In this document: piece after piece, positions 1-64,000 of the stretch
Layout of the letters: each line of letters begins with the position of its first letter
Numbering within the stretch: position 1 is the stretch's first letter
Source of the DNA: a virus
Strand: one strand, 5' to 3'
Virus record (IMG/VR): IMGVR_UViG_3300013099_000017
Coordinates: 62,001-126,000 of that record
Length of the DNA stretch: 64,000 bases
Made by a program: the position numbers and the translations under genes
Notes under the pieces: model-generated
What the model saw: the letters and a program-made list of their open reading frames with translations, nothing else
Told to the model about the DNA's origin: nothing
The model's database searches: none

Positions 1-149
1 CTGATACTGATACATCTGTATTAAAATCAAATGATATGGATGATCCGGTGTTTGGGTTAGGTGATAATTTACAGGGACCGAACTCCCATTTACAATATAA
101 CACGATACCTGTTTCACAGGGTATGAAGGTTCAACAACCAAAGTTGTAA
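1..149 (+). CDS. C-terminal end of an unknown protein (partial)
   Basis: An open frame enters from the left edge (frame of base 3) and stops at TAA 147-149, giving about 48 residues ending VQQPKL. There is no start in the window. The low-complexity, Asn/Gln/Asp-rich tail and the strong terminator just downstream suggest the end of a separate operon, perhaps structural, but the function cannot be read. Confidence 0.55.
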   Translation, partial: DTDTSVLKSNDMDDPVFGLGDNLQGPNSHLQYNTIPVSQGMKVQQPKL

Positions 150-173
150 GCGTGTTTGAAATTGTACGATAAT

Positions 174-202
174 AAAAAACATCAAGTGATTGGTGTTTTT
201 TT
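174..202 (+). terminator. Intrinsic, possibly bidirectional terminator
   Basis: ACATCA and TGGTGT pair (one G-U) around a 6-nt loop, with an A-run before and seven T after. It lies 25 bases after the stop at 149 and would end the upstream transcript before the promoter at 211. Confidence 0.75.
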
Positions 203-210
203 GTTAATAT

Positions 211-252
211 CCCATTGTGAGTATATACATTTATTAACTAATAAACGATACT
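211..252 (+). promoter_or_regulatory. Early promoter, CCCATTGTGAG-box type
   Basis: CCCATTGTGAG (211-221), 25 bases beginning TATATACAT, then -10 GATACT (247-252). The leader ends TTTTCAAAAGGAAA before the 295 start. This is one of about 16 copies of the same layout in the window. AAACGATA and TATCGTTT also form an inverted repeat across the -10. Confidence 0.7.
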
Positions 253-294
253 ATGCTTATCGTTTAAAGATAAATTTTCAAAAGGAAATAAATA

Positions 295-870
295 ATGAAT
301 ATTGTTAATGTTGCATTTAAAAATGCAGTTGTTGAAGTATTAGCTCAATATGGTTTTCGTTTAGGTTTAAATAATCTTGATCGCAAATACAATGTGATTT
401 ATCATGATAATATTGATCGTTTCACATTAGAATATCGTGAATTTCATGGTAGAATCTCACTCCGTTTAGATGGTACAACAATCACAAACTCTCGTAAAAT
501 TGATTATTATGAAGATGATGAAAAAGCATTAGTCAATCTTACTTCACGGTTGAAACGTATTCTAAAAAATGAACGTGAATATAATGAATTGCGTGTCAAA
601 CGTGATAATGCAAATCGTGATAATAAAGCGAAAATTGCAGAAAAGATTGATGGTTTCAATAATCGCAAAGGTGGTCATAGTATTGTTGTTGATCCGGATT
701 CATTGGAAGATGAATATTCTCAATTAACTGTTTTTTATCGTTCATACGAATTTATTGCAAAAGTTGATGAAGAAGGTCTTTTATTTACAAGACAAAATTT
801 ATTAAATAAACCAACTGAGGATTTACCATTAGATAAGTTGACAGGTATTGTTGATATTTTGGTAGATTAA
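295..870 (+). CDS. Hypothetical protein, 191 aa
   Basis: Not recognised. A soluble, strongly charged protein; the middle (about residues 80-125) is Lys/Arg/Asn-rich and probably helical, and the ends look like mixed alpha/beta. The start is fixed by the AAAAGGAAA ribosome-binding site 7 bases upstream. It is the only gene between the first two box-type promoters, so it is probably made early. No signal peptide or membrane segment. Confidence 0.6.
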   Translation: MNIVNVAFKNAVVEVLAQYGFRLGLNNLDRKYNVIYHDNIDRFTLEYREFHGRISLRLDGTTITNSRKIDYYEDDEKALVNLTSRLKRILKNEREYNELRVKRDNANRDNKAKIAEKIDGFNNRKGGHSIVVDPDSLEDEYSQLTVFYRSYEFIAKVDEEGLLFTRQNLLNKPTEDLPLDKLTGIVDILVD

Positions 871-915
871 TATCTCTTTATGGGTATTCATTATTACATA
901 ATTAAATGTAATAAT
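871..915 (+). promoter_or_regulatory. Early promoter, variant box (TCTCTTTATGGG)
   Basis: A divergent copy of the box, TATCTCTTTATGGG (871-884), starts right after the stop at 870. Twenty-five bases later there is AATAAT (910-915). It drives the ArdA-like gene. Weaker match than the other copies. Confidence 0.5.
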
Positions 916-945
916 GATTTCAAGATTAATTAATAGGAAATAAAA

Positions 946-1494
946 ATGACTAAATTATTTACTGCTAAATATGAAAGTGATGAAGATGTTGAATCATTCA
1001 CATTAGAGTTTGATGAAATTGATGAATTATTGGCAATTGTTGAACCAATTGAAGATGATTATTTCATTGATCGGGATGATATTAAAATCACTTGGAATTC
1101 CAATGCTGATGAAGGTGATGAAATTGTCAAGTTTTTGTATAAGTTGAACGATCTTACAATGGATGAAATGGTAAACACTTATGATGGTGATTATGATGAT
1201 TATCTGGAAAATGGTGATCTCTTTTATCAATTCATGTATTTAACTGAATATAATTCATATGATGCTGAAACCGCTATGGAAAAGGCTGATGATGTTTCAA
1301 TTTATCAGGGTGATGCAGAAGATTATGTGGAGCAATTCACAAAAGATTGTAATGGTGAAATTCCACAATTTTTAGAGTTTTATATTAATTGGGAACAAAT
1401 GGCAAGTGATTTTGTTCGTGATGGTGAATTGCTTGAACTTGATGATATTGTCGGTGGTGATAACGTTTGGGTTACTAATGGTAATTCAATGTAA
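946..1494 (+). CDS. ardA: ArdA-like antirestriction protein (DNA mimic)
   Basis: 182 aa, extremely acidic (Asp/Glu throughout), as expected for ArdA, which mimics bent B-DNA and blocks type I restriction enzymes. The C-terminal part has the family pattern, a stretch like FYINWEQMASDF, matching the Y-x-x-Y/W-E-x-x-A-x-D region of ArdA. Length is close to the usual 165-185 aa. The family assignment rests on that motif, the acidity and the length. It is the first gene after a box-type promoter and sits just upstream of a tRNA gene, which fits early action against host restriction. Start supported by AGGAAA 7 bases upstream. Confidence 0.72.
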   Translation: MTKLFTAKYESDEDVESFTLEFDEIDELLAIVEPIEDDYFIDRDDIKITWNSNADEGDEIVKFLYKLNDLTMDEMVNTYDGDYDDYLENGDLFYQFMYLTEYNSYDAETAMEKADDVSIYQGDAEDYVEQFTKDCNGEIPQFLEFYINWEQMASDFVRDGELLELDDIVGGDNVWVTNGNSM

Positions 1495-1504
1495 TATTAA
1501 ATTT

Positions 1505-1579
1505 GGGTCTGTAGTTCAACTGGTCAAACGTGCCACTCATAATGGCTTATTTCAGGTTCGAGTCCTGACAGACCTACCA
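1505..1579 (+). tRNA. tRNA with CAU anticodon (Met or lysidine-type Ile)
   Basis: 75 nt with encoded CCA. Acceptor GGGTCTG pairs with CAGACCT (G1-U72 wobble); T8 A9; short D arm GTTC..AAAC with GG in the loop; anticodon arm TGCCA-CTCATAA-TGGCT (outer pair mismatched); T arm TCAGG-TTCGAGT-CCTGA. A standard initiator is unlikely because bases 1-72 pair. It could read AUG or, if modified to lysidine, AUA. ATA codons are common in this AT-rich genome. Confidence 0.88.
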
Positions 1580-1596
1580 AATTGAAGGATTGTATT

Positions 1597-1740
1597 ATGA
1601 AAAAGAATAAAACAAAACAACGTAAATTGCGTAAATGTGAACAGGGTATTAAAACAAAATCTCATAATCGGGGATGTAAATATACACTTGGTGCTAATGG
1701 ATTTGTTCCTTCATTTATAGCTGATTCCTTCCGATTATAA
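1597..1740 (+). CDS. Small basic protein, 47 aa
   Basis: Not recognised. Very basic N-terminal half (MKKNKTKQRKLRK) with two Cys (residues 14 and 27), then a hydrophobic tail. It starts 18 bases after the tRNA with AAGGA 8 bases before the ATG, so it may be co-transcribed with it. The stop overlaps a TATAAATA late promoter. Confidence 0.55.
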   Translation: MKKNKTKQRKLRKCEQGIKTKSHNRGCKYTLGANGFVPSFIADSFRL

Positions 1741-1743
1741 ATA
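1736..1743 (+). promoter_or_regulatory. T4-type late promoter TATAAATA
   Basis: Exact TATAAATA 28 bases upstream of the 1771 start, spanning the previous stop codon. In T4 this octamer alone is the late promoter, read by gp55 with gp33. Confidence 0.5.
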
Positions 1744-1770
1744 CAAGCATTATATAATAAAGGAAACGTA

Positions 1771-2175
1771 ATGAAAAATGTTTTAATAGCAATAGTATTT
1801 TTTGCAATAATGATTACTATTGGTCAAGTTCGTGCAGAGAGATCACCATTTAATGAAAATTATTATAATCGGATATGGTGTGCAGAAAAAGGTGGGGTTC
1901 CAGAATTCAGATTGGATGATGGTAAACGTGTTGATTGTTTGTTACCGGATTATGCAGTCGAAGCAGATTGGGCTAATTATAAAGCCTATGAATCAATTGG
2001 ACAAGCGTTACATTATGCAAAAGAAACTAACCGGAAGGTTGGTATATTGTTAATCATTAAAGATGAAGATGGTTTTAAATGGGTACAATTGGTATCAGAT
2101 AACCTTAAATATTATCACATACATAAAGCAAAGGTGTGGTATATTATTGCTAATGAGCGATTTACCTACAAATGA
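1771..2175 (+). CDS. Secreted hypothetical protein, 134 aa
   Basis: Residues 1-22 are a clear signal peptide (basic start, hydrophobic core, VRA cleavage site), so the mature protein is periplasmic. The mature part has two Cys (about residues 37 and 56) that could form a disulphide, and a conserved-looking block YAVEADWA..ESIGQALHYA..T..KVGI, which I associate with small secreted proteins found in phages and plasmids. The biochemical role is not known to me. It follows a TATAAATA element, so late expression is possible. Confidence 0.6.
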   Translation: MKNVLIAIVFFAIMITIGQVRAERSPFNENYYNRIWCAEKGGVPEFRLDDGKRVDCLLPDYAVEADWANYKAYESIGQALHYAKETNRKVGILLIIKDEDGFKWVQLVSDNLKYYHIHKAKVWYIIANERFTYK

Positions 2176-2188
2176 AGGAAAATATATT

Positions 2189-2374
2189 ATGAAATATACT
2201 GTAAGAATTATTGAAAGTGAACGGGGTTGGGGTCAAATAGTTGATGAAATTAAAGAATTCGATTCTGATGATGAAGCATATGAATTTGTAAGAAAATATA
2301 ATGCTCAAAATAATTTAGATTATGTTCCTGATTGGTATATGTATGCACAAGATCCCGTGAGGATTGAAAAATGA
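2189..2374 (+). CDS. Hypothetical protein, 61 aa
   Basis: Not recognised. Reads MKYTVRII..., a small acidic alpha/beta protein ending in an aromatic stretch (WYMYA). The start at 2189 is chosen because AAGGAA lies 9 bases upstream; a longer upstream frame exists but runs through the 1771 gene. Its stop overlaps the next start (ATGA). Confidence 0.6.
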   Translation: MKYTVRIIESERGWGQIVDEIKEFDSDDEAYEFVRKYNAQNNLDYVPDWYMYAQDPVRIEK

Positions 2375-2727
2375 GTGATCAAGTACAAACAACATTAGAT
2401 CCATTAAACAAATTCACAAAGTATAAGGCTTATGAAATTGCTGATGTTTGTGGAATTTTACCAATTTGGGTTTTAAATTATAATTTTTTCGATAAACCAT
2501 TAAAAGATGCATTAAAAATTCAATATGGGTTTCCATTTGGTGATGATGATATGTCCAATTTTACTGGTAATGTTGAAGCTGATGGAACATTTACATATCC
2601 GGAAGATCCCACAAAATACCCTCTAATACGCATTGTAAGAGGTTCTGAGACATTTTATCAGTATCTTGATAGTTGGGTGGCTATTGTACAGGAAGATGGT
2701 TCATTTTATGTTGATAGAATGGATTAA
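2371..2727 (+). CDS. Hypothetical protein, 118 aa
   Basis: Not recognised. Soluble and acidic, with an aromatic-rich centre and a C-terminal beta-like repeat (YLDSWVAIVQEDGSFYV). Translationally coupled to the previous gene by an ATGA overlap. Last gene before a box-type promoter. Confidence 0.6.
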   Translation: MSDQVQTTLDPLNKFTKYKAYEIADVCGILPIWVLNYNFFDKPLKDALKIQYGFPFGDDDMSNFTGNVEADGTFTYPEDPTKYPLIRIVRGSETFYQYLDSWVAIVQEDGSFYVDRMD

Positions 2728-2732
2728 TATAT

Positions 2733-2773
2733 CCCATTGTGGGTATATACATTTACTGTAGATATCATATAAT
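2733..2773 (+). promoter_or_regulatory. Early promoter, CCCATTGTGGG-box type
   Basis: CCCATTGTGGG (2733-2743), then 24 bases, then TATAAT (2768-2773), the best -10 in the set. Leader ends CCAAAAGGAAAA before the 2811 start. Confidence 0.7.
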
Positions 2774-2810
2774 AAAGACATAAGATAAATTAATCCAAAA
2801 GGAAAACATC

Positions 2811-2978
2811 ATGAACACTCAACTTGTAGCAAGTCAACTAGAAAATGATTTAGCATATCAGCAGTCGGTTCAACAGAATGACCCATACAACATGATGTTG
2901 GTGTTACGTGCATATCAACTTCCATACAAAATTACTGATGCAACGGCATTAATTGAATATGCCAAGGGTAAAAAATAA
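2811..2978 (+). CDS. Hypothetical protein, 55 aa
   Basis: Not recognised. Gln/Asn-rich helical N-terminus and a C-terminal basic tail (AKGKK). The stop overlaps the next start (TAATG). Start supported by AAAAGGAAAA 5 bases upstream. Confidence 0.55.
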   Translation: MNTQLVASQLENDLAYQQSVQQNDPYNMMLVLRAYQLPYKITDATALIEYAKGKK

Positions 2979-3226
2979 TGCCTATTACAACCAATAATCA
3001 TATTCGGGATTATCTTGATATTTCTGATGTTCCTGAATCTGAAATTGATGAATGGAATTCGGAATGTAGTTTATGGGTAAAATACAGGGGTATGTATCTT
3101 GCTCTTTCTGATTTTGGATATAATCCTTATTCGGAATGGTCTGCTACTTATGGTTTAACAAATACAGCATCAATTGTTCTTAAACCTATTGAAAGTGATC
3201 AATATATTATTGGTCTTGCAACATGA
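2978..3226 (+). CDS. Hypothetical protein, 82 aa
   Basis: Not recognised. Acidic N-terminal 30 residues, then a Tyr/Trp-rich half. Coupled on both sides by TAATG/ATGA overlaps in an operon of very small genes. Confidence 0.55.
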   Translation: MPITTNNHIRDYLDISDVPESEIDEWNSECSLWVKYRGMYLALSDFGYNPYSEWSATYGLTNTASIVLKPIESDQYIIGLAT

Positions 3227-3318
3227 ATTGGTTTGAAAAATTATTTGTAGCATTGGAAGTGTTAGCCATTATTGGTATGATTGTTTATTCTGTACTTCAA
3301 TTTTTTGGAATTGTATGA
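3223..3318 (+). CDS. Single-pass membrane peptide, 31 aa
   Basis: Reads MNWFEKLFVALEV then a hydrophobic run to FFGIV: one transmembrane helix and almost nothing else. The ATG overlaps the preceding stop. Too short for homology; kept because of the coupling and the dense operon. Confidence 0.45.
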   Translation: MNWFEKLFVALEVLAIIGMIVYSVLQFFGIV

Positions 3319-3320
3319 TA

Positions 3321-3398
3321 ATGGATATTGAAGAAATATTGGAAAAATTGTTTATCGTTTGTATTGTACTCCATGCAATTTACATGACATGTTTTTGA
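3321..3398 (+). CDS. Hydrophobic peptide, 25 aa
   Basis: Starts two bases after the previous stop; acidic N-terminus then a hydrophobic helix with two Cys (IVCIVLHAIYMTCF). A second putative mini membrane protein in tandem. Function unknown. Confidence 0.35.
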   Translation: MDIEEILEKLFIVCIVLHAIYMTCF

Positions 3399-3405
3399 GA
3401 AAATT

Positions 3406-3603
3406 ATGAGCGTATATGACTTATTAAAAAAAGATTTAGATGAATTGATGGATCTCTGTCAATCAAAAAACATTTATGTTAGTTGGAATAAAAATTCAAT
3501 ATTTATTTGTGATTTAAATGGTGAGTTAATGTATCAGGGTGATGCACCACAAGAACCAATTAGCTATCAATTTCTAATGAAAAAAATTAAGGAAATTTTG
3601 TGA
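3406..3603 (+). CDS. Hypothetical protein, 65 aa
   Basis: Not recognised. Helical N-terminus with a LeuAsp-rich face (YDLLKKDLDELMDLC), then a strand-like NSIFICDLNGELMYQG hairpin. Overlaps the next gene by four bases. Confidence 0.55.
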   Translation: MSVYDLLKKDLDELMDLCQSKNIYVSWNKNSIFICDLNGELMYQGDAPQEPISYQFLMKKIKEIL

Positions 3604-3791
3604 AATATAAGGTAAGTATTGAGAAAAAGTATCTTTATATTTGGAAAGCTAATAGGGAAAATCCTATATTAGAATTTTCTGTTTCAGAAAAAGGTATAAC
3701 GTTAATTGATGGTGATGTGAAAATTAAACAAGATTTTTATAGTCGTGAAGAAATCAAGAATTTAAAATATGAATTGGAGTTAATGAAATGA
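3600..3791 (+). CDS. Hypothetical protein, 63 aa (GTG start)
   Basis: Starts with GTG at 3600, overlapping the previous TGA. Beta-strand-rich, Lys-rich: KYKVSIEKKYLYIW. AAGGAAATTTT lies just upstream. Resembles the N-terminal strands of its neighbour at 3406 in style but is not clearly a paralogue. Function unknown. Confidence 0.5.
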   Translation: MKYKVSIEKKYLYIWKANRENPILEFSVSEKGITLIDGDVKIKQDFYSREEIKNLKYELELMK

Positions 3792-4222
3792 CAAGTAAAG
3801 TATTATGTGCTTTAGGTGTTAAAGATGGTAAAACCGAATATCTTTATGATTTTTCATGGGATTGTGATTGGTATTGGGGTGGTGGTTATGTTGGTAATAA
3901 ACACTTACATCATCATTTTAATGGGTTAGTTGGTGGAAACATTAACATGCATGATGCGTTTGAAGAATATTATGATAGTACCAAAATAACAAAAGATCAA
4001 TTGTGGCGATTGTGTGATCTTATGAAACAATTTTATGCTCATAGAGAAAGTTCTGAATGTTTTCAATGGGGTGGCAATTATACATGTTCAGGTAGATCTC
4101 ATGAAGAAATTAATTCTGATTTGGGTAAAGCATTAAATGAACATATCGAAAAGGTCATTATTCCCGAAGTTCGGAAATTATTGAAAGATGTTGATACGCA
4201 GGAATCTGTAAAAATATCTTAA
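3788..4222 (+). CDS. Hypothetical protein, 144 aa (His/Trp/Gly-rich)
   Basis: Unknown family, with a striking N-terminal block (about residues 24-50) of alternating Trp, Gly and His (WDCDWYWGGGYVG..HLHHHFNG), and two Cys at about 97 and 105. Such His/Cys clusters could bind a metal, but this is inference. The C-terminal third is helical. Last gene of the operon that starts at 2811; its stop abuts a box-type promoter. Confidence 0.6.
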   Translation: MTSKVLCALGVKDGKTEYLYDFSWDCDWYWGGGYVGNKHLHHHFNGLVGGNINMHDAFEEYYDSTKITKDQLWRLCDLMKQFYAHRESSECFQWGGNYTCSGRSHEEINSDLGKALNEHIEKVIIPEVRKLLKDVDTQESVKIS

Positions 4223-4227
4223 TATAT

Positions 4228-4269
4228 CCCATTGTGGGTATATACATCTATTGTTAAATATAAGATAAT
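4228..4269 (+). promoter_or_regulatory. Early promoter, CCCATTGTGGG-box type
   Basis: Box 4228-4238, 25-base spacer, -10 GATAAT 4264-4269. Begins five bases after the preceding stop. Confidence 0.75.
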
Positions 4270-4282
4270 GTATTTGTGGTAA

Positions 4283-4320
4283 GGGGATTTCCCCAAATAG
4301 ATAAACTTCCAAAAGGAAAA
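4283..4320 (+). promoter_or_regulatory. Leader hairpin plus conserved ribosome-binding leader
   Basis: GGGG-ATTT-CCCC hairpin (4283-4294) near the predicted 5' end of the mRNA, then ATAAACTTCCAAAAGGAAA. The same arrangement recurs at 31778, 33245, 35111, 37034 and 39135, with compensating changes in the stem. Confidence 0.65.
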
Positions 4321-4324
4321 CACC

Positions 4325-4849
4325 ATGTATAATGGTAATTTTGAACAAGAATCTGAACAGGTCATTGAAAAATATGAACCGAAACTGAGAGTAATGTTTC
4401 CTGACTTTCATGTTAATATGAGAGTAAGTAAATTGCTTGGTACAACATTGTGGATTAATATATCTTCTCCGCATGAAATAACAAGACATAATGCAGATGT
4501 TAATATTGATTTTCATGTTTTCAATGAAGATCATGTTCCTTCATTAGAGAAAAATCTTTGTCCAAAAAAATATAAATTTCGTAAAATCAACGGTGATACC
4601 TTAGATGTTATGGTTGGTAAATTTATGGTTTGGATTGCAAAGAATGAATCTGAAATGAAATCCGATTGGGTTAATTATAAGGACAAGAAAATGAGTAAAT
4701 CAGATTATCAGGTGTATAAAAAAAATGGAAATCAATATGTCATTTATCAGGAATTTGATAAATGGAATATTTATCAACTTTCATGGTCTAGTGCTAATAA
4801 ATTAGTTTCTTCCCATGATACAAACGCAGAGGCGGTATCAGCATTATGA
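4325..4849 (+). CDS. Hypothetical protein, 174 aa
   Basis: Not recognised. Mixed alpha/beta, no membrane segment. The C-terminal 40 residues read like a small beta-module (YQVYKKNGNQYVIYQEF..WNIYQLSW). First gene of an operon running to 6956. Overlaps the next start by four bases. Confidence 0.6.
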   Translation: MYNGNFEQESEQVIEKYEPKLRVMFPDFHVNMRVSKLLGTTLWINISSPHEITRHNADVNIDFHVFNEDHVPSLEKNLCPKKYKFRKINGDTLDVMVGKFMVWIAKNESEMKSDWVNYKDKKMSKSDYQVYKKNGNQYVIYQEFDKWNIYQLSWSSANKLVSSHDTNAEAVSAL

Positions 4850-5064
4850 ACTTTTGTATTATGTACATTGCAAGAATCTCAAATGTAAGCAATGATTTTC
4901 AATATATATTTGTATCGAAACATCAAATAACACAAGATGATGTTATAACATATTTAAATTCCAAAGATGAAAGTTTGGATTTAGAAGTTAATCGCTTGGG
5001 TTTATATTCTAATTTACTTAATAAGTTTATTACTTATAAAGTTAATACCATTGAGGAAATTTAA
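4846..5064 (+). CDS. Hypothetical protein, 72 aa
   Basis: Not recognised. Starts MNFCIMYIARI and continues with beta/alpha pattern; coupled to the previous gene by ATGA overlap. Followed by three membrane proteins. Confidence 0.55.
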   Translation: MNFCIMYIARISNVSNDFQYIFVSKHQITQDDVITYLNSKDESLDLEVNRLGLYSNLLNKFITYKVNTIEEI

Positions 5065-5066
5065 AA

Positions 5067-5291
5067 ATGAGTCCTACTAAAATTTTAAATATCGTAAATA
5101 AATTTGATAATCTATTTAAATTCTTTGGATATATTTTTATTGTTTGTATTTTAATGTTTACATTATATTTACTTGCAGTCAATATTCATTATGTTAGTGT
5201 ATTTGGTGTATTCTTGTTTTTACTATATGTATTGGTCAGATATATGGTTGCCTATTACAAGAAAAATAATCCGGATAGGAGAAATTCGTGA
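5067..5291 (+). CDS. Two-helix membrane protein, 74 aa
   Basis: Two hydrophobic helices at about residues 18-38 and 42-62, ending in a basic tail (YYKKNNPDRRNS), so both ends are probably cytoplasmic. First of three consecutive integral membrane proteins; this cluster may alter the host envelope, but no family is recognised. Confidence 0.6.
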   Translation: MSPTKILNIVNKFDNLFKFFGYIFIVCILMFTLYLLAVNIHYVSVFGVFLFLLYVLVRYMVAYYKKNNPDRRNS

Positions 5292-5662
5292 ATCAAACAG
5301 TAATCGGTCGTTTATATGGTATTGTTATTATGTTAATATTATTGGCAATGTCATTTGATTTGATGTACCCAAATGTGATTTTAGTTGGTGTATTATTTGC
5401 TGTTCGTGTTCTACTTATAGTTGATAATCTTAATAGAAATGATGTGAAAGATATATTAATTACTGATTTTAAAACAATAGGTTTATTATTGAATTTATTT
5501 GTTTTGATGTTAATATTATTTGGTTTTATTGAATTTTGGTACATATATGTAATATCACAATCAACTGTATTACTTTTTGGTGCAGTATGGTATTTGGAAA
5601 ATAAACCAGAAATACAGACATTATATCAACTAGCAATTTGGAAAAGGAATAGGGGAAGATGA
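5288..5662 (+). CDS. Four-helix membrane protein, 124 aa (GTG start)
   Basis: About four transmembrane segments. Starts with GTG, overlapping the previous stop, after AGGAGAAATTC. Shares with the next gene the pattern FG.IEFWY....S....LFGAV in the last helices, so the two are tandem paralogues. Function unknown. Confidence 0.6.
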   Translation: MNQTVIGRLYGIVIMLILLAMSFDLMYPNVILVGVLFAVRVLLIVDNLNRNDVKDILITDFKTIGLLLNLFVLMLILFGFIEFWYIYVISQSTVLLFGAVWYLENKPEIQTLYQLAIWKRNRGR

Positions 5663-6018
5663 AAAAAAAAACGATTACAATTGTACGTTTAATTACAATA
5701 ACAATATATTTGATCATATTTGCAATGTCCTTTGGTTTAATAGAACTGAATGGATTGCTGGTAGCAAGTTTATTTATTGTTCAAATTTATATATTTTGTG
5801 GATTCATTAGTACATTAAATGCTCATGAATATGGTAATGTGCCGAAAGGTTGGTTATATTATTTGACTAACACTATTTCAGCTATATTAATATTGTTTAT
5901 GTTATTTGGACAAATAGAATTTTGGTACATGGTTATTTTGAGCCATATAATTTTATTTGGGGCGGTTATTGTATTTAAACGGAAAGCAGAACATGAATTA
6001 TTGGAGAGTAGAAAATGA
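5659..6018 (+). CDS. Four-helix membrane protein, 119 aa
   Basis: Paralogue of the 5288 gene: same length, same four-helix layout, same FGQIEFWY motif before the last helix. Basic start (MKKK) and a charged C-terminal tail. Overlaps both neighbours by four bases. Confidence 0.6.
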   Translation: MKKKTITIVRLITITIYLIIFAMSFGLIELNGLLVASLFIVQIYIFCGFISTLNAHEYGNVPKGWLYYLTNTISAILILFMLFGQIEFWYMVILSHIILFGAVIVFKRKAEHELLESRK

Positions 6019-6956
6019 GTTATTGTGATTTTAATCATACGTTATTTAAACAGTTTACAAGTCATAAGACTAAGATATTTCCTGCTCTATCTGATGATTG
6101 GGAATTGATTAATAAAGCATATAACACAAGTGATGGTGTTGCGTTAAAGTCTAAAAATTTAAATCAAATTGTATATGATATTCCAATGAGGCGATTTATT
6201 ACATTTTGTAAAACATTTAATATTACCATAACAGGTAATCTTTTACATGGTGAATATGCCGTTGGTCAAGATAGATCAGTATATGTTAAAAAAGATTTTG
6301 ATAAGTGGAATGACAAATATAACAAACGTACAGAAAATATTATTTCTTTACGTGATGCTAAAGTAGGTCATGTTTATAGAACGGTGTGTGGATTGTCTGT
6401 AATTTATTTGGGTGCTATGTATCAGGCGAAAGTCATAACAAAAAAATGGGATGATTTATCAAATTTCACTAAAATTACAAAAGTTCATTTCATTCAAACA
6501 AATGTAAGTTTTGATGATGATAATCCTCAGTATGGAATACAACCTGTAAGAAATTATAAATTTATACGAGACATGGGTTATGCTTTGGATGCAGATGAAA
6601 TTGCTAATGTGTTTGAACATCAATATTACGGTGATAATAGCATCGTGTATTGGGATAAAAAACGTCCAAATGGTGTTCCAAAATACGGAATCATTCCAAG
6701 TATTAGAAAACCATATTATCCAAATCAGGATAATTATGCAAAGAAAAATGTGTCATTGTATTATTATACTCCATTATTTGCCAAATATCAGAATAGATTT
6801 TGGAAATTAAGGAATAGCACAACATTAAGATCATCTTATTCAGTTGATAAAGAAACGCTAAAATATTCTGGTAAAAATCAAGATCAAGGTTGGGGTTGTT
6901 CAGGGGAACAAATTAAAGTAGATAATGAATTTTATAGAATTGGTGTTATTGATTAA
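6015..6956 (+). CDS. Hypothetical protein, 313 aa
   Basis: Large soluble protein, not recognised. Rich in Tyr, Asn and Lys. A strand pattern near residues 114-140 (AKVGHVYRTVCGLSVIYLG) looks like a small beta-barrel repeat. The last gene of the 4325-6956 operon, coupled by ATGA overlap. No catalytic motif visible. Confidence 0.6.
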   Translation: MSYCDFNHTLFKQFTSHKTKIFPALSDDWELINKAYNTSDGVALKSKNLNQIVYDIPMRRFITFCKTFNITITGNLLHGEYAVGQDRSVYVKKDFDKWNDKYNKRTENIISLRDAKVGHVYRTVCGLSVIYLGAMYQAKVITKKWDDLSNFTKITKVHFIQTNVSFDDDNPQYGIQPVRNYKFIRDMGYALDADEIANVFEHQYYGDNSIVYWDKKRPNGVPKYGIIPSIRKPYYPNQDNYAKKNVSLYYYTPLFAKYQNRFWKLRNSTTLRSSYSVDKETLKYSGKNQDQGWGCSGEQIKVDNEFYRIGVID

Positions 6957-6961
6957 TATAT

Positions 6962-7003
6962 CCCATTGTGGGTATATACACAAATATTATATTATGTGAT
7001 AAT
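6962..7003 (+). promoter_or_regulatory. Early promoter, CCCATTGTGGG-box type
   Basis: Box 6962-6972, 25 bases, -10 GATAAT 6998-7003 preceded by TGT (extended -10 like). Confidence 0.72.
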
Positions 7004-7038
7004 GGGTTCAAGATTAAATAAACAGGAAAGGAAATGAA

Positions 7039-7260
7039 ATGAAGTGGTGTAAAGATTCTTATTTTAAAGATTTAAGTGATGATGAATTGCTCATTGAATA
7101 TGATGATGCCCGTAGTTTGATGTCGTATTATAATGCGGCCGAAGGAAATTGGAGTAGTGAAACGGGTGCTCGAAATGAATGTAGTTATTATCTTAATGAA
7201 GTGAGAACTGAAATTGGTATTCGAGATTTGACCCCAAATACAGGAACTTATTTATGCTAA
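7039..7260 (+). CDS. Hypothetical protein, 73 aa
   Basis: Not recognised. Acidic N-terminal half (DLSDDELLIEYDDARS) likely helical. AGGAAAGGAAATGAAATG gives a strong ribosome-binding site. A TTATGC..GCATAA hairpin follows the stop. Confidence 0.55.
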   Translation: MKWCKDSYFKDLSDDELLIEYDDARSLMSYYNAAEGNWSSETGARNECSYYLNEVRTEIGIRDLTPNTGTYLC

Positions 7261-7284
7261 ATAAGCATAAAGGGGAATTTATAT

Positions 7285-7914
7285 ATGGAATTAAACAAAG
7301 ACTTTTTTCAAAGTTTAAATGAATCATTATTAACTGAATCGGGTTTATCAAGGGTTTGGAAACAAACAAAAGAACATGATTTTGGAACAATTACTGCTTT
7401 TCGTAGTGCCAAAGATTGCAATAAAGGTGAAGCATATACAAAAGCTGATAACATGAAACGAAATAAATCACTTGTTTCAAAATTACAGTCATTGCGATAT
7501 GGTATCACTAAAATCAAAGGTTCATATATTGAGAACTATGGTTCACAAAATGAAAAAGAAGTTGGTGAAAATTCGTTTATTGTAATTGATCTTCAAGACA
7601 AGGGTACATTGAAAAAAGATTTATTAAAATTGGGTGAAGAATTTGAACAAGATTCTATCATTTTTGGTAAAGCAGGAAAGGCAGGAACATTAGTTGGTTC
7701 AAATAAATGTCCTGATGGATATCCAGGATATCGTAAAGAAGCTAAACAAGGTGGTGCTATTTTTGGTAAAACTGGTGAATTTATGAGTCGGGTTAAAGGT
7801 AGACCATTTATTTTTACAGAAGAAGTTGAAAATTATGGTGTCAAAAAATATCCAACTGAGTTAAGGGGTGTAGTTGAATTATCAAAACTACATTGGTCTG
7901 AAATCGAAGTATAA
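7285..7914 (+). CDS. Possible internal-type protein with DUF3293-like domain, 209 aa
   Basis: The first 20 residues (MELNKDFFQSLNESLLTESG) resemble the capsid-targeting peptides of the 52-61 kb cluster: an aromatic pair followed by LNE and LTE, both L-x-E sites of the T4 prohead protease kind. The body (about 32-125) reads ITAFRSAKD..N..RN..L...L...GY..T...GSY.EN.GS..E.EVGENSF..ID, then LGE.F.QDSIIFG, which recalls DUF3293 proteins. The function of that family is unknown to me. The targeting reading is weaker here than in the late cluster. Confidence 0.5.
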   Translation: MELNKDFFQSLNESLLTESGLSRVWKQTKEHDFGTITAFRSAKDCNKGEAYTKADNMKRNKSLVSKLQSLRYGITKIKGSYIENYGSQNEKEVGENSFIVIDLQDKGTLKKDLLKLGEEFEQDSIIFGKAGKAGTLVGSNKCPDGYPGYRKEAKQGGAIFGKTGEFMSRVKGRPFIFTEEVENYGVKKYPTELRGVVELSKLHWSEIEV

Positions 7915-7925
7915 AGGTTTTTATT

Positions 7926-8201
7926 ATGCAATACATTTTAAAACAAATTGAATATGATGAATTAGTTCATTTAAAAGAAAAACACCAGAAACGTTACTTG
8001 AATGAACTTCAAAAAGTTTGTACAATGGCATGTGATAATACCCCAATTTTATATTGGGATAAAACAATTCCGGAACCTTGGGGTTGTATTATCACCATTG
8101 AAAAAGAAAATGAAGAAAATGGTACTGATGAAGAATGGTGTTGTGATGAATGTCCAACAATTAAAGTATGTCCTTATGAATACAAAACTTATAGTAAATA
8201 A
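7926..8201 (+). CDS. Cys-containing hypothetical protein, 91 aa
   Basis: Not recognised. Helical basic N-terminus; the C-terminal 25 residues carry CCDECP and a further Cys, a possible small metal site. It belongs to a run of small genes (7039-9370) with short gaps and no internal promoter. Confidence 0.55.
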   Translation: MQYILKQIEYDELVHLKEKHQKRYLNELQKVCTMACDNTPILYWDKTIPEPWGCIITIEKENEENGTDEEWCCDECPTIKVCPYEYKTYSK

Positions 8202-8213
8202 AGGGTTTTTATA

Positions 8214-8510
8214 ATGAGTGATGTTAAAACAATAATTCAACATTCTGTATTAGTTGTATTAGGTGAAAAAAATAATAAATTTTTATTTAATTCAAAAGAA
8301 GATAAAGATGAATTTTTATTAAGTGAAAATAAATTTTGTATTAATCAATTACAAAATTATATTGGTGCGTTTGATAAACTCGAACGCAAAACTTTCAAGT
8401 TTGAACTTGAAAAAAAGCGTATGGCTCATGCTGTACATTGTGGATTTCATGAAGTTGCCAATACAGGTACATGGAATCGTTCTGCAAATTATGACGCATT
8501 AATTGCGTAA
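8214..8510 (+). CDS. Hypothetical protein, 98 aa
   Basis: Not recognised. Soluble, Lys/Asn/Glu-rich; a helical middle (FDKLERKTFKFELEKKRMAHAV) and a His/Asn-rich end. Twelve bases after the previous stop, with AAAGG upstream. Confidence 0.55.
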   Translation: MSDVKTIIQHSVLVVLGEKNNKFLFNSKEDKDEFLLSENKFCINQLQNYIGAFDKLERKTFKFELEKKRMAHAVHCGFHEVANTGTWNRSANYDALIA

Positions 8511-8522
8511 AGGTGTTAAATT

Positions 8523-8783
8523 ATGAGTAAAGATTATAAAGTTGGTATTCGTTTCCCTAATAAAAACGATGAAAAGTACAGATTAGGGTATATCTTTTTG
8601 CCGACCGAAGTAAAACGTGATGCTTATATTCGTGATGAATTGGAATTCTGCAAAAGTGAAGAAAAATCCTATTTAAGTGCGTTATATAAAAATCAGCGTC
8701 TTAGTTCTATTCAGGCATTATACAATAAGCGTATTGAATTTGCGAAATTGAATGGTTTGGATATTGAAATGGTTAAGGCATAA
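8523..8783 (+). CDS. Hypothetical protein, 86 aa
   Basis: Not recognised. N-terminal beta pattern (KVGIRFPNKNDEKYRLGYIFL) followed by two charged helices. Stop overlaps the start of the exonuclease gene (TAATG), so the two are coupled. Confidence 0.55.
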   Translation: MSKDYKVGIRFPNKNDEKYRLGYIFLPTEVKRDAYIRDELEFCKSEEKSYLSALYKNQRLSSIQALYNKRIEFAKLNGLDIEMVKA

Positions 8784-9370
8784 TGCTCAATGTTATGGTA
8801 GACAATGAATCGGTTGGATTGAAACCAAATTCAGCCGTTGCACAAATTGGAGCAGTAATTTTTCAAGATGATTTTACAATCATGGATCGATATTGTATAA
8901 ATTTAAATATTGATCAACAGTTGGATTTGGGTTCAACTTATGATGATGGAACTCTCGATTGGTGGATGCTTCAAGAAGATGAAAATTCTGATTTATATAA
9001 TTCGGTTTTTGATAATCCAATGAACTTAGATGGTGCTTATAAAAATTGGTCAACATGGTTAAAGGATAATTCCCCTGTAAATGATGTTGGATTTAGATTT
9101 TGGTGTAATCATTTATTATTCGATGTACCAATGTTAAATAATTTCATGTCGTATTATGATGATAATATGAAACATTATATCAAATATAATAATTTTGAAG
9201 ATTTTGCAACTGTCCGAAATATGGCAAAACGTAAAGTAAGCAATTTTAAGGTACTTGAAAATAAAATTAATGTGGATGCTAATGGTGCTAGTCATAATGC
9301 CTTGTATGATGCTGTTTGGCAGACTAAATCATTAGAATTATCATATAAAGTGCTGGACATTCAATTATAA
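8783..9370 (+). CDS. DEDDh 3'-5' exonuclease (DexA/RNase T-like)
   Basis: 195 aa with the complete DnaQ-fold active site: motif I MVDNES (D7, E9) followed by GLKPNSAVAQIGAVIF, motif II WCNHLLFDVPML (Asp at about 114), and motif III HNALYDAVWQ (His and Asp, about 172-177). This is the DEDDh exonuclease set. The GLKP..A..QIGAV form is typical of phage exonucleases related to T4 DexA and Rv2179c-like RNases. Expected role: degrade 3' ends of DNA or RNA, for host nucleic acid recycling or repair. End of the 7039-9370 operon. Confidence 0.85.
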   Translation: MLNVMVDNESVGLKPNSAVAQIGAVIFQDDFTIMDRYCINLNIDQQLDLGSTYDDGTLDWWMLQEDENSDLYNSVFDNPMNLDGAYKNWSTWLKDNSPVNDVGFRFWCNHLLFDVPMLNNFMSYYDDNMKHYIKYNNFEDFATVRNMAKRKVSNFKVLENKINVDANGASHNALYDAVWQTKSLELSYKVLDIQL

Positions 9371-9424
9371 TATTTCATATATCTCTTTTGGGATATATGA
9401 AATATTTAATCAATTTGATATAAT
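9369..9424 (+). promoter_or_regulatory. Hairpin overlapping an early promoter
   Basis: AATATTTCATATAT (9369-9382) pairs perfectly with 9393-9406, extended by CTC/GGG with a TTTT loop: a 17-bp stem directly after the exonuclease stop. Its GGG also forms the variant promoter box; 26 bases after it lies TATAAT (9419-9424). The stem may end the upstream mRNA while the same sequence drives the next gene. Confidence 0.65.
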
Positions 9425-9460
9425 ATGTGTGTAGGTTGAAAAACCATTTTTAAATTTGAA

Positions 9461-9488
9461 TAGGTAATAGGTAATAGGTAATAAGTAA
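9461..9488 (+). repeat. Four-copy 7-bp repeat forming the ribosome-binding region
   Basis: TAGGTAA x3 plus TAAGTAA, ending exactly at the ATG of the next gene. Each of the first three units carries an AGG that could act as a Shine-Dalgarno. Confidence 0.8.
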
Positions 9489-10489
9489 TGAAACGGACAA
9501 CAGATGTAAATCATGCAATGTATGGTAAAGAACCATCTATTCCAAATCAGGTATTTATGGATACGAAAGCATATAATATGTTTTTACATTCATCCTTTAA
9601 CTGGTACAATAACATGGTTAAAGATACCGAAAAAAAGAAATGGGTCATTAAATGGGGTATTGCCCGTGGATTCAATATATCAGATTTGAAAGCAATTCCG
9701 GATACTTATTTAACTACTCTTGGTTCAATGGTGAGAATGGATGATAATGGTTTCAAATTTAATGATATGCATTATCAAACAATTTCAACTAAATTAGGTG
9801 AATTGGTATTAAAGTTCAAAGAAATCAAACGTGAACAGCCTACAATAAAAAAGATTACAGTTGATAAGGTTGGTTTGGTTATGACTGTTTTTGATAATGC
9901 TATTGATAACGTTATGGACAATAAACCATATCCAAAATTAACAATCGATCATCCATTATCAGCACCAAATGTCAATGAACTGAAATCATATTATACAAGA
10001 CAGTTGGATGAACTTGAAACTGGTTCAAAATTTATTAAAGTTCATAATGAGATTTTAAATTTATTATCTGGTAAAGATAAAGTTAAAAAGCCCACAACAC
10101 GAAAACCTAAAATTAGGAAAGCACGTTCTCCTAAAAAGCAGGTGGCTAACTTGAACTTTATGATTGCTGATACTACATTAGGAATCAAATCCATTAAACC
10201 GGAAAAAATAATTGGTGCTTCTAAGTTGGTGATGTTTAATACCAATAATCGAAAGTTGACTATTTTCTATGCTGATGATGGTGGATTTTCTATCAAGGGT
10301 TCAACCTTGCAGAATTTTACAAAACAATCTTCCACTAAAACTATCAGGAAACCGGAAGATAAATTATCTGAATTTATTGGAGCACCAAAAACACGTACAG
10401 ATAAAATTTATTCTCAAATTAAATCGGTCAAGGGTTCGGTAACTGGTCGAATTAATAAACACAATATATTACTAAAGGTATTTAATTAA
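9488..10489 (+). CDS. Hypothetical protein, 333 aa
   Basis: Not recognised. Two parts are joined by a very basic linker (about residues 195-222, TTRKPKIRKARSPKK), which could contact nucleic acid. The C-terminal part looks like a small beta-rich domain (KLVMFNTNNRKLTIFYADDGGFSIKGSTL) of the kind I recall from other large myoviruses, but I cannot name it. Expressed from the hairpin promoter at 9419. Its stop overlaps the next ATG. Confidence 0.6.
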   Translation: MKRTTDVNHAMYGKEPSIPNQVFMDTKAYNMFLHSSFNWYNNMVKDTEKKKWVIKWGIARGFNISDLKAIPDTYLTTLGSMVRMDDNGFKFNDMHYQTISTKLGELVLKFKEIKREQPTIKKITVDKVGLVMTVFDNAIDNVMDNKPYPKLTIDHPLSAPNVNELKSYYTRQLDELETGSKFIKVHNEILNLLSGKDKVKKPTTRKPKIRKARSPKKQVANLNFMIADTTLGIKSIKPEKIIGASKLVMFNTNNRKLTIFYADDGGFSIKGSTLQNFTKQSSTKTIRKPEDKLSEFIGAPKTRTDKIYSQIKSVKGSVTGRINKHNILLKVFN

Positions 10490-10785
10490 TGAATCCATTT
10501 AAAGTAACATTGAAAGTAGAGAAACCCGATCCAACATATTCATTTGATGAATTGGGTCATAGGAGTATTGGTCGGATTCAGCGTGGGAAATACAAGGGAT
10601 TATTTGTTCTTGTGATTAAAGAAGATGTAAATGAACCAATATTAGTTGAACTAACTGGATTGTTTTATCTAAAAGGTAAACAATTAAAAGAGTTTGGTTC
10701 AAATATCGAAGCACTTAATGTTGATTATAATATAACATTATCATTATCACGTATACCAGAATCAGAAAGGATTAACTTAAAATGA
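10489..10785 (+). CDS. Hypothetical beta-rich protein, 98 aa
   Basis: Not recognised. Central block RIQRGKYKGLFVLVI..EPILVELTG is similar in rhythm to the two small genes that follow, suggesting a family of three tandem relatives of about 90 residues. Coupled to both neighbours. Confidence 0.55.
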   Translation: MNPFKVTLKVEKPDPTYSFDELGHRSIGRIQRGKYKGLFVLVIKEDVNEPILVELTGLFYLKGKQLKEFGSNIEALNVDYNITLSLSRIPESERINLK

Positions 10786-11028
10786 TTGAAATTGTAAATG
10801 AACAAAAAGATGTAATAGTCTTAGCAAAAGATATGAAACAAGGTCAATTTGGTGTTATTGTTGAAAGTGAAGCTCAATATCTGATAGGTGATATTGTAGG
10901 GGGAACAATTGATTTCTTTAAATGGTAAAAACACATGGAAAAATCTTTCTCTGCCACAATTTAAAATTAAACTTTTGCATGATGGTACTATTTTTAAACT
11001 TACTAATAATGGAATTAAAAATGCTTAA
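10782..11028 (+). pseudogene. Frameshifted small gene, relative of the 11021 gene
   Basis: The frame from ATG 10782 stops at 10928 after ...GGTIDFFKW. In the +1 frame the same protein continues from about 10915 as SLNGKNTWKNLSLPQFKIKL...NNGIKNA to TAA 11026-11028. Together they align over the whole length with the next gene (pattern GQ.GVIV...YLIGDIVGG...SLNG..TW). The shift is at TTC TTT AAA TGG. Either a one-base insertion broke the gene or a +1 frameshift is used; I favour mutation. The end overlaps the next ATG as an intact gene would. Confidence 0.65.
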
Positions 11029-11290
11029 ACTTATAAAAGGTTCTGATCCGAAATACATTAAGGCAACTGAAATGACTATTAATCAAGTTGCCATTATCCG
11101 AAATAATAAAGATGATGATGTTGATCAAAAATATGTTGGTTTGATTGTTATGCGAGTTTATGGTGAACTGATTGTATCTTTAACTTCAACTCATTCATGG
11201 GGTGGAAATTGTCGTAGTTTAAATGCTCTTACTTTTAATCTCGAAGTAATACCAAATGGAAGTATGTTTGAAGTTGTGAATAATGAATAA
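11021..11290 (+). CDS. Hypothetical beta-rich protein, 89 aa
   Basis: Not recognised. Starts at the ATG at 11021, which overlaps the stop of the frameshifted gene, rather than the long upstream extension. Pattern TINQVAIIRN...YVGLIVMRVYGELIVSLTS..SW..NCRSL; relative of its two upstream neighbours. Probably a small beta-barrel. Confidence 0.6.
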   Translation: MLKLIKGSDPKYIKATEMTINQVAIIRNNKDDDVDQKYVGLIVMRVYGELIVSLTSTHSWGGNCRSLNALTFNLEVIPNGSMFEVVNNE

Positions 11291-11299
11291 GGATGTTAA

Positions 11300-12148
11300 A
11301 TGTTATTAATTGATTTAAGTTCGGTTGTAATAAATGCCGTACAGGGTGCAATTATACAAAATGATCTTAGTTTATCATTGGTTCGTAATTGTACCATGTC
11401 TCAGTTACTATATTACAAAAAACGATATTCAAAATATGGTAAGCCAATTTTATGTGTAGATTCAAGACACTATTGGCGTAAAGATTTTTTTAAATTTTAT
11501 AAACAAAATCGAAAAAAGATCCGTAAAAAATCCAGCATGGATTGGGACTTGTTTTTTGAATATTTTGCCAAAGTAAAACAGGAACTTCAAGACTATGTTC
11601 CATATATGTATATTGATGTTGAAAAATGTGAAGCTGATGATATCATTGCCATTATTGCAATGAAATCATCTGAGCCTGTTATGATTGTATCTGCTGATAA
11701 AGATATGGCACAATTACAAACCAAAGGGAAGGATATTAAGCAATATTCACCAATGACCAAAAAACAAATTACATTGAAGTCATTAGATTATTCATTAATT
11801 GAACATATTATTCGTGGTGATAATTCAGATGGTATTCCAAATATTAAATCCGATGATGATGTATTTTTATGTGAAGATAAAAGACAGAAATCAATTACCA
11901 CCACATTAATTAAAGATGCTTTACTTTTGGAACGTACCGAATTAATATGTCAAAATCAAATCGAATTGGGAAAATTTAAACGAAATCAAATCTTAATTGA
12001 TGTTGCTCATATTCCCGAAAATTATAAAAAAGATATTAGGGATGCTTGGAAATTTCAACAAGATAATCCACCAAAAGATAAATTAAAAACATATTTTATT
12101 AAATTTAGAATGAAATTATTATTTAATAAAATAAGCCAATTTAGATAA
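11300..12148 (+). CDS. rnh: T4 RNase H-like 5'-3' nuclease (FEN family)
   Basis: 282 aa, close to T4 RNase H (305). Acidic active-site patches are visible: MLLIDLSSVV at the start, EKCEADDIIAII (about 113-124), SADKDMAQL (about 135-143) and GDNSDGIPNI (about 178-187), the last being the helix-hairpin-helix entry with the conserved GDxxDGIP. Removes RNA primers and flaps from lagging strands; with the DNA ligase (23259) and the helicase and primase it forms the replication set. Preceded by GGATGTTAA; follows the small beta-rich genes by 9 bases. Confidence 0.9.
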   Translation: MLLIDLSSVVINAVQGAIIQNDLSLSLVRNCTMSQLLYYKKRYSKYGKPILCVDSRHYWRKDFFKFYKQNRKKIRKKSSMDWDLFFEYFAKVKQELQDYVPYMYIDVEKCEADDIIAIIAMKSSEPVMIVSADKDMAQLQTKGKDIKQYSPMTKKQITLKSLDYSLIEHIIRGDNSDGIPNIKSDDDVFLCEDKRQKSITTTLIKDALLLERTELICQNQIELGKFKRNQILIDVAHIPENYKKDIRDAWKFQQDNPPKDKLKTYFIKFRMKLLFNKISQFR

Positions 12149-12189
12149 GAACTAAATAGAATCATAATAGTAATTAAGGATGAAATATT

Positions 12190-12594
12190 ATGAAAACTTT
12201 AACGTTAGATTTTTTAAATTGTATTTACAATGGCGAAGGAACATGCAGAACACCAACAGAACAAATGATAAAAGATCCGGTCTTTGCTGGATATGCTCAA
12301 TTAGCTTATTCAGATAAAGTACCAACATATAAGATTATACCTGTACATAAACGTGATCCGAGAACTCCATTAGGTTTGGACTTTTCAAATTTACAAATGT
12401 CATTCAGGAAATTTTATCAAGGTGCATATGTTATTAATGATAATAAAATATCAAGACGTATACTGATTCAAGTTGCAGAAGCATTATCTCAGGTGGAAGT
12501 AAAATTTTTACGTGAAGTATTAAAAGGTAAAATTGGATTTTACTCAAAGCAACAATATTTACTTGATATGGATAGTGCTAATGCCGACATATGA
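12190..12594 (+). CDS. Hypothetical protein, 134 aa
   Basis: Not recognised. The middle carries a basic loop (PVHKRDPRTPLG) and the C-terminal part is helical (LIQVAEALSQVEVKFLREVLKGK). Location between the 5' nuclease and an FmdB-type zinc ribbon hints at a replication-linked role, but no motif proves it. Overlaps the next gene by 14 bases. Confidence 0.55.
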   Translation: MKTLTLDFLNCIYNGEGTCRTPTEQMIKDPVFAGYAQLAYSDKVPTYKIIPVHKRDPRTPLGLDFSNLQMSFRKFYQGAYVINDNKISRRILIQVAEALSQVEVKFLREVLKGKIGFYSKQQYLLDMDSANADI

Positions 12595-12829
12595 TTATAA
12601 ATGCAATGAGTGTGGATATTATTTTGAAACATCTTCACCAATGGCAGAAAGACATAATCCAAAATGTTGTCCCAAATGTGGAGCATATGAAAGTAAGCAA
12701 GTCATTACACGGGGCAATGCTGTTTTGGATTCAGTAAGAATGGGTAGAACTAAAGTATCAGAAGGATTTAGGGATACTTTAATCGACATTAAAAAAGAGC
12801 ATCCAGGCTCAACAATTAAAATAAGATAA
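12581..12829 (+). CDS. FmdB-type zinc ribbon protein, 82 aa
   Basis: Begins MPTYDYKCNECGYYFE and has a second knuckle CCPKCG (about residues 29-34): the CxxC...CxxC zinc ribbon of FmdB/FdhE-type regulatory proteins. The rest is basic. The start at 12581 is chosen because the family begins exactly with MP-Y-x-Y-x-C. Likely a small nucleic-acid or protein adaptor; target unknown. A similar zinc ribbon is encoded at 20513. Confidence 0.8.
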   Translation: MPTYDYKCNECGYYFETSSPMAERHNPKCCPKCGAYESKQVITRGNAVLDSVRMGRTKVSEGFRDTLIDIKKEHPGSTIKIR

Positions 12830-12840
12830 AGGAATATATA

Positions 12841-13062
12841 ATGAATAAACAAGATGTGTTAGATATAGAACGGTTAAAAGTTGATCGGTTAATTACTTTA
12901 CATGATATTGAATCAAATGAAGAAGAAATAAAACGACTTAAAACTCTTAGTGATCATGATGGGGAATTTTATGAAGAAATGGCTTTAAAATATTCTCAAT
13001 TAGATTTAAAACAAATTGATTTGGATATTGCTAACATTCTGCGTAATTATCCAACAGAGTAA
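12841..13062 (+). CDS. Small coiled-coil protein, 73 aa
   Basis: Not recognised. Nearly all helix with heptad-like Leu/Ile spacing (VLDIERLKVDRLITLHDIESNEEEIKRLK). Last gene of the operon before a box-type promoter. Confidence 0.55.
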   Translation: MNKQDVLDIERLKVDRLITLHDIESNEEEIKRLKTLSDHDGEFYEEMALKYSQLDLKQIDLDIANILRNYPTE

Positions 13063-13063
13063 T

Positions 13064-13110
13064 TATATCTCTTAATGGGTATATACATATATATCCATTT
13101 GCTGTATTAT
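13064..13110 (+). promoter_or_regulatory. Early promoter, variant box (TCTCTTAATGGG)
   Basis: TATATCTCTTAATGGG ends at 13079; 25 bases later TATTAT (13105-13110). Leader AAACTTCCAAAAGGAAAA before 13140. Confidence 0.65.
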
Positions 13111-13139
13111 TTAGAAAAACTTCCAAAAGGAAAAATATA

Positions 13140-13655
13140 ATGAAAGATCATCCTATTACTTCAAAATGGGTTCAAGAAAATTTTAACATTGATGATGAAC
13201 GTCAAATTCTCAGAGAATTGGATTATTCCGGTGATTTTGTAGATTTGATTGAAGCAGATGTTGGTGATGGTGTATCTATTTCTGAATTTATTGAAATTGT
13301 TAAATCATCATTAAAAGGTCATGATTTTGTGTCCTTTAATGAAATTCGATATTCCGGAACCACATTAGATTTATCAAAATGGGTATCTGCTACTGAAACT
13401 GATAATCAAGTTATTGATCGATTAAAAGTTGAAGAACGGGCAAAACGCAAAGTCATTAAACAGGAAGAACAAGATCGTGTTGATTATGAACGATTGAAAC
13501 TCAGATTTGAACCGAAATCAATAACCAAAGTAAATTTGGATTTACTTGAATGTAGTCAATGTCGATTGGGTAAAAATTATTTAAATCTTTGTGATTTAAC
13601 ACATCCTGAATTTACTGAGTGCTTAGAATATGTTAATAATCATGAGGATTTATAA
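13140..13655 (+). CDS. Hypothetical protein, 171 aa
   Basis: Not recognised. Acidic N-terminal half, a helical charged middle (about 98-120) and a C-terminal stretch with four Cys (ECSQCRLGKNYLNLCDLTHPEFTEC split over residues 136-164) that may form a metal site. First gene of the 13140-15284 operon. Confidence 0.55.
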   Translation: MKDHPITSKWVQENFNIDDERQILRELDYSGDFVDLIEADVGDGVSISEFIEIVKSSLKGHDFVSFNEIRYSGTTLDLSKWVSATETDNQVIDRLKVEERAKRKVIKQEEQDRVDYERLKLRFEPKSITKVNLDLLECSQCRLGKNYLNLCDLTHPEFTECLEYVNNHEDL

Positions 13656-13865
13656 ATGAGAAAACTAGTACCGTCTTATTGGTGGGATTTTGGAAAAGAT
13701 GGTTTTATCATTGTTGAAAGTGATGAAAATGATTTTCCTATTCTTGGTGAATTTGAATATGATGTAAAAGGCTATGCCGATCAAGCCATAAACCAAGCAC
13801 TAAAATTAATTAATGATCTTCGTTCCGGAAGAATTACACCAAAGGAGTGTATTAAAAATGGTTAA
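13656..13865 (+). CDS. Hypothetical protein, 69 aa
   Basis: Not recognised. Trp-rich start (YWWDFGKDGFIIVE) and a helical C-terminus ending in a basic patch. Starts directly after the previous stop; overlaps the next start by 8 bases. Confidence 0.55.
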   Translation: MRKLVPSYWWDFGKDGFIIVESDENDFPILGEFEYDVKGYADQAINQALKLINDLRSGRITPKECIKNG

Positions 13866-14244
13866 AAGTTATGAAAAGTATGATAATCTATTACCATACC
13901 CAAAATTAAAAAATCAAGCGTTTCCTGAACCAAAACGAAAAGATTTTGTTAGTTATACAGAACATGGTATAGCTATGGATGACTGGGAACGAAATCGCTG
14001 TACATATGATGTTGAACGGAAGAAATTGATAAAAGAATATCAAGATGAACAATCTCGAATGATTGCTTTGTTTTTTGATGATTTAATGAGTGAACTTGAT
14101 TGGGATGTTTTACCCAAAGAAAAAATTGATAAATTAAAATCTCATATTTGGGAAGAAGGACATCATGCAGGTTTTCCGGAATGTTATAACGTTGCTTATG
14201 ATATGGTAGAATTGGTTGATGTATTAATTAAAGGATGTAAATAA
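13858..14244 (+). CDS. Hypothetical protein, 128 aa
   Basis: Not recognised. Basic N-terminal 30 residues rich in Pro/Lys, then acidic helices. ATG 13858 chosen because AAAGGAGTG lies 10 bases upstream and the longer frame would overlap the previous gene. Immediately upstream of the RNA ligase, coupled by TAATG. Confidence 0.55.
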   Translation: MVKSYEKYDNLLPYPKLKNQAFPEPKRKDFVSYTEHGIAMDDWERNRCTYDVERKKLIKEYQDEQSRMIALFFDDLMSELDWDVLPKEKIDKLKSHIWEEGHHAGFPECYNVAYDMVELVDVLIKGCK

Positions 14245-15284
14245 TGTTTAAATTTAAAAAATATGATAAAATTACTAATAGTTATGATGGTAAACATGTT
14301 CGTGCAGTAAAAATGGCTATGCTTGAACAAAACATAGAAGATGTGTGGATTGTTACTGAAAAAATTCATGGTGCTAATTTTGCATGTTATGTAAAGCCCA
14401 ATGAAGATTATATGGATGATACTCCATATTCAATTCAATATGCTTCACGTAATAACTTGTTAAGTGAATCTGAATCCGATGCTTTTTATAATTTCCAGTC
14501 TATTAAAGCAGACGTTAGTGAAAAAGTAAAAGAACTTTATAAAAATATATATGATGGTGATACTGCTGATGTTGATGAAATTATTGTTTATGGTGAATTA
14601 TTTGGTGGTTCATATGATCATCCTGATGTTGAACGTGTAAATCAATCACGGGTACAAAAAGGTGTCATGTATTGTCCGGATTTACATTTCAAGGCGTTTG
14701 ATATTTTTATACGTTATAATGATGGTGATGAAATGTATATGAATCCTGCGTTTTTTAATAAAATTTGTTTTGATGTGGGTGTTGATTATATTCCTGCAAA
14801 ATTGATTGGGACGTTGGATGAATGTTTATCTTATCAAAATGATTTTAATTCTTTGATTTATGTTGATTATGATTTACCTGATGTTGGTGAAAATACATGT
14901 GAGGGTGTTGTCATTAAACCCATATATCCATTTTATGACAATCGTGGCAATCGTGCTATTTTCAAGAACAAAAATGATAAATTCAAAGAAGTTGCAGGCG
15001 AACGTAAAAATAAAGTTACACAACCAATTGAATTATCGGATAAAGATAAAGAACATTTTGAATTGGTTGAACGTTATACCACAATGAATCGTTTGAATAA
15101 TCTTGAATCTAAAATTGGTGAACTTGAAGAAGCTAAACAAATTGGTGAATTCATGAAAGGTATGTGTGTTGATGTTAATGAAGATATCAAATTTGAACTG
15201 GATGTTTTATTAACTAAACGTGCCAAAGGTCATTTAATTAAAATGGTCAAAACTTTAATTATGGAAAAGTTATACAACACTTGA
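14244..15284 (+). CDS. RNA ligase, T4 Rnl2 type
   Basis: 346 aa (T4 Rnl2 is 334). Nucleotidyltransferase motif I is EKIHGANF with adenylated Lys40; motif III FKAFDIFI region, motif IV CEGVVIKP and motif V RAIFKNKNDKF follow in order. Rnl2 enzymes seal nicked double-stranded RNA, classically repairing tRNA cut by host anticodon nucleases. A second ligase of Rnl1 type is at 45284. The stop codon overlaps an FNR-type box that belongs to the next operon. Confidence 0.9.
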   Translation: MFKFKKYDKITNSYDGKHVRAVKMAMLEQNIEDVWIVTEKIHGANFACYVKPNEDYMDDTPYSIQYASRNNLLSESESDAFYNFQSIKADVSEKVKELYKNIYDGDTADVDEIIVYGELFGGSYDHPDVERVNQSRVQKGVMYCPDLHFKAFDIFIRYNDGDEMYMNPAFFNKICFDVGVDYIPAKLIGTLDECLSYQNDFNSLIYVDYDLPDVGENTCEGVVIKPIYPFYDNRGNRAIFKNKNDKFKEVAGERKNKVTQPIELSDKDKEHFELVERYTTMNRLNNLESKIGELEEAKQIGEFMKGMCVDVNEDIKFELDVLLTKRAKGHLIKMVKTLIMEKLYNT

Positions 15285-15322
15285 TCTAGATCAATGTAAG
15301 TTGGTATAACTTATGAGATACT
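15281..15322 (+). promoter_or_regulatory. FNR-box promoter
   Basis: TTGATCTAGATCAA (15281-15294), a perfect TTGAT-N4-ATCAA palindrome, overlaps the upstream stop codon. Its centre lies 29 bases before GATACT (15317-15322), i.e. at -41.5 if the hexamer starts at -12: the position of FNR at class II activated promoters. Confidence 0.65.
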
Positions 15323-15365
15323 AAATTTGTCGTTAAAACATTTAGACATTTAGGCATTTTGTGTC

Positions 15366-15399
15366 AGGGGGGATTTACAGCTCCCCTTCTTTTTTCTTT
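15366..15399 (+). terminator. Leader terminator or attenuator
   Basis: AGGGG...CCCCT stem followed by TTCTTTTTTCTTT, located in the leader between the FNR-box promoter and the gene at 15414. It looks like an intrinsic terminator in an untranslated leader of about 90 nt, so it could attenuate this operon. Confidence 0.55.
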
Positions 15400-15413
15400 A
15401 AGGAATATATATA

Positions 15414-15770
15414 ATGAATAACGTATTACAATTAACTAATGCAGTCAACTTATTTAAAAACTCCAAACAAACACCAGAAGATTATACAAACTTCATCATG
15501 GTGGTTCAGGGTGTTACCCGTCAAGGTAGTGGATTGATGTGGTCACAAATAAACAAAATATTACTTGAAACATTACAACCCGAAAACACATGGTTGCGTA
15601 TATTTCCTACATATGAAGATTATATGTATGTTGTTGATCAACAATTGGAATCTACATATGGATGTGGTCATGTAGATTTAGATGATTATAACTGGATGGA
15701 TGCATATAATGATGAAGTTGTGCCAAGTGATGTTGTTCAAGAATTCAATCGTTATCATGGTATATTATGA
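15414..15770 (+). CDS. Hypothetical protein, 118 aa
   Basis: Not recognised. Soluble; helical N-terminal half, Tyr/Asp/Glu-rich C-terminal half (YDDYNWMDAYNDE-like). First gene of the FNR-box operon, downstream of the leader terminator. Confidence 0.55.
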   Translation: MNNVLQLTNAVNLFKNSKQTPEDYTNFIMVVQGVTRQGSGLMWSQINKILLETLQPENTWLRIFPTYEDYMYVVDQQLESTYGCGHVDLDDYNWMDAYNDEVVPSDVVQEFNRYHGIL

Positions 15771-16165
15771 AACTTAATAACATAGTAAATCGGCTTTATG
15801 CATTATCTCAGGCATTTAATTTAGTTGGTAATGAAGTTGTTGCTAAAAAATTAAATGAATGTTGTGAAATTATGGATGATGAAATTCAATCAATTGAATC
15901 TGAATTTGAAGATTATGAAATTACAATTGCCGAGTTAGAAACACCAAAATGGTCTGGAGTAAAACCTACTGAATCCGGTTATTATTTATGGAAAGAATTA
16001 AATAGACCATCTTGTAATATGAATAGACGGATTGCCAAAATTAAAAAAAGTGGTATGGGTTCCGATTTGTTTGTTAGTTTTGAAGAACCTCAATCTGGTT
16101 TAGAAGAATATACAAAATTGTCATTGATTGCAGATCGAGATTGGCTGAAAGTTGGAGAATTGTAA
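15767..16165 (+). CDS. Hypothetical protein, 132 aa
   Basis: The N-terminal 60 residues form an acidic coiled coil. The C-terminal half has the pattern PTESGYYLWKE and WLKVGEL, seen in small phage proteins of the P-x-x-x-G-x-Y-x-W type (the G-Y-Y-L-W core). Function unknown. Coupled at both ends. Confidence 0.55.
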   Translation: MKLNNIVNRLYALSQAFNLVGNEVVAKKLNECCEIMDDEIQSIESEFEDYEITIAELETPKWSGVKPTESGYYLWKELNRPSCNMNRRIAKIKKSGMGSDLFVSFEEPQSGLEEYTKLSLIADRDWLKVGEL

Positions 16166-16635
16166 TGGCAGGTATTGAAAAAGTATGTGAATATTCAGGG
16201 GATTATGATGGTCATAATATGTATGAATATAAACGTAATCGTATTCAAGTTAATCCAGAATACAGAAAATTATTTAAAGGATTAAAATTTAAATTTTTCA
16301 GATTTTTACCCAATTATGATTTGTCGAATTGGAGAAATAATCCAATGACTGATTATTGTTTATATGTACCTGATTTAAAAGGTCAGGTGGATGGTTTTTA
16401 TTACAATTGGACATATAATGAGTTGGGGATTGTTAGGCGTAAATTACAACGTTTAATGGGTGTCAATAAGTTAAATGAAATTCGTATTCCATTAGCAATG
16501 AATGAAGTGTGGGATTATTGTCACAAAACATCTTTACCTTTTGATGATTTCATGTTAAGATGTGAAACATACTCAAACGATCAATGGTTAGAAATTATTC
16601 GTTTGGCTGAATATGATAAAGTTTTTGGGAAATAA
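16165..16635 (+). CDS. Hypothetical protein, 156 aa
   Basis: Not recognised. Aromatic-rich and basic, no membrane segment. ATG 16165 overlaps the previous stop (TAATG), which is preferred to an in-frame ATG 24 bases earlier. Confidence 0.55.
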   Translation: MAGIEKVCEYSGDYDGHNMYEYKRNRIQVNPEYRKLFKGLKFKFFRFLPNYDLSNWRNNPMTDYCLYVPDLKGQVDGFYYNWTYNELGIVRRKLQRLMGVNKLNEIRIPLAMNEVWDYCHKTSLPFDDFMLRCETYSNDQWLEIIRLAEYDKVFGK

Positions 16636-16637
16636 AA

Positions 16638-17414
16638 ATGAAAATTGTTACAGTAACCGATAATTATGATCAAACACATAAAGATGTTTTATATCTTGAA
16701 ACCTTAGATGATTTGGATGAATTTGCAGAACTTAGTAATTCAGAAAATGAAGAAGAAATAAAATTGGCATTAAAAACTGATGTTAAGGAAGATAGATGGG
16801 ATCATTTATTTTCACACACACTTGGTTGTATGGCAACTTCTGTCGGTTTATCAAAAATTACAGGAGCAAATTCGATTATTGGTAGTGGTATTCTATTGGA
16901 ACAGAAACTCAATAGATTCCGTTCTTTACTTGAAAATGGTACTGCCATTATTGTTAATAAACATGGTGGATATTTTCCATGTTATGACTTCATGGATATA
17001 AATATTATCAAGTCTGATGAATATGTTTTGGATAAAACTCAATGGATTAAAATTAAAGATGATACCAAAATAATCAATCTTGAAAATGATATGGTTTTGG
17101 AACAACATTCAATGACTTATATGAGAGCATTGGATAAAAATTATTCATCTATCAGACGGTTGAAAAAATTCAATAAACAGGAATTGACTGAAATTTTTAA
17201 AGCGTTTAAATCCAAAGGTGGTGAAATTGCATATATTTACACCACTGGAATTGATGTTGATCAAATGTATGATTATACAGAAGCATTGATTGATGCAGGT
17301 ATTGAAGATATTCGGTTTGAGTTTAATTCTGGAATTGATGATAAGATTAAACAATTTTTGAATGATTTTAAAGATAAAAAAATAACATTTACTATAATAA
17401 ATGAGGTTCGGTAA
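16638..17414 (+). CDS. Hypothetical protein, 258 aa
   Basis: Not recognised. Acidic N-terminal 50 residues; a Gly/Ser-rich hydrophobic patch (ITGANSIIGSGILL, about 75-88); an apparent alpha/beta C-terminal domain. Two bases after the previous stop, two before the kinase gene, so clearly in the same transcript. Confidence 0.55.
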   Translation: MKIVTVTDNYDQTHKDVLYLETLDDLDEFAELSNSENEEEIKLALKTDVKEDRWDHLFSHTLGCMATSVGLSKITGANSIIGSGILLEQKLNRFRSLLENGTAIIVNKHGGYFPCYDFMDINIIKSDEYVLDKTQWIKIKDDTKIINLENDMVLEQHSMTYMRALDKNYSSIRRLKKFNKQELTEIFKAFKSKGGEIAYIYTTGIDVDQMYDYTEALIDAGIEDIRFEFNSGIDDKIKQFLNDFKDKKITFTIINEVR

Positions 17415-17416
17415 AA

Positions 17417-17812
17417 ATGGCAGGAAATTTAATTTTAATTCGGGGATTACCTGGATCTGGTAAAACAACAATGGCAAAAGAATTGCTGAAAGTTTTGGAT
17501 GCTGTACATGTTGAAGCTGATATGTATTTTATAAATGCCAATGATGGTAATTATAATTTTAATCCAAAATGTTTACATCAAGCTCATTCATGGTGTCGAG
17601 CTATTGCTAGTGAGGGGTTATCTTTAGGTCGTAATATTATTGTTTCTAATACATTTACAACCCAAAAAGAAATGAAACCATATCTTAATATGGATTATGA
17701 TTCTATTGCTATCTTTGAAGCAAAAGGTAAGTATAAATCAATTCATAATGTTCCAAAAGAAACTATCAAAAAAATGAAAGATCGTTGGGTCGATTTATAT
17801 GAAAGTGATTAG
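17417..17812 (+). CDS. P-loop kinase-like ATPase, 131 aa
   Basis: Walker A GLPGSGKTT at residues 10-18, in the context NLILIRGLPGSGKTTMAKEL, with a later VEADMYF and IIVSNTFTT. This is the compact AAA_33 / N4BP2-like nucleotide or polynucleotide kinase fold often found in phages. It lacks a phosphatase domain, unlike T4 Pnk. With the RNA ligases it could act in end repair, but substrate is unknown. Confidence 0.75.
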   Translation: MAGNLILIRGLPGSGKTTMAKELLKVLDAVHVEADMYFINANDGNYNFNPKCLHQAHSWCRAIASEGLSLGRNIIVSNTFTTQKEMKPYLNMDYDSIAIFEAKGKYKSIHNVPKETIKKMKDRWVDLYESD

Positions 17813-18224
17813 TTTTATTATTCTGTTGTGTTTGTTTGGTGAAGTTCAATCAAATCCTTTTATTGTTAGTGATGTTGGTCAATACCATAAAACAAATACA
17901 ATGGTTAATTATAATGTAAAACGTGGGATATTAGTTGTCAATAATATTGATGTTCTTTCACAGTATTATGTGAGTGGCAAATTTAAATTAATAACAGATA
18001 TACCTGCAATTGTATTTGAATTGGTTGAATATAATTATGTTCATGAATTTGAAAACCCTGAGTGGCAGGATAAACATTATTCGTTTTTTGATGGAAAAAT
18101 TTTAACTATCGAATATTTAACTATTGATGATGATTCAAATATTTGGGATGAACATTGGAATGTTGAACTTAAACATTTGGGTGGCAATATATTTGAATTG
18201 ATTAATTTAAATAAAGTAAAATAA
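17799..18224 (+). CDS. Secreted hypothetical protein, 141 aa
   Basis: Residues 1-18 are a signal peptide (MKVISFIILLCLFGEVQS). The mature part is beta-rich and acidic. Probably periplasmic; role unknown. Overlaps the kinase by 14 bases. Confidence 0.6.
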   Translation: MKVISFIILLCLFGEVQSNPFIVSDVGQYHKTNTMVNYNVKRGILVVNNIDVLSQYYVSGKFKLITDIPAIVFELVEYNYVHEFENPEWQDKHYSFFDGKILTIEYLTIDDDSNIWDEHWNVELKHLGGNIFELINLNKVK

Positions 18225-18226
18225 TA

Positions 18227-18269
18227 CCCACAATGGGATATATATTATTTATTATAATTGTTATATAAT
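18227..18269 (+). promoter_or_regulatory. Early promoter, inverted box CCCACAATGGG
   Basis: Box in the opposite orientation, CCCACAATGGG (18227-18237), 26 bases, then TATAAT (18264-18269). All copies in this orientation with a clear -10 show 25 or 26 bases rather than exactly 25. Confidence 0.7.
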
Positions 18270-18289
18270 AACACAAATGGAGAATTATT

Positions 18290-18487
18290 ATGCCACAACT
18301 TAAAGTATGTTTTCCACATACAAAATCATGTTATACAGATGCTTGTATTATAATTGACACATATCACAATGATAGTGAGGATGATATAATCAAACGAGCC
18401 AAAGAAAAAATTCAAAATGAAACTAAATTATGTTTTAGTGAATTTGATGGTTATCGTTCTATTCCTACTACAATAAAGAAAGTATAA
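18290..18487 (+). CDS. Hypothetical protein, 65 aa
   Basis: Not recognised. Three Cys; N-terminal strand QLKVCFPHTKS, helix DDIIKRAKEKI. First gene of the 18290-20835 run; GGAGAA 6 bases before the ATG. Confidence 0.55.
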   Translation: MPQLKVCFPHTKSCYTDACIIIDTYHNDSEDDIIKRAKEKIQNETKLCFSEFDGYRSIPTTIKKV

Positions 18488-18490
18488 ATA
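18483..18490 (+). promoter_or_regulatory. T4-type late promoter TATAAATA
   Basis: Exact octamer 26 bases before the 18516 start, overlapping the preceding stop codon. Confidence 0.4.
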
Positions 18491-18515
18491 GCCTATTAAA
18501 TTATAGGAAAACATA

Positions 18516-18671
18516 ATGTCAAAAGCAACACAAACGATAATTCATTGGGGATTAATTGGGGTTTTAGTATTTTCAACTTACACATTTATTCAATTATATA
18601 ATATAATTGAAAATGATTTACAATATACCACTATTGATGGTGTTAAACATTTAAAGGATATTGATATATGA
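18516..18671 (+). CDS. Single-pass membrane protein, 51 aa
   Basis: One transmembrane helix (about residues 12-30, GLIGVLVFSTYTFIQL), short outer tail. TATAGGAAAAC upstream. Overlaps the next membrane protein by ATGA. Confidence 0.5.
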   Translation: MSKATQTIIHWGLIGVLVFSTYTFIQLYNIIENDLQYTTIDGVKHLKDIDI

Positions 18672-18865
18672 TGGAAAACTTTGAAAAATATGCTATTAAT
18701 ACAGTTATTGTTATTGCGTTAATTACAACAATAGTTTCTTTCGTTTATGGTTTTTGGTATATGAAACGAAGCATTAATGCTTGGTTATATTATGATGGTG
18801 TAACTACTGAGCAAGTTTGTGAAATGGTAAAGCCTGAATACATCAAAGATGGATATTGTAAATGA
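18668..18865 (+). CDS. Single-pass membrane protein, 65 aa
   Basis: One transmembrane helix (about 11-32, VIVIALITTIVSFVYGFWY) and a C-terminal tail with two Cys. Two ATG codons in a row (18668, 18671). Function unknown; paired with the previous membrane protein. Confidence 0.55.
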   Translation: MMENFEKYAINTVIVIALITTIVSFVYGFWYMKRSINAWLYYDGVTTEQVCEMVKPEYIKDGYCK

Positions 18866-19074
18866 AATTCAGTGAAAGTTATGTAGGGCAACCAGTTTTT
18901 ATAAAAAACGATACATCTAAATTTGGTTATATTAAGAAATTATCATTTATTGAATATGATGATTCTGATTCTAATATAAATACCATTAATAATATTTATG
19001 TTATAGTTGATCGTGGTGAAACATCAATTGAATATGATATTAAAGAATTAACCCCAGCAAAAGGAAATATGTAA
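18862..19074 (+). CDS. Hypothetical protein, 70 aa
   Basis: Not recognised. A short beta-barrel-like pattern: YVGQPVFIKNDTSKFGYIKKL...NNIYVIVDRGETSIEYDIKELTPA. This resembles small SH3-like domains; inference only. Confidence 0.55.
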   Translation: MKFSESYVGQPVFIKNDTSKFGYIKKLSFIEYDDSDSNINTINNIYVIVDRGETSIEYDIKELTPAKGNM

Positions 19075-19259
19075 TGTATAGAAATTATTTGTATAAATGT
19101 CCAATTTGTAGTCATGAGCAGAATTATTCAGTTGATCGAGTGAATGAACGTTGCTACTGTCAAAAATGTGAAAAAGATGGTAAAGCTGTTTTAATGGATC
19201 AAATTAAAGTAAATAAAGATGTCAAGGTTGAACTATTGATTGAAGATGATTGTAGATGA
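19074..19259 (+). CDS. Zinc-ribbon protein, 61 aa
   Basis: Two Cys knuckles, CPIC (about 9-12) and CYCQKC (about 27-32), in the first half. A small zinc ribbon, partner unknown. Stop overlaps the next start. Confidence 0.6.
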   Translation: MYRNYLYKCPICSHEQNYSVDRVNERCYCQKCEKDGKAVLMDQIKVNKDVKVELLIEDDCR

Positions 19260-19516
19260 TTGTAGTATTGTCGTTAATAATTAATTCTATTATGGCAGTA
19301 TTTGCTTTATATATGTTATGGACAGGATTAACGTTATTTAAAATGACTGATGAAGAATATTCAAGACATAGGCAATTATTATTACATCCGGAAGAAGATC
19401 ACACAGGCGATACCACAACATCAATTCTTATGGATAAAGATGGAAATGTTATAAGACGGGTACGATGTTCTCTTGGTGCAACAAAAAGATTATTACACAA
19501 AGTATGGAATAGATAA
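19256..19516 (+). CDS. Membrane-anchored protein, 86 aa
   Basis: N-terminal transmembrane helix (residues 1-24), then a charged cytoplasmic part with an acidic/His patch and a basic C-terminus (TKRLLHKVWNR). Function unknown. Confidence 0.55.
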   Translation: MIVVLSLIINSIMAVFALYMLWTGLTLFKMTDEEYSRHRQLLLHPEEDHTGDTTTSILMDKDGNVIRRVRCSLGATKRLLHKVWNR

Positions 19517-19692
19517 TGGTAGACAAACAGAAAGATTTAGTGTATAAAGTATTAATTCATCTTCATGATAAACTTAAACTCAATAAAAAATCTGAGGTAG
19601 TTTTTAAAGAATATATGGATTTTTATAAACAGGAAGAACCTGTAAATGAAAATGATCCAGAAATAATGTATGAAAATTATAAATCATGGTGA
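19516..19692 (+). CDS. Hypothetical protein, 58 aa
   Basis: Not recognised. Helical, Lys/Glu-rich: MVDKQKDLVYKVLIHLHDKLKLNKK. The ATG overlaps the previous TAA. Confidence 0.5.
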   Translation: MVDKQKDLVYKVLIHLHDKLKLNKKSEVVFKEYMDFYKQEEPVNENDPEIMYENYKSW

Positions 19693-19698
19693 AATATT

Positions 19699-19932
19699 AT
19701 GGAATATTCAAAAAATATTGATTGGGGTGTTAAAATTAATACCGATGGTGAAATATCCATTGGTGCTATTATTGATGGTTATATGCAATATCGGGTTTTT
19801 ACAATTACAGATTTAGAATTCTTTTTAGAAAAAGCAAAAGATCATAAAATGGATTTTGATGATCTTGTTTGTGCATACACTAGAGGTGGGATGTCATTAA
19901 CTGATGCCCTTAAAAAAATTAATCATGGATGA
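19699..19932 (+). CDS. Hypothetical protein, 77 aa
   Basis: Not recognised. Beta-rich first half (WGVKINTDGEISIGAIIDGYMQYRVF), helical second half. Overlaps the release-factor-like gene by 8 bases. Confidence 0.55.
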   Translation: MEYSKNIDWGVKINTDGEISIGAIIDGYMQYRVFTITDLEFFLEKAKDHKMDFDDLVCAYTRGGMSLTDALKKINHG

Positions 19933-20317
19933 AATTCATTTAAGAAAAAAAGATTTCAAACTTGAATGGTTTAGCGGTACTGGTGCTGGTGGTCAACATA
20001 GAAATAAACATCAAAATTGTTGCAGAATAACTCATATTGAAAGTGGGTTAAAAGCACAAGGTACGGATCATAAATCAAGGGTATCAAATCAAAATGATGC
20101 TTTCATGAAATTAGCTAAAATGGTGATATCATTTTACCATGCAGATAAAATGAAAACACGCATAACAAGATCTGAAACCATTAGAAATTATCATGCTGTT
20201 AGAAATGAAGTTCATGATAAAGCAAGTGGACTAAAACAATCATATAAAGATGTGGTTGAAAATGGAAATTTAGGTAAAATGATTAAAGCCCGAATGGAGG
20301 CAACACATAATGAATAA
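19925..20317 (+). CDS. Release-factor-like GGQ protein
   Basis: 130 aa consisting of only the class I release factor catalytic domain: SGTGAGGQHRNK with GGQ at residues 22-24, then the C-terminal signature ...RSETIRNYH..R.EVHDK.SGL..S..DVVENGNLGKMIKA. It has no stop-codon recognition domain, so it should hydrolyse peptidyl-tRNA on stalled ribosomes (ArfB/RF-H style) rather than read a stop codon. ATG 19925 chosen; an earlier in-frame ATG would overlap the upstream gene. Several in-frame stops and frameshifts in this genome make its role worth a look. Confidence 0.85.
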   Translation: MDEIHLRKKDFKLEWFSGTGAGGQHRNKHQNCCRITHIESGLKAQGTDHKSRVSNQNDAFMKLAKMVISFYHADKMKTRITRSETIRNYHAVRNEVHDKASGLKQSYKDVVENGNLGKMIKARMEATHNE

Positions 20318-20513
20318 TAATACACATTTAACTTTATTGGAATTGAAACAGGAAATAGAACAACTTGATTATATTTTAAATCGAAATGATGTGGTGGATA
20401 TTATAACCACATATATTGACCGTGAAAAACCAATATCAATTGATGAATATAAACGTGACATGGGTTTAAGTTATGCCAATGATTTAGATTTTACCCAAAT
20501 GGGGAATGGTTAA
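20310..20513 (+). CDS. Hypothetical protein, 67 aa
   Basis: Not recognised. Helical acidic protein. ATG at 20310 overlaps the release-factor-like gene by 8 bases, with GGAGGCAACACATA upstream, the best Shine-Dalgarno in the area. Confidence 0.55.
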   Translation: MNNNTHLTLLELKQEIEQLDYILNRNDVVDIITTYIDREKPISIDEYKRDMGLSYANDLDFTQMGNG

Positions 20514-20695
20514 TGAAAGTTTATGATTACAAATGTTTAGATAAAGAATGTGGGATCGTAGATGAACGTTTTGTCAAAGATCCAGATGATTTTCAATTTT
20601 GTCAAATATGTGGTTGTGAAATGGAAAAAATGCTATCCGCCCCAGCAATGGTCAAAGGCAATTTTTATAATGATAAGTGTGGTTCTAAAAAATGA
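20513..20695 (+). CDS. FmdB-like zinc ribbon protein, 60 aa
   Basis: KVYDYKCLDKECG and CQICGCEM: FmdB-type zinc ribbon ending in LSAPAMVKGNF, a tail seen in phage FmdB proteins. Second copy of this family (the other at 12581). TAATG coupling to the previous gene. Confidence 0.72.
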   Translation: MKVYDYKCLDKECGIVDERFVKDPDDFQFCQICGCEMEKMLSAPAMVKGNFYNDKCGSKK

Positions 20696-20835
20696 AAATT
20701 TTATATTTTTTTGGTAATATCTTATATGTTCTATTACTACCATATTGGTTATACATGTCTAAATTTCATTGGAAGAAAAATAGTTTATTTATATTAGCAC
20801 AATATAAAATGGTTTTAACGGGTAAACTTACATGA
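20692..20835 (+). CDS. Small membrane protein, 47 aa
   Basis: Hydrophobic helix from residue 3 to 22 (ILYFFGNILYVLLLPYWLYM) followed by a basic part and a second short hydrophobic stretch. Overlaps neighbours at both ends by four bases. Confidence 0.5.
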   Translation: MKILYFFGNILYVLLLPYWLYMSKFHWKKNSLFILAQYKMVLTGKLT

Positions 20836-21416
20836 GTTCTACAAATAGAAATGCTGTAAGAAATAAAAACGATTATTATATTACACCAATAAATCAAATT
20901 GAATTATTTTGGGAACATTTTACTAAACATAATTATATTAATTTATATGATTCTGTTCTTGATCCTTCTGCTGGTGGTGATCCGGAACATCCTATTATGC
21001 CTTATCCAAGTGTACTACAATCTCATTTCAATCATCCAATAAAAACGATTGATATTCGGGAAGATAGTATTGCTGAAATCAAGGGAAATTATTTAGACTT
21101 GACAATGGATAAAAAGTATAATATAATCGTTGCTAATCCACCATTTAATTTGGCAATAGATTTTATTAAAAAAGCATTAAATGATGTTGCTATTGATGGA
21201 TATGTAATTATGCTTCTGCGTTTAAATTTCTTTGGTAGTGAAAAGCGTTATAACTTTTTAAAAGATAATATGCCCGAAGAATGTTATGTCCATTCTAAAA
21301 GAATGGGGTTTATTCCAGAACAACCAAATAAAACAGATAGTATTGAATATGCTCATTTTGTTTGGAGAAATAGACACAATAGGGATTATTCAACTAATTT
21401 AAGGATTATAAGATGA
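20832..21416 (+). CDS. DNA N6-adenine methyltransferase-like protein
   Basis: 194 aa. SAM motif I DPSAGG (44-49) and catalytic motif IV NPPF (102-105) followed by FKKAL and a hydrophobic strand YVIMLLRLNF. NPPF-type enzymes methylate adenine N6. There is no obvious target-recognition domain, and the protein is short. Expected role: protect phage DNA or regulate. It follows a zinc ribbon and a small membrane gene and precedes the late coactivator gene. Confidence 0.78.
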   Translation: MSSTNRNAVRNKNDYYITPINQIELFWEHFTKHNYINLYDSVLDPSAGGDPEHPIMPYPSVLQSHFNHPIKTIDIREDSIAEIKGNYLDLTMDKKYNIIVANPPFNLAIDFIKKALNDVAIDGYVIMLLRLNFFGSEKRYNFLKDNMPEECYVHSKRMGFIPEQPNKTDSIEYAHFVWRNRHNRDYSTNLRIIR

Positions 21417-21652
21417 TATTAATGGAAGAAATTGGAAAAAATGGGGAACGGTTTACACAAGAAATTTATACTATGTGTAAAATGCACAACATGACACATC
21501 TTGATGCTATTACCTTATTTTGTGAAGAACATGATATGGATGTGCAGGATGTAATTCCTTTAATTGGTTCAACATTAAAAGAACAAATTAGAATGGAAGC
21601 AGAAAAAAGAAGGATGCTTGAAGTTGAACACAATACACCAAGTCTTTTTTAA
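21413..21652 (+). CDS. Late-transcription coactivator, T4 gp33-like
   Basis: 79 aa. The pattern NMTHLDAITLFCEEHDMDVQDVIPLIGSTLKEQIRMEAEKRR matches what I know of T4 gp33-family coactivators: M-T-x-L-D-A-x-x-x-x-C-E-E, then K-E-x-I-x-x-E-A, with a hydrophobic C-terminus (here PSLF) that contacts the sliding clamp. In T4, gp33 links RNA polymerase to gp45 at TATAAATA promoters; exact TATAAATA octamers occur upstream of likely late genes here. An ATG at 21425 is an alternative start. Confidence 0.65.
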   Translation: MILMEEIGKNGERFTQEIYTMCKMHNMTHLDAITLFCEEHDMDVQDVIPLIGSTLKEQIRMEAEKRRMLEVEHNTPSLF

Positions 21653-21685
21653 TTATTCGTAAATTTCCAATAGAGGATTAATATA

Positions 21686-22099
21686 ATGTATTCAAATGAT
21701 GATTTAACTGTTGATATTCTATCTATCTATAGAGATAGAATTAATCGAGTTTTAAAACAATTTCCAATTAAATTAGTATCTAACACAACTCATATTATTG
21801 ATAGATTGAAAGATCGTGATTTAAATAATATGGATTTACGAACTGTATTGCAATTATTGTATAGAACGTATTTGCCTGAGTTTATTTATTTGGCAACATT
21901 GGAAGAAACCAAAAGACCATTTAAAATTGAAATTAAAAATGAACACATTATTATTGTGTTAAGTCGTATTGATGAATATAAATGGAAAATCAATACTGTA
22001 CTTGATCCGAAGATTCACAGTAAACACGAAAAAACTGGTAATTATCAAAAATACATTAATACAGATATACCACTTTCGGGAGACATGGTAAAATGGTAA
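21686..22099 (+). CDS. Hypothetical protein, 137 aa
   Basis: Not recognised with confidence. Pattern HIIDRLKDR...TVLQLLYRTYLPEFIYL...RPFKIEIK..HIIIVLSR looks like a small RNase or toxin-like alpha/beta fold (HxxxRxxxR, strand, strand), but I cannot assign a family. GAGGATTAATATA precedes the start. Confidence 0.55.
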   Translation: MYSNDDLTVDILSIYRDRINRVLKQFPIKLVSNTTHIIDRLKDRDLNNMDLRTVLQLLYRTYLPEFIYLATLEETKRPFKIEIKNEHIIIVLSRIDEYKWKINTVLDPKIHSKHEKTGNYQKYINTDIPLSGDMVKW

Positions 22100-22296
22100 A
22101 AAATTATTATGGCAGAAACACAAGGGTTTATCAAAAAGGGAAAAATCAACACAAACTTCCTATGCCAAAATTAGTAAGAAATGAAGTTGAAAATAATACT
22201 GAATATTTGGAAAACTATTCTTTAAATAACTTACTTAAAATAATGTTATATCTTGTCGTATTTTTTGTTATTATGATAGCAACATTCATGGACTAA
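22093..22296 (+). CDS. Small membrane protein, 67 aa
   Basis: Basic Asn/Lys-rich N-terminal part, then one C-terminal transmembrane helix (about residues 46-64). Overlaps the previous gene by 7 bases and the next start by TAATG. Confidence 0.55.
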   Translation: MVKNYYGRNTRVYQKGKNQHKLPMPKLVRNEVENNTEYLENYSLNNLLKIMLYLVVFFVIMIATFMD

Positions 22297-22559
22297 TGTT
22301 AATGAATCAAACAAAATTATAAAGTTTATTAGAAACCTCTGTCAATATAGCAAGTGGATTTATTGTATCTTTATTTTTATGGTCATTTGTGGTTGCTCCA
22401 TTATGGGGATTAGAAATGAGTACATTTGATAATCTTGGTATTGTTTCAATTTTCACAGTATCAGCAATTGGGCGTGGTTATGTTTGGCGTAGATTCTTTA
22501 ATGCTGGAATACACAAAGCGATACACAAATATGTAAACAAATATGTAAGGAGTTTTTAA
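22296..22559 (+). pseudogene. Membrane protein gene with an in-frame TAA near its start
   Basis: ATG 22296 (coupled, TAATG) or 22302 opens MNQTKL, then TAA at 22320-22322, then the same frame stays open to 22559: SLLETSVNIASGF...APLWG..MSTFDNLGIVSIFTVSAIGRGYVWRRFFN. The downstream part is a well-formed two-helix membrane protein of a common phage type whose start is normally like (M)xQSRLxSLxE. TAA sits where one residue (CAA Gln by a single change) is expected. No good start follows it. Either a recent nonsense mutation or readthrough. Confidence 0.7.
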
Positions 22560-22561
22560 TT

Positions 22562-22744
22562 ATGGAATTACCATTTGTATTAAAATTATTTTTCAGTGAA
22601 TTGATGCTTATAATTCTTTTGGCTTTATGTGGTTTATTTTTTTCACTGAATGAAACGTACCAAAAATTCTTAACAGGAATATTATTTGGATTGTGTATTA
22701 TAATGTTAATAACATTATTTTTAGGAGTATGGGGATTTATATGA
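22562..22744 (+). CDS. Two-helix membrane protein, 60 aa
   Basis: Almost entirely two hydrophobic helices (about 5-26 and 36-58). AAGGAG is 9 bases upstream. Function unknown; adjacent to another two-helix protein gene that is interrupted. Confidence 0.55.
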   Translation: MELPFVLKLFFSELMLIILLALCGLFFSLNETYQKFLTGILFGLCIIMLITLFLGVWGFI

Positions 22745-22935
22745 TAGAATTACATAGATTTGATGGGAATAAAATATCATTTATAGCAAGAAATATTTTT
22801 GCAATTGAACCAAATGAATATTCAAAAAAATGCAATACAAATATTTATGTCGTTGGTGATAAAAAAGATAAACCTTCATTTTCCGTATTAGAAAAATATG
22901 AAGATGTTTTACGTGATATGGCAAGATTTTCTTAA
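22741..22935 (+). CDS. Hypothetical protein, 64 aa
   Basis: Not recognised. Starts MIELHRFDGNKISFIARNI, beta-like, then a charged helix. ATG 22741 overlaps the previous stop and is preferred over the longer frame. Confidence 0.55.
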   Translation: MIELHRFDGNKISFIARNIFAIEPNEYSKKCNTNIYVVGDKKDKPSFSVLEKYEDVLRDMARFS

Positions 22936-22977
22936 AGGAAAAATAATGAATACGATACAAAGTATTGGATTTATTGA

Positions 22978-23262
22978 ATGCAAAAATTAGCAGTTGATTC
23001 AAGAATAAGAATTGAGTTAGAAGGTGTAAAACAATCTGTTCAACACATGTTTAATCAAAACAATGAAGAATTAAATAAAATGGTCATGGATGAAATTGAT
23101 CGACAACTTCAACTGGAATGGGTTCAGGATAAAATTAGATGGTCTGTTGAATCTTGTATCAAAGAAGCAATAGATGATATTTCTAATAACTACCGATTAA
23201 AATCAGCAATTACAGGATTAATCGGAAAATCAATCGAAAAATTAATTAAGGAACCAAAATGA
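22978..23262 (+). CDS. Helical hypothetical protein, 94 aa
   Basis: Nearly all helix; amphipathic with many Glu/Lys/Gln. A 14-codon leader frame (ATG 22946 with AAAGGAAAAA upstream, stop at 22988-22990) overlaps the start, so translation may be coupled to it, or one base was lost between the two frames. Overlaps the ligase gene by four bases. Confidence 0.5.
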   Translation: MQKLAVDSRIRIELEGVKQSVQHMFNQNNEELNKMVMDEIDRQLQLEWVQDKIRWSVESCIKEAIDDISNNYRLKSAITGLIGKSIEKLIKEPK

Positions 23263-24395
23263 GACAATTTCCAACTTTATATAAATTTGATACAAAAGGA
23301 AAAGTTCGCAGATGGGATATTTATTCTGATGAAAATATTTTTGTAGTTGAACATGGTTTAGATGGAGGTAAAATTCAATCAAAACCAACAAAATGTAAAC
23401 CCAAAAATATTGGTAAAACAAACGAAACTACACCCGAAGAACAGGCTGAAAAAGAAGCTGTTGCAAGATGGGAAAAACAAATTCGTATAGAAGATTATGC
23501 CGAAAATATTAATGAAGCTGGGTTACAAAATAGACCAATGTTGGCACATGATTATCGAAAAGTACCACATCGAGTTAATTGGAATTATACTACATGTCAA
23601 TTTAAATTAGATGGTCTGCGTTTACTTGGTGGTTATCGTTGGGATGATTCAGCACTTGTTGAATTAATGAGCAGAAAGGGTGAGGTTTATCCTATACCAC
23701 ATTTTCAGCGTCCAGTAGAAGAATTACTTGAAATCATTATTGATGAAATTGGATATGATTGTCATGCTATTGATGGTGAAGCATATATTCATGGTATGAA
23801 ATTACAACATATTACAAGTTTAGCAAGAAAAAATAAACCAGAATCATTTGATTTAAAATATTACTTATTTGATTTGGTTATGTATCATACTGAATTTGGT
23901 GAACGTTTTGGTATTTTAGAAAAAGCATTAAAAATTTATTCAAACCGCAATAATGGTAGTGATCATCCATTTGTATTAGTTGAAGTAACATCATGTGAAA
24001 ATGAAGATCAAATGAAAACTTTTCATGGTCAGGCAATTGAAAAGGGATATGAGGGTGCTATGATCCGTCATATAAACGGCAAATATAAAAAGGGACGTTC
24101 TGCCGATTTATTCAAGTATAAAGAATTTTTTGATGTTGAATGTAAAATCATTGGAATGAAATCAGATAATAATGATAATGCCATGTTTGTTGTCATTGCT
24201 CCCAATGGTGTGGAACTTGATGTAACACCAAAACGTACACACAAAGAACGTAAAGAAATGTTAAAACATCCTGATGATTATATCGGAAAATGGCTTACTG
24301 TTAAATATCAGGCATTAACTGAATCCGGTAATTTACAATTTCCAATTGGTTTAGATTTACGTGAATGTGGTGATGATGGTAAACCAATTATATGA
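23259..24395 (+). CDS. ATP-dependent DNA ligase
   Basis: 378 aa. Motif I FKLDGLR with adenylated Lys116; IDGEAYIHG (motif III area), YEGAMIRH (motif IV) and LFKYKEFFD (motif V) are in order, then an OB-type C-terminal domain. The first 45 residues (LYKFDTKGKVRRWDIYSDEN) look like a WGR-like module, unusual at the front of a phage ligase. Joins Okazaki fragments after the RNase H-like nuclease. TATA-free, within a run of coupled genes. Confidence 0.92.
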   Translation: MRQFPTLYKFDTKGKVRRWDIYSDENIFVVEHGLDGGKIQSKPTKCKPKNIGKTNETTPEEQAEKEAVARWEKQIRIEDYAENINEAGLQNRPMLAHDYRKVPHRVNWNYTTCQFKLDGLRLLGGYRWDDSALVELMSRKGEVYPIPHFQRPVEELLEIIIDEIGYDCHAIDGEAYIHGMKLQHITSLARKNKPESFDLKYYLFDLVMYHTEFGERFGILEKALKIYSNRNNGSDHPFVLVEVTSCENEDQMKTFHGQAIEKGYEGAMIRHINGKYKKGRSADLFKYKEFFDVECKIIGMKSDNNDNAMFVVIAPNGVELDVTPKRTHKERKEMLKHPDDYIGKWLTVKYQALTESGNLQFPIGLDLRECGDDGKPII

Positions 24396-25165
24396 ATAAA
24401 TTGAGGGAAAATCAGGGGGGATATTTCATAACACGAAAATCCCCGTTTATTGAAGGTGTTGAATTTAAGAAAAAAGCTATTGAAGTTGTATTTAATTTTG
24501 CTTATGCTATGACATTTGGAGAAGGTGAACATCGAGATCATAGAACTGGTGGAAGTTATAATAGAAAAAAAGGTCAAATTTTCATTAATGCTTTCCAAGG
24601 TAAATTAGCCGAAATAGCTATATTTGATGTATTCAATAAAATAAATAAGGAAGCATATAATAAATTATCTAAGATAGATTTTGATATTTATGGTTTGGGT
24701 GAATGGGATGATAGTGATATAGTTTTGGGAAAATTGAAATTTTCGATTAAATCTACAAAACATTATGGAAATTTATTATTACTTGAAACGAAAGATTGGA
24801 ATAATGCAGGGGAATATCTTCCAAATAAAAATACAGATAAAACTTGCATATATGATTATTTTGTATTAGTTAGAATTAAGCCTGATGGTGAAAAAGTAAT
24901 GAAGGAAAATAGATTACTATATTCTAATGATTATATTGAGAAGGATCATTTGTTTTCATTAATATATCAAGAACAATGGTTTTATGATATTGCAGGATAC
25001 ATAACCAATAATAACTTTAAATATATAATCGAAAATGATTTTGTTCTACCAAAGGGGGGATTACTTAATGGTAAGATACCTATGGATGCCGAAAACTATT
25101 ATGTTCAAAGTGGCGATTTAAATGATTTTCAGCGATTAGTTGGTCGATTTAAAAATACTAATTAA
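24392..25165 (+). CDS. Putative PD-(D/E)XK-type endonuclease, 257 aa
   Basis: Unknown protein with a nuclease-like core: GKLAEIAIFDVF helix, then FDIYGLGEWDDSDIVLGKLKFSIKSTKH, which fits an acidic residue, a hairpin and S-x-K of a restriction-type active site. The C-terminal part is aromatic-rich. It overlaps the ligase gene by four bases. It might degrade host DNA, act in repair, or restrict rival phages; there is no paired methylase next to it. Fold assignment is by pattern only. Confidence 0.5.
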   Translation: MNKLRENQGGYFITRKSPFIEGVEFKKKAIEVVFNFAYAMTFGEGEHRDHRTGGSYNRKKGQIFINAFQGKLAEIAIFDVFNKINKEAYNKLSKIDFDIYGLGEWDDSDIVLGKLKFSIKSTKHYGNLLLLETKDWNNAGEYLPNKNTDKTCIYDYFVLVRIKPDGEKVMKENRLLYSNDYIEKDHLFSLIYQEQWFYDIAGYITNNNFKYIIENDFVLPKGGLLNGKIPMDAENYYVQSGDLNDFQRLVGRFKNTN

Positions 25166-25447
25166 CTACTTGATTTAAAACGCTATTCTTATTAAATGAC
25201 GTTTAAATGACCATTTAATAAGAATATCCATCCTACCACACCAATTCACATATTAAAACGTCATTTAAACGTCAAATAAAAGCAACTTTTCCTTATAAAT
25301 CAACAACTTATCCCATAATAAGAAAATCCTTATAAATCAATGACTTAGAAAAAGCCTTGGTATTGTTGGAAACTCATATAAACACTGAAAAATATTCATA
25401 TTAAGTATGAATATTATGCATATTAAAAAAATAATGCTTGACAGGGG
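25166..25447 (+). other. Repeat-rich non-coding region, candidate replication origin
   Basis: No gene over about 420 bases to 25585. Contains nested inverted repeats: 14 bp (25185-25198 with 25212-25225), 14 bp (25198-25211 with 25260-25273), 10 bp (25391-25400 with 25406-25415). A 14-bp direct repeat TCCTTATAAATCAA occurs at 25290 and 25327, with TTATCCCA near the first. Very AT-rich. Organised repeats next to ligase and a strong promoter suggest an origin; a regulatory hub is the alternative. Confidence 0.5.
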
Positions 25448-25475
25448 TTGACAAGATTTCAACTAGTGGTATAAT
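25448..25475 (+). promoter_or_regulatory. Strong sigma70 promoter with operator-like dyad
   Basis: TTGACA (25448-25453), 16 bases, TATAAT (25470-25475). A second TTGACA starts at 25438. AGTGG and CCACT flank the -10 symmetrically, like a repressor site. The leader to 25586 is about 100 nt and holds a GCCT/GGC..GCC/AGGC hairpin (25535-25556). Confidence 0.75.
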
Positions 25476-25585
25476 TCCACTGTTAATAATGAATGTTAGG
25501 GATCTATAATATATTATGTAGAAGAAAAAGGTTTGCCTTTGGCAATGCCGTAGGCAGTTAATTAATGAATAATAAGGAATAAATA

Positions 25586-25903
25586 ATGAATTTAAAGTTT
25601 GATAAAGAACATTGGTTAAAAGATAAAGAGTATTTTAACAAAAATGATGGTGTTGATCTTGATGTTGAATTAATGGATAAGTATAAATATTATTTTTTTG
25701 GTTTTATAGATTCTCCTGTTGATATATATGAGAATGTTGTTATTGAAGCCAAATCAAATAATTTTCATAATGAAGATAAATTAAGATTATATCTTGATTC
25801 ATATCGTGGTACTTGTAAAAAATTGATATTGTATTGTATTTTACGAAATAATAATGATATGTTAAGATTAAGATATGTAATAATTCCGGAGGATGTTGAA
25901 TAA
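25586..25903 (+). CDS. Hypothetical protein, 105 aa (tandem paralogue 1)
   Basis: Not recognised. Shares with the next gene the start FDKEHWL.DKE.F, then LDVELMDKYK.YFFGF...PVD, RLYLDS.RGT.KL.LY.ILRN. Acidic and soluble. The pair is read from the strong promoter at 25448, so it should be abundant early. Tandem duplication is clear from the sequence. Confidence 0.65.
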   Translation: MNLKFDKEHWLKDKEYFNKNDGVDLDVELMDKYKYYFFGFIDSPVDIYENVVIEAKSNNFHNEDKLRLYLDSYRGTCKKLILYCILRNNNDMLRLRYVIIPEDVE

Positions 25904-26208
25904 TGCAATTAATATTTGATAAAGAACATTGGTTAAGGGATAAAGAAGAATTCCAAAATGATCTTGATGAACTTGATGTTGAATTGATGGATAAGTATAA
26001 AGACTATTTTTTTGGTTTTATGGAATGTCCGGTTGATTCATATTATGACAATCAGTTGATTATTGCTAAAATTACTGATTTATATGATGAAGATGAATTG
26101 AGATTATATCTTGACTCACATCGTGGAACTGGGACAAAATTGGTATTATATCAGATTTTACGCAATGAAAATGGTATGATACGATTAAGATCGGCAATGA
26201 TTTCATAA
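25903..26208 (+). CDS. Hypothetical protein, 101 aa (tandem paralogue 2)
   Basis: Second copy of the pair, TAATG-coupled to the first after GGAGGATG. Roughly half of the residues are identical over the full length. The copies differ most in the loop after residue 15 and at the C-terminus. Confidence 0.65.
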   Translation: MQLIFDKEHWLRDKEEFQNDLDELDVELMDKYKDYFFGFMECPVDSYYDNQLIIAKITDLYDEDELRLYLDSHRGTGTKLVLYQILRNENGMIRLRSAMIS

Positions 26209-26255
26209 TATATCTCTTTTGGGATATATATATTTCATGAAAATTAAACGATAAT
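26209..26255 (+). promoter_or_regulatory. Early promoter, variant box (TCTCTTTTGGG)
   Basis: TATATCTCTTTTGGG ends at 26223; 26 bases later GATAAT (26250-26255). Leader ATTTCCAAAAGGAAAA before 26292. The box flanks pair as an AT-rich hairpin. Confidence 0.68.
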
Positions 26256-26291
26256 ACAAGCATAAGATAAATTTCCAAAAGGAAAATAGTT

Positions 26292-26501
26292 ATGTCAATC
26301 ATTACATTAACAGCATTAGTTGAAGATAATGTACTCAATTTATATCCTGCAATATCAAAAGATGATAAGTGGTTTATTAGACATGATGGTGGTGCTAATG
26401 GTCAATTCACATTATTTGAAGTTTTAAGCAATGATGAAGTAGTAATAGTTGATTATTTTTCTACTGTTGATAAAGCAATTGAAGTAGGACAAAAACTATA
26501 A
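26292..26501 (+). CDS. Hypothetical protein, 69 aa
   Basis: Not recognised. Beta-rich small protein with RHDGGANGQFTLFEVLSNDEVVIVDYFST. Coupled by TAATG to the next gene. Confidence 0.55.
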   Translation: MSIITLTALVEDNVLNLYPAISKDDKWFIRHDGGANGQFTLFEVLSNDEVVIVDYFSTVDKAIEVGQKL

Positions 26502-26902
26502 TGTTATCAATAGTTGATATTAAAGCAGGAAAAGCCATTTTTACCGTATCTAATGATAAGGGTGATCATTACACATATAAAGTGAGTAAAGCGGATAATG
26601 GTTCTGTTTGGTTTGTTTCAACATTGGTTGGAAGTGATAACGAGAATTCTTATTCTTATCTTGGTATAATTACTACTGCAAATATTTTCAGATTGACCAA
26701 AGGTTCAAAATTTGGTGAAGATTCAAAATCATATAAAATTTTTAAATGGGTATTTGATATTATCAAAGGTGTCAAATCATTACCAATTGGATATGATGTT
26801 AAACATGCAGGATGTTGTTTGAAATGTGGTAGAACTTTGACAACACCCGAAAGTATTGATAGTGGTTATGGTCCGGTTTGTCTTAAAAAGGTATATGGTT
26901 AA
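26501..26902 (+). CDS. Zinc-binding tail protein (DUF6011-like), 133 aa
   Basis: The last 32 residues carry CCLKCGRTLTTPESIDSGYGPVC, the four-Cys zinc knuckle (C..C-G-R-x-L-x-x-P-x-S-x-x-x-G-x-G-P-x-C) seen in DUF6011-type phage and actinobacterial proteins. The N-terminal 95 residues are beta-rich (VIFTVSNDKGDHYTYKV). Role unknown; often encoded near nucleic-acid enzymes. Confidence 0.65.
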   Translation: MLSIVDIKAGKAIFTVSNDKGDHYTYKVSKADNGSVWFVSTLVGSDNENSYSYLGIITTANIFRLTKGSKFGEDSKSYKIFKWVFDIIKGVKSLPIGYDVKHAGCCLKCGRTLTTPESIDSGYGPVCLKKVYG

Positions 26903-26904
26903 TT

Positions 26905-27072
26905 ATGAAACAACTTGAATTTAAACCATATTTTGATGGTGGATTAAATTTAGTTGGTGATTATACCGTTGTTTGGTGTGGACGTTCAATTGTTCTTTTG
27001 GGTACATATGATGGTATTGAAAATATTGATACTAGAGAATATATTATTAACATTAATGATTTGACTTTATAG
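26905..27072 (+). CDS. Hypothetical protein, 55 aa
   Basis: Not recognised. Small beta-rich acidic protein (YTVVWCGRSIVLLGTYDGIENIDT). Starts two bases after the previous stop, with only a weak GGTTAATT upstream. Confidence 0.5.
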   Translation: MKQLEFKPYFDGGLNLVGDYTVVWCGRSIVLLGTYDGIENIDTREYIININDLTL

Positions 27073-27079
27073 GTGAAAA

Positions 27080-27268
27080 ATGTTTAAAATTGAAGTACAC
27101 ACCGTTGATGGAGAAACAACTTATACAGCGATAGCAATTGAAGAAGTTTATAATATTTATTATATTGATGGAACTTGGACTGCTATTGACAAAGATAATA
27201 AAATTGTTGATAAAGACAGGTATCGTTATGATTTATTTGATAGGTTGGAAATGTTATATGAAAAATAA
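27080..27268 (+). CDS. Hypothetical protein, 62 aa
   Basis: Not recognised. Beta-strand rhythm (FKIEVHTVDGETTYTAIAIEEVYNIYYIDGTWTAID). Preceded by AGGTGAAAA. Overlaps the next start by 11 bases. Confidence 0.5.
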   Translation: MFKIEVHTVDGETTYTAIAIEEVYNIYYIDGTWTAIDKDNKIVDKDRYRYDLFDRLEMLYEK

Positions 27269-27425
27269 AGAACCATGTATTGATTGTCCGGATAAAGAAG
27301 AAATTCTTAAATTATTAAATTCGGTTCATGATAAGGGTGTACCAAATTGGTCAACATCTGATCTTCAATTGGTTCGTGAAAATTTGAAGTTATTAACTTA
27401 TCTTTGGTTCAGGGTCGAATTATGA
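27258..27425 (+). CDS. Hypothetical protein, 55 aa
   Basis: Not recognised. CIDC pair near the N-terminus, then helices. Start at 27258 is the first ATG clear of the long upstream shadow frame. Overlaps the methyltransferase start. Confidence 0.5.
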   Translation: MKNKEPCIDCPDKEEILKLLNSVHDKGVPNWSTSDLQLVRENLKLLTYLWFRVEL

Positions 27426-28354
27426 ATGTATTGGGATTGTTTTCTGGTATTGGTGGATTTGAATATGGATTACAAAATGTTGGATATAATATTAAGGCAT
27501 TATGTGAGATTGAACCATATCCAGTTTCAGTATTAAAGAAAAACTTTCCAACTATACCTATAATTAATGACGTTAGGGATATTGTTCATAATTCATTTAA
27601 AGATATTGATGTTATTGCTGGTGGATTTCCATGTACAGATATATCCAGAGCAGGAAAAATGAATGGTGGTATACGTGGTGAAAAATCTGGATTATGGTTT
27701 GAATTTAGGAGAATAATAAATGACATTAAACCAAAATATGCTATTATTGAAAACGTCAATTCAATACTTGGAAACGGAATTGAAACAGTCTTATCCAACC
27801 TTGCCGAAATCGGGTATGATGCGACTTGGACATCGTATGACACAAAATACTTTGGATTACCACAACGTAGAAGTAGAGTGTATATTATTGCCGTTCGTGA
27901 CGGAATCAAAGACGGAACCGAAATCTTCCAGTTTAAAGAACGTAGTACAGAACAACACAGATACAAAGTTCAATCTATCAAAAAGAGCTTTGAATGGGAT
28001 TATACGCAGGATGGAAGAATCGAAAATCCCTTTGCCTTTTTTACTAGACAAAGAAGTGATGAATTTGCTTGTACAGGATTAAGTTCTACTTTAATGAAGC
28101 GAGATTATAAAGATTTTACCGATATAATAGCCCAAAATGGACAATTAAGACGGGTTACACCAACTGAGCGTATGTTGTTGCAGGGGTTTCCAAAAGATTG
28201 GCTTATAAAGTCAACTAACACCAATATGTATTCATGCAATGGAATGAGTGTACCAGTTATTGAAGAAATTGGAAAACAATTATTTCAATATGATAAAAAA
28301 TATGGTATGATGTCATATGTTAAAGATATTAAACTACAAAGGAAATTGTTTTGA
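27422..28354 (+). CDS. DNA cytosine-5 methyltransferase
   Basis: 310 aa with the full C5 motif series: I LGLFSGIGGFEYGL (4-17), IV GGFPCTDISRAG with catalytic Cys71, VI IIENV, VIII LPQRRSRVYII, IX/X RRVTPTERMLLQGFPKDW and NGMSVPVIEEIG. The variable region for target choice is short. Likely protects phage DNA from host restriction. ATG 27422 is chosen because the family begins M-x-V-L-x-L-F-S-G. Bases about 27740-27970 use more C- and G-ending codons than either flank, so the gene may be a mosaic. Confidence 0.92.
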   Translation: MNVLGLFSGIGGFEYGLQNVGYNIKALCEIEPYPVSVLKKNFPTIPIINDVRDIVHNSFKDIDVIAGGFPCTDISRAGKMNGGIRGEKSGLWFEFRRIINDIKPKYAIIENVNSILGNGIETVLSNLAEIGYDATWTSYDTKYFGLPQRRSRVYIIAVRDGIKDGTEIFQFKERSTEQHRYKVQSIKKSFEWDYTQDGRIENPFAFFTRQRSDEFACTGLSSTLMKRDYKDFTDIIAQNGQLRRVTPTERMLLQGFPKDWLIKSTNTNMYSCNGMSVPVIEEIGKQLFQYDKKYGMMSYVKDIKLQRKLF

Positions 28355-29010
28355 AAAAAGATACTTTTAAGTTTGAAGATATTGATAATTTTAATCGACA
28401 TATTGAATTGTCTATCCCAAATTACAAAGGATTAGTTGATATATTCACATCATTTGCTTATGAATTCACTACACATGATGGGGTATTAATTGATTTGGGG
28501 TGTAGTACAGGATCATTCTTGGAACAATTGCCAAAAATAAAAAGTGCTCAATATATTGGTGTTGATGAAGTTGAATTTGTAGATCAAATTAATGTTAATA
28601 ATGAATTTGATTATACTTTTATTAAAGGTGATATCTTGGATTGTTTAACTGAATATAATAATGATGATATTGATGTTATTGTATTAATGTTTACATTACA
28701 GTTTTTGGGTAATAAAAAACGTAAAAAAGTTGTTCAAGAATTAAAGAAATTTGTTGAACGTGGTACAACTGTATTAATATCGGAAAAAGTTTATTTAAAT
28801 GATAGTAAAGTTAATTCTATTTTACAAAGAAACCATAGAGCAATGAAGCGTCATAATTTTACTGATACTGAAATAGTAAATAAAGAATATCAATTGGCTG
28901 GCTCAATGTTTAATAAATCATATACTGACATTATAGAAGAATTGAATTTTATTGGAAATGTCAACCAAGTTTGGCAAAGTTATAATTTTATGGGATGGGT
29001 GATAAAATGA
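28351..29010 (+). CDS. SAM-dependent methyltransferase, CmoA-like
   Basis: 219 aa, TTG start overlapping the previous TGA, with AAAGG upstream. SAM motif IDLGCSTGSFLEQL (about 46-59); then VIVLMFTLQFLG, VLISEKVYLND, and a C-terminal stretch H.AMKRHNFTDTEI..K...L...M....Y.DIIEELNFIGNVNQVWQSYNFMGW that follows the layout of CmoA, the carboxy-SAM synthase for tRNA wobble-U cmo5U modification. No CmoB is seen. A host CmoB could use its product. Other small-molecule methyltransferase roles are possible. Confidence 0.7.
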   Translation: MKKDTFKFEDIDNFNRHIELSIPNYKGLVDIFTSFAYEFTTHDGVLIDLGCSTGSFLEQLPKIKSAQYIGVDEVEFVDQINVNNEFDYTFIKGDILDCLTEYNNDDIDVIVLMFTLQFLGNKKRKKVVQELKKFVERGTTVLISEKVYLNDSKVNSILQRNHRAMKRHNFTDTEIVNKEYQLAGSMFNKSYTDIIEELNFIGNVNQVWQSYNFMGWVIK

Positions 29011-29252
29011 TTGAATTAGATGAACCAAAATATAAACAAGCAATAAAAATGTTATATGATAATGGTATTATGTGTGAAGCTGTACGTGATGAAGAAAATG
29101 ATATAAAATTGGCAGTTGAAGGAGAATTTAATTTTTTTGATTATTATCCTTCAACAGGTAGATGGGTGCAACGATTGAGTCATGAATATTTGAGTACAGC
29201 CAGAGAAGGATTTAGTTTACTAAAATTAATTAATTATATAAAGGATCAATAA
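29007..29252 (+). CDS. Hypothetical protein, 81 aa (paralogue of next)
   Basis: Not recognised. Shares F-x-D-x-YPSTG-x-W...GFSLLKLI..I with the following gene; tandem duplication. ATG 29007 overlaps the methyltransferase stop. Confidence 0.6.
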   Translation: MIELDEPKYKQAIKMLYDNGIMCEAVRDEENDIKLAVEGEFNFFDYYPSTGRWVQRLSHEYLSTAREGFSLLKLINYIKDQ

Positions 29253-29485
29253 TGCACGATAAAACACAAAGAGCTATGGATGCTTTGGAAATTAATCAGA
29301 TTGGGTTTGAAGTAAAAAATAATGGTATCCAGTTAATTGTAGAGGGGAATGATGGATTTATTGATTTTTACCCTACTACAGGAAATTGGAAATGTCGAAT
29401 TAATGATTCTGAAACTTATGATTCAGGAACCGGATTTAGTTTGAGAAATTTAATTGATCATATTTTGGGGGATCATCGTGGGTGA
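29252..29485 (+). CDS. Hypothetical protein, 77 aa (paralogue of previous)
   Basis: Second copy: GFIDFYPTTGNWKCR...GTGFSLRNLIDHIL. TAATG-coupled to the first copy. Function unknown. Confidence 0.6.
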   Translation: MHDKTQRAMDALEINQIGFEVKNNGIQLIVEGNDGFIDFYPTTGNWKCRINDSETYDSGTGFSLRNLIDHILGDHRG

Positions 29486-29732
29486 AATATCCGATAGTTA
29501 TTATTTACCAGTAAAAGAAGATTCCTTTATTACTTATGCTATTGCCAAAGAAGATGTGATGGAAGAATTTAGATATTTAACAAATATCTCTCAATATTCA
29601 CCATCACTCAAACGAGCTAATATATATAAATTAAATGAAGGATTATCTAAATTATTCCAATTAGAAAATCATGTTTTGTTGAAGTTGGAAACTAAGGTAA
29701 GTCGGGTTGACGTGGAGGTCAAAAATGGCTAG
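29478..29732 (+). CDS. Hypothetical protein, 84 aa (GTG start)
   Basis: Not recognised. GTG at 29478 is favoured because TTGGGGGATC lies just upstream and it overlaps the previous stop. Acidic N-terminal half, basic C-terminal half. Overlaps the next start by 8 bases. Confidence 0.5.
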   Translation: MGEISDSYYLPVKEDSFITYAIAKEDVMEEFRYLTNISQYSPSLKRANIYKLNEGLSKLFQLENHVLLKLETKVSRVDVEVKNG

Positions 29733-29964
29733 AAAAGGTAAAAAACGTAGTATTGCAGTATTTGGTTGTACTCTTGATGATGGTTCATAATTGAATCACA
29801 CAGATTCTGAATTTGTTTCTGTTATTGTAAATCCTGATAAAACTGTAAGTGTAACTGATATTAACAACAATAGTACAATATTATTAGATATTAATGGTGA
29901 TCCGGTTAAATCCGAGAACAAATTAATTAACGATAATATTTTGCCATTTCTTTCAATTCTATAA
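29725..29964 (+). pseudogene. Small gene with an in-frame TAA
   Basis: ATG 29725 (strong GTGGAGG upstream) gives MARKGKKRSIAVFGCTLDDGS, then TAA 29788-29790, then the same frame stays open for 57 codons (LNHTDSEFVSVIVNPDKTVSVTD...) to 29964. The two halves look like one protein. TAA is one change from CAA (Gln). The TTG after the stop might also serve as a start. The tail overlaps the end of a minus-strand HNH gene, which may have inserted here. Confidence 0.55.
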
Positions 29965-30238
29965 TAGAAAGATTATTTTTGGCACGATTGGCTTTAACTG
30001 ATAAAACTTGAATATTGTCTGGTTCATAACCAAGATCACTATCAATTCTATCTATTGAAGGTGAAAATTCATTATAACCCCTTGCATTATAATCAATAAT
30101 ATGGTTTAATAGTGGACACGTTAAAGGTAATGATAAATCATATAAATCGGTTAATGTGAGTGTAAATTTAATATTTCTTTTTTTAGCAGATGCTTTCAAA
30201 TGAGATAATAATTTTTTGTAGTTTAGTGTATGTATCAT
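29927..30238 (-). CDS. HNH endonuclease (homing-type), the only clear minus-strand gene
   Basis: 103 aa from the ATG at 30238 (a longer frame exists but the family start fits here). CPLLNHIIDY..., then SPSIDRIDSDLGYEPDNIQVLSVKANRAKNN: the H-N-H type layout of phage homing endonucleases (C-P-x-L, x-S-x-D-R-I-D-x-x-x-G-Y-x-x-x-N-I-x-V-x-S-x-x-A-N-x-x-K). Opposite to all neighbours, between an interrupted gene and a zinc-knuckle gene, as expected of a selfish insertion. Confidence 0.82.
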   Translation of the reverse strand: MIHTLNYKKLLSHLKASAKKRNIKFTLTLTDLYDLSLPLTCPLLNHIIDYNARGYNEFSPSIDRIDSDLGYEPDNIQVLSVKANRAKNNLSIIELKEMAKYYR

Positions 30239-30269
30239 AATATTGTAATTATTTATAAGGTGAAATAAA

Positions 30270-30434
30270 ATGAACGATTGTTTTAGATGTAAGCGGAAAC
30301 ACACAACATATTGTAATAGTTGTCGTAAAAATCCAAAATTGAAAGATAATTTCATTGAAAGTGATGAATATCATATTAATAAGTGGAGTTTGGAAGGAAA
30401 AGGTGCTAAGGTAATTGATGTCACTTATATGTAA
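30270..30434 (+). CDS. Small zinc-knuckle protein, 54 aa
   Basis: MNDCFRCKRKHTTYCNSCRK has two CxxC pairs (residues 4-7 and 15-18) in a basic context. Likely binds zinc and perhaps RNA or DNA. AAGGTGAAATAAA upstream. The AT-rich gap before it separates it from the HNH gene read the other way. Confidence 0.6.
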   Translation: MNDCFRCKRKHTTYCNSCRKNPKLKDNFIESDEYHINKWSLEGKGAKVIDVTYM

Positions 30435-30444
30435 TTATTATTTT

Positions 30445-30452
30445 TATAAATA
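30445..30452 (+). promoter_or_regulatory. T4-type late promoter TATAAATA
   Basis: Exact octamer 28 bases upstream of the 30480 start. The gene it drives carries a capsid-targeting peptide, which fits late timing. Confidence 0.65.
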
Positions 30453-30479
30453 GATAAAATAACTTTATAAGGTCAATTA

Positions 30480-31418
30480 ATGTTAAAATTCAAAAACTAT
30501 CTTGTTGAACAGGATTTATTAAATGAGAAACTATTATTAATTAATAGTGGTAAAAAATATGGACAGGTAGTTTTTCTTGCTGGTGGTGCTGGTTCTGGAA
30601 AGGGGTTTGCTGGAAATAATTTTATGAATATTCAGGATTTTAAAGTTCGGGATGTTGATGAAATGAAAAAAGCATATCTTACACTTAATAAATTGAGACA
30701 CAAATATCCTGAATTAGATGGACTTGATTTAAAAAAACCAGAAGATGTTTTTAAAATGCATGGTTTTATTAAGAAAAAAGGTACAGTTAAATCTACATTA
30801 GATAATATGCTTTCTGTTATTGTAAATCCAAACATTTTACCAAATATCGTATTTGATGTTACATTACAGTATGTTTCTAAAATTGATGATACCGTTCCAT
30901 TATTAATCAAAGCTGGATATAAACCCGAAAATATTCATATTATATGGGTGTTGACTGATTATGAAATTGCATTTAAAGCAAATTTGGAAAGGGATCGTAT
31001 TGTTCCTTATGGTAAAGATGGTACACCAAATATTATATTAGATACTCATGTTGGTGCAAGTAAAACAATGTGGAATATTGTTGGTAAAAATAATATTCCA
31101 AAATCAATTAATGGCGGTATTTATGTTATACTGAATAATCGTGATCAAACTATTGTATTTAAAGAAGGTGATAAAAAAGATTTCAGAACAGCAAAAGATG
31201 ATAAAGATGCACCAGCAAAAATAACAACAAGCCCTAGAAAATATGTTAGTAAAAGTAGTGAGAATTACAAAAAGAAAACTATCGTTGTTAAAGATTTCAC
31301 ATATTTAACATATAAAGAACCTGGGAAGGCTCCCAAAAAAGATAAAGAAATTTATAAACAGTTATTTGGATGGGTTAAAGCTAATATTCCAAAATCAGCA
31401 TTAAAATTCATTAATTGA
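30480..31418 (+). CDS. Internal (head-packaged) P-loop kinase-like protein
   Basis: 312 aa. Starts MLKFKNYLVEQDLLNEK: a T4-type capsid-targeting peptide with L-V-E and L-N-E prohead-protease sites. Then a P-loop VVFLAGGAGSGKGF (about 31-43), and FKVRDVDEMKK; IHIIWVLTDYEIAF..N..RDR follows: the layout of zeta-toxin/AAA kinase-like proteins that phosphorylate a small molecule or protein. The predicted route is packing in the head and injection with DNA. Last 100 residues are basic. TATAAATA is directly upstream. Kinase substrate unknown. Confidence 0.72.
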   Translation: MLKFKNYLVEQDLLNEKLLLINSGKKYGQVVFLAGGAGSGKGFAGNNFMNIQDFKVRDVDEMKKAYLTLNKLRHKYPELDGLDLKKPEDVFKMHGFIKKKGTVKSTLDNMLSVIVNPNILPNIVFDVTLQYVSKIDDTVPLLIKAGYKPENIHIIWVLTDYEIAFKANLERDRIVPYGKDGTPNIILDTHVGASKTMWNIVGKNNIPKSINGGIYVILNNRDQTIVFKEGDKKDFRTAKDDKDAPAKITTSPRKYVSKSSENYKKKTIVVKDFTYLTYKEPGKAPKKDKEIYKQLFGWVKANIPKSALKFIN

Positions 31419-31428
31419 TGATATATAT

Positions 31429-31470
31429 CCCATTGTGAGTATATACATTAACATTTAATAATGTGATAAT
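31429..31470 (+). promoter_or_regulatory. Early promoter, CCCATTGTGAG-box type
   Basis: Box 31429-31439, 25 bases, GATAAT 31465-31470 preceded by TGT. Leader is unlike the others (GTGAGAGATAGCGTTCCC) but carries AAAGGAG before 31519. Confidence 0.68.
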
Positions 31471-31518
31471 AATCCTGTAGTGAGAGATAGCGTTCCCATT
31501 TAAAGAAAAGGAGTCGAT

Positions 31519-31719
31519 ATGAGTTATTCAGTTGTTCATTCCGAAAGATATTTAGTTGATAAAAAAGAAACAGAATATTCTAGTCTGGAAAAAATCAAAG
31601 AACGTTATTCCGTTTATTGGAATTATGTTAAAGATGAAATTTCTGCTCTGAATGTTGGTGATAGTGTTGATGTTCATTATGATGATTATGTTTCTCTGAA
31701 TGTTAAAAAAGTTTCTTAA
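31519..31719 (+). CDS. Hypothetical protein, 66 aa
   Basis: Not recognised. Single-gene transcript between two promoters, with the strong AAAGGAGTCG ribosome-binding site. Ends in a beta pattern (ALNVGDSVDVHYDDYVSLNVKKV). Confidence 0.55.
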   Translation: MSYSVVHSERYLVDKKETEYSSLEKIKERYSVYWNYVKDEISALNVGDSVDVHYDDYVSLNVKKVS

Positions 31720-31722
31720 CTC

Positions 31723-31790
31723 TTGATCTAGATCAAGGTAAATATCCTCTATCATTGATATACTATATTTGTGGTGAGGGAATTGTTCCC
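31723..31790 (+). promoter_or_regulatory. FNR-box promoter with leader hairpin
   Basis: TTGATCTAGATCAA (31723-31736), centre 29 bases before TATACT (31759-31764), i.e. -41.5. Downstream is the leader hairpin GGGAA-TTG-TTCCC (31778-31790), then AAACTTCCAAAAGGAAA. Confidence 0.7.
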
Positions 31791-31822
31791 AAAATAGAAA
31801 AACTTCCAAAAGGAAATTCAAA

Positions 31823-32398
31823 ATGAAAGCAACACATAAAGGTACTTGTCAATGTTGTGGTGCAATGCAAAAACTTCCAAATGGCGTATTATCTAATCAT
31901 GGTTATACAGTTGATTGGGGTATGTTCAATGGCACTTGTCAAGGTGCAGGTCATAAGCCTTTTGAAAAATCAACAGATTTAATCGAAAGTTTCATAAATC
32001 AAGCCAAAGCTCAAATCGAAAATTTAAACAATGAAATCAGTGAAGTTTCTAATTCAACTGATGTTAAATCGGTTTGGTATCGTAAATATATTCCTGCAAC
32101 ATACAGCAAACAAGCACATTATGTTTGGGAAAAACGTGGTTTATTATTAGATAAAGTTTATTCTGAAAGATTTACTTCTTGGAAATGGGATAGTTTACCA
32201 ACTGATACCAAAGACGTTAATCGTGGTAAAACAGGTGTTGGTGATCATAAACCAAATCCCGATGATGCAGTTAAATTTGAAAATGAAAAATATACCGCAA
32301 TGTTAAGCAAAAAGGTTCAAGGTATTGAAGGTTATATCCAATGGCAAGAAGAACGTATTTCCGGTTGGACTGAGCAACCTTTACAGGAAATTAAATAA
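31823..32398 (+). CDS. Zinc-finger protein of phage/plasmid type, 191 aa
   Basis: N-terminus CQCCGAMQKLPNGVLSNHGY and later FNGTCQGAGHKPFEKS give three or four Cys/His ligands in the pattern C-x-x-C-G-x-x-Q-x-L-P-x-G-x-L-x-x-H-G-Y-T-V, common in plasmid and phage proteins of unknown role. A coiled-coil region follows (about 50-75) and a basic middle. First gene of an FNR-box operon, coupled to the next by TAATG. Confidence 0.65.
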   Translation: MKATHKGTCQCCGAMQKLPNGVLSNHGYTVDWGMFNGTCQGAGHKPFEKSTDLIESFINQAKAQIENLNNEISEVSNSTDVKSVWYRKYIPATYSKQAHYVWEKRGLLLDKVYSERFTSWKWDSLPTDTKDVNRGKTGVGDHKPNPDDAVKFENEKYTAMLSKKVQGIEGYIQWQEERISGWTEQPLQEIK

Positions 32399-32586
32399 TG
32401 TTAAAACCTAGAATTGCTAAACTGAAAAAGGATACTCAATTAAAAATTAAACGATATGTAAATTTTCAAGAACAATATATTGGTGAAGTTGGGGATAAAT
32501 CTCCAACATATTTTTTATTCTTGAAACGCATGGAAAAACAATATCATAAAACCCTATCCACAATAAATAAACTTGGATCAAATTAA
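32398..32586 (+). CDS. Hypothetical protein, 62 aa
   Basis: Not recognised. Very basic helix-rich protein (MLKPRIAKLKKDTQLKIKRY). Coupled to both neighbours. Confidence 0.5.
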   Translation: MLKPRIAKLKKDTQLKIKRYVNFQEQYIGEVGDKSPTYFLFLKRMEKQYHKTLSTINKLGSN

Positions 32587-32736
32587 ATGGATGATACATT
32601 AACAATATCGGAAAAGATAAAAGAAGCTCAATATTATTTTAATACTTATTCTGAAACTGTCCGACTATATGAAGAAATTCATGGAGTCGGTAATTATTCA
32701 CCTAAACTAACTGTATTATACACACTGGAATCATAA
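32587..32736 (+). CDS. Hypothetical protein, 49 aa
   Basis: Not recognised. Helical (ISEKIKEAQYYFNTYSETVRLYEE). Same general pattern as the start of the 32738 gene (helix, NG/GVG loop, YSP or YPD), so it may be a shorter copy. Confidence 0.45.
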   Translation: MDDTLTISEKIKEAQYYFNTYSETVRLYEEIHGVGNYSPKLTVLYTLES

Positions 32737-32737
32737 A

Positions 32738-32929
32738 ATGGATATTGAAGAAATAAAAAAAGAACACAATTATATGTTGGATAGTTATTCAAAACAACTA
32801 AAAACATATCAAGATGAAAATGGATGTGATGATTATCCTGATTATATGATGTATACAATTAAATTGATAGAATTTTATCGTGGTACTTTGACTATATTAA
32901 ATCGAATTGAAAATGGTGTATTTAAATGA
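32738..32929 (+). CDS. Hypothetical protein, 63 aa
   Basis: Not recognised. Helical hairpin with ...KLIEFYRGTLTILNRIENG at the C-terminus; the following short gene ends with a matching EEYYRGVWNTLNELKRG. Part of a degenerate tandem family 32587-33020. Confidence 0.5.
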   Translation: MDIEEIKKEHNYMLDSYSKQLKTYQDENGCDDYPDYMMYTIKLIEFYRGTLTILNRIENGVFK

Positions 32930-33020
32930 ATATACAGAATATCTTGTTTACCGATTACAAATGGAAGAATATTATCGTGGTGTTTGGAACACATTAAATG
33001 AACTTAAACGGGGTGCATAA
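32916..33020 (+). CDS. Short copy of the 32738 C-terminus, 34 aa (GTG start, possibly a remnant)
   Basis: Frame from GTG 32916 reads VYLNEYTEYLVYRLQMEEYY then RGVWNTLNELKRGA. It repeats the last half of the preceding gene. The short length and odd start suggest either a mini-gene or a leftover of a third tandem copy. Stop overlaps the next ATG. Confidence 0.4.
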   Translation: MYLNEYTEYLVYRLQMEEYYRGVWNTLNELKRGA

Positions 33021-33184
33021 TGAAAAAATATAAATTCTCTGTTATTTATTTCATCTATAATGAAGAAGATGAAATAAAAAAAGTTATTGATGTTATGTAT
33101 GGCTCAGGACATCAATCAGTTGTAGATGAAATCAAAAAACTGGAAAATTTTGTCACTATGGTTTATATTGGAGTAATTGAGTAA
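33020..33184 (+). CDS. Hypothetical protein, 54 aa
   Basis: Not recognised. Beta-alpha-beta pattern: KYKFSVIYFIYNEEDEIKKVIDVMYG...LENFVTMVYIGVIE. Coupled by TAATG; last gene before the promoter at 33190. Confidence 0.5.
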   Translation: MKKYKFSVIYFIYNEEDEIKKVIDVMYGSGHQSVVDEIKKLENFVTMVYIGVIE

Positions 33185-33189
33185 TATAT

Positions 33190-33231
33190 CCCATTGTAGG
33201 TATATATTTATCAATATAATTGTGAGATACT
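33190..33231 (+). promoter_or_regulatory. Early promoter, CCCATTGTAGG-box type
   Basis: Box 33190-33200, 25 bases, GATACT 33226-33231. Leader hairpin GGGG-ATTT-CCCC (33245-33256), then AAACTTCCAAAAGGAAA. Confidence 0.72.
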
Positions 33232-33287
33232 ATACTTGTGGTGAGGGGATTTCCCCAATTAGATAAACTTCCAAAAGGAAATAAATC

Positions 33288-33785
33288 ATGAACTATTTTT
33301 CTGCCGTTTCAACTGTCGAAGAAATCAAAAAACTTTATCGTAAATTGTGTTCTAAATTTCATCCGGATCGTGGTGGTGATTTAGAAATCATGAAAACGGT
33401 AAACGTTCAATATAAAGAATCCCTTGCTGGAAATCATGGTCAAAAATCTACCGATAATTTTGGTAAAGAACATACTTATTACTACAATGAGCATGTAGAA
33501 GATGCATTGATGGAAAAAATTCAGGAACTTTTAGCCCTCAATATGACAGGTGTTGAAGTTGCTTTAATTGGTGTTTGGATTTGGGTGACGGGCGATAATA
33601 CTAAAGATTATCGCACACAATTCAAAAACCTTAAATTACGTTGGCACTCAAAGCGTCAAGCGTGGTACTTTCAAACAAGTAAGAAGCGTACCAAATATAA
33701 GAGAAACTTTTCAATGGATGATATGGCTCATGCTTATGGTTATCAGACATTCAAAAGTGATGATAATAAATTGGCACTTGCCTAA
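33288..33785 (+). CDS. J-domain (DnaJ-like) protein, 165 aa
   Basis: N-terminal J domain with LYRKLCSKFHPDRGGD: the HPD tripeptide (about 26-28) that stimulates Hsp70 ATPase is present. The C-terminal part (VALIGVWIWVTGDNTKDYRTQFKNLKLRWHSKRQAWYF split over 98-133) is a module often fused to J domains in phages and plasmids. Probably recruits host DnaK. Own promoter with a hairpin leader, so likely made strongly. Confidence 0.85.
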   Translation: MNYFSAVSTVEEIKKLYRKLCSKFHPDRGGDLEIMKTVNVQYKESLAGNHGQKSTDNFGKEHTYYYNEHVEDALMEKIQELLALNMTGVEVALIGVWIWVTGDNTKDYRTQFKNLKLRWHSKRQAWYFQTSKKRTKYKRNFSMDDMAHAYGYQTFKSDDNKLALA

Positions 33786-33910
33786 TGAATATCGTTGATT
33801 TCTTTTTTACTTCTTATGTTGTTATTATCACATCAATTCCGTTTATATTTTATTATGATGATATTAAACGGAAACGGTGGGTTAATGGAAAAGATGATAC
33901 CATAAAATAA
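33785..33910 (+). CDS. Small membrane protein, 41 aa
   Basis: One transmembrane helix (about 4-24, VDFFFTSYVVIITSIPFIFYY), charged C-terminal tail. The ATG overlaps the J-domain gene stop. Confidence 0.5.
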   Translation: MNIVDFFFTSYVVIITSIPFIFYYDDIKRKRWVNGKDDTIK

Positions 33911-33928
33911 CTATTATAGGATAATATT

Positions 33929-34120
33929 ATGATCAAATCACAACAAAATGCTCTTGTTGTTCTTTCTGTTATGGGTGAACTTGTTACAGAAAAAATTTCA
34001 AAAATTATTGAACTTGAAGAAGAACTTGCACAAGTAAAAAAAGAATTGGAGCAAGAGCGCAATATGAAAGAATATTTAGTTGCTTTAACTTCGGTAAAAT
34101 ACCCATTAAGAGATATATAA
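33929..34120 (+). CDS. Coiled-coil protein, 63 aa
   Basis: A Glu/Lys-rich coiled coil runs from about residue 22 to 48 (ISKIIELEEELAQVKKELEQE). Basic N-terminus. TATAGGATAATATT upstream. Function unknown. Confidence 0.55.
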   Translation: MIKSQQNALVVLSVMGELVTEKISKIIELEEELAQVKKELEQERNMKEYLVALTSVKYPLRDI

Positions 34121-34183
34121 ATTATTTTTTAAGTATGTAATAATAAAGTCTGAATTGAGATAAACTTCCAAAAGGAAATCAAA

Positions 34184-34603
34184 ATGGCTGAGTCAGCAAA
34201 GTTCAAAAAATACGAAATGGTTTGTAAATCTTCAAAGAAATCTCAAGAACGAAATGACTGTTCCGTAAAAGCTGTATCAATGGCAGGACGGGTTTCATAT
34301 AAAGAAGCTCATAGACGTTGTGCAGAACATGGTAGAATTAATAATAAGGGTATGATGAATAGCCAAATTAATTCTACATTGGAAGATTTAGGATTTGAAT
34401 TGCAACTAATTGAAAACCTTTATCAAAAGAATGGTTCTAAATACACTCCTAAGACTATTGGGAAGCGTTTAAAGGCAGGTTATTACATTGTTTATGTTAA
34501 AGGGCATGTGTTCCCTGTAATCAATGGTACGGTCTTTGATTGGTCTGCTAATAGACAACATAGAATCTACCAAGCATATAAAATTGTAAGGAAGCGTACA
34601 TAA
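34184..34603 (+). CDS. Papain/C39-like cysteine protease-fold protein, 139 aa
   Basis: RNDCSVKAVSMAGRVSYKEAHRRCAEHGR (about 25-53) followed by a C-terminal GYYIVYVKGHVFPVINGTVFDW: a Cys at the start of a helix, then G-H and N in strands, the order of a papain-like Cys-His-Asn site. I know of phage proteins with this layout, but protease activity is not proven. Preceded by the AAACTTCCAAAAGGAAA leader with TAATAAT at about 34139; no box can be seen upstream. Confidence 0.6.
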   Translation: MAESAKFKKYEMVCKSSKKSQERNDCSVKAVSMAGRVSYKEAHRRCAEHGRINNKGMMNSQINSTLEDLGFELQLIENLYQKNGSKYTPKTIGKRLKAGYYIVYVKGHVFPVINGTVFDWSANRQHRIYQAYKIVRKRT

Positions 34604-34794
34604 TGAGTAATGGAATTGAAGGTAATATTAGGGTATTTGAAGTTGATTTATTTAGTGAGGTTCTTTACTTTGTCTTACCAAAACACATGAGTAAGCAAGA
34701 TAAATTAATAATTTATAAGAGTGTTGGAGCCACACGTTCTTATGAAAATCAAAATGGCAATACTGTTTTGGTTGTTAAAAAGTGGCAAAATTAA
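34603..34794 (+). CDS. Hypothetical protein, 63 aa
   Basis: Not recognised. Beta-rich: NIRVFEVDLFSEVLYFVLPKHMSKQDKLIIYK. Coupled by TAATG. Confidence 0.5.
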   Translation: MSNGIEGNIRVFEVDLFSEVLYFVLPKHMSKQDKLIIYKSVGATRSYENQNGNTVLVVKKWQN

Positions 34795-34810
34795 AAAGGA
34801 AATAAATATT

Positions 34811-35053
34811 ATGACAAAGAAATCATTCCATCCAAAGAAATTATCTGATTATTCAGACATATGTCATTTGCGTGATACATTACATATATTACATGAAATT
34901 GATTGGGAAATTGATTTGATTAATGATAGTTTGCAAAACGATAATCATACGAAAACAACAACATTAAATAGATTGGAACGAAAAGATGAATTGGAAACGG
35001 TTTTGGGAACAGTTTTTAGTTTATTAAAACCATATGGGGAAAAATTCAGATAA
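34811..35053 (+). CDS. Hypothetical protein, 80 aa
   Basis: Not recognised. Two charged helices (about 20-42, 45-72). The ATG at 34811 is used because AAAAAGGAAATAAATATT lies upstream. Last gene before the 35057 promoter. Confidence 0.5.
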   Translation: MTKKSFHPKKLSDYSDICHLRDTLHILHEIDWEIDLINDSLQNDNHTKTTTLNRLERKDELETVLGTVFSLLKPYGEKFR

Positions 35054-35056
35054 TAT

Positions 35057-35124
35057 CCCATTGTGGGTATATACATTCATTAACTAATATAAGATAATAT
35101 ATTTGTGGTTGGGGGAAGTCTCCC
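35057..35124 (+). promoter_or_regulatory. Early promoter, CCCATTGTGGG-box type, with leader hairpin
   Basis: Box 35057-35067, 25 bases, GATAAT 35093-35098. The leader hairpin is GGGGG-AAGT-CTCCC (35111-35124), a compensated variant of the usual GGGG..CCCC. Leader ATTTTCAAAAGGAAA before 35154. Confidence 0.73.
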
Positions 35125-35153
35125 AAAAGATAAATTTTCAAAAGGAAATAATT

Positions 35154-35465
35154 ATGAATGGTTTATTAGTTTCAATCTATCGTGATGGATTTGGTGATTG
35201 TACAAATGGTGGTGTTTCAGGTCGTGTTAAACAGGCTGTAATCACTGGTGATTTAGTTGATTGTGATGTGTTTGAACCAACTGCTTTACAACCTGAAATG
35301 GTCATTGTGGAGCGTTATATAGGTACTAATAAATACCTTCATGCTGTTCCAAAAGATTTACATGAAAGTGGAAAATGGGTTATGTTTGGTGGTAATTTTC
35401 TTTATAGTTCAGACAGCCGTTTCCCTTCGGATCAACCAATTGCAATCCATGACAGGGTGGAATAA
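35154..35465 (+). CDS. Hypothetical protein, 103 aa
   Basis: Beta-rich: GLLVSIYRDGFGDCTNGGVSG...VTGDLVDCDVF, later DLHESGKWVMFGGNFLYSSDSRFPSDQPIAIHDRVE. I associate this with a small phage protein family of unknown function. The start is set by the conserved AAAAGGAAA leader. Confidence 0.6.
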   Translation: MNGLLVSIYRDGFGDCTNGGVSGRVKQAVITGDLVDCDVFEPTALQPEMVIVERYIGTNKYLHAVPKDLHESGKWVMFGGNFLYSSDSRFPSDQPIAIHDRVE

Positions 35466-35631
35466 TGAGAGATCCAAGTTTTTATGGTCATTTAAAGTCA
35501 TAACAACATTTCCAAGTGGAATGAAAAGTTCCACTTGGTTTTATAATTATAGACTTCTTAAAAAATATAAGAAATCAGTTCGTAAATTTGAACCTGATTC
35601 AAAAATTGTAGTATTTCCGTATAGTGAATAG
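35449..35631 (+). CDS. Hypothetical basic protein, 60 aa (uncertain start)
   Basis: The frame from ATG 35449 overlaps the previous gene by 17 bases and contains a strong hairpin. An alternative is a 12-codon frame at 35465 (MRDPSFYGHLKS) that ends before the hairpin. The residues KVITTFPSGMKSSTWFYNYRLLKKYKK suggest a real C-terminal domain. No clear ribosome-binding site. Confidence 0.35.
   Translation: MTGWNNERSKFLWSFKVITTFPSGMKSSTWFYNYRLLKKYKKSVRKFEPDSKIVVFPYSE
35512..35542 (+). terminator. Terminator-like hairpin inside a putative gene
   Basis: CCAAGTGGAA (35512-35521) pairs perfectly with TTCCACTTGG (35529-35538) across a 7-nt loop, followed by TTTT. It could end the 35057 transcript in part, reducing downstream expression. 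Confidence 0.55.
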
Positions 35632-35642
35632 GAAGATTAAAT

Positions 35643-36017
35643 ATGTTTGAAGTTGATGGAATAAAAGTATCAAATAAAGATGGTGCATTGATAAAAAGAG
35701 CCATGAAGGAATTTGGAAAACAATTAAGTTCTGGTATAATTACCCATAATGGAAAAGAAAAAAATAAAATTAAATTAATTCAGCAATGTGCAAAAATCAT
35801 TGATAAATTTAATTATGATGCTTTTGGAAACCAAGCATCATATATGGCATCATATAGAATATTTTACAAATACGCAGATAAACCCGATATGGAACCATTA
35901 TATGCAGATATGCGTTCATCATCAAAAGAAGGTGCTGTTGATGAATTTTATATATGGTATTGGGATGGTGAGCGCATTGTTAATAATAAAGAAATAGAAA
36001 TTGTTGGTTTGGGGTAA
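35643..36017 (+). CDS. Hypothetical protein, 124 aa
   Basis: Not recognised. Helical basic first half (ALIKRAMKEFGKQL...KIKLIQQCAKIIDKF), then Tyr-rich ASYRIFYKYADKPDMEPLY. AGGAAGATTAAAT upstream. Soluble. Confidence 0.5.
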   Translation: MFEVDGIKVSNKDGALIKRAMKEFGKQLSSGIITHNGKEKNKIKLIQQCAKIIDKFNYDAFGNQASYMASYRIFYKYADKPDMEPLYADMRSSSKEGAVDEFYIWYWDGERIVNNKEIEIVGLG

Positions 36018-36022
36018 TTAAT

Positions 36023-36284
36023 ATGTTTGATTTTTTTTGGAAAATTATTATCTATTGGAAATGATGTGGCATTAACACCAAAACATTATCGGGGTTTAGT
36101 TCTTGGTAAAGTGGTTGGTTTTACCCCAAAACAAGTTATATGCAATACTGGAAATATTGAAGGAATGAAAAAGTTTCTAATCTTAATAACAGAAATGACA
36201 TTTATTTTAATTATTGCCATTATTGAAGCAATTTGGAAAAAGTTTAACAAAAATCTTAGAATAGATATTGAAGGAATTGATTGA
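36023..36284 (+). pseudogene. Small membrane protein gene with a T8-tract frameshift
   Basis: ATG 36023 gives MFDFFWKIIIYWK and stops; the next frame, entered through the T8 run at 36030-36037 region, reads FFGKLLSIGNDVALTPKHYRG LVLGKVVGF...ILIIAIIEAIWKK to 36284. With one T fewer, a continuous MFDFFGKLLSIGND protein of about 86 aa with a C-terminal membrane helix results. A TTG at 36027 could start the second frame. Either slippage at the T-run or a mutation or sequencing slip. Confidence 0.55.
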
Positions 36285-36571
36285 TGAAATTACAAGCACC
36301 AAAATTGCCACTTAAATATCGTGCCGATTTTATGTTACGATATAAAGAAATATTAGATCAGAAATTATCATTTGAAGGTGCTGAGAATGGTATATTTTAT
36401 TTTAAAGGATTGATACAAATATCCGGTAAAATGTTAGAAGCTGAAATGAATGTTGCCTGTACAGATATGAGTGATTTATATTTGAACCCCATTGAATCAA
36501 TTAAAAATCTATTGGATTTTGAATATATTGATTTATTTATTGATGATGTATATTGTTTAAGGATACAATAA
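36284..36571 (+). CDS. Hypothetical protein, 95 aa
   Basis: Not recognised. Alpha/beta: LKYRADFMLRYKEILDQK, then FYFKGLIQISGKMLEAEMNVACTDM. The ATG 36284 overlaps the previous TGA. Coupled to the next gene. Confidence 0.5.
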   Translation: MKLQAPKLPLKYRADFMLRYKEILDQKLSFEGAENGIFYFKGLIQISGKMLEAEMNVACTDMSDLYLNPIESIKNLLDFEYIDLFIDDVYCLRIQ

Positions 36572-36768
36572 TGAAAACTAAATGGAAATCTATTGCTTAT
36601 TGGGATAAAGGGGTAAGTACCGGAAATAGTAAAAACGTATCAGTTGATACACATAGCACCGAAGAAATGGCTCAGGCTGTTGCTGATGCATTATTAATTG
36701 AGGGTTTGGGTGGTGAACGTAAAATTTTCCCAATAAAAACCAGAGTTGAAAAGGTTATTATCTTATGA
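36571..36768 (+). CDS. Hypothetical protein, 65 aa
   Basis: Not recognised. N-terminal KWKSIAYWDKGVSTGNSKNVSVDTHSTEE pattern then a helix EEMAQAVADALLIEGLGG: reminiscent of small phage proteins that repeat this W-x-S-x-x-Y-W start. Coupled both sides. Confidence 0.5.
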   Translation: MKTKWKSIAYWDKGVSTGNSKNVSVDTHSTEEMAQAVADALLIEGLGGERKIFPIKTRVEKVIIL

Positions 36769-36989
36769 AAAGAACTATTGTTTCAGAAATTCAACCTGAA
36801 TATGCAGTTTCTTATTATTCAATAAAAAAACATGGTAATAGTGGAGCAGGATTTTATTTACATAAAACAGATGATCCGGATAATGGATATTGTGAATTAG
36901 AATTAGTGGAAATGGGTGCTTCTCCTAAAACTGTTCGTGAGTTAAGGGAAGTTGCAAGTATTGAAGTATTTGGTAAACCCTTGATCTAG
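36765..36989 (+). CDS. Hypothetical protein, 74 aa
   Basis: Not recognised. EIQPEYAVSYYSIKKHGNSGAGFYL and a helical end. The last codons and TAG lie inside the FNR-type box of the next promoter. Confidence 0.5.
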   Translation: MKRTIVSEIQPEYAVSYYSIKKHGNSGAGFYLHKTDDPDNGYCELELVEMGASPKTVRELREVASIEVFGKPLI

Positions 36990-37047
36990 ATCAATGTTAT
37001 TTTATCCAAGTTTGATAAACTATATATGTGGTTGGGGAATGATCCCC
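36981..37047 (+). promoter_or_regulatory. FNR-box promoter with leader hairpin
   Basis: TTGATCTAGATCAA (36981-36994) lies 28 bases (centre to hexamer) before TAAACT (37016-37021), i.e. -40.5. Leader hairpin GGGGA-ATGA-TCCCC (37034-37047), then ATTTTCAAAAGGAAA. The box overlaps the upstream stop codon. Confidence 0.68.
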
Positions 37048-37077
37048 AAAAGATAAATTTTCAAAAGGAAATAAATA

Positions 37078-37386
37078 ATGAGTGATCAGAATCCAATTTT
37101 AAAAATTACAACTGATAAGATGCATAAATTTGGAGTTCGTATTGTTAATACAGGTGATCATTATGGTCTTAATGATGTATTGGTTAATGATGGTGATCCA
37201 TTGGTAGAATTTTGGGATCATACAACTTTTGAAGAAGGTCAATTCGTTAGTCGATATTATGTTAAAACCATTTTAGATCATGAATATGGTCATGATTTAA
37301 ATTTAGATGGTGGTATTCCTGAGTGGTCTATTGATGCTAATTCCATGACTACTATTGTTGGTTGGTTAAATTTTATATTGGATTGA
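37078..37386 (+). CDS. Hypothetical protein, 102 aa (tandem paralogue 1)
   Basis: Not recognised. Shares with the next gene HKFGVRIVNTGDHY, VNDGDPLVEFWD, FVSRYYV..ILDHE.G..L.L.GGI..W.ID...M..IV.WLN. First gene of an FNR-box operon. Acidic, soluble. Confidence 0.6.
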   Translation: MSDQNPILKITTDKMHKFGVRIVNTGDHYGLNDVLVNDGDPLVEFWDHTTFEEGQFVSRYYVKTILDHEYGHDLNLDGGIPEWSIDANSMTTIVGWLNFILD

Positions 37387-37389
37387 AAA

Positions 37390-37701
37390 ATGAATAATTT
37401 AAATAATGTGTTTAATGTTGTAAATGGTAATCTACATCAATTCCAAGTTCGGATCATTGATACGGGTGAACAATATGATACGACATTATTTAATGATGGT
37501 GATCCAATGGTTGAATTTTTGGATACAACATTAAATGAAGCAGGGCAATCAATTTCCATGTTTTATGTTTCAAGTCTTATAGATCATGAACCTGGATCAA
37601 GTTTAGATTTAGCAGGTGGTATTTCTAAATGGATAATTGATGGTGATACAATGGATAGCATTGTTGATTGGTTAAATGATTATTTTGGGTATGGGAGATA
37701 A
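37390..37701 (+). CDS. Hypothetical protein, 103 aa (tandem paralogue 2)
   Basis: Second copy, about 40-50% identical by eye. Three bases after the first copy. Conserved core: F-N-D-G-D-P-M-V-E-F-L-D and L-A-G-G-I-S-K-W. Confidence 0.6.
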   Translation: MNNLNNVFNVVNGNLHQFQVRIIDTGEQYDTTLFNDGDPMVEFLDTTLNEAGQSISMFYVSSLIDHEPGSSLDLAGGISKWIIDGDTMDSIVDWLNDYFGYGR

Positions 37702-37703
37702 TA

Positions 37704-37952
37704 ATGAATATAAATGATATGTCTAAGTTGACAGATTCAAGATTGAGAACATTAGATACAGATAATCTTGATAGTGCAACCCGTGTAGAATTATTGGAAT
37801 CTTTGAATATAGAATTGAATTTCATAAAAAATACTTTACGAGATTTGAGAATAACAAATTCTGATACACATTTGGCTGTTATGTTAGAAAATCTCATGCA
37901 TAGTGATTGTGGTGAAGAAGATAATCATTTCACTAGAAGTAGAGAATTATAA
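37704..37952 (+). CDS. Hypothetical protein, 82 aa
   Basis: Not recognised. Helical, LeuAsp-rich (MSKLTDSRLRTLDTDNLDSATRVELLESLNIEL split across 5-40), acidic C-terminus. Coupled to the next gene by TAATG. Confidence 0.5.
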   Translation: MNINDMSKLTDSRLRTLDTDNLDSATRVELLESLNIELNFIKNTLRDLRITNSDTHLAVMLENLMHSDCGEEDNHFTRSREL

Positions 37953-38197
37953 TGAAATTTGATGATGTTTGGGTTGAATGTCGAGAAGCAATACATTCAT
38001 ATAAAATTCATGGTGCTCTTATTGCACCAGATATGTTTTATAGTGTTACTTTTTACAATGATCTTGAAGGTTGTATTAGCATTGGTGGTTGGATTTTATA
38101 TGATGATGTTTGGGTTAAGGTTCTTTTTAGTTTAACCAAAGATGATGAAGAAATTAAATATATTGATGGGATACTATCTCATAATTGGGAAAAATGA
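37952..38197 (+). CDS. Hypothetical protein, 81 aa
   Basis: Not recognised. Compact alpha/beta: VWVECREAIHSYKIHGALIAPDMFYSVTFYN, then CISIGGWILYDDVWVKVLFSL. Overlaps the next start (ATGA). Confidence 0.5.
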   Translation: MKFDDVWVECREAIHSYKIHGALIAPDMFYSVTFYNDLEGCISIGGWILYDDVWVKVLFSLTKDDEEIKYIDGILSHNWEK

Positions 38198-38376
38198 TGG
38201 AATATGAAAAATTTGAAAGTTGGGAAAATACTTACATGTCAAGACATGTAATTTCTTCTGATGTTATTATGACAGAAAAAGAAACGGGTCGGGTTGTTGC
38301 AGTTTTTTACAATGATTATGATTTGGATGATGTTTTGGAACAATTGAAAAAGGTAAAAGAAAATGGCACATTATAG
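38194..38376 (+). CDS. Hypothetical protein, 60 aa
   Basis: Not recognised. MMEYEKFESWENTYM, then VVAVFYNDYDLDDVLEQLKK. ATG ATG at the start (38194 or 38197). Overlaps the next gene by 14 bases. Confidence 0.5.
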   Translation: MMEYEKFESWENTYMSRHVISSDVIMTEKETGRVVAVFYNDYDLDDVLEQLKKVKENGTL

Positions 38377-38707
38377 AAAAATGACAGTTGATGGTATTGA
38401 ATATCAATATAACATTGGTAAGAAATTTGTTGAAATTCGAGAAGAACTTGCACCAAAACAACTTATTGAAAAATCCGAAATTGGATTTAAGAGCAAACAT
38501 AATGAATTAATTGTTCATCCTAAAATGATTGCTGATTATATTCAGGGTAAAAAGAAGCAACATGTGAGTAAGTATTTTCGTACATGTAAATGTGTTGGTG
38601 TTTCTAAACAATTAGGTGTAATACCATATGATTATGAAATTGACAATAAATCCAATTATGTTTATTGGTGTAGTGCTTGTTATAGTGCAAATGCAGATGA
38701 TATATGA
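38363..38707 (+). CDS. Hypothetical protein with Cys pairs, 114 aa
   Basis: Basic N-terminal two thirds; C-terminal third has CKCVG and WCSACYS, a likely zinc site of split C-x-C/C-x-x-C type. Function unknown. Coupled at both ends. Confidence 0.5.
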   Translation: MAHYRKMTVDGIEYQYNIGKKFVEIREELAPKQLIEKSEIGFKSKHNELIVHPKMIADYIQGKKKQHVSKYFRTCKCVGVSKQLGVIPYDYEIDNKSNYVYWCSACYSANADDI

Positions 38708-39075
38708 TGGAAACGATGGAATCTTTGGACGACACATTATGTGATTATTGTCCTAAAACAGAGTATGGTACTTGTTCGGTAAATACAAACCAATATAATT
38801 TATGTGAGGGTTATCACTGTGATGATGCTTATGAAAATTATAAAGATGATTTTGAAAACGAAATGGAGACTAAAATGAAACACAATAAAGTAATTTTTTC
38901 TGGAAATGCGACAATAGTTTTTTGGGAAGATAATACAAAAACTATCGTTAAATGTTCTGATAACGATAGTTTTGATTCTGAAAAGGGATTCTTAATTGCA
39001 TATTATCAGAAACATACGGGGAATAGTAAAAAACAAACATCCAAAGTATTACAATCCTTACCTGATAGAAAATAA
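38704..39075 (+). CDS. Hypothetical two-part protein, 123 aa
   Basis: N-terminal 57 residues are Cys-rich and acidic (CDYCPKTEYGTC...CEGYHC, six Cys). From about 58 a common phage module: VIFSGNATIVFWEDNTKTIVKCS..DSFDSEKGFLIAYYQKHTGNSKKQ. The internal ATG at 38875 would give the second module alone. Role unknown; last gene of the 37078 operon. Confidence 0.55.
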   Translation: MMETMESLDDTLCDYCPKTEYGTCSVNTNQYNLCEGYHCDDAYENYKDDFENEMETKMKHNKVIFSGNATIVFWEDNTKTIVKCSDNDSFDSEKGFLIAYYQKHTGNSKKQTSKVLQSLPDRK

Positions 39076-39079
39076 TACA

Positions 39080-39146
39080 CCCACAATGGGATATATACAT
39101 TTTAATCTAATTATCGGATAATATACATGTGGTCGGGGAAATCCCC
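39080..39146 (+). promoter_or_regulatory. Early promoter, inverted box CCCACAATGGG, with leader hairpin
   Basis: Box 39080-39090, 26 bases, GATAAT 39117-39122. Leader hairpin GGGG-AAAT-CCCC (39135-39146), then AAACTTCCAAAAGGAAAA. Confidence 0.73.
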
Positions 39147-39176
39147 ATTTAGAAAAACTTCCAAAAGGAAAAGAAA

Positions 39177-40346
39177 ATGACCGATTTTAATACTGATGTG
39201 ATTGAAATACCTTCTGAAAATATTGATATTCTCAAAAAGAAAGTTGAACAAGTCAACAAAAAAGCGATTAAAAATGGTTTGGTTCCAATGGTTTTGACTA
39301 TTGGTGATGTTATCGAAACTAAACAAAAAGACCATTTTGGTAATGTTTCATATACCAAATCTTATCCGGTTTCAATTGCAGGTGAATATCCTGCTATTAA
39401 TGGTTGGAAATGTATTGCTAAAATTGATCATCGTGATGGTGTTAATATCGTTGCCATTTATGATGAAATTGATGTTTCAAAATATCGTGATCGTAAACCA
39501 ACATGTGATCATTGTGGTCATAACAAAATCAAGGTTCAATCTTATTTGATTCAAAATATTGAGTCAGGTGAAATTTTACAAATTGGTAAATCTTGTATTA
39601 AAGATTATATCAAGGGTGATCCTAAATGGATGCTTCAAATGCTTACTTGGATTCGTACCTTAGATGAACAACTGAAAGATGAATTTTCAATTGGTGGTGG
39701 TTCTGAATTTTATTATGACATTGAAAAAATTGCTTCTGCTTCTGCATTGTCAATTGAATTAAATGGTTTCGTTGGTTCGGGTGGTTATGATTATGACAAA
39801 ACACCTACCGTTTCAGATGTCAATGATTTCTTTTTTGGTAAACGTGATAATGATTGGTTAGGTTATTGGAAAATTACTGATGAAAATAAAGCTATTGCCA
39901 AAGGCATGATTGAATATTTCAATGAACAGTCAGGCGATAATAATTTTGTTATCACTATCAAGCAACTGTTAGAACTTGGTAAAGTTCGAGCTAAGTTCTT
40001 TTCATACATTGCAGGGGCAGTATCAGGCTATTTAAAGCATCTTGACCGTGAAGCTAAGAAAGCAGTCGATGAAAAAATTAAGCGTGTTAATGCTACCGTT
40101 GGTGAAGTTAAAAAGCGTCAAGATTTCAATGTTACTTTGGAATCACTGATTACTACTTCCGGTTTTTATGGAACAATTTATGTTCATAAATTCCGTAAAG
40201 ATACAGGTGAAACAATCGTTTGGTTTGCAAATGGTACTTCATTAGATCGTGAAATTGGTGATGAATTCACCATCAAAGCAACCGTTAAAAAGTTTGATGA
40301 ATATAATGGTTGGAAACAAACAATTGTTGTTAGAGTTAAGGATTGA
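39177..40346 (+). CDS. Large zinc-ribbon/OB-like phage protein, 389 aa
   Basis: Modules in order: helical N-terminus; a beta domain; a zinc ribbon TCDHCGHNK..SYLIQNIESGEILQIGKSCIKDYI (about 112-146, C-x-x-C and C); a long helical part; and a C-terminal beta-barrel like a nucleic acid-binding OB fold (FYGTIYVHKFRKDTGETIVWFANG...DEFTIKATVKKFDEYNGWKQTIV). I know this architecture from plasmids and phages; role unknown. It has its own promoter with a leader hairpin. Lys-rich, soluble. Confidence 0.7.
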   Translation: MTDFNTDVIEIPSENIDILKKKVEQVNKKAIKNGLVPMVLTIGDVIETKQKDHFGNVSYTKSYPVSIAGEYPAINGWKCIAKIDHRDGVNIVAIYDEIDVSKYRDRKPTCDHCGHNKIKVQSYLIQNIESGEILQIGKSCIKDYIKGDPKWMLQMLTWIRTLDEQLKDEFSIGGGSEFYYDIEKIASASALSIELNGFVGSGGYDYDKTPTVSDVNDFFFGKRDNDWLGYWKITDENKAIAKGMIEYFNEQSGDNNFVITIKQLLELGKVRAKFFSYIAGAVSGYLKHLDREAKKAVDEKIKRVNATVGEVKKRQDFNVTLESLITTSGFYGTIYVHKFRKDTGETIVWFANGTSLDREIGDEFTIKATVKKFDEYNGWKQTIVVRVKD

Positions 40347-40349
40347 ATT

Positions 40350-40592
40350 ATGACTAATAAATTTAGTATTACTGAAAGTGATAAGCAATTCCTTAGTGCT
40401 GTAAATCGTTGGAGAAACGAAAATGAAATCAATAAACAGATATTAGCGTTTATTGATGAATTAATTGAATCTGTCAATGATGATGATTGTATGTGTGATC
40501 AATTTGATGATGGATTTGATGCATGTGCTTATATGGTTAAACTTCAAATTAACAAGATAATTAATGGGGCAAATAATGCAAAGGGAAATTGA
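40350..40592 (+). CDS. Hypothetical protein, 80 aa
   Basis: Not recognised. Acidic helical protein (SESDKQFLSAVNRWRNENEINKQILAFIDE). DDDCMCDQFDDGFDACAY has three Cys. Overlaps the CYTH gene by 17 bases. Confidence 0.5.
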   Translation: MTNKFSITESDKQFLSAVNRWRNENEINKQILAFIDELIESVNDDDCMCDQFDDGFDACAYMVKLQINKIINGANNAKGN

Positions 40593-41064
40593 AAGAAAAT
40601 TTTTATTAACAAATGATTGGAAAGATCGAATTAAAAAATATGCGGTTGATAAAAATCTAATTCGACAAGGATATTTGAAATTATCTGATCCTGTTGTTCG
40701 TGTTAGAACATTCAATAATATCGGTAAACTCACCATCAAGGGGAATCCTACTGATGGTGAATTGGGTGTTGATGAATATGAATATACTATTCCATATGTA
40801 GATGCTATCAATATGTTATTAACATTGTGTGATCGTGAATTGTGGAAAACAAGATATTCTGTTTTTATTTGTGGTAAAATTTGGGAAATTGATGAATTTC
40901 TTGGAGACAATAAGGGTTTGATATTTTGTGAAGTTGAATTAGATTCAGAAGATGAATTTCTTGATTTGCCTAATTTTATTGGCAAAGAAGTTACAGGCAA
41001 TGAACGATTTTATAATAATTGGATTATTAATAACCCAATAGGTGAAACAAATGAAAACGATTGA
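40576..41064 (+). CDS. CYTH-domain protein (triphosphatase / adenylyl-cyclase fold)
   Basis: 162 aa. REIERKFLL at the start is the CYTH signature E-x-E-x-K; VVRVRTFNNIGKLTIKG, EYEYTIPY, TRYSVFICGKIWEIDEF and CEVELDSEDE follow with alternating charged strands. CYTH enzymes hydrolyse triphosphates (thiamine triphosphate, inorganic triphosphate, RNA 5' ends) or make cAMP. In a phage next to RNA repair genes, an RNA or polyphosphate substrate is plausible. Confidence 0.85.
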   Translation: MQREIERKFLLTNDWKDRIKKYAVDKNLIRQGYLKLSDPVVRVRTFNNIGKLTIKGNPTDGELGVDEYEYTIPYVDAINMLLTLCDRELWKTRYSVFICGKIWEIDEFLGDNKGLIFCEVELDSEDEFLDLPNFIGKEVTGNERFYNNWIINNPIGETNEND

Positions 41065-41332
41065 TTATGTAAACCTATCAAATAATGTTTTATTTTGGTT
41101 GGGTAGTGCTGGTGTTAAAGATATTAAAGATATAGCAATTACAGATGATAACATTACTATAAACATTTAGGTAAAGGTTATAAATCAGAATTAAACAATT
41201 CACTTGATTTTTTGTTGGAAAATTTACAAGATGTATGTATTTTTTATTATAAATTTATATGAGATCTTTATAGGTAAAGATAATAATCTTATACAAGTTA
41301 TATTTAAAGTCAAAAAATCGGGTGATAAATAA
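41051..41332 (+). pseudogene. Decayed gene split by frameshifts
   Basis: ATG 41051 reads MKTIDYVNLSNNVLFWLG... to TAG 41168. Another frame resumes as HLGKGYKSELNNSLDFLLENLQDV then TGA, and a third gives YEIFIGKDNNLIQVIFKVKKSGDK to TAA 41330-41332, overlapping the next ATG as a native gene would. At least two indels are needed to join them, so this is a dead gene rather than recoding. Confidence 0.6.
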
Positions 41333-41475
41333 TGAGTATTAATATTGAAAATGAATTGACCAATTTTGGTGGATGGGAAAAAAATAAAATTCGTAATATG
41401 CTTAGGCAAGAATTTAAGTATGGGGTTTTATTGGGTGTTATTGGAACTTTGATCATTGTGTGGATTTTTATATGA
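41332..41475 (+). CDS. Small membrane protein, 47 aa
   Basis: C-terminal transmembrane helix (about 29-47, YGVLLGVIGTLIIVWIFI) after a charged N-terminus. TAATG overlap with the decayed gene, ATGA overlap with the Nudix gene. Confidence 0.5.
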   Translation: MSINIENELTNFGGWEKNKIRNMLRQEFKYGVLLGVIGTLIIVWIFI

Positions 41476-41888
41476 AAAAAGTAAGTGCTGGTATCATCAT
41501 AACAGATGGTAAAGAAATTTTATTAGGTCATTCAACTGGTAATAATTTTTGGGATATTCCAAAGGGGATGGTTGAAGATGGTGAAAATCCATACGATACT
41601 GCTATCCGTGAAACTCATGAAGAATTTGGATTAGATTTTTCAGATCATACATTAGTTGATATTGGTGAATTTAAATATTCAAAATCTAAGAATTTACATT
41701 TATTTTTGGCAAACGTATCATCAATGCCAAACGCAAAACACTGTGAATGTACATCATATTTTGATATCGGGCAGGGTAAGAAACCAGAAATTGATACTTT
41801 TATTGTTTTTGAATTAAAAAATGTAGAAGTATTATTTTGTGCATCAATGAAAGAATGTTTTAAACAATGGAGAAAATATATAAAATGA
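41472..41888 (+). CDS. Nudix hydrolase
   Basis: 138 aa. Full Nudix box G-x5-E-x7-R-E-x2-E-E-x-G at about residues 36-58 (GMVEDGE..., RETHEEFGL), preceded by IIITDGKEILLGHSTG. ATG 41472 is chosen; the upstream in-frame ATG lies inside the previous gene. Cleaves nucleoside diphosphates linked to another group: dNTP pool cleaning, NADH, or RNA 5' ends as for T4 NudE. Confidence 0.88.
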   Translation: MKKVSAGIIITDGKEILLGHSTGNNFWDIPKGMVEDGENPYDTAIRETHEEFGLDFSDHTLVDIGEFKYSKSKNLHLFLANVSSMPNAKHCECTSYFDIGQGKKPEIDTFIVFELKNVEVLFCASMKECFKQWRKYIK

Positions 41889-42385
41889 GTACAAAAATAT
41901 ACAATGCTTATATCTGTAAAATGGGGATGCCGTATCTTAGTCTTATTATTAAAGAATTAAGAAAAGAATATACAGAAGAAGTACAAAAAACGATTTTAGA
42001 TATACCATTTAATTTTAGAAAAAAATGCATTGAATTTTATGAAGATGATTCTATTGTAATTTATCCGTTGCAAAATGGTGATATTTTATTTCAAGAGTGG
42101 CGTTATAGATTGAGATATAGTGTAAATTTACCTACATTCAATTTGATGCTCAATTTCAATAAAATTGAAGATTATCATTATCAAGATCAGTCAGATCCTT
42201 GGTATATTGATGATTATGATGATGATAAAATTACCAAAGAAGAATATGAAAGTGCAATAATCCAATATGAACAGCGTGAAAAAGATTGGAATGAAGTATT
42301 CGGTGATGGTTCATGGAGTCCAGCCGAAACTGGATTTACTATACCTTATATAAACGATAAAATTAGATTAGAGTGGGACAAATGA
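41885..42385 (+). CDS. Hypothetical protein, 166 aa
   Basis: Not recognised. Acidic and Tyr-rich; a run DQSDPWYIDDYDDDKITKEEYE near 102-123 is strongly negative. ATG 41885 overlaps the Nudix stop. No membrane segment. Confidence 0.55.
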   Translation: MSTKIYNAYICKMGMPYLSLIIKELRKEYTEEVQKTILDIPFNFRKKCIEFYEDDSIVIYPLQNGDILFQEWRYRLRYSVNLPTFNLMLNFNKIEDYHYQDQSDPWYIDDYDDDKITKEEYESAIIQYEQREKDWNEVFGDGSWSPAETGFTIPYINDKIRLEWDK

Positions 42386-42609
42386 AGCGATTAGTAGAAT
42401 TACCACTTACCTTATATACAATTTTGGATACAAAATCTAATGAAAATTGGCATACAAATCAAAACAAGGGTGTTTGGTTTAAAATAAATCATGCTAAATC
42501 AGCATGGACAAATAACCAATGGCGTGATGAAATTAAATTCAATGATCAAGACAGATATAAGATTGTTGAAAATACTGTTGCTTCATGGAATAAGCAAATT
42601 ATTAATTAA
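42382..42609 (+). CDS. Hypothetical protein, 75 aa
   Basis: Not recognised. KRLVELPLTLYTILDTKSNENWHTNQNKGVWFKI, basic. ATG 42382 coupled to the previous gene. Confidence 0.5.
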   Translation: MKRLVELPLTLYTILDTKSNENWHTNQNKGVWFKINHAKSAWTNNQWRDEIKFNDQDRYKIVENTVASWNKQIIN

Positions 42610-42629
42610 TAAATAGGTTTAAGGATAAA

Positions 42630-42854
42630 ATGATTGAAATAAAATTTACGGCAGTTGCTCCGGTGGTTCAGGGTTGGAAAAATGGAATTGATGTTTCACG
42701 ACATAAATACTATGATTGTTCATTCTCAGTATCATTCGATCCAACTAAAATTAATGATCATCAAGTTAATCAAATGATTCACAATCAAATGCTTCAAATG
42801 AAACGAGATCATCCAAGAAGTCAAGTACTTAAACAAGCCCAAAGGCAATATTAA
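42630..42854 (+). CDS. Hypothetical protein, 74 aa
   Basis: Not recognised. IEIKFTAVAPVVQGW... beta start, then a basic helix with Gln/His (NQMIHNQMLQMKRDHPRSQ). TTTAAGGATAAA upstream. Confidence 0.5.
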   Translation: MIEIKFTAVAPVVQGWKNGIDVSRHKYYDCSFSVSFDPTKINDHQVNQMIHNQMLQMKRDHPRSQVLKQAQRQY

Positions 42855-42874
42855 TTAATATGAGATAAAATAAT

Positions 42875-43096
42875 ATGTATGAACCAGAAGAAACCTATTA
42901 TGGAAAAGAACAGCACCAACAAGAGCAAATAATATTACAACATGGACAACCTGAAATTCCTTGGTATTTTGGTCAGGATTTCCAATGGTGGTGGACCGGT
43001 GTATTTGTGCCAATTATTCTTGCTATTGTTATTAATAAGACTATGAAAAAGAAAACCGTTGTTAATGAAAGTAATCATAAACATCCAAGATTGTAA
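42875..43096 (+). CDS. Small membrane protein, 73 aa
   Basis: Gln/Glu-rich first 25 residues, a Trp-rich stretch (WYFGQDFQWWWTG), one transmembrane helix (about 44-56) and a basic tail. Last gene of the 39177 operon. Confidence 0.5.
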   Translation: MYEPEETYYGKEQHQQEQIILQHGQPEIPWYFGQDFQWWWTGVFVPIILAIVINKTMKKKTVVNESNHKHPRL

Positions 43097-43102
43097 ATAT
43101 AT

Positions 43103-43144
43103 CCACAATGGGATATATACCAATGTATCCCATTGTGTGATAAT
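43103..43144 (+). promoter_or_regulatory. Early promoter, double box
   Basis: CCACAATGGG (43103-43112), 26 bases, GATAAT (43139-43144). A second box copy CCCATTGTG sits inside the spacer, just before the -10, so this promoter may bind the same factor twice. Confidence 0.66.
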
Positions 43145-43181
43145 ATCTGTATTGTAGAAAACATTCCAAAAGGAAAATATT

Positions 43182-43598
43182 ATGAGTCGTTCTGTCAGTT
43201 ATCCTAATAATGCTAGTGTTGTCTGTTATATTGATGTGAGTTATATGGAAGATTCCGATGAATGGAATGATTTCATGGATTCATTAAAATATGTTATTTT
43301 AACAAAATATAAATCTTTTGAAGATGATGATCATTATATTGGTCGGGAATTAACTTCTGTTTTATCAAACCAACATGCTCAAATTGTGGTATCTGAATAT
43401 TGTGGATTAGCAAGCGTTTCTCTTGCTCCAATTGAATTTGATGGTTATGGTGAAGATTCGAGTTTACAAAATATTGCTAATGCATGGTGTAATTTGGTAT
43501 CTGATAACTTCAAAAAATTAATTGATAAACATTTTAATTCTTTAAATAAAGTTGCAACATTCAGCAATGGTGAATCTATGTATGAGTATGCATCATGA
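43182..43598 (+). CDS. Hypothetical protein, 138 aa
   Basis: Not recognised. YPNNASVVCYIDVSYMEDSDEWNDFMDSLKYVIL at the start resembles a small alpha/beta fold I have seen in other phage proteins. Acidic C-terminal part. Leader ATTCCAAAAGGAAA. Coupled to the next gene. Confidence 0.55.
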   Translation: MSRSVSYPNNASVVCYIDVSYMEDSDEWNDFMDSLKYVILTKYKSFEDDDHYIGRELTSVLSNQHAQIVVSEYCGLASVSLAPIEFDGYGEDSSLQNIANAWCNLVSDNFKKLIDKHFNSLNKVATFSNGESMYEYAS

Positions 43599-43822
43599 AA
43601 ATATATCAACTAACAAGTGAAAATTTTGATGAAGGTTGTGGTACTTTTACTTATATTATAAGCACTTCAAAAAACAAAAAACAACTTGAATCTGTTGCCA
43701 AAAAATTAAATGATTTATATGAAACTAATTATCAACATTATTATGTAAATAATGTTGATGTTAAAGATTCTTTAACACATGATGAAATTGAACAAATAAT
43801 CAAACAAATATTGGAGCCATAA
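43595..43822 (+). CDS. Hypothetical protein, 75 aa
   Basis: Not recognised. Pattern MKIYQLTSENFDEGCGTFTYIISTSKNKKQLESVAKKLNDLY: strand, strand, helix. Coupled to the previous gene by ATGA; two bases before the next. Confidence 0.5.
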   Translation: MKIYQLTSENFDEGCGTFTYIISTSKNKKQLESVAKKLNDLYETNYQHYYVNNVDVKDSLTHDEIEQIIKQILEP

Positions 43823-43824
43823 AA

Positions 43825-44508
43825 ATGTCATATCTATTACAAAAAAGAAATGAAAGTTGTGTTGAATATGCTTTGATTAATCAACATCCAATTGATTTTT
43901 TCAGACAATTATTTTTTACTAATGGCAATGGTATTGAGATTAGTAATGGTAATCCAGTTGAAGTCGTTAATTATGGACGGACTATCCCTTGGATAGAATA
44001 TTATAAAGAAGAAACCACATTAGATGATATTAAAGATTATTTTGTTGATTATAAACTTGAACGCAAAGTTCAAGAAACTCAAAAAATGATTCGTGGTATG
44101 GATTCTTATAGCAATATATATAAGGATGCTCTTGCTGAATTGGATGATATTTATGAATTGAGTGATAATGAAATCACAAATAGTCATTTTTGGTTAAATA
44201 AATTATTAGATGAAAAGGGTAATTTTTATCCATATTTGTCATTATCTGATGGTTATTTTAAATTGCAACAAATTAATGAAAATACAGAACCATTATTATT
44301 GGATGTTGCAATAGCGGTTACGTCTGCATATGTATCATTTTTTGCTTATGTGAAAATAAATAAAACTTTCATTGAAGAATATAAATCAATTATTTCATTT
44401 AGATGGAATGTTGAAACTCTCGAAAGATGTTATAATACATCTATGGATGATTTGGAAATGTTGCGAAAAGAATTTAAACGTTTATTGAAACTTAAAATGG
44501 ATAGATAA
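43825..44508 (+). CDS. Hypothetical protein, 227 aa
   Basis: Not recognised. Soluble acidic protein of mostly helical character; a hydrophobic patch (DVAIAVTSAYVSFFAYV, about 160-176) is too polar for a clear membrane helix. TAATG-coupled to the QueC-like gene, so both may act together. Confidence 0.5.
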   Translation: MSYLLQKRNESCVEYALINQHPIDFFRQLFFTNGNGIEISNGNPVEVVNYGRTIPWIEYYKEETTLDDIKDYFVDYKLERKVQETQKMIRGMDSYSNIYKDALAELDDIYELSDNEITNSHFWLNKLLDEKGNFYPYLSLSDGYFKLQQINENTEPLLLDVAIAVTSAYVSFFAYVKINKTFIEEYKSIISFRWNVETLERCYNTSMDDLEMLRKEFKRLLKLKMDR

Positions 44509-45164
44509 TGAAAACCTTAATTTGTTATAGTGGTGGATTTGATTCAACTGCTTTATTATTGAATGAGTTACAGAATGGTTATCATGTTGATACTTGTTAT
44601 TTTGAATTGCCAAATAATACAGGTGCTCAATCAATTGAATTGAAAAATCGTAAAAAGATTTTAAAGTATGTATCCAAAATAACAAAAGATCCTGAAATGT
44701 CAGGAACTTTGGGAAATGATGTTGTTTATAATTTATATACTAAATTTGATAATCGGGTATATTTACATCTTCAACAAGCATACCTATGGATACAATTTTT
44801 AATATTGAAAGTTGATTTAAGTAAATATGATCGAGTTGTTTTTGGTTATGTGAAATATGATGATTTTTGGCATTTTAAAAATGAATTTATTGAGTTATAT
44901 AATTCATCCGTAAAATTAACTGTACATAAAAACACACCAAAATTGGTATATCCTTTTGAGTGGTGTACTAAAAAAGATGTTTTAAAATGGTATGATACGG
45001 AAAATTTTTACAATAAAAATGTATCCAAATATATTAAAAAAATAGAAAAATTAACGTTTTATTGTGAAACTCCGGTTGATGGTAAAGCATGTAAAAAATG
45101 TGATTCATGTAAACGACATAAAAGTGAGATTGGAAATGAACAGAAAAGAATTAATATTAACTAA
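44508..45164 (+). CDS. QueC-like ATP pyrophosphatase
   Basis: 218 aa. PP-loop LICYSGGFDSTALL (about 3-16, S-G-G-x-D-S) and near the C-terminus CETPVDGKACKKCDSCKRH, four Cys like the zinc site of QueC (7-cyano-7-deazaguanine synthase). In phages QueC-type enzymes make preQ0 for deazaguanine DNA modification. No QueD, QueE, FolE or DpdA gene is visible, so another role is possible. Confidence 0.72.
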   Translation: MKTLICYSGGFDSTALLLNELQNGYHVDTCYFELPNNTGAQSIELKNRKKILKYVSKITKDPEMSGTLGNDVVYNLYTKFDNRVYLHLQQAYLWIQFLILKVDLSKYDRVVFGYVKYDDFWHFKNEFIELYNSSVKLTVHKNTPKLVYPFEWCTKKDVLKWYDTENFYNKNVSKYIKKIEKLTFYCETPVDGKACKKCDSCKRHKSEIGNEQKRININ

Positions 45165-45169
45165 TATAC

Positions 45170-45201
45170 TTGACATGGTATCTAATTTCTTATATTATAA
45201 T
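45170..45201 (+). promoter_or_regulatory. Sigma70-type promoter
   Basis: TTGACA (45170-45175), 17 bases, TATTAT (45193-45198), with TATAAT overlapping at 45196-45201 (20-base spacer). Upstream of the Rnl1-like ligase; the CCCA box is absent here. Confidence 0.65.
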
Positions 45202-45283
45202 ACAATAAATAATATTTATTAAAAACATAAATAAATTGTGGTGTTTCCATGCAGTTATTTATATTACATTAGGATTTAAACTT

Positions 45284-46225
45284 ATGAAAATTCCAACAAA
45301 GGAATTTATTGAAAATAATAGAAAGATGGTGAAATTGAAGCCAACACCATATGATAATGTGTTTGTGTTGAAATATACTCCAAAAGTATTTTATAATTAT
45401 TGGTGGGATAAAGATGATTCGTTAATTGAATGTCGTGGGACTTTGGTCGATAAAGATTTAAATATCGTATCAAGACCATATACAAAAATCTTCAATCATA
45501 ATGAAAAGTTTGCACCAAAATTTGATGATGATGAAATTGTTTTAGTTGCTGATAAAATCAATGGCTTTATGTGTGCGGTTACTTGGCACAATGATATGGT
45601 TTTGGTTTCCACAACTGGTACAACTGATTCAGATTTTGCAAAGGTTGCAAGAGAAGAAGTAATGAAGGTCACGAATGAAACTCTATTTAAAGACCATTCA
45701 GATTATACTTTCATCTTTGAAGTTTGTACAAAAGAAGATAGACATATCATTGAAGAAGATTTGGGTGTTTATTTATTGGATGTTAGACTGAAAAAATGGG
45801 ATACACCTAATATTGGTTTGGGGTCAAGTGAAATAGCTTGTTTGAGATTGACAACACAATATCGTAATGAAGATAATTTCAATGATAGCTTTAAATTACC
45901 TAAACATTGGATGTATAAGTTTGGTGAACTTGAATCAATTTTGAAAACATATAAGCGTGAAGGTTTTGTTGTGACAAGTTTGGATAGAACCCGACAAGTT
46001 AAAATGAAATCCCCATATTATTTAACATCAAAATTTTTGGCTAAATTGAATAATGATAATGTTGAATTGTTGTTATCAAATCCACAAAAATGTAAAGCAC
46101 GAATTGATGAAGAATTTTATCCAATTGTGGATTATTTAAATGAAAATTTAGATCATTTTAAAACGTTGGATAATTTCGATAAAGCAATGTATGTTCAGGC
46201 ATACTTCGATGGAGAAGAAACATGA
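45284..46225 (+). CDS. RNA ligase, Rnl1-like
   Basis: 313 aa. ECRGTLVDKDLNIVSRPYTKIFNHNE (about 49-74) precedes adenylation motif I ADKINGFM with Lys91, then FIFEVC (III), KREGFVV (IV) and VKMKSPYY (V). The R-G-x-x-x-D...P-x-x-K-x-F-N upstream block is typical of T4 Rnl1, which seals single-stranded RNA breaks such as cut anticodon loops. ATG 45284 is chosen because the upstream extension has no ribosome-binding site. Own sigma70 promoter. Confidence 0.82.
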   Translation: MKIPTKEFIENNRKMVKLKPTPYDNVFVLKYTPKVFYNYWWDKDDSLIECRGTLVDKDLNIVSRPYTKIFNHNEKFAPKFDDDEIVLVADKINGFMCAVTWHNDMVLVSTTGTTDSDFAKVAREEVMKVTNETLFKDHSDYTFIFEVCTKEDRHIIEEDLGVYLLDVRLKKWDTPNIGLGSSEIACLRLTTQYRNEDNFNDSFKLPKHWMYKFGELESILKTYKREGFVVTSLDRTRQVKMKSPYYLTSKFLAKLNNDNVELLLSNPQKCKARIDEEFYPIVDYLNENLDHFKTLDNFDKAMYVQAYFDGEET

Positions 46226-46533
46226 GAAAAGAAAAAGATGATAGTTATTTTATTAATAGAATGAGTTCATTTGGGGAATGGGTGTGGCGATTATATATTA
46301 TTGAAGTTTTCCGTGATGGTGATGGGGTTTCATTTATTTTTAATAAATATCATCCACTTTCATATATAATGTTCTTGGTTAGTATATTAGATGTATTTTG
46401 GATCAGTGGTGCAGATGGTGTAAAAGAAGAATGGAAAGATAATCAATTGGGTTGGGATTTTACAAAGTATTGGAAAAAACCGGAAAATAAAATACGGTAT
46501 ATTCCAAGACCAGATATATATTTTTATACATAA
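46222..46533 (+). CDS. Hypothetical protein, 103 aa
   Basis: Not recognised. Trp/Tyr-rich, with a hydrophobic run HPLSYIMFLVSILDVFWIS (about 47-65) that could be a membrane segment. Coupled to the RNA ligase (ATGA). Confidence 0.5.
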   Translation: MRKEKDDSYFINRMSSFGEWVWRLYIIEVFRDGDGVSFIFNKYHPLSYIMFLVSILDVFWISGADGVKEEWKDNQLGWDFTKYWKKPENKIRYIPRPDIYFYT

Positions 46534-46537
46534 GTAT

Positions 46538-46578
46538 CCACAATGGGATATATTAATTATCATTGTATATGATATACT
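46538..46578 (+). promoter_or_regulatory. Early promoter, inverted box CCACAATGGG
   Basis: Box 46538-46547, 25 bases, TATACT (46573-46578). Leader TTTTAAAGGATAGAAG before 46607. Confidence 0.62.
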
Positions 46579-46606
46579 ATGATTATAAATTTTAAAGGAT
46601 AGAAGA

Positions 46607-47008
46607 ATGAAAGGTAATATAACAATTTCCAGACCGAGTTATGGTGATGGTAGGGAAAATATTGTAATTTCAATCAGAGATCGTGATTCAGGTGAAAGAT
46701 TTTGTGAAGTTAATATAGATTACAAATCTTTTACTAAGTTAATTACGGGTCAATCGGAAATTGATTGTGAATTAAATGTAAAAAATTTAGAACGTGTTGG
46801 TAAAAAACGGGAAAATGATACAATTGAATTTCCATTTGATAAAACATATTCAAATGAGAGAAATGAATTAGCAATTGAAAAAGTAAAAGAATATACTCCG
46901 GAAGGTTGGACATGTGATAATTATTTTGGTTCACAAACATCATTTTTCCGTAAAGATGGGGTTGATTATGCAAGGGCAACAATCAGACGTTGGATAGATA
47001 AAGAATAA
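46607..47008 (+). CDS. Hypothetical protein, 133 aa
   Basis: Beta-rich start GNITISRPSYGDGRENIVISIRDRDSGERFCEVNIDYKSFTKLITGQ, a pattern I recall from phage proteins of unknown role, followed by a basic alpha/beta end (YTPEGWTCDNYFGSQ..FF..DGVDYARATIRRW). TAATG-coupled to the phosphoesterase. Confidence 0.6.
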   Translation: MKGNITISRPSYGDGRENIVISIRDRDSGERFCEVNIDYKSFTKLITGQSEIDCELNVKNLERVGKKRENDTIEFPFDKTYSNERNELAIEKVKEYTPEGWTCDNYFGSQTSFFRKDGVDYARATIRRWIDKE

Positions 47009-47559
47009 TGAGAGAAGCATATATTACAAGTGATAATCATTTTTATCATAAAAACATTTTAAAATATCAAAAGGAAGAAAGACCATTTGATGATGTTTTG
47101 GAAATGAATGAAGTTATTATTGAACGACATAATGAAGTTGTTAAAGATAAAGATGATATTTATTATCTTGGTGATTTTGCTATGACCGGAAATAATAATA
47201 TTATTGAAATTTTAAAAAGATTAAATGGTAGAAAGCATTTTGTTTTTGGTAATCATGATCGACAAATGAGACATGATTCTGTCAAAGAATATTTTGATTG
47301 GATGTTTCAGTATCATGAACTTAAAGTAAAGCAATATGGCTTTAAAATTCCTCCAATTACATTATTTCATTATCCTATGGAACGTTGGAATAGAAAGAGC
47401 TATGGTTCATTTCATTTCTTTGGACATACTCATTCTAATGAATATGATGAAGTTGGTCGATTTAATGTTGGTGTTGATAACCATAATTTATATCCGTGGT
47501 CATTGGCAGAAGCAATTGAAAATTTAGAATCTATTGGGAGAGATAACAATGAAAGTTGA
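47008..47559 (+). CDS. Calcineurin-like metallophosphoesterase
   Basis: 183 aa. Metal-ligand motifs in order: SDNHFYH (8-14), YYLGDFA (about 52-58), GNHDR (about 78-82), LFHYPME (about 115) and FGHTHS (about 130). Single-domain phage phosphoesterase; YfcE/MJ0936 type. Substrate unknown: nucleotides, cyclic nucleotides or RNA 2',3'-ends. Coupled to both neighbours. Confidence 0.87.
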   Translation: MREAYITSDNHFYHKNILKYQKEERPFDDVLEMNEVIIERHNEVVKDKDDIYYLGDFAMTGNNNIIEILKRLNGRKHFVFGNHDRQMRHDSVKEYFDWMFQYHELKVKQYGFKIPPITLFHYPMERWNRKSYGSFHFFGHTHSNEYDEVGRFNVGVDNHNLYPWSLAEAIENLESIGRDNNES

Positions 47560-47755
47560 ACATTGGGATGGTGATCATCTTTGTGGTGATACAGGATTTA
47601 TTGATACAGATTATACACCAGAAGAAGTTTTAGAATCATATAAAAATGATCGTGGCATACCAACGGTAATGTGGGGAGCATATACATTTTTAATTGTTGA
47701 TGTTGTGTGGGCTGATCCAATTAAAAAGGATAAAATCAAGGTGTGTTTACAATGA
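47549..47755 (+). CDS. Hypothetical protein, 68 aa
   Basis: Not recognised. KVEHWDGDHLCGDTGFIDTDYTPEEVLE; acidic. ATG 47549 gives an 11-base overlap with the phosphoesterase; GGGAGAGATAAC upstream. Confidence 0.5.
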   Translation: MKVEHWDGDHLCGDTGFIDTDYTPEEVLESYKNDRGIPTVMWGAYTFLIVDVVWADPIKKDKIKVCLQ

Positions 47756-48024
47756 ATCTGAAAGTAATACATTTAACTGAAACATGTGATATGATTTATC
47801 GTGAAGATGATGAAATATTTTATGTTATTCATGCAGGTGAAAATGAAGGTGTAACTTTTACCCTATTGGATCTGGTGATTTCAATTGTAGATGGTCAATA
47901 TAAACATGATTATTTACCACTTATCATAGAAAACTCTTATAATGCTCCAGTTAAATTAATTTATAATGAAATTTTTGAAGTTGTTCAGGCAAAAGTTAAA
48001 TTATATATGGATAAAATAAAATAA
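47752..48024 (+). CDS. Hypothetical protein, 90 aa
   Basis: Not recognised. Beta-rich start (LKVIHLTETCDMIYREDDEIFYVIHAG) and helical end. ATG 47752 overlaps the previous stop. Confidence 0.5.
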   Translation: MNLKVIHLTETCDMIYREDDEIFYVIHAGENEGVTFTLLDLVISIVDGQYKHDYLPLIIENSYNAPVKLIYNEIFEVVQAKVKLYMDKIK

Positions 48025-48731
48025 TGTTATTAAGAATAGTGAGTGATTTACATTTAGATATTGAATATAAAGAATTGTCAATATTACCGGATGAAGATAA
48101 ACAAGTTCTTATATTAGCTGGTGATATTGCATCAAACATCGACCTATTTGATGAATTCCTACTTGACGTTGTGTACAGATTCAAACAGATTATTATTATC
48201 TATGGGAACCACGAATACTATGGTCATAACGTTGAAGCCCGTAAAAACGAGTTGTTTGAATTGTGTACAGATTATAGTAATGTTCAATTATTAGATGATG
48301 TGGCAATTAATTATGATGGAGTTACTATCTATGGTGGTACATTATGGACAAGTGCTTATAAAGATCCCGTATATTGGTTAAATGATTTCAATGTTGTTGA
48401 TTTTCCTGATGATTTTTATATTGAAGAACATAATTGCCAAGTCAATCATTTATCGAAAATGATTGACCAATTTGATGTGGTTATTACTCACCATGCACCA
48501 AGTTATAAGTCATGTGCTCCAAGATTTGAAAATTCTCCAATGAATAAATACTTCATGAACCACCTTGACAATTTAATTTTAGATGCTGGAAAAAAGTTGA
48601 AATTGTGGGTACATGGACATGGACACGATTCATGTCAATATAAAATTGGTGAATGTGATGTAATTTGCAATCCAAAAGGATATAACGATGAAAATAAGGA
48701 ATATAATGATGGGTTAATATACGAAATTTAA
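48024..48731 (+). CDS. Calcineurin-like metallophosphoesterase, second
   Basis: 235 aa. SDLHLDIE (7-14), LILAGDIAS (about 29-37), IYGNHEYY (about 58-65), VITHHAPSYK (about 152) and WVHGHGHDS (about 192). A larger phosphoesterase subfamily than the one at 47008. Bases about 48130-48260 use noticeably more C-ending codons than the rest. End of the 46607 operon; TAATG-coupled. Substrate unknown. Confidence 0.87.
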   Translation: MLLRIVSDLHLDIEYKELSILPDEDKQVLILAGDIASNIDLFDEFLLDVVYRFKQIIIIYGNHEYYGHNVEARKNELFELCTDYSNVQLLDDVAINYDGVTIYGGTLWTSAYKDPVYWLNDFNVVDFPDDFYIEEHNCQVNHLSKMIDQFDVVITHHAPSYKSCAPRFENSPMNKYFMNHLDNLILDAGKKLKLWVHGHGHDSCQYKIGECDVICNPKGYNDENKEYNDGLIYEI

Positions 48732-48741
48732 TTAATAGTGC

Positions 48742-48770
48742 TTGTAAAAAAATGGATAGTATGCTACAAT
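48742..48770 (+). promoter_or_regulatory. Sigma70-type promoter
   Basis: TTGTAA (48742-48747), 17 bases, TACAAT (48765-48770). The only promoter seen before the helicase gene; it could read 48808 and 49056. The 325-base gap 48732-49055 holds this promoter, one small open frame and nothing else recognisable. Confidence 0.6.
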
Positions 48771-48807
48771 GCTATCTAATTAATGTTGTAATCATATATG
48801 GACTAAT

Positions 48808-48978
48808 ATGAAAACCACTAAGATTAAAATGAAAAAAGTAAGCGGTATGGCTGTTTTAAGTACAAACATATGGAATTTGGGTAAAATAAACATATCATTT
48901 GGTGATAATTTACCTGAAATGAAAAATGTATATGATTATAAGACATATAGACCGATACTAATTACTCAACTGTTTTAA
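48808..48978 (+). CDS. Small hypothetical protein, 56 aa
   Basis: Not recognised. Basic, MKTTKIKMKKVSGMAVLSTNIW. No strong ribosome-binding site (GGACTAAT only), so its reality is uncertain. In a leader of about 280 bases before the helicase. Confidence 0.35.
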   Translation: MKTTKIKMKKVSGMAVLSTNIWNLGKINISFGDNLPEMKNVYDYKTYRPILITQLF

Positions 48979-49055
48979 CAATTAATTAAATTTATTAACC
49001 GATTTACATAATAATGTATAGGGGATTACTATACCCGAAATAATGAGAGATATGG

Positions 49056-51425
49056 ATGTCAGAAGAACTAATACTTACCAATTTAATACATAATGATGAA
49101 TTTATAAAAAGAGCATTACCCTTCCTAAAATTATCATATTTTCAATATGAAGAAAATAAATTAATCTTTGAGCAATATGTCAGATACTACGCAAAGTATA
49201 ATACAAAACCAACGGCTGAAACTCTTGCTCACGAAATAGCAGAAATAGAAGAAATTCGTGATGATACCCTTGAAAACACATTGGAAAGTTTGGGTGATCT
49301 TGAACAGGATGAAGAACCCAATATTGAATGGTTAGTAAATACAACCGAGGGTTTTTGTCAAGAACGTGCTATTTATAATGCTATTCAAAATTCAATTGAC
49401 ATTATTGATGGTGTTGATGAAAAACACACTAAACACGCTATTCCCGATATTCTTAAAAAAGCCTTATCAATTTCATTTGATGTTAAGTTAGGTCATGATT
49501 ATTTAGAAGATGCTGAAAAGCGTTTTGAATTTTATAATTTAGATCATCCAAGAATCGAATTTGACATTGAAATGTTGAATAAAATTACCAATGGTGGTTG
49601 TCCAAGAAAAACTTTAAATGTTCTATTAGGAACCACTAATGTAGGTAAAGCTGAAAGTATTTTTACTAAATTATTAACTCCAACTGGAATTAAAATGTTT
49701 GGTGATTTAAAAGTTAATGATTATGTTTATGGTAGTGATGGAAATCCAACTAAAATTATCAATACATATCCCCAGGGAGAATTACCATTATATGAAATAA
49801 CATTCAAAGATGGTAGATCAACACAATGTTCATATGAACATCTTTGGAATGTATATAAAGGCGATAATAAAGAACAAATTACAATTGATTCTAATGAAAT
49901 ATTTAGGTTGATGGATTTAAAATATTACAGTAAAAGATTATGGATACCATTATCTAAACCAATTAATTTCAATAAAGAATATAATTTTAATATAGATCCA
50001 TATTTAATGGGTGTTTATTTGGGTGATGGTACTACAATGGCTGAATCTATTGGAATATCATCTAATGATAACCATATTATTGAAAAAATAAAAAATATCA
50101 TTGATATTGATGATATGGATATCAAATATAAATCAAAATACGATTATATAATTAAGTCTAGGTTCACTGGTGAAAATGAATATTTAACAGAGTTAAAACA
50201 ATATAATTTATTTAAAGTGAAATCAGATAAAAAGTTTATTCCAAAAGAAATGATGAATTCTACAATTCAAAACAGATGGGATTTATTGACAGGATTGATT
50301 GATTCTGATGGATATTGTGGTAAACATGGAACATTACAATATTATACTACAAGTGAACAACTTAAAAATGATGTAATTGATCTTGTAAGAAGTTTAGGTG
50401 GGATTGCCACAAGTAAAGATAAACAAACATATTGTAATGGAAAAAAAGGATTACCATCTTATGATATAATGATTAAAATTAATCCTGAAAATGGATTAAA
50501 TATTAGTCCAAATAAAAAGAATGTGGAAATATTTAATAATAGAATAAAAATTCCAAAACTAAAAATTGAATCAATAAAGAAAATACACAAAGAAGAATGT
50601 ATGTGTATTAAAGTTGAAGCAAAAGATCATTTATATTTAACAAAGGATTTTATTGTTACTCATAATACATTGGGATTAGTACATATGGCAACTGCATATA
50701 TGAATCTTGGTTATAATGTTGCATATATCACAGCGGAAATGAGTGAAGAAGCAATTGGTAATCGTGTTGATGCTAATGAATTTCAAGTTAATGTGAATGA
50801 TGTAGAAGATATGGATTTCGATATCTTCATGAATAAAATTAATGCCATTAAGAATAAAACAAAGGGTCGATTAAAAATACACGAATATCCTACAAGTACA
50901 GCTCATACAGGTCATATTAAGACATTATTACAAGAATGGCAATTGAAGATGAATTTCACGCCAGATATTATAATGATAGATTATATAAATATTATGGCAA
51001 GTAGTAGGGTCAAGTTAGCTAATACCGGATCATATTTTTACATTAAAGCCATTGCCGAAGAATTTAGAGCATTGGCAGTAGAAACAAATACAGTTTTATG
51101 GACTGCTACTCAATCAAATCGAGGCGGTGCTAATAATCCAGATGTTGATTTAACTGATACGAGTGAATCATTTGGTTTACCTGCAACTGCTGATTTTATG
51201 TTGGCATTAATCAGAACAGAAGAATTGGATGCTTTGGGTCAATTAATGATCAAACAATTAAAATCAAGATATGGCAATAAGGGCTATTATGAGAAATTTG
51301 TAATTGGTTCTAACATTAATACAATGAGTTGGTATGATGTTGATGATACTGCTCAATTTGATGATGTTATTAAAGAAGATACAAAGCAAAAACATAAGGG
51401 GAAATTCGATGATTTTAAAATTTAA
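49056..51425 (+). CDS. Replicative DNA helicase (T4 gp41/DnaB type) interrupted by an intein
   Basis: 789 aa precursor. Residues 1-198 and 538-789 join to a 450-aa helicase (T4 gp41 is 475). The N-extein ends in the P-loop LLGTTNVGK; the C-extein begins with the Thr that completes it. Walker B is DIIMIDYINI; ATQSNRGGANNPDVDLTDTSESFGLPATADFMLAL is the typical gp41/DnaB motif 4 region. It unwinds DNA 5'-3' at the fork, partnered by the primase at 62086. Without intein splicing the P-loop is broken, so splicing is required for activity. Follows a sigma70-type promoter. Confidence 0.93.
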   Translation: MSEELILTNLIHNDEFIKRALPFLKLSYFQYEENKLIFEQYVRYYAKYNTKPTAETLAHEIAEIEEIRDDTLENTLESLGDLEQDEEPNIEWLVNTTEGFCQERAIYNAIQNSIDIIDGVDEKHTKHAIPDILKKALSISFDVKLGHDYLEDAEKRFEFYNLDHPRIEFDIEMLNKITNGGCPRKTLNVLLGTTNVGKAESIFTKLLTPTGIKMFGDLKVNDYVYGSDGNPTKIINTYPQGELPLYEITFKDGRSTQCSYEHLWNVYKGDNKEQITIDSNEIFRLMDLKYYSKRLWIPLSKPINFNKEYNFNIDPYLMGVYLGDGTTMAESIGISSNDNHIIEKIKNIIDIDDMDIKYKSKYDYIIKSRFTGENEYLTELKQYNLFKVKSDKKFIPKEMMNSTIQNRWDLLTGLIDSDGYCGKHGTLQYYTTSEQLKNDVIDLVRSLGGIATSKDKQTYCNGKKGLPSYDIMIKINPENGLNISPNKKNVEIFNNRIKIPKLKIESIKKIHKEECMCIKVEAKDHLYLTKDFIVTHNTLGLVHMATAYMNLGYNVAYITAEMSEEAIGNRVDANEFQVNVNDVEDMDFDIFMNKINAIKNKTKGRLKIHEYPTSTAHTGHIKTLLQEWQLKMNFTPDIIMIDYINIMASSRVKLANTGSYFYIKAIAEEFRALAVETNTVLWTATQSNRGGANNPDVDLTDTSESFGLPATADFMLALIRTEELDALGQLMIKQLKSRYGNKGYYEKFVIGSNINTMSWYDVDDTAQFDDVIKEDTKQKHKGKFDDFKI
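49650..50666 (+). mobile_element. Class 3 (WCT) intein with LAGLIDADG homing endonuclease
   Basis: 339 residues (199-537 of the precursor), Ala1 to Asn339, inserted between Lys and Thr of the P-loop. There is no Cys or Ser at position 1. Instead the class 3 set is present: Trp66 two residues after the block B His (YEHLW), Cys319 in block F (CMCIKV) and Thr337 before the terminal HN. Two LAGLIDADG motifs, LMGVYLGDG (119-127) and LTGLIDSDG (213-221), mark an endonuclease that would copy the element into intein-free helicase genes. Confidence 0.88.
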
Positions 51426-51444
51426 TTCAACTGAGACTATTTAA

Positions 51445-52446
51445 ATGGGATTCTTTGATTTTTGGGATAAAGATATATCTGATGAAGATAAGAAAATTGC
51501 ATATGAAAAGTGTAAGCATATTGCACCACCACCATTAGAACCCCCTGCCCAACATCCACCAGAAGTAATAGAAGAATATAATGAAAAACGTTTAGAGTGT
51601 ATGCGTATTCAGCAAGATATTCTTTATTATAGTAAAATTCAACATTTGTGTATTAAAAGTGGGGAACATATTGAAGATAATAGATTTTCTGATATAGTTG
51701 CTAAGGCATGGATTAATTGTTGGAAACAATATCCTTCAACAGAAGAATATATTGAAATGTATGGTCTTGATCCATATACAGAATGTTTCCATTGTGAAAA
51801 AGATAAACAGGGTAAACTAATTGATGAACGTGAAATTTGTAATCCATGTAATCCTTGTGTAAATTTTGAATATGATGGTAATTGTACTAAGTGGCAATAT
51901 TGGTATATGATTTTTGATGTTAAATCTCAAAGATTTTGGAGACAACCAACAACAAAAGAACCAATATGGGATTGTGAACAACAAGCTATCCAAGCATGGG
52001 AGGAAGATAATCCACCAAAATCTGCTGGTAAACAACAAATATCATTTCATGATCCCTTGAAACAACAGGGTAATTTCTGTCCAAAATATGAAAGTCAAAT
52101 TACAGGTGATCCCGAAAAAGATAAAAATATTCCAAAAGTGGAAAATAGTTTTAAATGGTGTGTACCAAGATGGAATGATCAATGTCGTTTTTTTGTTATG
52201 AAATTTAAAAATAATATGATTTCCATTAATGATAGTGATACCATGTACACATCTTGGACAATGATTAAAAAATGTAATCAAGAAGAATGTGATTTAGCCG
52301 AAGCAGAAGATGAAGATTCATCTTTGAATAGATTGGCAAGACATGCCCGATATTGTATTAATAGATGTTTTGATGTTGATCCAAAACATGCAATCTATCC
52401 TGCATGGGAAGGAAATTTAGTAAATTATACTCATAAAGGATGGTAA
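51445..52446 (+). CDS. Cys-rich hypothetical protein, 333 aa
   Basis: Not recognised. About 18 Cys in pairs and singles (YEKCKHIAPPPLEPP, ECFHCEK, CNPCNPCVNF, RYCINRCFDV), Trp-rich, with a Pro-rich N-terminal segment. The Cys groups probably bind several metal ions or a cluster. It lies between the helicase and the late cluster and may be expressed with the helicase. It shows no capsid-targeting peptide. Head or neck proteins with such composition are possible; no motif decides this. Confidence 0.55.
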   Translation: MGFFDFWDKDISDEDKKIAYEKCKHIAPPPLEPPAQHPPEVIEEYNEKRLECMRIQQDILYYSKIQHLCIKSGEHIEDNRFSDIVAKAWINCWKQYPSTEEYIEMYGLDPYTECFHCEKDKQGKLIDEREICNPCNPCVNFEYDGNCTKWQYWYMIFDVKSQRFWRQPTTKEPIWDCEQQAIQAWEEDNPPKSAGKQQISFHDPLKQQGNFCPKYESQITGDPEKDKNIPKVENSFKWCVPRWNDQCRFFVMKFKNNMISINDSDTMYTSWTMIKKCNQEECDLAEAEDEDSSLNRLARHARYCINRCFDVDPKHAIYPAWEGNLVNYTHKGW

Positions 52447-52455
52447 TTTTCAAAT

Positions 52456-52463
52456 TATAAATA
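52456..52463 (+). promoter_or_regulatory. T4-type late promoter TATAAATA
   Basis: Exact octamer between the 51445 gene and the first gene of the internal-protein cluster, 22 bases before the 52485 start. A second, weaker CTATAAAATA follows. Confidence 0.7.
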
Positions 52464-52484
52464 CTATAAAATAGGATAGTTTGA

Positions 52485-53303
52485 ATGAAATATAACAATA
52501 TCACATATGATGAATATGTGGATGCTTTAAATGAAATTGCATTGCTTGACGAAAATGGTCAATTAAATGAGGGTATCTTAGATTCATTGTCGGGTTTAAC
52601 TGGTAAGGTTGGTAAATTTATATCAACTGCTAAAAAAACTATGGGTGAACTTGTTGATTCTACTAAACTTGAAACCCGTGATATAATTAAAGCATTTAAA
52701 AATAGAGAAATTTTTTCAGTATTGAAGAAAGTTGGGTTTAGTATTAAGAAATTACTGATGATGCTTAAAGCAGGACAAAAAGCATTAAATGGTGGTTTAA
52801 ATAAAATATTCAAAGAAATCCACAATCATAAAATATTACAAAAAATTCATAGTGGTGTTATGACTGTTGATGAATTTATCAACAAATATCCCATTCTTAA
52901 TAAAATAGGTGGAATTGCTGTTGCTGGAATTTTATTGTGGATATGGTTAAATATGTCATTTACGGGAGCAAGTCTTGATTTTGACATTGATCAATCTTCT
53001 CTATTAGATGCATTAGCTGGCAATTATTCATTAGCCGATCTATTTACATCCCCTACTGGTTTAAAAACAATAGCATTTTTAGCGGTTGGTTTATCCGGTA
53101 TTTCTGTTATAGCTTATTTTCCTGTAACTGCATATAATCTTACTATGAGTATTATCTATACAGGACTTAAAAAATCCAACTTCAAAGATCAATCCACTAT
53201 GCACAAAATAAAACATCATATTTTTAAAATAGCAGAAAAATGTGATTATAAAATGTCATTTAAGCAATTTAATAAATACAGTAAAATACAGGAAGTATTA
53301 TGA
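52485..53303 (+). CDS. Putative internal/head membrane-active protein, 272 aa
   Basis: N-terminus MKYNNITYDEYVDALNEIAL and then GQLNEGIL carry two L-N-E prohead-protease sites. Body: basic helical middle (SIKKLLMMLKAGQKALNG), one strong transmembrane helix (about 146-162, IGGIAVAGILLWIWLNM) and a second (about 198-222). It might be processed in the head and then insert into the host inner membrane at injection; inference. First gene after the TATAAATA element. Confidence 0.55.
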   Translation: MKYNNITYDEYVDALNEIALLDENGQLNEGILDSLSGLTGKVGKFISTAKKTMGELVDSTKLETRDIIKAFKNREIFSVLKKVGFSIKKLLMMLKAGQKALNGGLNKIFKEIHNHKILQKIHSGVMTVDEFINKYPILNKIGGIAVAGILLWIWLNMSFTGASLDFDIDQSSLLDALAGNYSLADLFTSPTGLKTIAFLAVGLSGISVIAYFPVTAYNLTMSIIYTGLKKSNFKDQSTMHKIKHHIFKIAEKCDYKMSFKQFNKYSKIQEVL

Positions 53304-53497
53304 TTACAAAATACAGAGAATATCTTATTGAAGGCGTAAATCAAGTTTTCAAAAAATTTCCGGATTACGAAAGTCGGAAAAAAGAATTAAATAGATTAGT
53401 TGATAAGCGTGGAGATCAATCTTCAAATTTATCTAAACAAGAACAAAAAAACTATATCACATTAACTGATTGGTGGGATGAAAAGGGAAAAGATTAA
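53300..53497 (+). CDS. Small putative internal protein, 65 aa
   Basis: MITKYREYLIEG at the start is a capsid-targeting peptide with L-I-E cleavage site. The mature part (about 54 residues) is basic with a helix. Coupled to both neighbours. Confidence 0.6.
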   Translation: MITKYREYLIEGVNQVFKKFPDYESRKKELNRLVDKRGDQSSNLSKQEQKNYITLTDWWDEKGKD

Positions 53498-54126
53498 TGA
53501 AAAGTTATAAAGCATTACAAGAAGAATTAAATAAGCCAAGTGAAGTATTAATTGAAGATATTATGTCAATCATTGCTATTCGTGGGGCAGATCAAACTCA
53601 ATTATATGAAGCATTTGATGCTGATTGTGATCATATCTTAAATGAAGGTATTATGGATGTTCTTAAAATGGATGTTCGTACCGTTGCCAAAAATGTCGAT
53701 GGTTTGCTTAGTAAGGGTTTAAAAAAGGTTGGATTACACACACATAAGGGTAAGGGTATTATCTCTTATATAATGAGTGCAGGTAAAGGTGTGGGTAAAA
53801 TGGTTTTAGCTGGTATCCGTGGTGATTCTGAAACAGTTAAAGAACTTGCTCGAAGTGTTAAAAAAGAAGATGTTTTGGATTTTGTATTAAAACTTGACAT
53901 GGCTACACAACACTTAATTACCGGACCAATTCATATGATCGATGCTTGGACGGGTTGGCATATTGGGGCAAATTTAGAAAACGTTATTCGTGGTAAGGAT
54001 GGTATCGTTGCGAAAATTAAAGGTGCTTTTCAGACAATTAAACAAAATATTGGTCATGTGGTTGATAAAACCCGTGTGGCAGTATTTAATAAAGGTATTA
54101 GTCAACTTGAAGCAGAAATCAGTTAA
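53497..54126 (+). CDS. Putative internal protein, 209 aa
   Basis: Starts MKSYKALQEELNK, L-Q-E. A second L-N-E occurs at about 52 (HILNEGIMD), as in the 52485 protein, so the propeptide may be longer. Glycine-rich basic stretch (GLKKVGLHTHKGKGIISYIMSAGKGVGKMVLAGI split over 74-107) suggests membrane activity or packing against DNA. Function unknown. Confidence 0.58.
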   Translation: MKSYKALQEELNKPSEVLIEDIMSIIAIRGADQTQLYEAFDADCDHILNEGIMDVLKMDVRTVAKNVDGLLSKGLKKVGLHTHKGKGIISYIMSAGKGVGKMVLAGIRGDSETVKELARSVKKEDVLDFVLKLDMATQHLITGPIHMIDAWTGWHIGANLENVIRGKDGIVAKIKGAFQTIKQNIGHVVDKTRVAVFNKGISQLEAEIS

Positions 54127-54147
54127 TTGGAACTAATTAATAAATAA

Positions 54148-54176
54148 TTGCTTTAATATGTAAAATATGTTAAACT
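54148..54176 (+). promoter_or_regulatory. Sigma70-like promoter
   Basis: TTGCTT (54148-54153), 17 bases, TAAACT (54171-54176), in the 72-base gap before the 54199 gene, followed by GGATAAAGGAG. An internal promoter within the late cluster. Confidence 0.5.
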
Positions 54177-54198
54177 GAGGGGATAAAGGAGAATATTA

Positions 54199-54366
54199 AT
54201 GATATCATATGAAGAATATCTTAATATCAACAGAGGTATTGTTGGTGTTTATCATACAGAAGATGTAGCAAAGAATCAAAAAAAGAAATTAAAGGTATAT
54301 TATTCCGGTTTAAATGTTCAACGAAGTAAATCAGGTGATTATATTCTTTACGGAATACCATTATAA
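54199..54366 (+). CDS. Hypothetical protein, 55 aa
   Basis: MISYEEYLNINRG resembles the targeting peptides but lacks an L-x-E site. Basic, Tyr-rich mature part (KKKLKVYYSGLNVQRSKSGDYILYGIPL). Strong AAAGGAGAATATT ribosome-binding site. Confidence 0.45.
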   Translation: MISYEEYLNINRGIVGVYHTEDVAKNQKKKLKVYYSGLNVQRSKSGDYILYGIPL

Positions 54367-54382
54367 ATTAAGGAAAAAACAA

Positions 54383-54565
54383 ATGAAAAAGAATTATAAA
54401 GAGTTTTTGGAAGAACAAAGAGAAGTTCTAACAGAAAGTGAAAAATGGGCTAAATCAGAAGCTATGAAAGTTTTAAATGCTCATTTCAAGAAAATGGAAC
54501 ACAAAATGGAAGTATCGGAAGCGGAATCATTTCAAAATTTCATCAATAAAATGAAAAAAGGTTAA
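54383..54565 (+). CDS. Small putative internal protein, 60 aa
   Basis: MKKNYKEFLEEQREVLTE: targeting peptide with L-E-E and L-T-E. The rest is one charged helix. ATG 54383 chosen because AAGGAAAAAAC precedes it and the upstream frame has no ribosome-binding site. Confidence 0.6.
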   Translation: MKKNYKEFLEEQREVLTESEKWAKSEAMKVLNAHFKKMEHKMEVSEAESFQNFINKMKKG

Positions 54566-54570
54566 GTAAA

Positions 54571-55080
54571 ATGCAACAAAATGCTTACTGGATCAATCCA
54601 AGGGGCAAAATCCTTGATATTGGAATGGGAACACACATTAATCAGATTATTAAATCACCAAAATCGTTTGGATTGACAGAACGTTATATTCGTAATGTCT
54701 ATGAAAAATTTGGTGAGCCAATGAGTCTTGAAGGTAAAGCCCGTGAACAAATCATGTTGGAAGTTATCAAGGATGGATTTGTTCGTATCAGATTGGTTCC
54801 AAATAGATTTTGGTTAGTCAATGCTAATAAATATGATCGAAAATTAAAAAAAGCATTATCTGTTTGGGCTGGTGATGCCAAAGATGTAAAAAATGCAGGT
54901 AAATTTATGCCTGTCAAAATTGTTACTAACAGTGAAGTAGTAAGCACATATGATGTTAATGATTTATATTATGAAAAACATTTGAATGAATCTGATAACA
55001 TATCCGGTTATAATCCTATTATGGTTGAAAGTGTTGAAGATTTCAAATATTCAAAATATCAACAACTTAGGAACTTATGA
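54571..55080 (+). CDS. Hypothetical protein, 169 aa (no targeting peptide)
   Basis: QQNAYWINPRGKILDIGMGTHINQIIKSPKSFGLT...RYIRNVYEKFGEPMSLEGKAREQIMLEVIKDGFVRIR: a family I recall from large myoviruses and cyanophages, function unknown. It sits within the internal-protein cluster, overlapping the next gene by four bases. Confidence 0.6.
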   Translation: MQQNAYWINPRGKILDIGMGTHINQIIKSPKSFGLTERYIRNVYEKFGEPMSLEGKAREQIMLEVIKDGFVRIRLVPNRFWLVNANKYDRKLKKALSVWAGDAKDVKNAGKFMPVKIVTNSEVVSTYDVNDLYYEKHLNESDNISGYNPIMVESVEDFKYSKYQQLRNL

Positions 55081-55667
55081 AAACATTTAAACAATTTAAT
55101 AAATCAGGTAGAAATGTAGAAATTTCAAAGTATTCATTATCAGATGCTATTGAATATTCACAAAGTCAATTCCGTGAATATGGTAAAGACTTATATGAAG
55201 AAATACCAAACTTTGATAAGAACTTTGAAATAGCTCAAATGAAAGCGAGTACGGGTAGAACATTAAGAAAAGATATGCCTGTAATTTCAAGAAAAGATAT
55301 TGCTGATTTCAAAGTATTTCTTAAAGAAAAAGGTGTTAAATTTAAATTAAAGAAACAGGAAGTTAGTAAATTTCATCCAATTCAAAAACAAATTTATTTA
55401 AATAAATCTATTGATATTATTGCTAAATTTAGTGTTCAAGATTCTAAAAACTTCTTAACTGATTCTAAAACTGTTAGTGTATTATCGAGAGATAATTATC
55501 TTATTGATGGACATCATAGGATGCTTACAGGGTTATTAATAAATCCTAAAATGAAATTTAATACCATTATTGTTGATTTACCTGCAATTGAATTATTACC
55601 ACTAGCGTTAGAATTTTCAGATGATCATACTAGTAATACACGAAACGAATCATATGAAAAAGTTTAA
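55077..55667 (+). CDS. Internal ParB/Srx-fold protein, 196 aa
   Basis: Starts MKTFKQFNKSGRN: targeting-like, but no L-x-E in the first 15 residues. Body shares with the 59773 gene F.KNF.IAQ..A..G.T.RKDMPVI, then HPIQKQIY..KSI..IA, and NYLIDGHHRML (about 142-152). D-G-H-H-R is the signature of ParB/sulfiredoxin-fold nucleases or kinases. Possible DNA nicking or NTP-dependent role on injected or host DNA. A diverged paralogue pair. Confidence 0.65.
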   Translation: MKTFKQFNKSGRNVEISKYSLSDAIEYSQSQFREYGKDLYEEIPNFDKNFEIAQMKASTGRTLRKDMPVISRKDIADFKVFLKEKGVKFKLKKQEVSKFHPIQKQIYLNKSIDIIAKFSVQDSKNFLTDSKTVSVLSRDNYLIDGHHRMLTGLLINPKMKFNTIIVDLPAIELLPLALEFSDDHTSNTRNESYEKV

Positions 55668-56082
55668 AGAATATTTAAAAGAAGAATGGTATCAAACATA
55701 TAAGATACCAAGTTTAAAAGATCCATTAAATATCTTTAAAAATCCATCAAGAAAAGAAATAATGGAATTAGCAAAACAAGATTTTGATAGTTTTAGAGTA
55801 TTATTGATGGATAATGGTGATGTTTATGCATGGTCAAAAGCAATTCATGCACAAGCACATAAAGCATTAAAATTGAATGATAAATTTATTCCTGCTTATA
55901 TTGAATTTGCTGGAAATACTGGTGTAATTACTATTACAGATTTTATAAATAAATCATATTGGGGTGATCATCGTGAAATGGTTGCTGAACAAGTTAGAAC
56001 CAACAAACATTTAAAAAAATTATTCAATAATATAAAAATTGGATATTACAACAAACGTTCAACCGGAGATTGGGAACAATGA
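55654..56082 (+). CDS. Putative internal protein, 142 aa
   Basis: MKKFKEYLKEEW start, L-K-E. Then NPSRKEIMELAKQDFDSFRVLLMDNGDVYAWSKAIHAQAHKALKL, an alpha/beta module found in my memory in phage internal or toxin-type proteins, unassigned. ATG 55654 lies inside the preceding gene end, with no other good start. Confidence 0.6.
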   Translation: MKKFKEYLKEEWYQTYKIPSLKDPLNIFKNPSRKEIMELAKQDFDSFRVLLMDNGDVYAWSKAIHAQAHKALKLNDKFIPAYIEFAGNTGVITITDFINKSYWGDHREMVAEQVRTNKHLKKLFNNIKIGYYNKRSTGDWEQ

Positions 56083-56456
56083 AAAAATTTAAAGATCTAT
56101 TAACTGAAATAACATTACAACGTGCAGTAACAAAAGAACCAATATTGAATAAAATTAAGAAATTATTTCAAAATAAATTCGATAAAACAAATAATAATTT
56201 ATTTTTTATGGATAAAAAAGATGCGATTAAACGATTAAAATCTTATGGATTATCTGATGAAGAAATCAAAACGATTGAAACTGTTGCCTATTCTGAAATG
56301 AAAAAGATTATGACAAAATATAATATTGCTTTTCGTGGAAATGATCCATTTGTACTTCATGGATTTAATTTATTTTGGGAGCGTAGTTTTGGTGATGAAA
56401 AAACTGCCGATAAAGCATATAAAGAATATTTAAATAACATTAAGCAGAAACTATAA
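56079..56456 (+). CDS. Putative internal protein, 125 aa
   Basis: MKKFKDLLTEITLQRA, L-T-E cleavage site. Mature part: basic helices, then FMDKKDAIKRLKSYGLSDEEIKTIE (a UBA or helix-hairpin-like segment) and a charged end. Unknown role. Confidence 0.6.
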   Translation: MKKFKDLLTEITLQRAVTKEPILNKIKKLFQNKFDKTNNNLFFMDKKDAIKRLKSYGLSDEEIKTIETVAYSEMKKIMTKYNIAFRGNDPFVLHGFNLFWERSFGDEKTADKAYKEYLNNIKQKL

Positions 56457-56614
56457 TGAAAAGTTTTAAAGAATTAAACGAAAATGTATTGACAAAAGAA
56501 ATGGATTTTGTTGATGATAGTTCATCAAAATATAATTATTTAGATCAACTTGATAGTCATTTAAGTGGTATAATTACAGTATCAGAAGCTCTTGAAAGGG
56601 AATATAAAAAATGA
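56456..56614 (+). CDS. Small putative internal protein, 52 aa
   Basis: MKSFKELNENVLTKE: L-N-E site. Acidic helical mature part. TAATG-coupled to the previous gene. Confidence 0.55.
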   Translation: MKSFKELNENVLTKEMDFVDDSSSKYNYLDQLDSHLSGIITVSEALEREYKK

Positions 56615-56627
56615 GTGATATAGATAT

Positions 56628-57569
56628 ATGAAAAAATTTAAAGCATTTTTAAAAGAACAACCATCCGAAGCTCAGATAAAAGCTGGGAATTATAAGAAAA
56701 AACATATGCGATTTTGTACTTGTGATATAGCAATTGAAAATCGTAAAGGGTCAGTTCGTTCTGGTACTGATCCCGATGGTAAAGAATGGTCTGTAAAAAT
56801 GCCGTTTGATTATGGTTATATTAAAAGAACCAATGGTGCTGATGGTGATGCTGTTGATGTGTTTGTTGGTCCCGATAAAAAGAGTGAACGTATCTTTACA
56901 ATTAATCAAACTGATGATAAAGGAAAGTTTGATGAACATAAAGTAATGATGGGTTTTACTGACAAAAAGGATGCAGAAAAAGGTTATCTATCTGCATACG
57001 ATAAGGGTTGGTCTAACTATGAGAAAGATATTATAGAAATGGATATTGATACTTTTAAAAAGTGGTTGGATGTTAAATCACAAAAGAAACCAATGACCGA
57101 AAGTTTTGTATTATTACTTAAAGAAAATACCGAGATAAATGGTTTAGCTCAAATGAAAAAATTTGCTAAAAGTGCAATTTTAAAAATGTCCCAAACAGAA
57201 CAGTTATCTGAAATGTCATTTGCTCAAATGAAATCAGTTGAGCAACATGCTGATGATATTTTTTCATCATTAAACATTGATGTTAAGTTAAGGGGTCATT
57301 TCTTTGATAGATTGAATGATGCAAGAAATGGTCGTGAAATTACCGAAGCTGAAATGATACATTTATTTAATGCCACATTTAAAAAGTATGGGGCTAAAAT
57401 AGCTCATATGTCAAAGGGTCATGAAGCTGTTATATTTGATCATATGAATAATATTAATGTTCCATTTTTAATAGACTTTGATAATGTTACCGGACAACTG
57501 GTATTGATACCAAAAACGGTTATGAGAAAAAAGAATTTTCTAACAAGAACACAAAAATTAAAGGTGTAA
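56628..57569 (+). CDS. Internal polyvalent-type protein: InPase-like + nuclease-like domain
   Basis: 313 aa. MKKFKAFLKEQPSEAQ is the targeting peptide (L-K-E). About 30-155 matches the inorganic-pyrophosphatase-like domain of polyvalent proteins: GSVRSGTDPDGKEWSVKMPFDYGYIKRTNGADGDAVDVFVGPD..., then DEHKVMMGFTDKKDAEKGYLSAYDKGW. The last 150 residues, HFFDRLNDARNGREITEAEM..LF...FKKYGAKI...SKGHEAV, then DFDN.TGQLVLIPKTVMRKKNF, look like a BECR-type (RelE/EndoU) RNase seen in phage polyvalent proteins. Combined, a toxin-like effector injected into the host; activity is inferred. Confidence 0.68.
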   Translation: MKKFKAFLKEQPSEAQIKAGNYKKKHMRFCTCDIAIENRKGSVRSGTDPDGKEWSVKMPFDYGYIKRTNGADGDAVDVFVGPDKKSERIFTINQTDDKGKFDEHKVMMGFTDKKDAEKGYLSAYDKGWSNYEKDIIEMDIDTFKKWLDVKSQKKPMTESFVLLLKENTEINGLAQMKKFAKSAILKMSQTEQLSEMSFAQMKSVEQHADDIFSSLNIDVKLRGHFFDRLNDARNGREITEAEMIHLFNATFKKYGAKIAHMSKGHEAVIFDHMNNINVPFLIDFDNVTGQLVLIPKTVMRKKNFLTRTQKLKV

Positions 57570-57571
57570 AA

Positions 57572-57844
57572 ATGAAATCATATAAAGAATTTAACAAATT
57601 ATCAGAAGGATTTGCCAATAAATTAAGGTCTGGTAAAGTTCCGGTTGGTGAATATAGATTTAAATATGTATCAAAGGGAAATGTTGATTTTATATCAAAT
57701 TCAACTAAACATAGAAAAAGTTTAAAAGTAATTGAAAAAGGTAGAGATTATGTTATCATTAATGGTAATGCAAATGATCATTCATCTTTAATTACATCAT
57801 TGCAATCATTTGGGGATATTAACGGTTATGTCGAAGAAGAATAA
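57572..57844 (+). CDS. Small putative internal protein, 90 aa
   Basis: MKSYKEFNKLSEGFANK: targeting peptide with L-S-E. Mature part is a small beta-rich domain (EYRFKYVSKGNVDFISNSTKHRKSLKVIEKGRDYVIING). Role unknown. Confidence 0.58.
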   Translation: MKSYKEFNKLSEGFANKLRSGKVPVGEYRFKYVSKGNVDFISNSTKHRKSLKVIEKGRDYVIINGNANDHSSLITSLQSFGDINGYVEEE

Positions 57845-58190
57845 CAAATACGATCAATTTTTAGATAACATTGAAGATCCTGCCGAAAAAATGGTAAAGG
57901 AAAATAAAATTCCTGTTGATTATAAATTGATCCATAATATGACAAAAGAAATATGGTCATATGAAAATGAAAACGGTGATCTTAGTGAAATATTTAAAAG
58001 TAAAGATGAAGCATTATTAAGTATTTGGAATGAAAAATATTTAAATGAATCATCTAAAGAAAATGGGATGGTTGGTGAAGCGATTGATATATTATCATTA
58101 ACTAATACAAGAATAACGGATTCTTCCATTACATCTAAATTAGAAAAAATCATAAACGAATTAAGTTCGATCCAAAGGAAAATCAAATGA
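57828..58190 (+). CDS. Hypothetical protein of the cluster, 120 aa
   Basis: Starts MSKKNNKYDQFLDNIEDPAEK: a KYDQFLDNIE stretch resembles a shifted targeting peptide (N-I-E), less convincing. Helical acidic body. Overlaps the previous gene by 17 bases. Confidence 0.5.
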   Translation: MSKKNNKYDQFLDNIEDPAEKMVKENKIPVDYKLIHNMTKEIWSYENENGDLSEIFKSKDEALLSIWNEKYLNESSKENGMVGEAIDILSLTNTRITDSSITSKLEKIINELSSIQRKIK

Positions 58191-58492
58191 GTAAATATAA
58201 AGAATATTTAAACGAAGCAAATAGTGGTAAATATGAAATTTATCATGATTCATTAACAAGTGCCGTTCAAGAAATGGAATCATATGTTGTTAAAAATGGT
58301 TATACGTTGGATGATGAAGAAATGGCTGAAACCGTAGGGTTTGGTCCAAAAAAACCTTCTGGTGGAAAAACTAACCGATATACCATGTCGTTATATAAGG
58401 ATGGTAAAAAGCAACGTAAGGCTATTCATTTCCAAGTTTATAATCGTGAAACAAAACGAAACACTTTTGAGTTAAATATGTATATTAGATGA
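58187..58492 (+). CDS. Putative internal protein, 101 aa
   Basis: MSKYKEYLNEANSGK: L-N-E. Then AVQEMESYVVKNGYTLDDEEMAETVGFGPKKPSGGKTNRYTMSLYKDGKKQRKAIHFQVYNR, a small beta-sheet protein with Lys-rich loops that I recall as common in T4-like and vibrio myophages. ATGA-coupled. Confidence 0.65.
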   Translation: MSKYKEYLNEANSGKYEIYHDSLTSAVQEMESYVVKNGYTLDDEEMAETVGFGPKKPSGGKTNRYTMSLYKDGKKQRKAIHFQVYNRETKRNTFELNMYIR

Positions 58493-58935
58493 AAAAATTT
58501 AAACAATTCTTAAATGATTACAGTAAAAAAGCTCCAGTATTGGAGGCAAAGAATGTCTATGCTGTCAATTTTACATTTAGAGATTTAAAGAAAATCATAC
58601 AACTTGAAGATTCACCAAATGATTATATTGATCAATTAACAACGATCATGAAATTGAGTAATTCAAAAGGTGGTGCAACCATTAATGAAATGATATTTAA
58701 TGGTTGGGAAAAACAAATCAAGAAATATACCAAAGACATTATATTAATTGAAAAATTATCAAATCGTTTCATTAATGGTGATAAATCTGAAACAATTATT
58801 GAAATTTATAAAACCTTTCCTGATGATAAGGAATGGATTAAAGAATTAAATACAAATTCTAATAAAATTAATAAAGAATTAAAAACCCCATTAGAAGAAT
58901 TATTTTTAGCATTAGGTAAAAAAGAATGGATATGA
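58489..58935 (+). CDS. Putative internal protein, 148 aa
   Basis: MKKFKQFLNDYSKKAPVLEAKN: targeting peptide without a canonical L-x-E after the aromatic block (LND, then V-L-E-A). The body is helical and charged. Coupled at both ends. Confidence 0.52.
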   Translation: MKKFKQFLNDYSKKAPVLEAKNVYAVNFTFRDLKKIIQLEDSPNDYIDQLTTIMKLSNSKGGATINEMIFNGWEKQIKKYTKDIILIEKLSNRFINGDKSETIIEIYKTFPDDKEWIKELNTNSNKINKELKTPLEELFLALGKKEWI

Positions 58936-59444
58936 AATCATTTAAACAATTTAATGAGGGTAATTTATCTAAACTTAAATCACTAAAAAAGTCCAAAACA
59001 GATAACATCAAATCATTTGATAGATTAGGTAAGGGTGATAAAATTACAATTGGTAATAAAAATATCATTTTATCTAATAGAGTTGAATTGAAAACACATC
59101 CTTATGAACTTGATGGATGGTATATCGCATTAGCACAAGATGGAAATGATTCTTATTATATTACAAAATCTAAAAATTCAGATACTTATAAATTATATAA
59201 AGCATTAAAATTATCACAAGTTGGTTCAGAATATGAACCAATTGCAAAATCACCAAAATTAACTAAAAATAAAATTATTATAGAAGATATAAAAATTCCT
59301 ATAAAAGTTGGTGATATTGTATTGGGTGGTAAATTTAAAAACAAAAAAATCAAAGTTAAATCTATTGGTAAAAATGAAAAAGGTGATATCACCATTAACA
59401 ATAGACCATTATTAAAATTTAGAATAATCGATCAGGATAAATAA
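58932..59444 (+). CDS. Putative internal protein, 170 aa
   Basis: MKSFKQFNEGNLSKL: targeting peptide, F-N-E. Basic, Lys-rich beta-type body (GDKITIGNKNIILSNRVELKTHPYELDGWYIA...KIPIKVGDIVLGGKFKNKKIKVKSIG), like two SH3-type repeats. TAATG overlap with the next gene. Confidence 0.55.
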   Translation: MKSFKQFNEGNLSKLKSLKKSKTDNIKSFDRLGKGDKITIGNKNIILSNRVELKTHPYELDGWYIALAQDGNDSYYITKSKNSDTYKLYKALKLSQVGSEYEPIAKSPKLTKNKIIIEDIKIPIKVGDIVLGGKFKNKKIKVKSIGKNEKGDITINNRPLLKFRIIDQDK

Positions 59445-59776
59445 TGATGCAAGACATATATCAAGTTATAGTTCGGGGAAATTTTTGGGGTGGTCGATAC
59501 TATGAAGATAGTTTGGATTCTATTTTTGTATTGGCTGATGATAAGCAAGATGCTGTTAATATAGCAAAATCAAATATTGAACAAGTTGAAGTTCATTTTA
59601 GAAATAAAAGGTATTATGGTGGAAAGTTGGCTATTGCTAAACACGATAAATATAAATTTAAAGAACGTAATATTTGTGTTGCCAAAACATCATACCAAAA
59701 AGTTTATAATAAAACATTAACAAAACACGGAAACTTTGAAAAAGTAAATCTAAACACATTAGGGACAAATGAATGA
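59444..59776 (+). CDS. Hypothetical protein, 110 aa (no targeting peptide)
   Basis: MMQDIYQVIVRGNFWGGRYYEDSLDSIFVLADDKQDAVNIAKSNIEQVEVHF: small alpha/beta protein, basic C-terminal half. The pattern is unfamiliar. Coupled to both neighbours in the cluster. Confidence 0.52.
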   Translation: MMQDIYQVIVRGNFWGGRYYEDSLDSIFVLADDKQDAVNIAKSNIEQVEVHFRNKRYYGGKLAIAKHDKYKFKERNICVAKTSYQKVYNKTLTKHGNFEKVNLNTLGTNE

Positions 59777-60486
59777 ATACATTTAAACAATATTTAATTG
59801 AAGCTGGACAAGGGGCAGGACAACTTGAATTAGTAAAAACAGACGTTAAAAAAGCAAGGGAATATGCTGAAAAAGATTTTCAAAAATATGATCGTGATTT
59901 AGATGAACAAATTCCTGATTTTGATAAGAATTATTTATTTGCTCAAAAACAAGCAGGGTCAGGTAAAACACAACGTAAAGATATGCCTGTAATTGAAGAA
60001 AAAGATGTTAAGGATTTACAGCGTAGACTAGAAAATGGTCATATTGATATTAAATCACCACATCCTAAAAATACTAAACATCCTTTTCCAAAAGGACTAA
60101 CACAACAAACCGGACATCAATGGTTGGAAAATGGATTAAAGCGTCATGATGGTAGTATTAAAGATGATATCGTAAAAGTTAAGATGGAGCAAGTTACCGT
60201 TGGGTCATTACATCCAATACAAAAACAAATATATTTTGATAAGTCAATTAATCCAATTGCAGAAAATGGTGCTGTTAAATCAAAAGCATTTATGACAGGA
60301 AAAAATACTACTTTCATTATGTCAAAAGATCATTACATCATTGATGGACATCATAGATTTTTAGCTTCTGTATTATTAGATCCAACAATGAAAGTTAATT
60401 CATTGGTTATTGATTTACCAATTAAAGATTTACTACCATTAACATTATCCTACTCAGATGCAGTAGGAAACAAAAGGAACGCATAA
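59773..60486 (+). CDS. Internal ParB/Srx-fold protein, 237 aa
   Basis: MNTFKQYLIEAGQGAGQLE: clear capsid-targeting peptide with L-I-E, closest of all to T4 (which begins MKTYQEFIAE). Body is the paralogue of the 55077 protein with an extra insert (about 75-135, His/Lys-rich). HYIIDGHHRFLASVLL (about 195-210) is the ParB-type D-G-H-H-R loop. Would be packed in the head and injected; nuclease or kinase activity is inferred from the fold. Confidence 0.72.
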   Translation: MNTFKQYLIEAGQGAGQLELVKTDVKKAREYAEKDFQKYDRDLDEQIPDFDKNYLFAQKQAGSGKTQRKDMPVIEEKDVKDLQRRLENGHIDIKSPHPKNTKHPFPKGLTQQTGHQWLENGLKRHDGSIKDDIVKVKMEQVTVGSLHPIQKQIYFDKSINPIAENGAVKSKAFMTGKNTTFIMSKDHYIIDGHHRFLASVLLDPTMKVNSLVIDLPIKDLLPLTLSYSDAVGNKRNA

Positions 60487-60487
60487 C

Positions 60488-60754
60488 ATGGCATTTACAC
60501 ATATACCAAATAACTCAGATTGGGAATACGATAACGCACCTCCTGACCCTGGAGGAAAACAATCTAATTTGTGGAATAAACAAGTTAATGGTATTCGTGT
60601 TAATTCTGGTGGTGATGAAGTTTACTCACATTGTCGAAAAATTGGAACAAGTGTACAAACTTCCGGTGAGTTAAATAAATCTTATTGGGATAATCAAAGA
60701 ATATCATTTAATGTTACTGGTGGTTCCGGTGAATCAGTACATGTTGCTAATTAA
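60488..60754 (+). CDS. Hypothetical protein, 88 aa
   Basis: MAFTHIPNNSDWEYDNAPPDPGGKQSNLWNKQVNGIRVNSGGDEVYSHCRKIGTS... reads like a small virion protein (Pro/Gly/Asn-rich) of T4-like phages. GNAACGCATAAC upstream. Function unknown. Confidence 0.55.
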   Translation: MAFTHIPNNSDWEYDNAPPDPGGKQSNLWNKQVNGIRVNSGGDEVYSHCRKIGTSVQTSGELNKSYWDNQRISFNVTGGSGESVHVAN

Positions 60755-60759
60755 CATTG

Positions 60760-60767
60760 TATAAATA
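60760..60767 (+). promoter_or_regulatory. T4-type late promoter TATAAATA
   Basis: Exact octamer, 17 bases before the 60784 start in the 29-base gap. Supports a second late transcript inside the cluster. Confidence 0.62.
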
Positions 60768-60783
60768 ATTACATGGAATTAAT

Positions 60784-61221
60784 ATGAAAAATCTCTTTGA
60801 AGATGGTGAACCAACAAATAGTGTAAGTGCTGGATCAATGGATTCACATGAAGCAACTGATGGTAAAAGAAAAAAAGAAAAAACAAAAATAGCAAGGCGT
60901 AAAAAAATGAAAAAATATAAAGAATATCAGGAATCATTGAAAGAAGATCATGTTGATGATGGTTGGGTTCAATATCAATATGAAGATTCAACATCAATGA
61001 AAAAAGCAGTTGTTAATTTAAATATTTCACCAGAAGATTATGTTATGTATCCTGTTGAAAAATATATTGAATTTAAAAAAGAAAGTGATTTGGAAGCAGT
61101 TTTAAAAATCATTGACGATCCACATCATCAAAAACCATTCCATCCATATCACGAACATGAACATGATGATCATATAAGTGATTATGAATACGATTATGAA
61201 GAAGAAGATTTAGAATTATAA
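60784..61221 (+). CDS. Late protein, 145 aa, with an internal targeting-type start
   Basis: N-terminus MKNLFEDGEPTNSVSAGSMD is Ser/Gly/Asp-rich, then a basic linker (GKRKKEKTKIARRKK). At residue 42 a second ATG (60907) opens MKKYKEYQESLKE, a full targeting peptide with L-K-E, preceded by AAGGCG. A short form from 60907 would be an internal protein; the long form may be something else. The C-terminus is a His/Glu/Asp-rich tail with YHEHEHDDH. Confidence 0.55.
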   Translation: MKNLFEDGEPTNSVSAGSMDSHEATDGKRKKEKTKIARRKKMKKYKEYQESLKEDHVDDGWVQYQYEDSTSMKKAVVNLNISPEDYVMYPVEKYIEFKKESDLEAVLKIIDDPHHQKPFHPYHEHEHDDHISDYEYDYEEEDLEL

Positions 61222-61244
61222 TATCAAATTAAGGAAGTTAAACA

Positions 61245-61667
61245 ATGAGTAAAAATATAAACATAGCACCAAGTTATTGTCCGAAAGCCAAAGCAACTAA
61301 ACGTGGTTGGGAAGATCCTGAAACTGGTGAATTATTGGTATCCAATAAAAGTTTGGATTTAGAGTTAATTAATTCTGGTGTTTCATTAAATGATGTTGTT
61401 TCAGCAAACGTTGAAACTACCACAAAAGATGAAACCTTATATGATGAATTAGTTGAAATGAATAAGGAATTGGAAGAATTAGTTGAAATGAATAAGGAAT
61501 TGGAAGAAGAACCTGTTGAATTGGCAGAAAAAACCGAAGAAAAAATTAATTTAAGTACCATGAATAAAACTGAAATCATTGCTTATGCTGAGAATGTTTT
61601 AGATTTAGAATTGAGTATGGATGATACTAAAAAAAGTTTAATTGAACAAATAAAAAACCAAAAGTAA
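61245..61667 (+). CDS. LEM/HeH-like protein with a 10-residue repeat, 140 aa
   Basis: Starts MSKNINIAPSYCPKAKATKRGW. Middle has a 30-bp tandem repeat (61446-61505) coding ELVEMNKELE twice, acidic. The last 36 residues (LSTMNKTEIIAYAENVLDLELSMDDTKKSLIEQI) are an HeH/LEM-type helix-extension-helix, like Rho N-terminal or SAP folds. I know of similar proteins in myoviruses; a virion or DNA-binding role is plausible. Confidence 0.6.
   Translation: MSKNINIAPSYCPKAKATKRGWEDPETGELLVSNKSLDLELINSGVSLNDVVSANVETTTKDETLYDELVEMNKELEELVEMNKELEEEPVELAEKTEEKINLSTMNKTEIIAYAENVLDLELSMDDTKKSLIEQIKNQK
61446..61505 (+). repeat. 30-bp perfect tandem repeat inside a coding region
   Basis: Two identical 30-bp units (61446-61475, 61476-61505), each coding ELVEMNKELE. 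Zero differences suggests recent duplication. Confidence 0.9.
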
Positions 61668-61670
61668 AAT

Positions 61671-62024
61671 ATGAATGATAATGATGATTTTGTTCAGTAT
61701 TGTATAAAAAACTACAAAGCACGTTTTTTCTCACTGGATGAATTTAAAAAAGATTTAAGTACCGTAACCAATATTAAAAAAATGTTATCACGGTACTTAA
61801 CATCCAATAAAATTAATGAAAGACTTGTTTTAAATCATGTAATTACACTCAATAATGTATTTGGTGTGGAAGCAACTAATGTTATATTATTCTATAAATT
61901 GGAAGATAAATTTTATCCTGCCATTAAATCTATATTAATATTTCTTAATATATACATTCAGAGCAATCTTACACATAGAATAAAACAAGATGTTAAATTA
62001 ACCGATTTATTAGAAATATCTTGA
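61671..62024 (+). CDS. Conserved phage protein, 117 aa
   Basis: Pattern KNYKARFFSLDEFKKDLSTVTNIKKMLSRYLTSNKINERLVLNHVITLNNVFGVEATNVILFYKLEDKFYPAIKSILIFLNIYI: I recall this helical family from cyanophages and other T4-like viruses, just beside replication genes. Function unknown to me. Starts three bases after the previous stop. Confidence 0.65.
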   Translation: MNDNDDFVQYCIKNYKARFFSLDEFKKDLSTVTNIKKMLSRYLTSNKINERLVLNHVITLNNVFGVEATNVILFYKLEDKFYPAIKSILIFLNIYIQSNLTHRIKQDVKLTDLLEIS

Positions 62025-62049
62025 CATAATATATATATTGTGCTAAACT
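62021..62049 (+). promoter_or_regulatory. Sigma70-type promoter
   Basis: TTGACA (62021-62026), 17 bases, TAAACT (62044-62049). Directly upstream of the primase. TTGACA overlaps the previous TGA. Confidence 0.72.
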
Positions 62050-62085
62050 GGGTCAAATGAAATAAATTCATAATGAGAACGATTA

Positions 62086-63090
62086 ATGGCAGATCCGTAC
62101 ATAGACATGAAGTATATTCGATTGTTATCAACACAATTGAGAAATTACAAGGAAAAGAAAAATAATTTAATTAATTTTTCGTGTCCGATATGTGGTGATT
62201 CTGAAAAAGATAAGCTCAAAGCAAGAGGTTATATCTATGAAAAACAAAACAAATATCAATATAAATGTCATAATTGCAATGTTGGTATGTCTGCTGGAAA
62301 TTTAATTAAAGCTGTTAATCCGGAATTATGGAAAGAATGGAAAGCTGAGAAATTTAAAAGTAAATATAAGCCAAAACCAAAATTCAACAATTCATTATTT
62401 AAGAATAAACCAAAGATACTTGATTATGTATTAGGTATGGAATCTTTAGATAAATTAGATGATGATCATGTTGCTGTTCGTTATGTTAAAAGTAGATTAA
62501 TACCCAAAGAACAATATCATAGAATTTATTACACGGATAATATAAATAAAATTGGTGTTCAATTGGGATATGATGATAAATTTCCTGTTGCTGATATGAT
62601 TGTATTTGAATTTATCAATATGGATGGGAGAACTACACACATTCAAGGTCGATATATTGATCCACAATCAAAAGAATTTAGATTTGTTACATTGGATATG
62701 ATGAAAGATCAACCAAAAATATTTGGTTTAGAAACAATCGATCCAACTAAAAAAGTATATATTGTTGAAGCACCAATTGACAGTTTATTTTTACCAAACT
62801 GTATTGCTTATGCAGGATCAAGCCTAAATACATTTACACCCGAATATGATGATTTTACAATCATTTTGGATCGAGAACCTAAAAATTCAGTAATTGTGAA
62901 AATTATGATGAAATGTATTGAAAAGGGATTCCCCATTGCTATTTTACCAAATGATTTAGACGGTAAAGATATTAATGATTATGTGAAGTGGGGATATGAT
63001 CTCATTCCCTTAAAGGAATTGATTGACAATAATACCTTTCAGGGAATGAAAGCGAAATTAAAAATGACATTATGGAGAAAAGGAATTTGA
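62086..63090 (+). CDS. DNA primase (T4 gp61-like)
   Basis: 334 aa (T4 gp61 is 342). N-terminal zinc finger CPICGDSEKDKLKARGYIYEKQNKYQYKCHNC (CxxC ... CxxC) and a Toprim-like core: YIVEAPIDSLFLPNCIAYAGSSLN and FTIILDREPKNS with conserved acidic residues. Synthesises RNA primers for the lagging strand as partner of the helicase at 49056. Own sigma70 promoter. The end overlaps the next gene by 19 bases. Confidence 0.9.
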   Translation: MADPYIDMKYIRLLSTQLRNYKEKKNNLINFSCPICGDSEKDKLKARGYIYEKQNKYQYKCHNCNVGMSAGNLIKAVNPELWKEWKAEKFKSKYKPKPKFNNSLFKNKPKILDYVLGMESLDKLDDDHVAVRYVKSRLIPKEQYHRIYYTDNINKIGVQLGYDDKFPVADMIVFEFINMDGRTTHIQGRYIDPQSKEFRFVTLDMMKDQPKIFGLETIDPTKKVYIVEAPIDSLFLPNCIAYAGSSLNTFTPEYDDFTIILDREPKNSVIVKIMMKCIEKGFPIAILPNDLDGKDINDYVKWGYDLIPLKELIDNNTFQGMKAKLKMTLWRKGI

Positions 63091-63707
63091 TAGATTTAAA
63101 ATTAACACCATCGACTACTACTAATTCATCTTTATGTGATGTATTTGGTGGAAATATTGAATTAGGAAATTTGATTGCAAGCGTACAATCTATTAAAATA
63201 AAAATAGGTTATGAACTTGAAACTCAAATATGTTCTATTATAAATAAAAATAATGAAATTTATAGGCATCATAAAACAACAATAAACAAAACAACAATAG
63301 AAGCTGATATTATTGATTGTACAAATAAAAGAATAATTGAAATAAAAAATGGTGTAAATTTTGATACAAAAAAAAGTAAAGGGGAACTTAGTTCATTATC
63401 AAAATTATATGATTATTATAATCATTTAGATTATAAATGTTATTTTGTTTCATGGGATGCAATAACATATGATGCAATTATTTCTGGAATGAAGTTAAAA
63501 CGAAACGAACAACCAGAAAATATTGAATTCTTAACAGGACAAATGTTTGCCGATTTATATGAATTTGATTACACTATCCCTCAAAAAAATATACATAATA
63601 AAACACAGGAAAATATACAAATATTTAAGAATTATTTTAATAATATTGATTTTACCAAACAAAAACAAACAAAATCATGTAATTGTGAACCAAGGGTATT
63701 ATTTTGA
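63072..63707 (+). CDS. Putative type II restriction endonuclease, 211 aa
   Basis: Core EADIIDCTNKRIIEIKNGVNFDTKK (about 78-102) fits PD-(D/E)XK: Asp, then E-I-K. The nearby sequence GYELETQICSIINKNNEIYRHHKT is a nuclease-like helix. C-terminus with three Cys. The TTGA overlap with a DNA methyltransferase gene downstream suggests a restriction-modification pair. Alternatives: a phage nuclease or a homing-type nuclease. Very AT-rich coding (many ATA and AAA). Confidence 0.55.
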   Translation: MEKRNLIDLKLTPSTTTNSSLCDVFGGNIELGNLIASVQSIKIKIGYELETQICSIINKNNEIYRHHKTTINKTTIEADIIDCTNKRIIEIKNGVNFDTKKSKGELSSLSKLYDYYNHLDYKCYFVSWDAITYDAIISGMKLKRNEQPENIEFLTGQMFADLYEFDYTIPQKNIHNKTQENIQIFKNYFNNIDFTKQKQTKSCNCEPRVLF

Positions 63708-64000
63708 AAAATTCAATTAAAAATATTGATGCTACTATAGGATTAAAAAATATACCAAGTTCTTCTGTGGATTTAATTGTTACTGATCCACCATATCCGG
63801 TCATATCTGGTGGTCCAGGGGATAAAACATCCCCACAAGGGGTAATAAAAAGTAATGATGGTAAAATATTTAAACATAATGATATACATATCAAAGAATG
63901 GATATATGAATGTTATAGAGTATTAAAACCAAATACACATATATATATTATGGTGAATTTTTTAAATTTGTCGGAATATTTAATAGAAATACAAAAAGCA
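63704..64000 (+). CDS. DNA methyltransferase, N-terminal part (cut by window edge)
   Basis: TTG start at 63704 (coupled TTGA) gives KNSIKNIDATIGLKNIPSSSVDLIVTDPPYPVIS, then WIYECYRVLKPNTHIYIMVNF. D-P-P-Y (catalytic motif IV) near the N-terminus followed by the YRVLKPN motif marks a beta-type N4-cytosine or N6-adenine methyltransferase. The SAM-binding motif I should lie beyond 64000. Likely partner of the nuclease-like gene upstream. Confidence 0.82.
   Translation, partial: MKNSIKNIDATIGLKNIPSSSVDLIVTDPPYPVISGGPGDKTSPQGVIKSNDGKIFKHNDIHIKEWIYECYRVLKPNTHIYIMVNFLNLSEYLIEIQKA

Follow-up and report, generated by a model that had tools for sequence, protein, structure and literature searches.

A probable early-promoter and leader cassette duplicated in the genome of a T4-like phage

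The 420-base intergenic element at positions 25166–25585 (+ strand) is probably one of four copies of a regulatory cassette, an early promoter with its leader, that has been duplicated in a T4-like phage. Positions are those of the window, the whole 64,000-nucleotide stretch of DNA analysed, which is positions 62,001 to 126,000 of the 144,243-base IMG/VR record IMGVR_UViG_3300013099_000017 (here G000); the element, copy 1, is G000:87166–87585. A preliminary description took it for a candidate replication origin; that plausible call is corrected here, and the phage gains a family of near-perfect, putatively early promoters with a common leader. Judged by its genes, G000 is a T4-like phage. It has genes for a T4-type DNA polymerase (gp43) and clamp loader, UvsX, UvsY and UvsW, and in addition SbcC/SbcD-like gp46/47, a gp55-type late sigma factor, a replicative helicase, a primase and ribonucleotide reductase; T4-type late promoters (TATAAATA) are present, one of them 37 bases before uvsW.

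Four copies of a promoter and leader

The four copies, the quality of their promoters, the identity that runs on into the leader, the unrelated genes downstream and an upstream module present in two copies are all read directly from the sequence. The conserved core (25427–25556, + strand; promoter plus putative transcribed leader) occurs four times in G000, twice in each orientation and before unrelated genes, and a profile search of the genome found no others. The other three cores are 92%, 92% and about 85% identical to that of copy 1, the first two values being those of copy 3 (G000:134683–134809, + strand) and copy 4 (G000:24248–24366, − strand); copy 2 (G000:21486–21869, − strand) is 79% identical to copy 1 over element positions 26–418. 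The copy 1 promoter (25448–25475, + strand) consists of TTGACA, a 16-base spacer and TATAAT with the extended −10 motif TGn (hexamers 12/12), and a second TTGACA lies 10 bases upstream of it. The strong sigma70 promoter described earlier is upheld: the four copies are the four top-scoring sigma70 promoters of the 144 kb, all TTGACA-16-TGnTATAAT, a form for which about 0.03 sites would be expected in the genome by chance and four were observed. The −10 hexamer does lie inside a dyad in copy 1, as had been claimed (AGTGG-TATAATT-CCACT), but copies 2, 3 and 4 have lost its innermost pair. Inspection found no correctly placed MotA-like box, and a MotA-type middle promoter was rejected.

The shared core is CTTGACAGnnnTTGACAAnnTTTCAACTAGTGnTATAATTCCACTGTTAATAATGA, followed by a leader that ends in paired GCC/GGC mini-hairpins; in copy 1 these are GCCtttGGC and GCCgtaGGC (25535–25555, + strand), and in the other copies the stems are kept and the loop or orientation varies. 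Six of the seven GCCnnnGGC in the whole genome lie within the four cassettes. When folded as single sequences the leaders were not significantly more stable than shuffled sequence (z −0.07 to −1.24), so it is by their recurrence that the hairpins suggest a role in the RNA, and the leader may be conserved only through recent duplication or gene conversion. We envisage initiation by the host sigma70 RNA polymerase at about 25482, from the near-ideal extended promoter and presumably at early times; the polymerase would then transcribe the conserved leader of about 100 nt, whose small hairpins may have a function, into the tandem orphan genes at 25586–26208; a cassette of a second family (26209–26295) would then begin the next transcription unit.

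That second dispersed intergenic family has about 25 copies, some of them outside the window, and all clear copies are on the + strand. Its layout is a palindrome-like ATATCCCATTGTGGGTATAT (some copies have TTGATCTAGATCAA there), about 17 bases, an extended −10-like TGnGATAAT, AAACTTCCAAAAGGAAA and a start codon, and it looks like an activator-dependent (middle) promoter combined with a ribosome-binding site. Besides the copy just mentioned, it is found in the window at 207–299, 2728–2816, 4222–4330, 6957–7004, 13064–13145, 31424–31508, 31739–31827, 33184–33293, 34099–34190, 35053–35160, 37003–37083, 39076–39183 and 43098–43187.

Copy 1 follows the ligase gene and a 257-aa orphan and precedes two tandem orphan paralogues, and copy 3 is followed by a SegE-like GIY-YIG gene. 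Copy 4 is directed leftward and faces away from gp55, which reads rightward; an 86-aa orphan lies downstream of this copy. Copy 2 lies at a strand switch, between the leftward 67 aa–tail tube–uvsY block (G000:20359–21484, − strand) and the rightward uvsW. Many distant relatives have tube, uvsY, uvsW and gp55 on one strand, in that order, so the tube-uvsY block, which is inverted relative to uvsW, has been inverted in the G000 lineage. Copy 2, at the inversion junction, is predicted to supply the leftward promoter of the block, and the need of the inverted block for a promoter would be a simple explanation of its presence. This one cassette, at the break of an otherwise collinear tube-uvsY-uvsW-gp55 region, is a clear example of a regulatory cassette associated with rearrangement.

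Copy 2 is present in two other IMG/VR contigs that are 99.97–100% identical over the span, one of which also has copy 4; copy 3 is present in one other (99.7%), and G006, a relative phage genome 93% identical to G000, carries copies 2 and 4, so assembly error does not explain these three copies. Copy 1 was seen in G000 only. The exact core pattern was found among viral contigs only in close relatives of the G000 phage and was not found in GTDB genome contigs; blastn of 25166–25585 against 50,697 phage records gave no match, and an Rfam scan found tRNAs only. Between G000 and G006 the cores of copies 2 and 4 are 97% and 97.5% identical and the upstream part of copy 2 about 92% (third codon positions are mostly 86–96% identical), so promoter and leader appear to be more constrained than the array upstream of them. 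The 86-aa gene downstream of copy 4 is missing from G006, which retains the copy 4 promoter without any evident leftward gene before it; at least one of the copies may therefore be something other than an ordinary mRNA promoter.

The intergenic element and its upstream repeats

Open reading frames stop at 25165 and resume at 25586, and the 420 bases between them, with no + strand ORF of at least 40 aa, are by that criterion the longest gap in the window; the gene-free gap of the preliminary description stands, but it is not unique in the genome, where gaps of 428–1162 bases occur elsewhere. Its supposedly high AT content is ordinary (72.6% against a genome mean of 71.0%, the 68th percentile). 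The upstream neighbours had been called a ligase and a nuclease-like gene. The former is a ligase (PF01068; phrog_114); its only relatives in the viral-contig scan are 47% identical and lack both the intergenic element and the genes that follow. The latter (24392–25165, + strand; 257 aa) had no significant family match and gave a fold model too poor to use (pLDDT 33.5), so what is left of its label is a PD-(D/E)xK-looking stretch, SDIVLGKLKFSIKSTK; it is a possible candidate for a restriction-like enzyme. The first gene downstream (25586–25903, + strand; 105 aa) is followed by its tandem paralogue (25903–26208, + strand; 101 aa, 62.7% identical). Searches of phage records and viral contigs found no relatives of this pair, none were found for the 257-aa protein, and the structure model of the 105-aa protein was too poor to use. 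A C5 cytosine methyltransferase gene lies at 27404–28354, about 2.2 kb after the 257-aa orphan. Outside the window, another gene-free gap, G000:141198–141468 (L012:15198–15468), contains two tandem long-stem RNA domains (MFE −96.5 kcal/mol, z −9.3) with two tRNA T-arm-like hairpins, GGTTCAATTCC and GGGAGTTCAATTCTCCC; these domains had no Rfam or ARAGORN match.

The inverted repeats reported earlier, with arms of 14, 14 and 10 bp, are real and slightly longer than claimed, with arms of 15, 15, 13 and 10 bp. The first (25184–25198/25212–25226; perfect 15-bp arms, 13-base loop) begins 19 bases past the stop codon of the 257-aa gene; the second (25197–25211/25260–25274) also has perfect 15-bp arms, and a third with 13-bp arms (25192–25204/25256–25268) is interleaved with both. 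Two perfect inverted repeats with arms of at least 14 bp were thus observed, against a mean of 0.004 (maximum one) over 500 dinucleotide shuffles. The interleaved repeats between 25192 and 25274 are built of tandem 11-mers, ATTAAAACGTC/ATTTAAACGTC, at 25252–25273 and their inverted counterpart at 25198–25219; the 11-mer pair is partly retained in copies 2 and 3, and is diverged in copy 3. Tandem ATTTAAACGTC 11-mers like those at 25252–25273 also occur at L109:2844–2883, in a phage contig with contractile-tail genes; that phage is unrelated, and we judge the match coincidental. The 14-bp direct repeat of the preliminary description is likewise present, its exact core TCCTTATAAATCAA being part of a pair of 21-bp direct repeats, TCCTTATAAATCAAyrACTTA (25290–25347, + strand; starts 25290 and 25327, 37 bases apart), which are 90% identical and also occur twice in copy 2.

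Copies 1 and 2 have about 240 bases upstream of the core in common (the tandem 11-mers facing their inverted version, and the two 21-mers), the best-conserved part being a 51-base block (25230–25280) with one mismatch between them. The fourth inverted repeat, with perfect 10-bp arms (25391–25400/25406–25415), lies upstream of the −35 hexamer; in its place copies 3 and 4, and only these, have the perfect palindrome TTGACATATGTCAA (G000:134651 and 24395). The shared 240 bases count against the promoter-cassette reading, since a promoter would require neither that length nor so much repetition. The 11-mer/21-mer array is most likely a control region, to which a phage or host protein would bind.

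Origins of replication and other explanations

A promoter cassette and an origin are biologically not mutually exclusive. In T4, oriF is ori(uvsY), the origin associated with uvsY, and oriE, oriF and oriG lie close to a point where transcription strand or skew changes, although this is not required of all origins. At T4 oriE an early promoter is accompanied by iterons, at oriF and oriG a promoter by an AT-rich unwinding element, and UvsW removes R-loops at T4 origins (PMC3016281). The promoter expected of a T4-type R-loop origin is present here, and one could imagine that its RNA remains paired with the AT-rich leader, forming an R-loop from which leading-strand synthesis is primed, the 21-mers and 11-mers serving as iterons, UvsW later clearing the R-loops and copies 1 and 2 both being origins. 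We consider this possible but unlikely. In its favour, the phage encodes UvsW, UvsX, UvsY, gp43, a clamp loader, a helicase and a primase; the upstream array is present in two copies, one of which, copy 2, sits where the strand switches from the uvsY block to uvsW; copy 4 of G006 faces no evident leftward gene; and the leader 50-mers are less stable than 82–96% of the genome, which is not extreme, with 25385–25434 at the 99.4th percentile for low duplex stability.

No feature marks this site in particular as an origin: the strong promoter of the preliminary description stands, but promoter and leader belong to a dispersed four-copy family and the AT content is ordinary. The GC-skew check that had been proposed was run, and the cumulative curve climbs steadily past 87 kb and does not turn at copy 1; skew in G000 tracks the coding strand, and copy 1 shows no strand or skew switch, its flanking genes both being on the + strand and the skew monotonic. 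The core occurs at two places without the full repeat array, and a conserved promoter before varied genes accounts for the family without an origin. Because the genes around uvsY are rearranged in comparison with other T4-like phages, the argument from synteny with oriF is weak.

T4 origins, to our knowledge, share no motif. A bolder proposal, that the two long copies are portable, interchangeable origins in which early promoter, leader and iteron array were duplicated as a unit, seems to us quite unlikely. These two copies are nevertheless similar enough to the replication origins of T4 to justify a test; should they prove to be origins, the definition of a T4-type origin could be tested on four natural variants, two with the array and two without.

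It is very unlikely that the family is merely recently duplicated intergenic DNA with a bare promoter, alike through segmental duplication and gene conversion. The G000 and G006 copies do seem to exchange sequence variants, and the upstream part evolves at about the rate of third codon positions; on the other hand the core is conserved above that level and is kept at four places among unrelated flanks, and the 51-base block has its one mismatch between copies 1 and 2 against 79% identity overall. A terminator or attenuator of the ligase-nuclease operon is hardly credible, for although a 15-bp hairpin begins just after the stop codon, it is nearly all AT, with almost no G-C pairs and no U tract on the + strand, and the one site in the copy 1 region that scores as terminator-like, a GCC hairpin with a T-rich stretch after it, lies on the minus strand and has no equivalent in the other copies by the same scan, which found a terminator-like site upstream of copy 4 and none in copy 2.

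Comparison with known cassettes and origins of T4-type phages

The promoter and leader cassette that we prefer as the explanation has a parallel in the PeSLs, which are reportedly composite promoter-terminator cassettes of T4-type phages, in work ascribed to Arbiol and co-workers (2010) and Comeau and co-workers (2014). Such dispersed promoter/stem-loop cassettes have been implicated in gene shuffling in these phages (PMC4503421). As PeSLs are described, the family resembles them in being a set of dispersed, near-identical cassettes with host-type early promoters between the genes of a T4-like phage: the promoters (TTGACA-16-TGnTATAAT, 12/12) rank first to fourth in the genome, and the four copies, with cores 85–92% identical, precede unrelated genes. 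A further likeness to that description is that the cassettes adjoin orphan genes, a homing-type endonuclease gene among their neighbours, and rearrangements. As regards gene shuffling, a cassette is present at the tube-uvsY inversion junction and the 86-aa gene behind copy 4 is missing from G006. The family differs from PeSLs so described in having only four copies, in having its hairpins in the leader, downstream of the promoter, in the lack of a clear terminator before the copy 1 promoter, and in the 240-base repeat array of two copies. Compared by description only, it files as a variant of the PeSL kind rather than a proven member.

Among T4 origins, the element is like oriE in having an early-type promoter beside direct repeats in a T4-like phage, but the iterons of oriE are evenly spaced 12-mers, whereas the repeats of this element are a pair of 21-mers plus inverted tandem 11-mers, and they are present at two loci. 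It is like oriF and oriG in that a promoter is followed by an easily melted AT-rich leader, and copy 2 is in the uvsY/uvsW neighbourhood; it is unlike them in that the oriF and oriG promoter is a MotA-dependent middle promoter, whereas the promoter here is a perfect sigma70 promoter, and in that the strand does not switch at copy 1.
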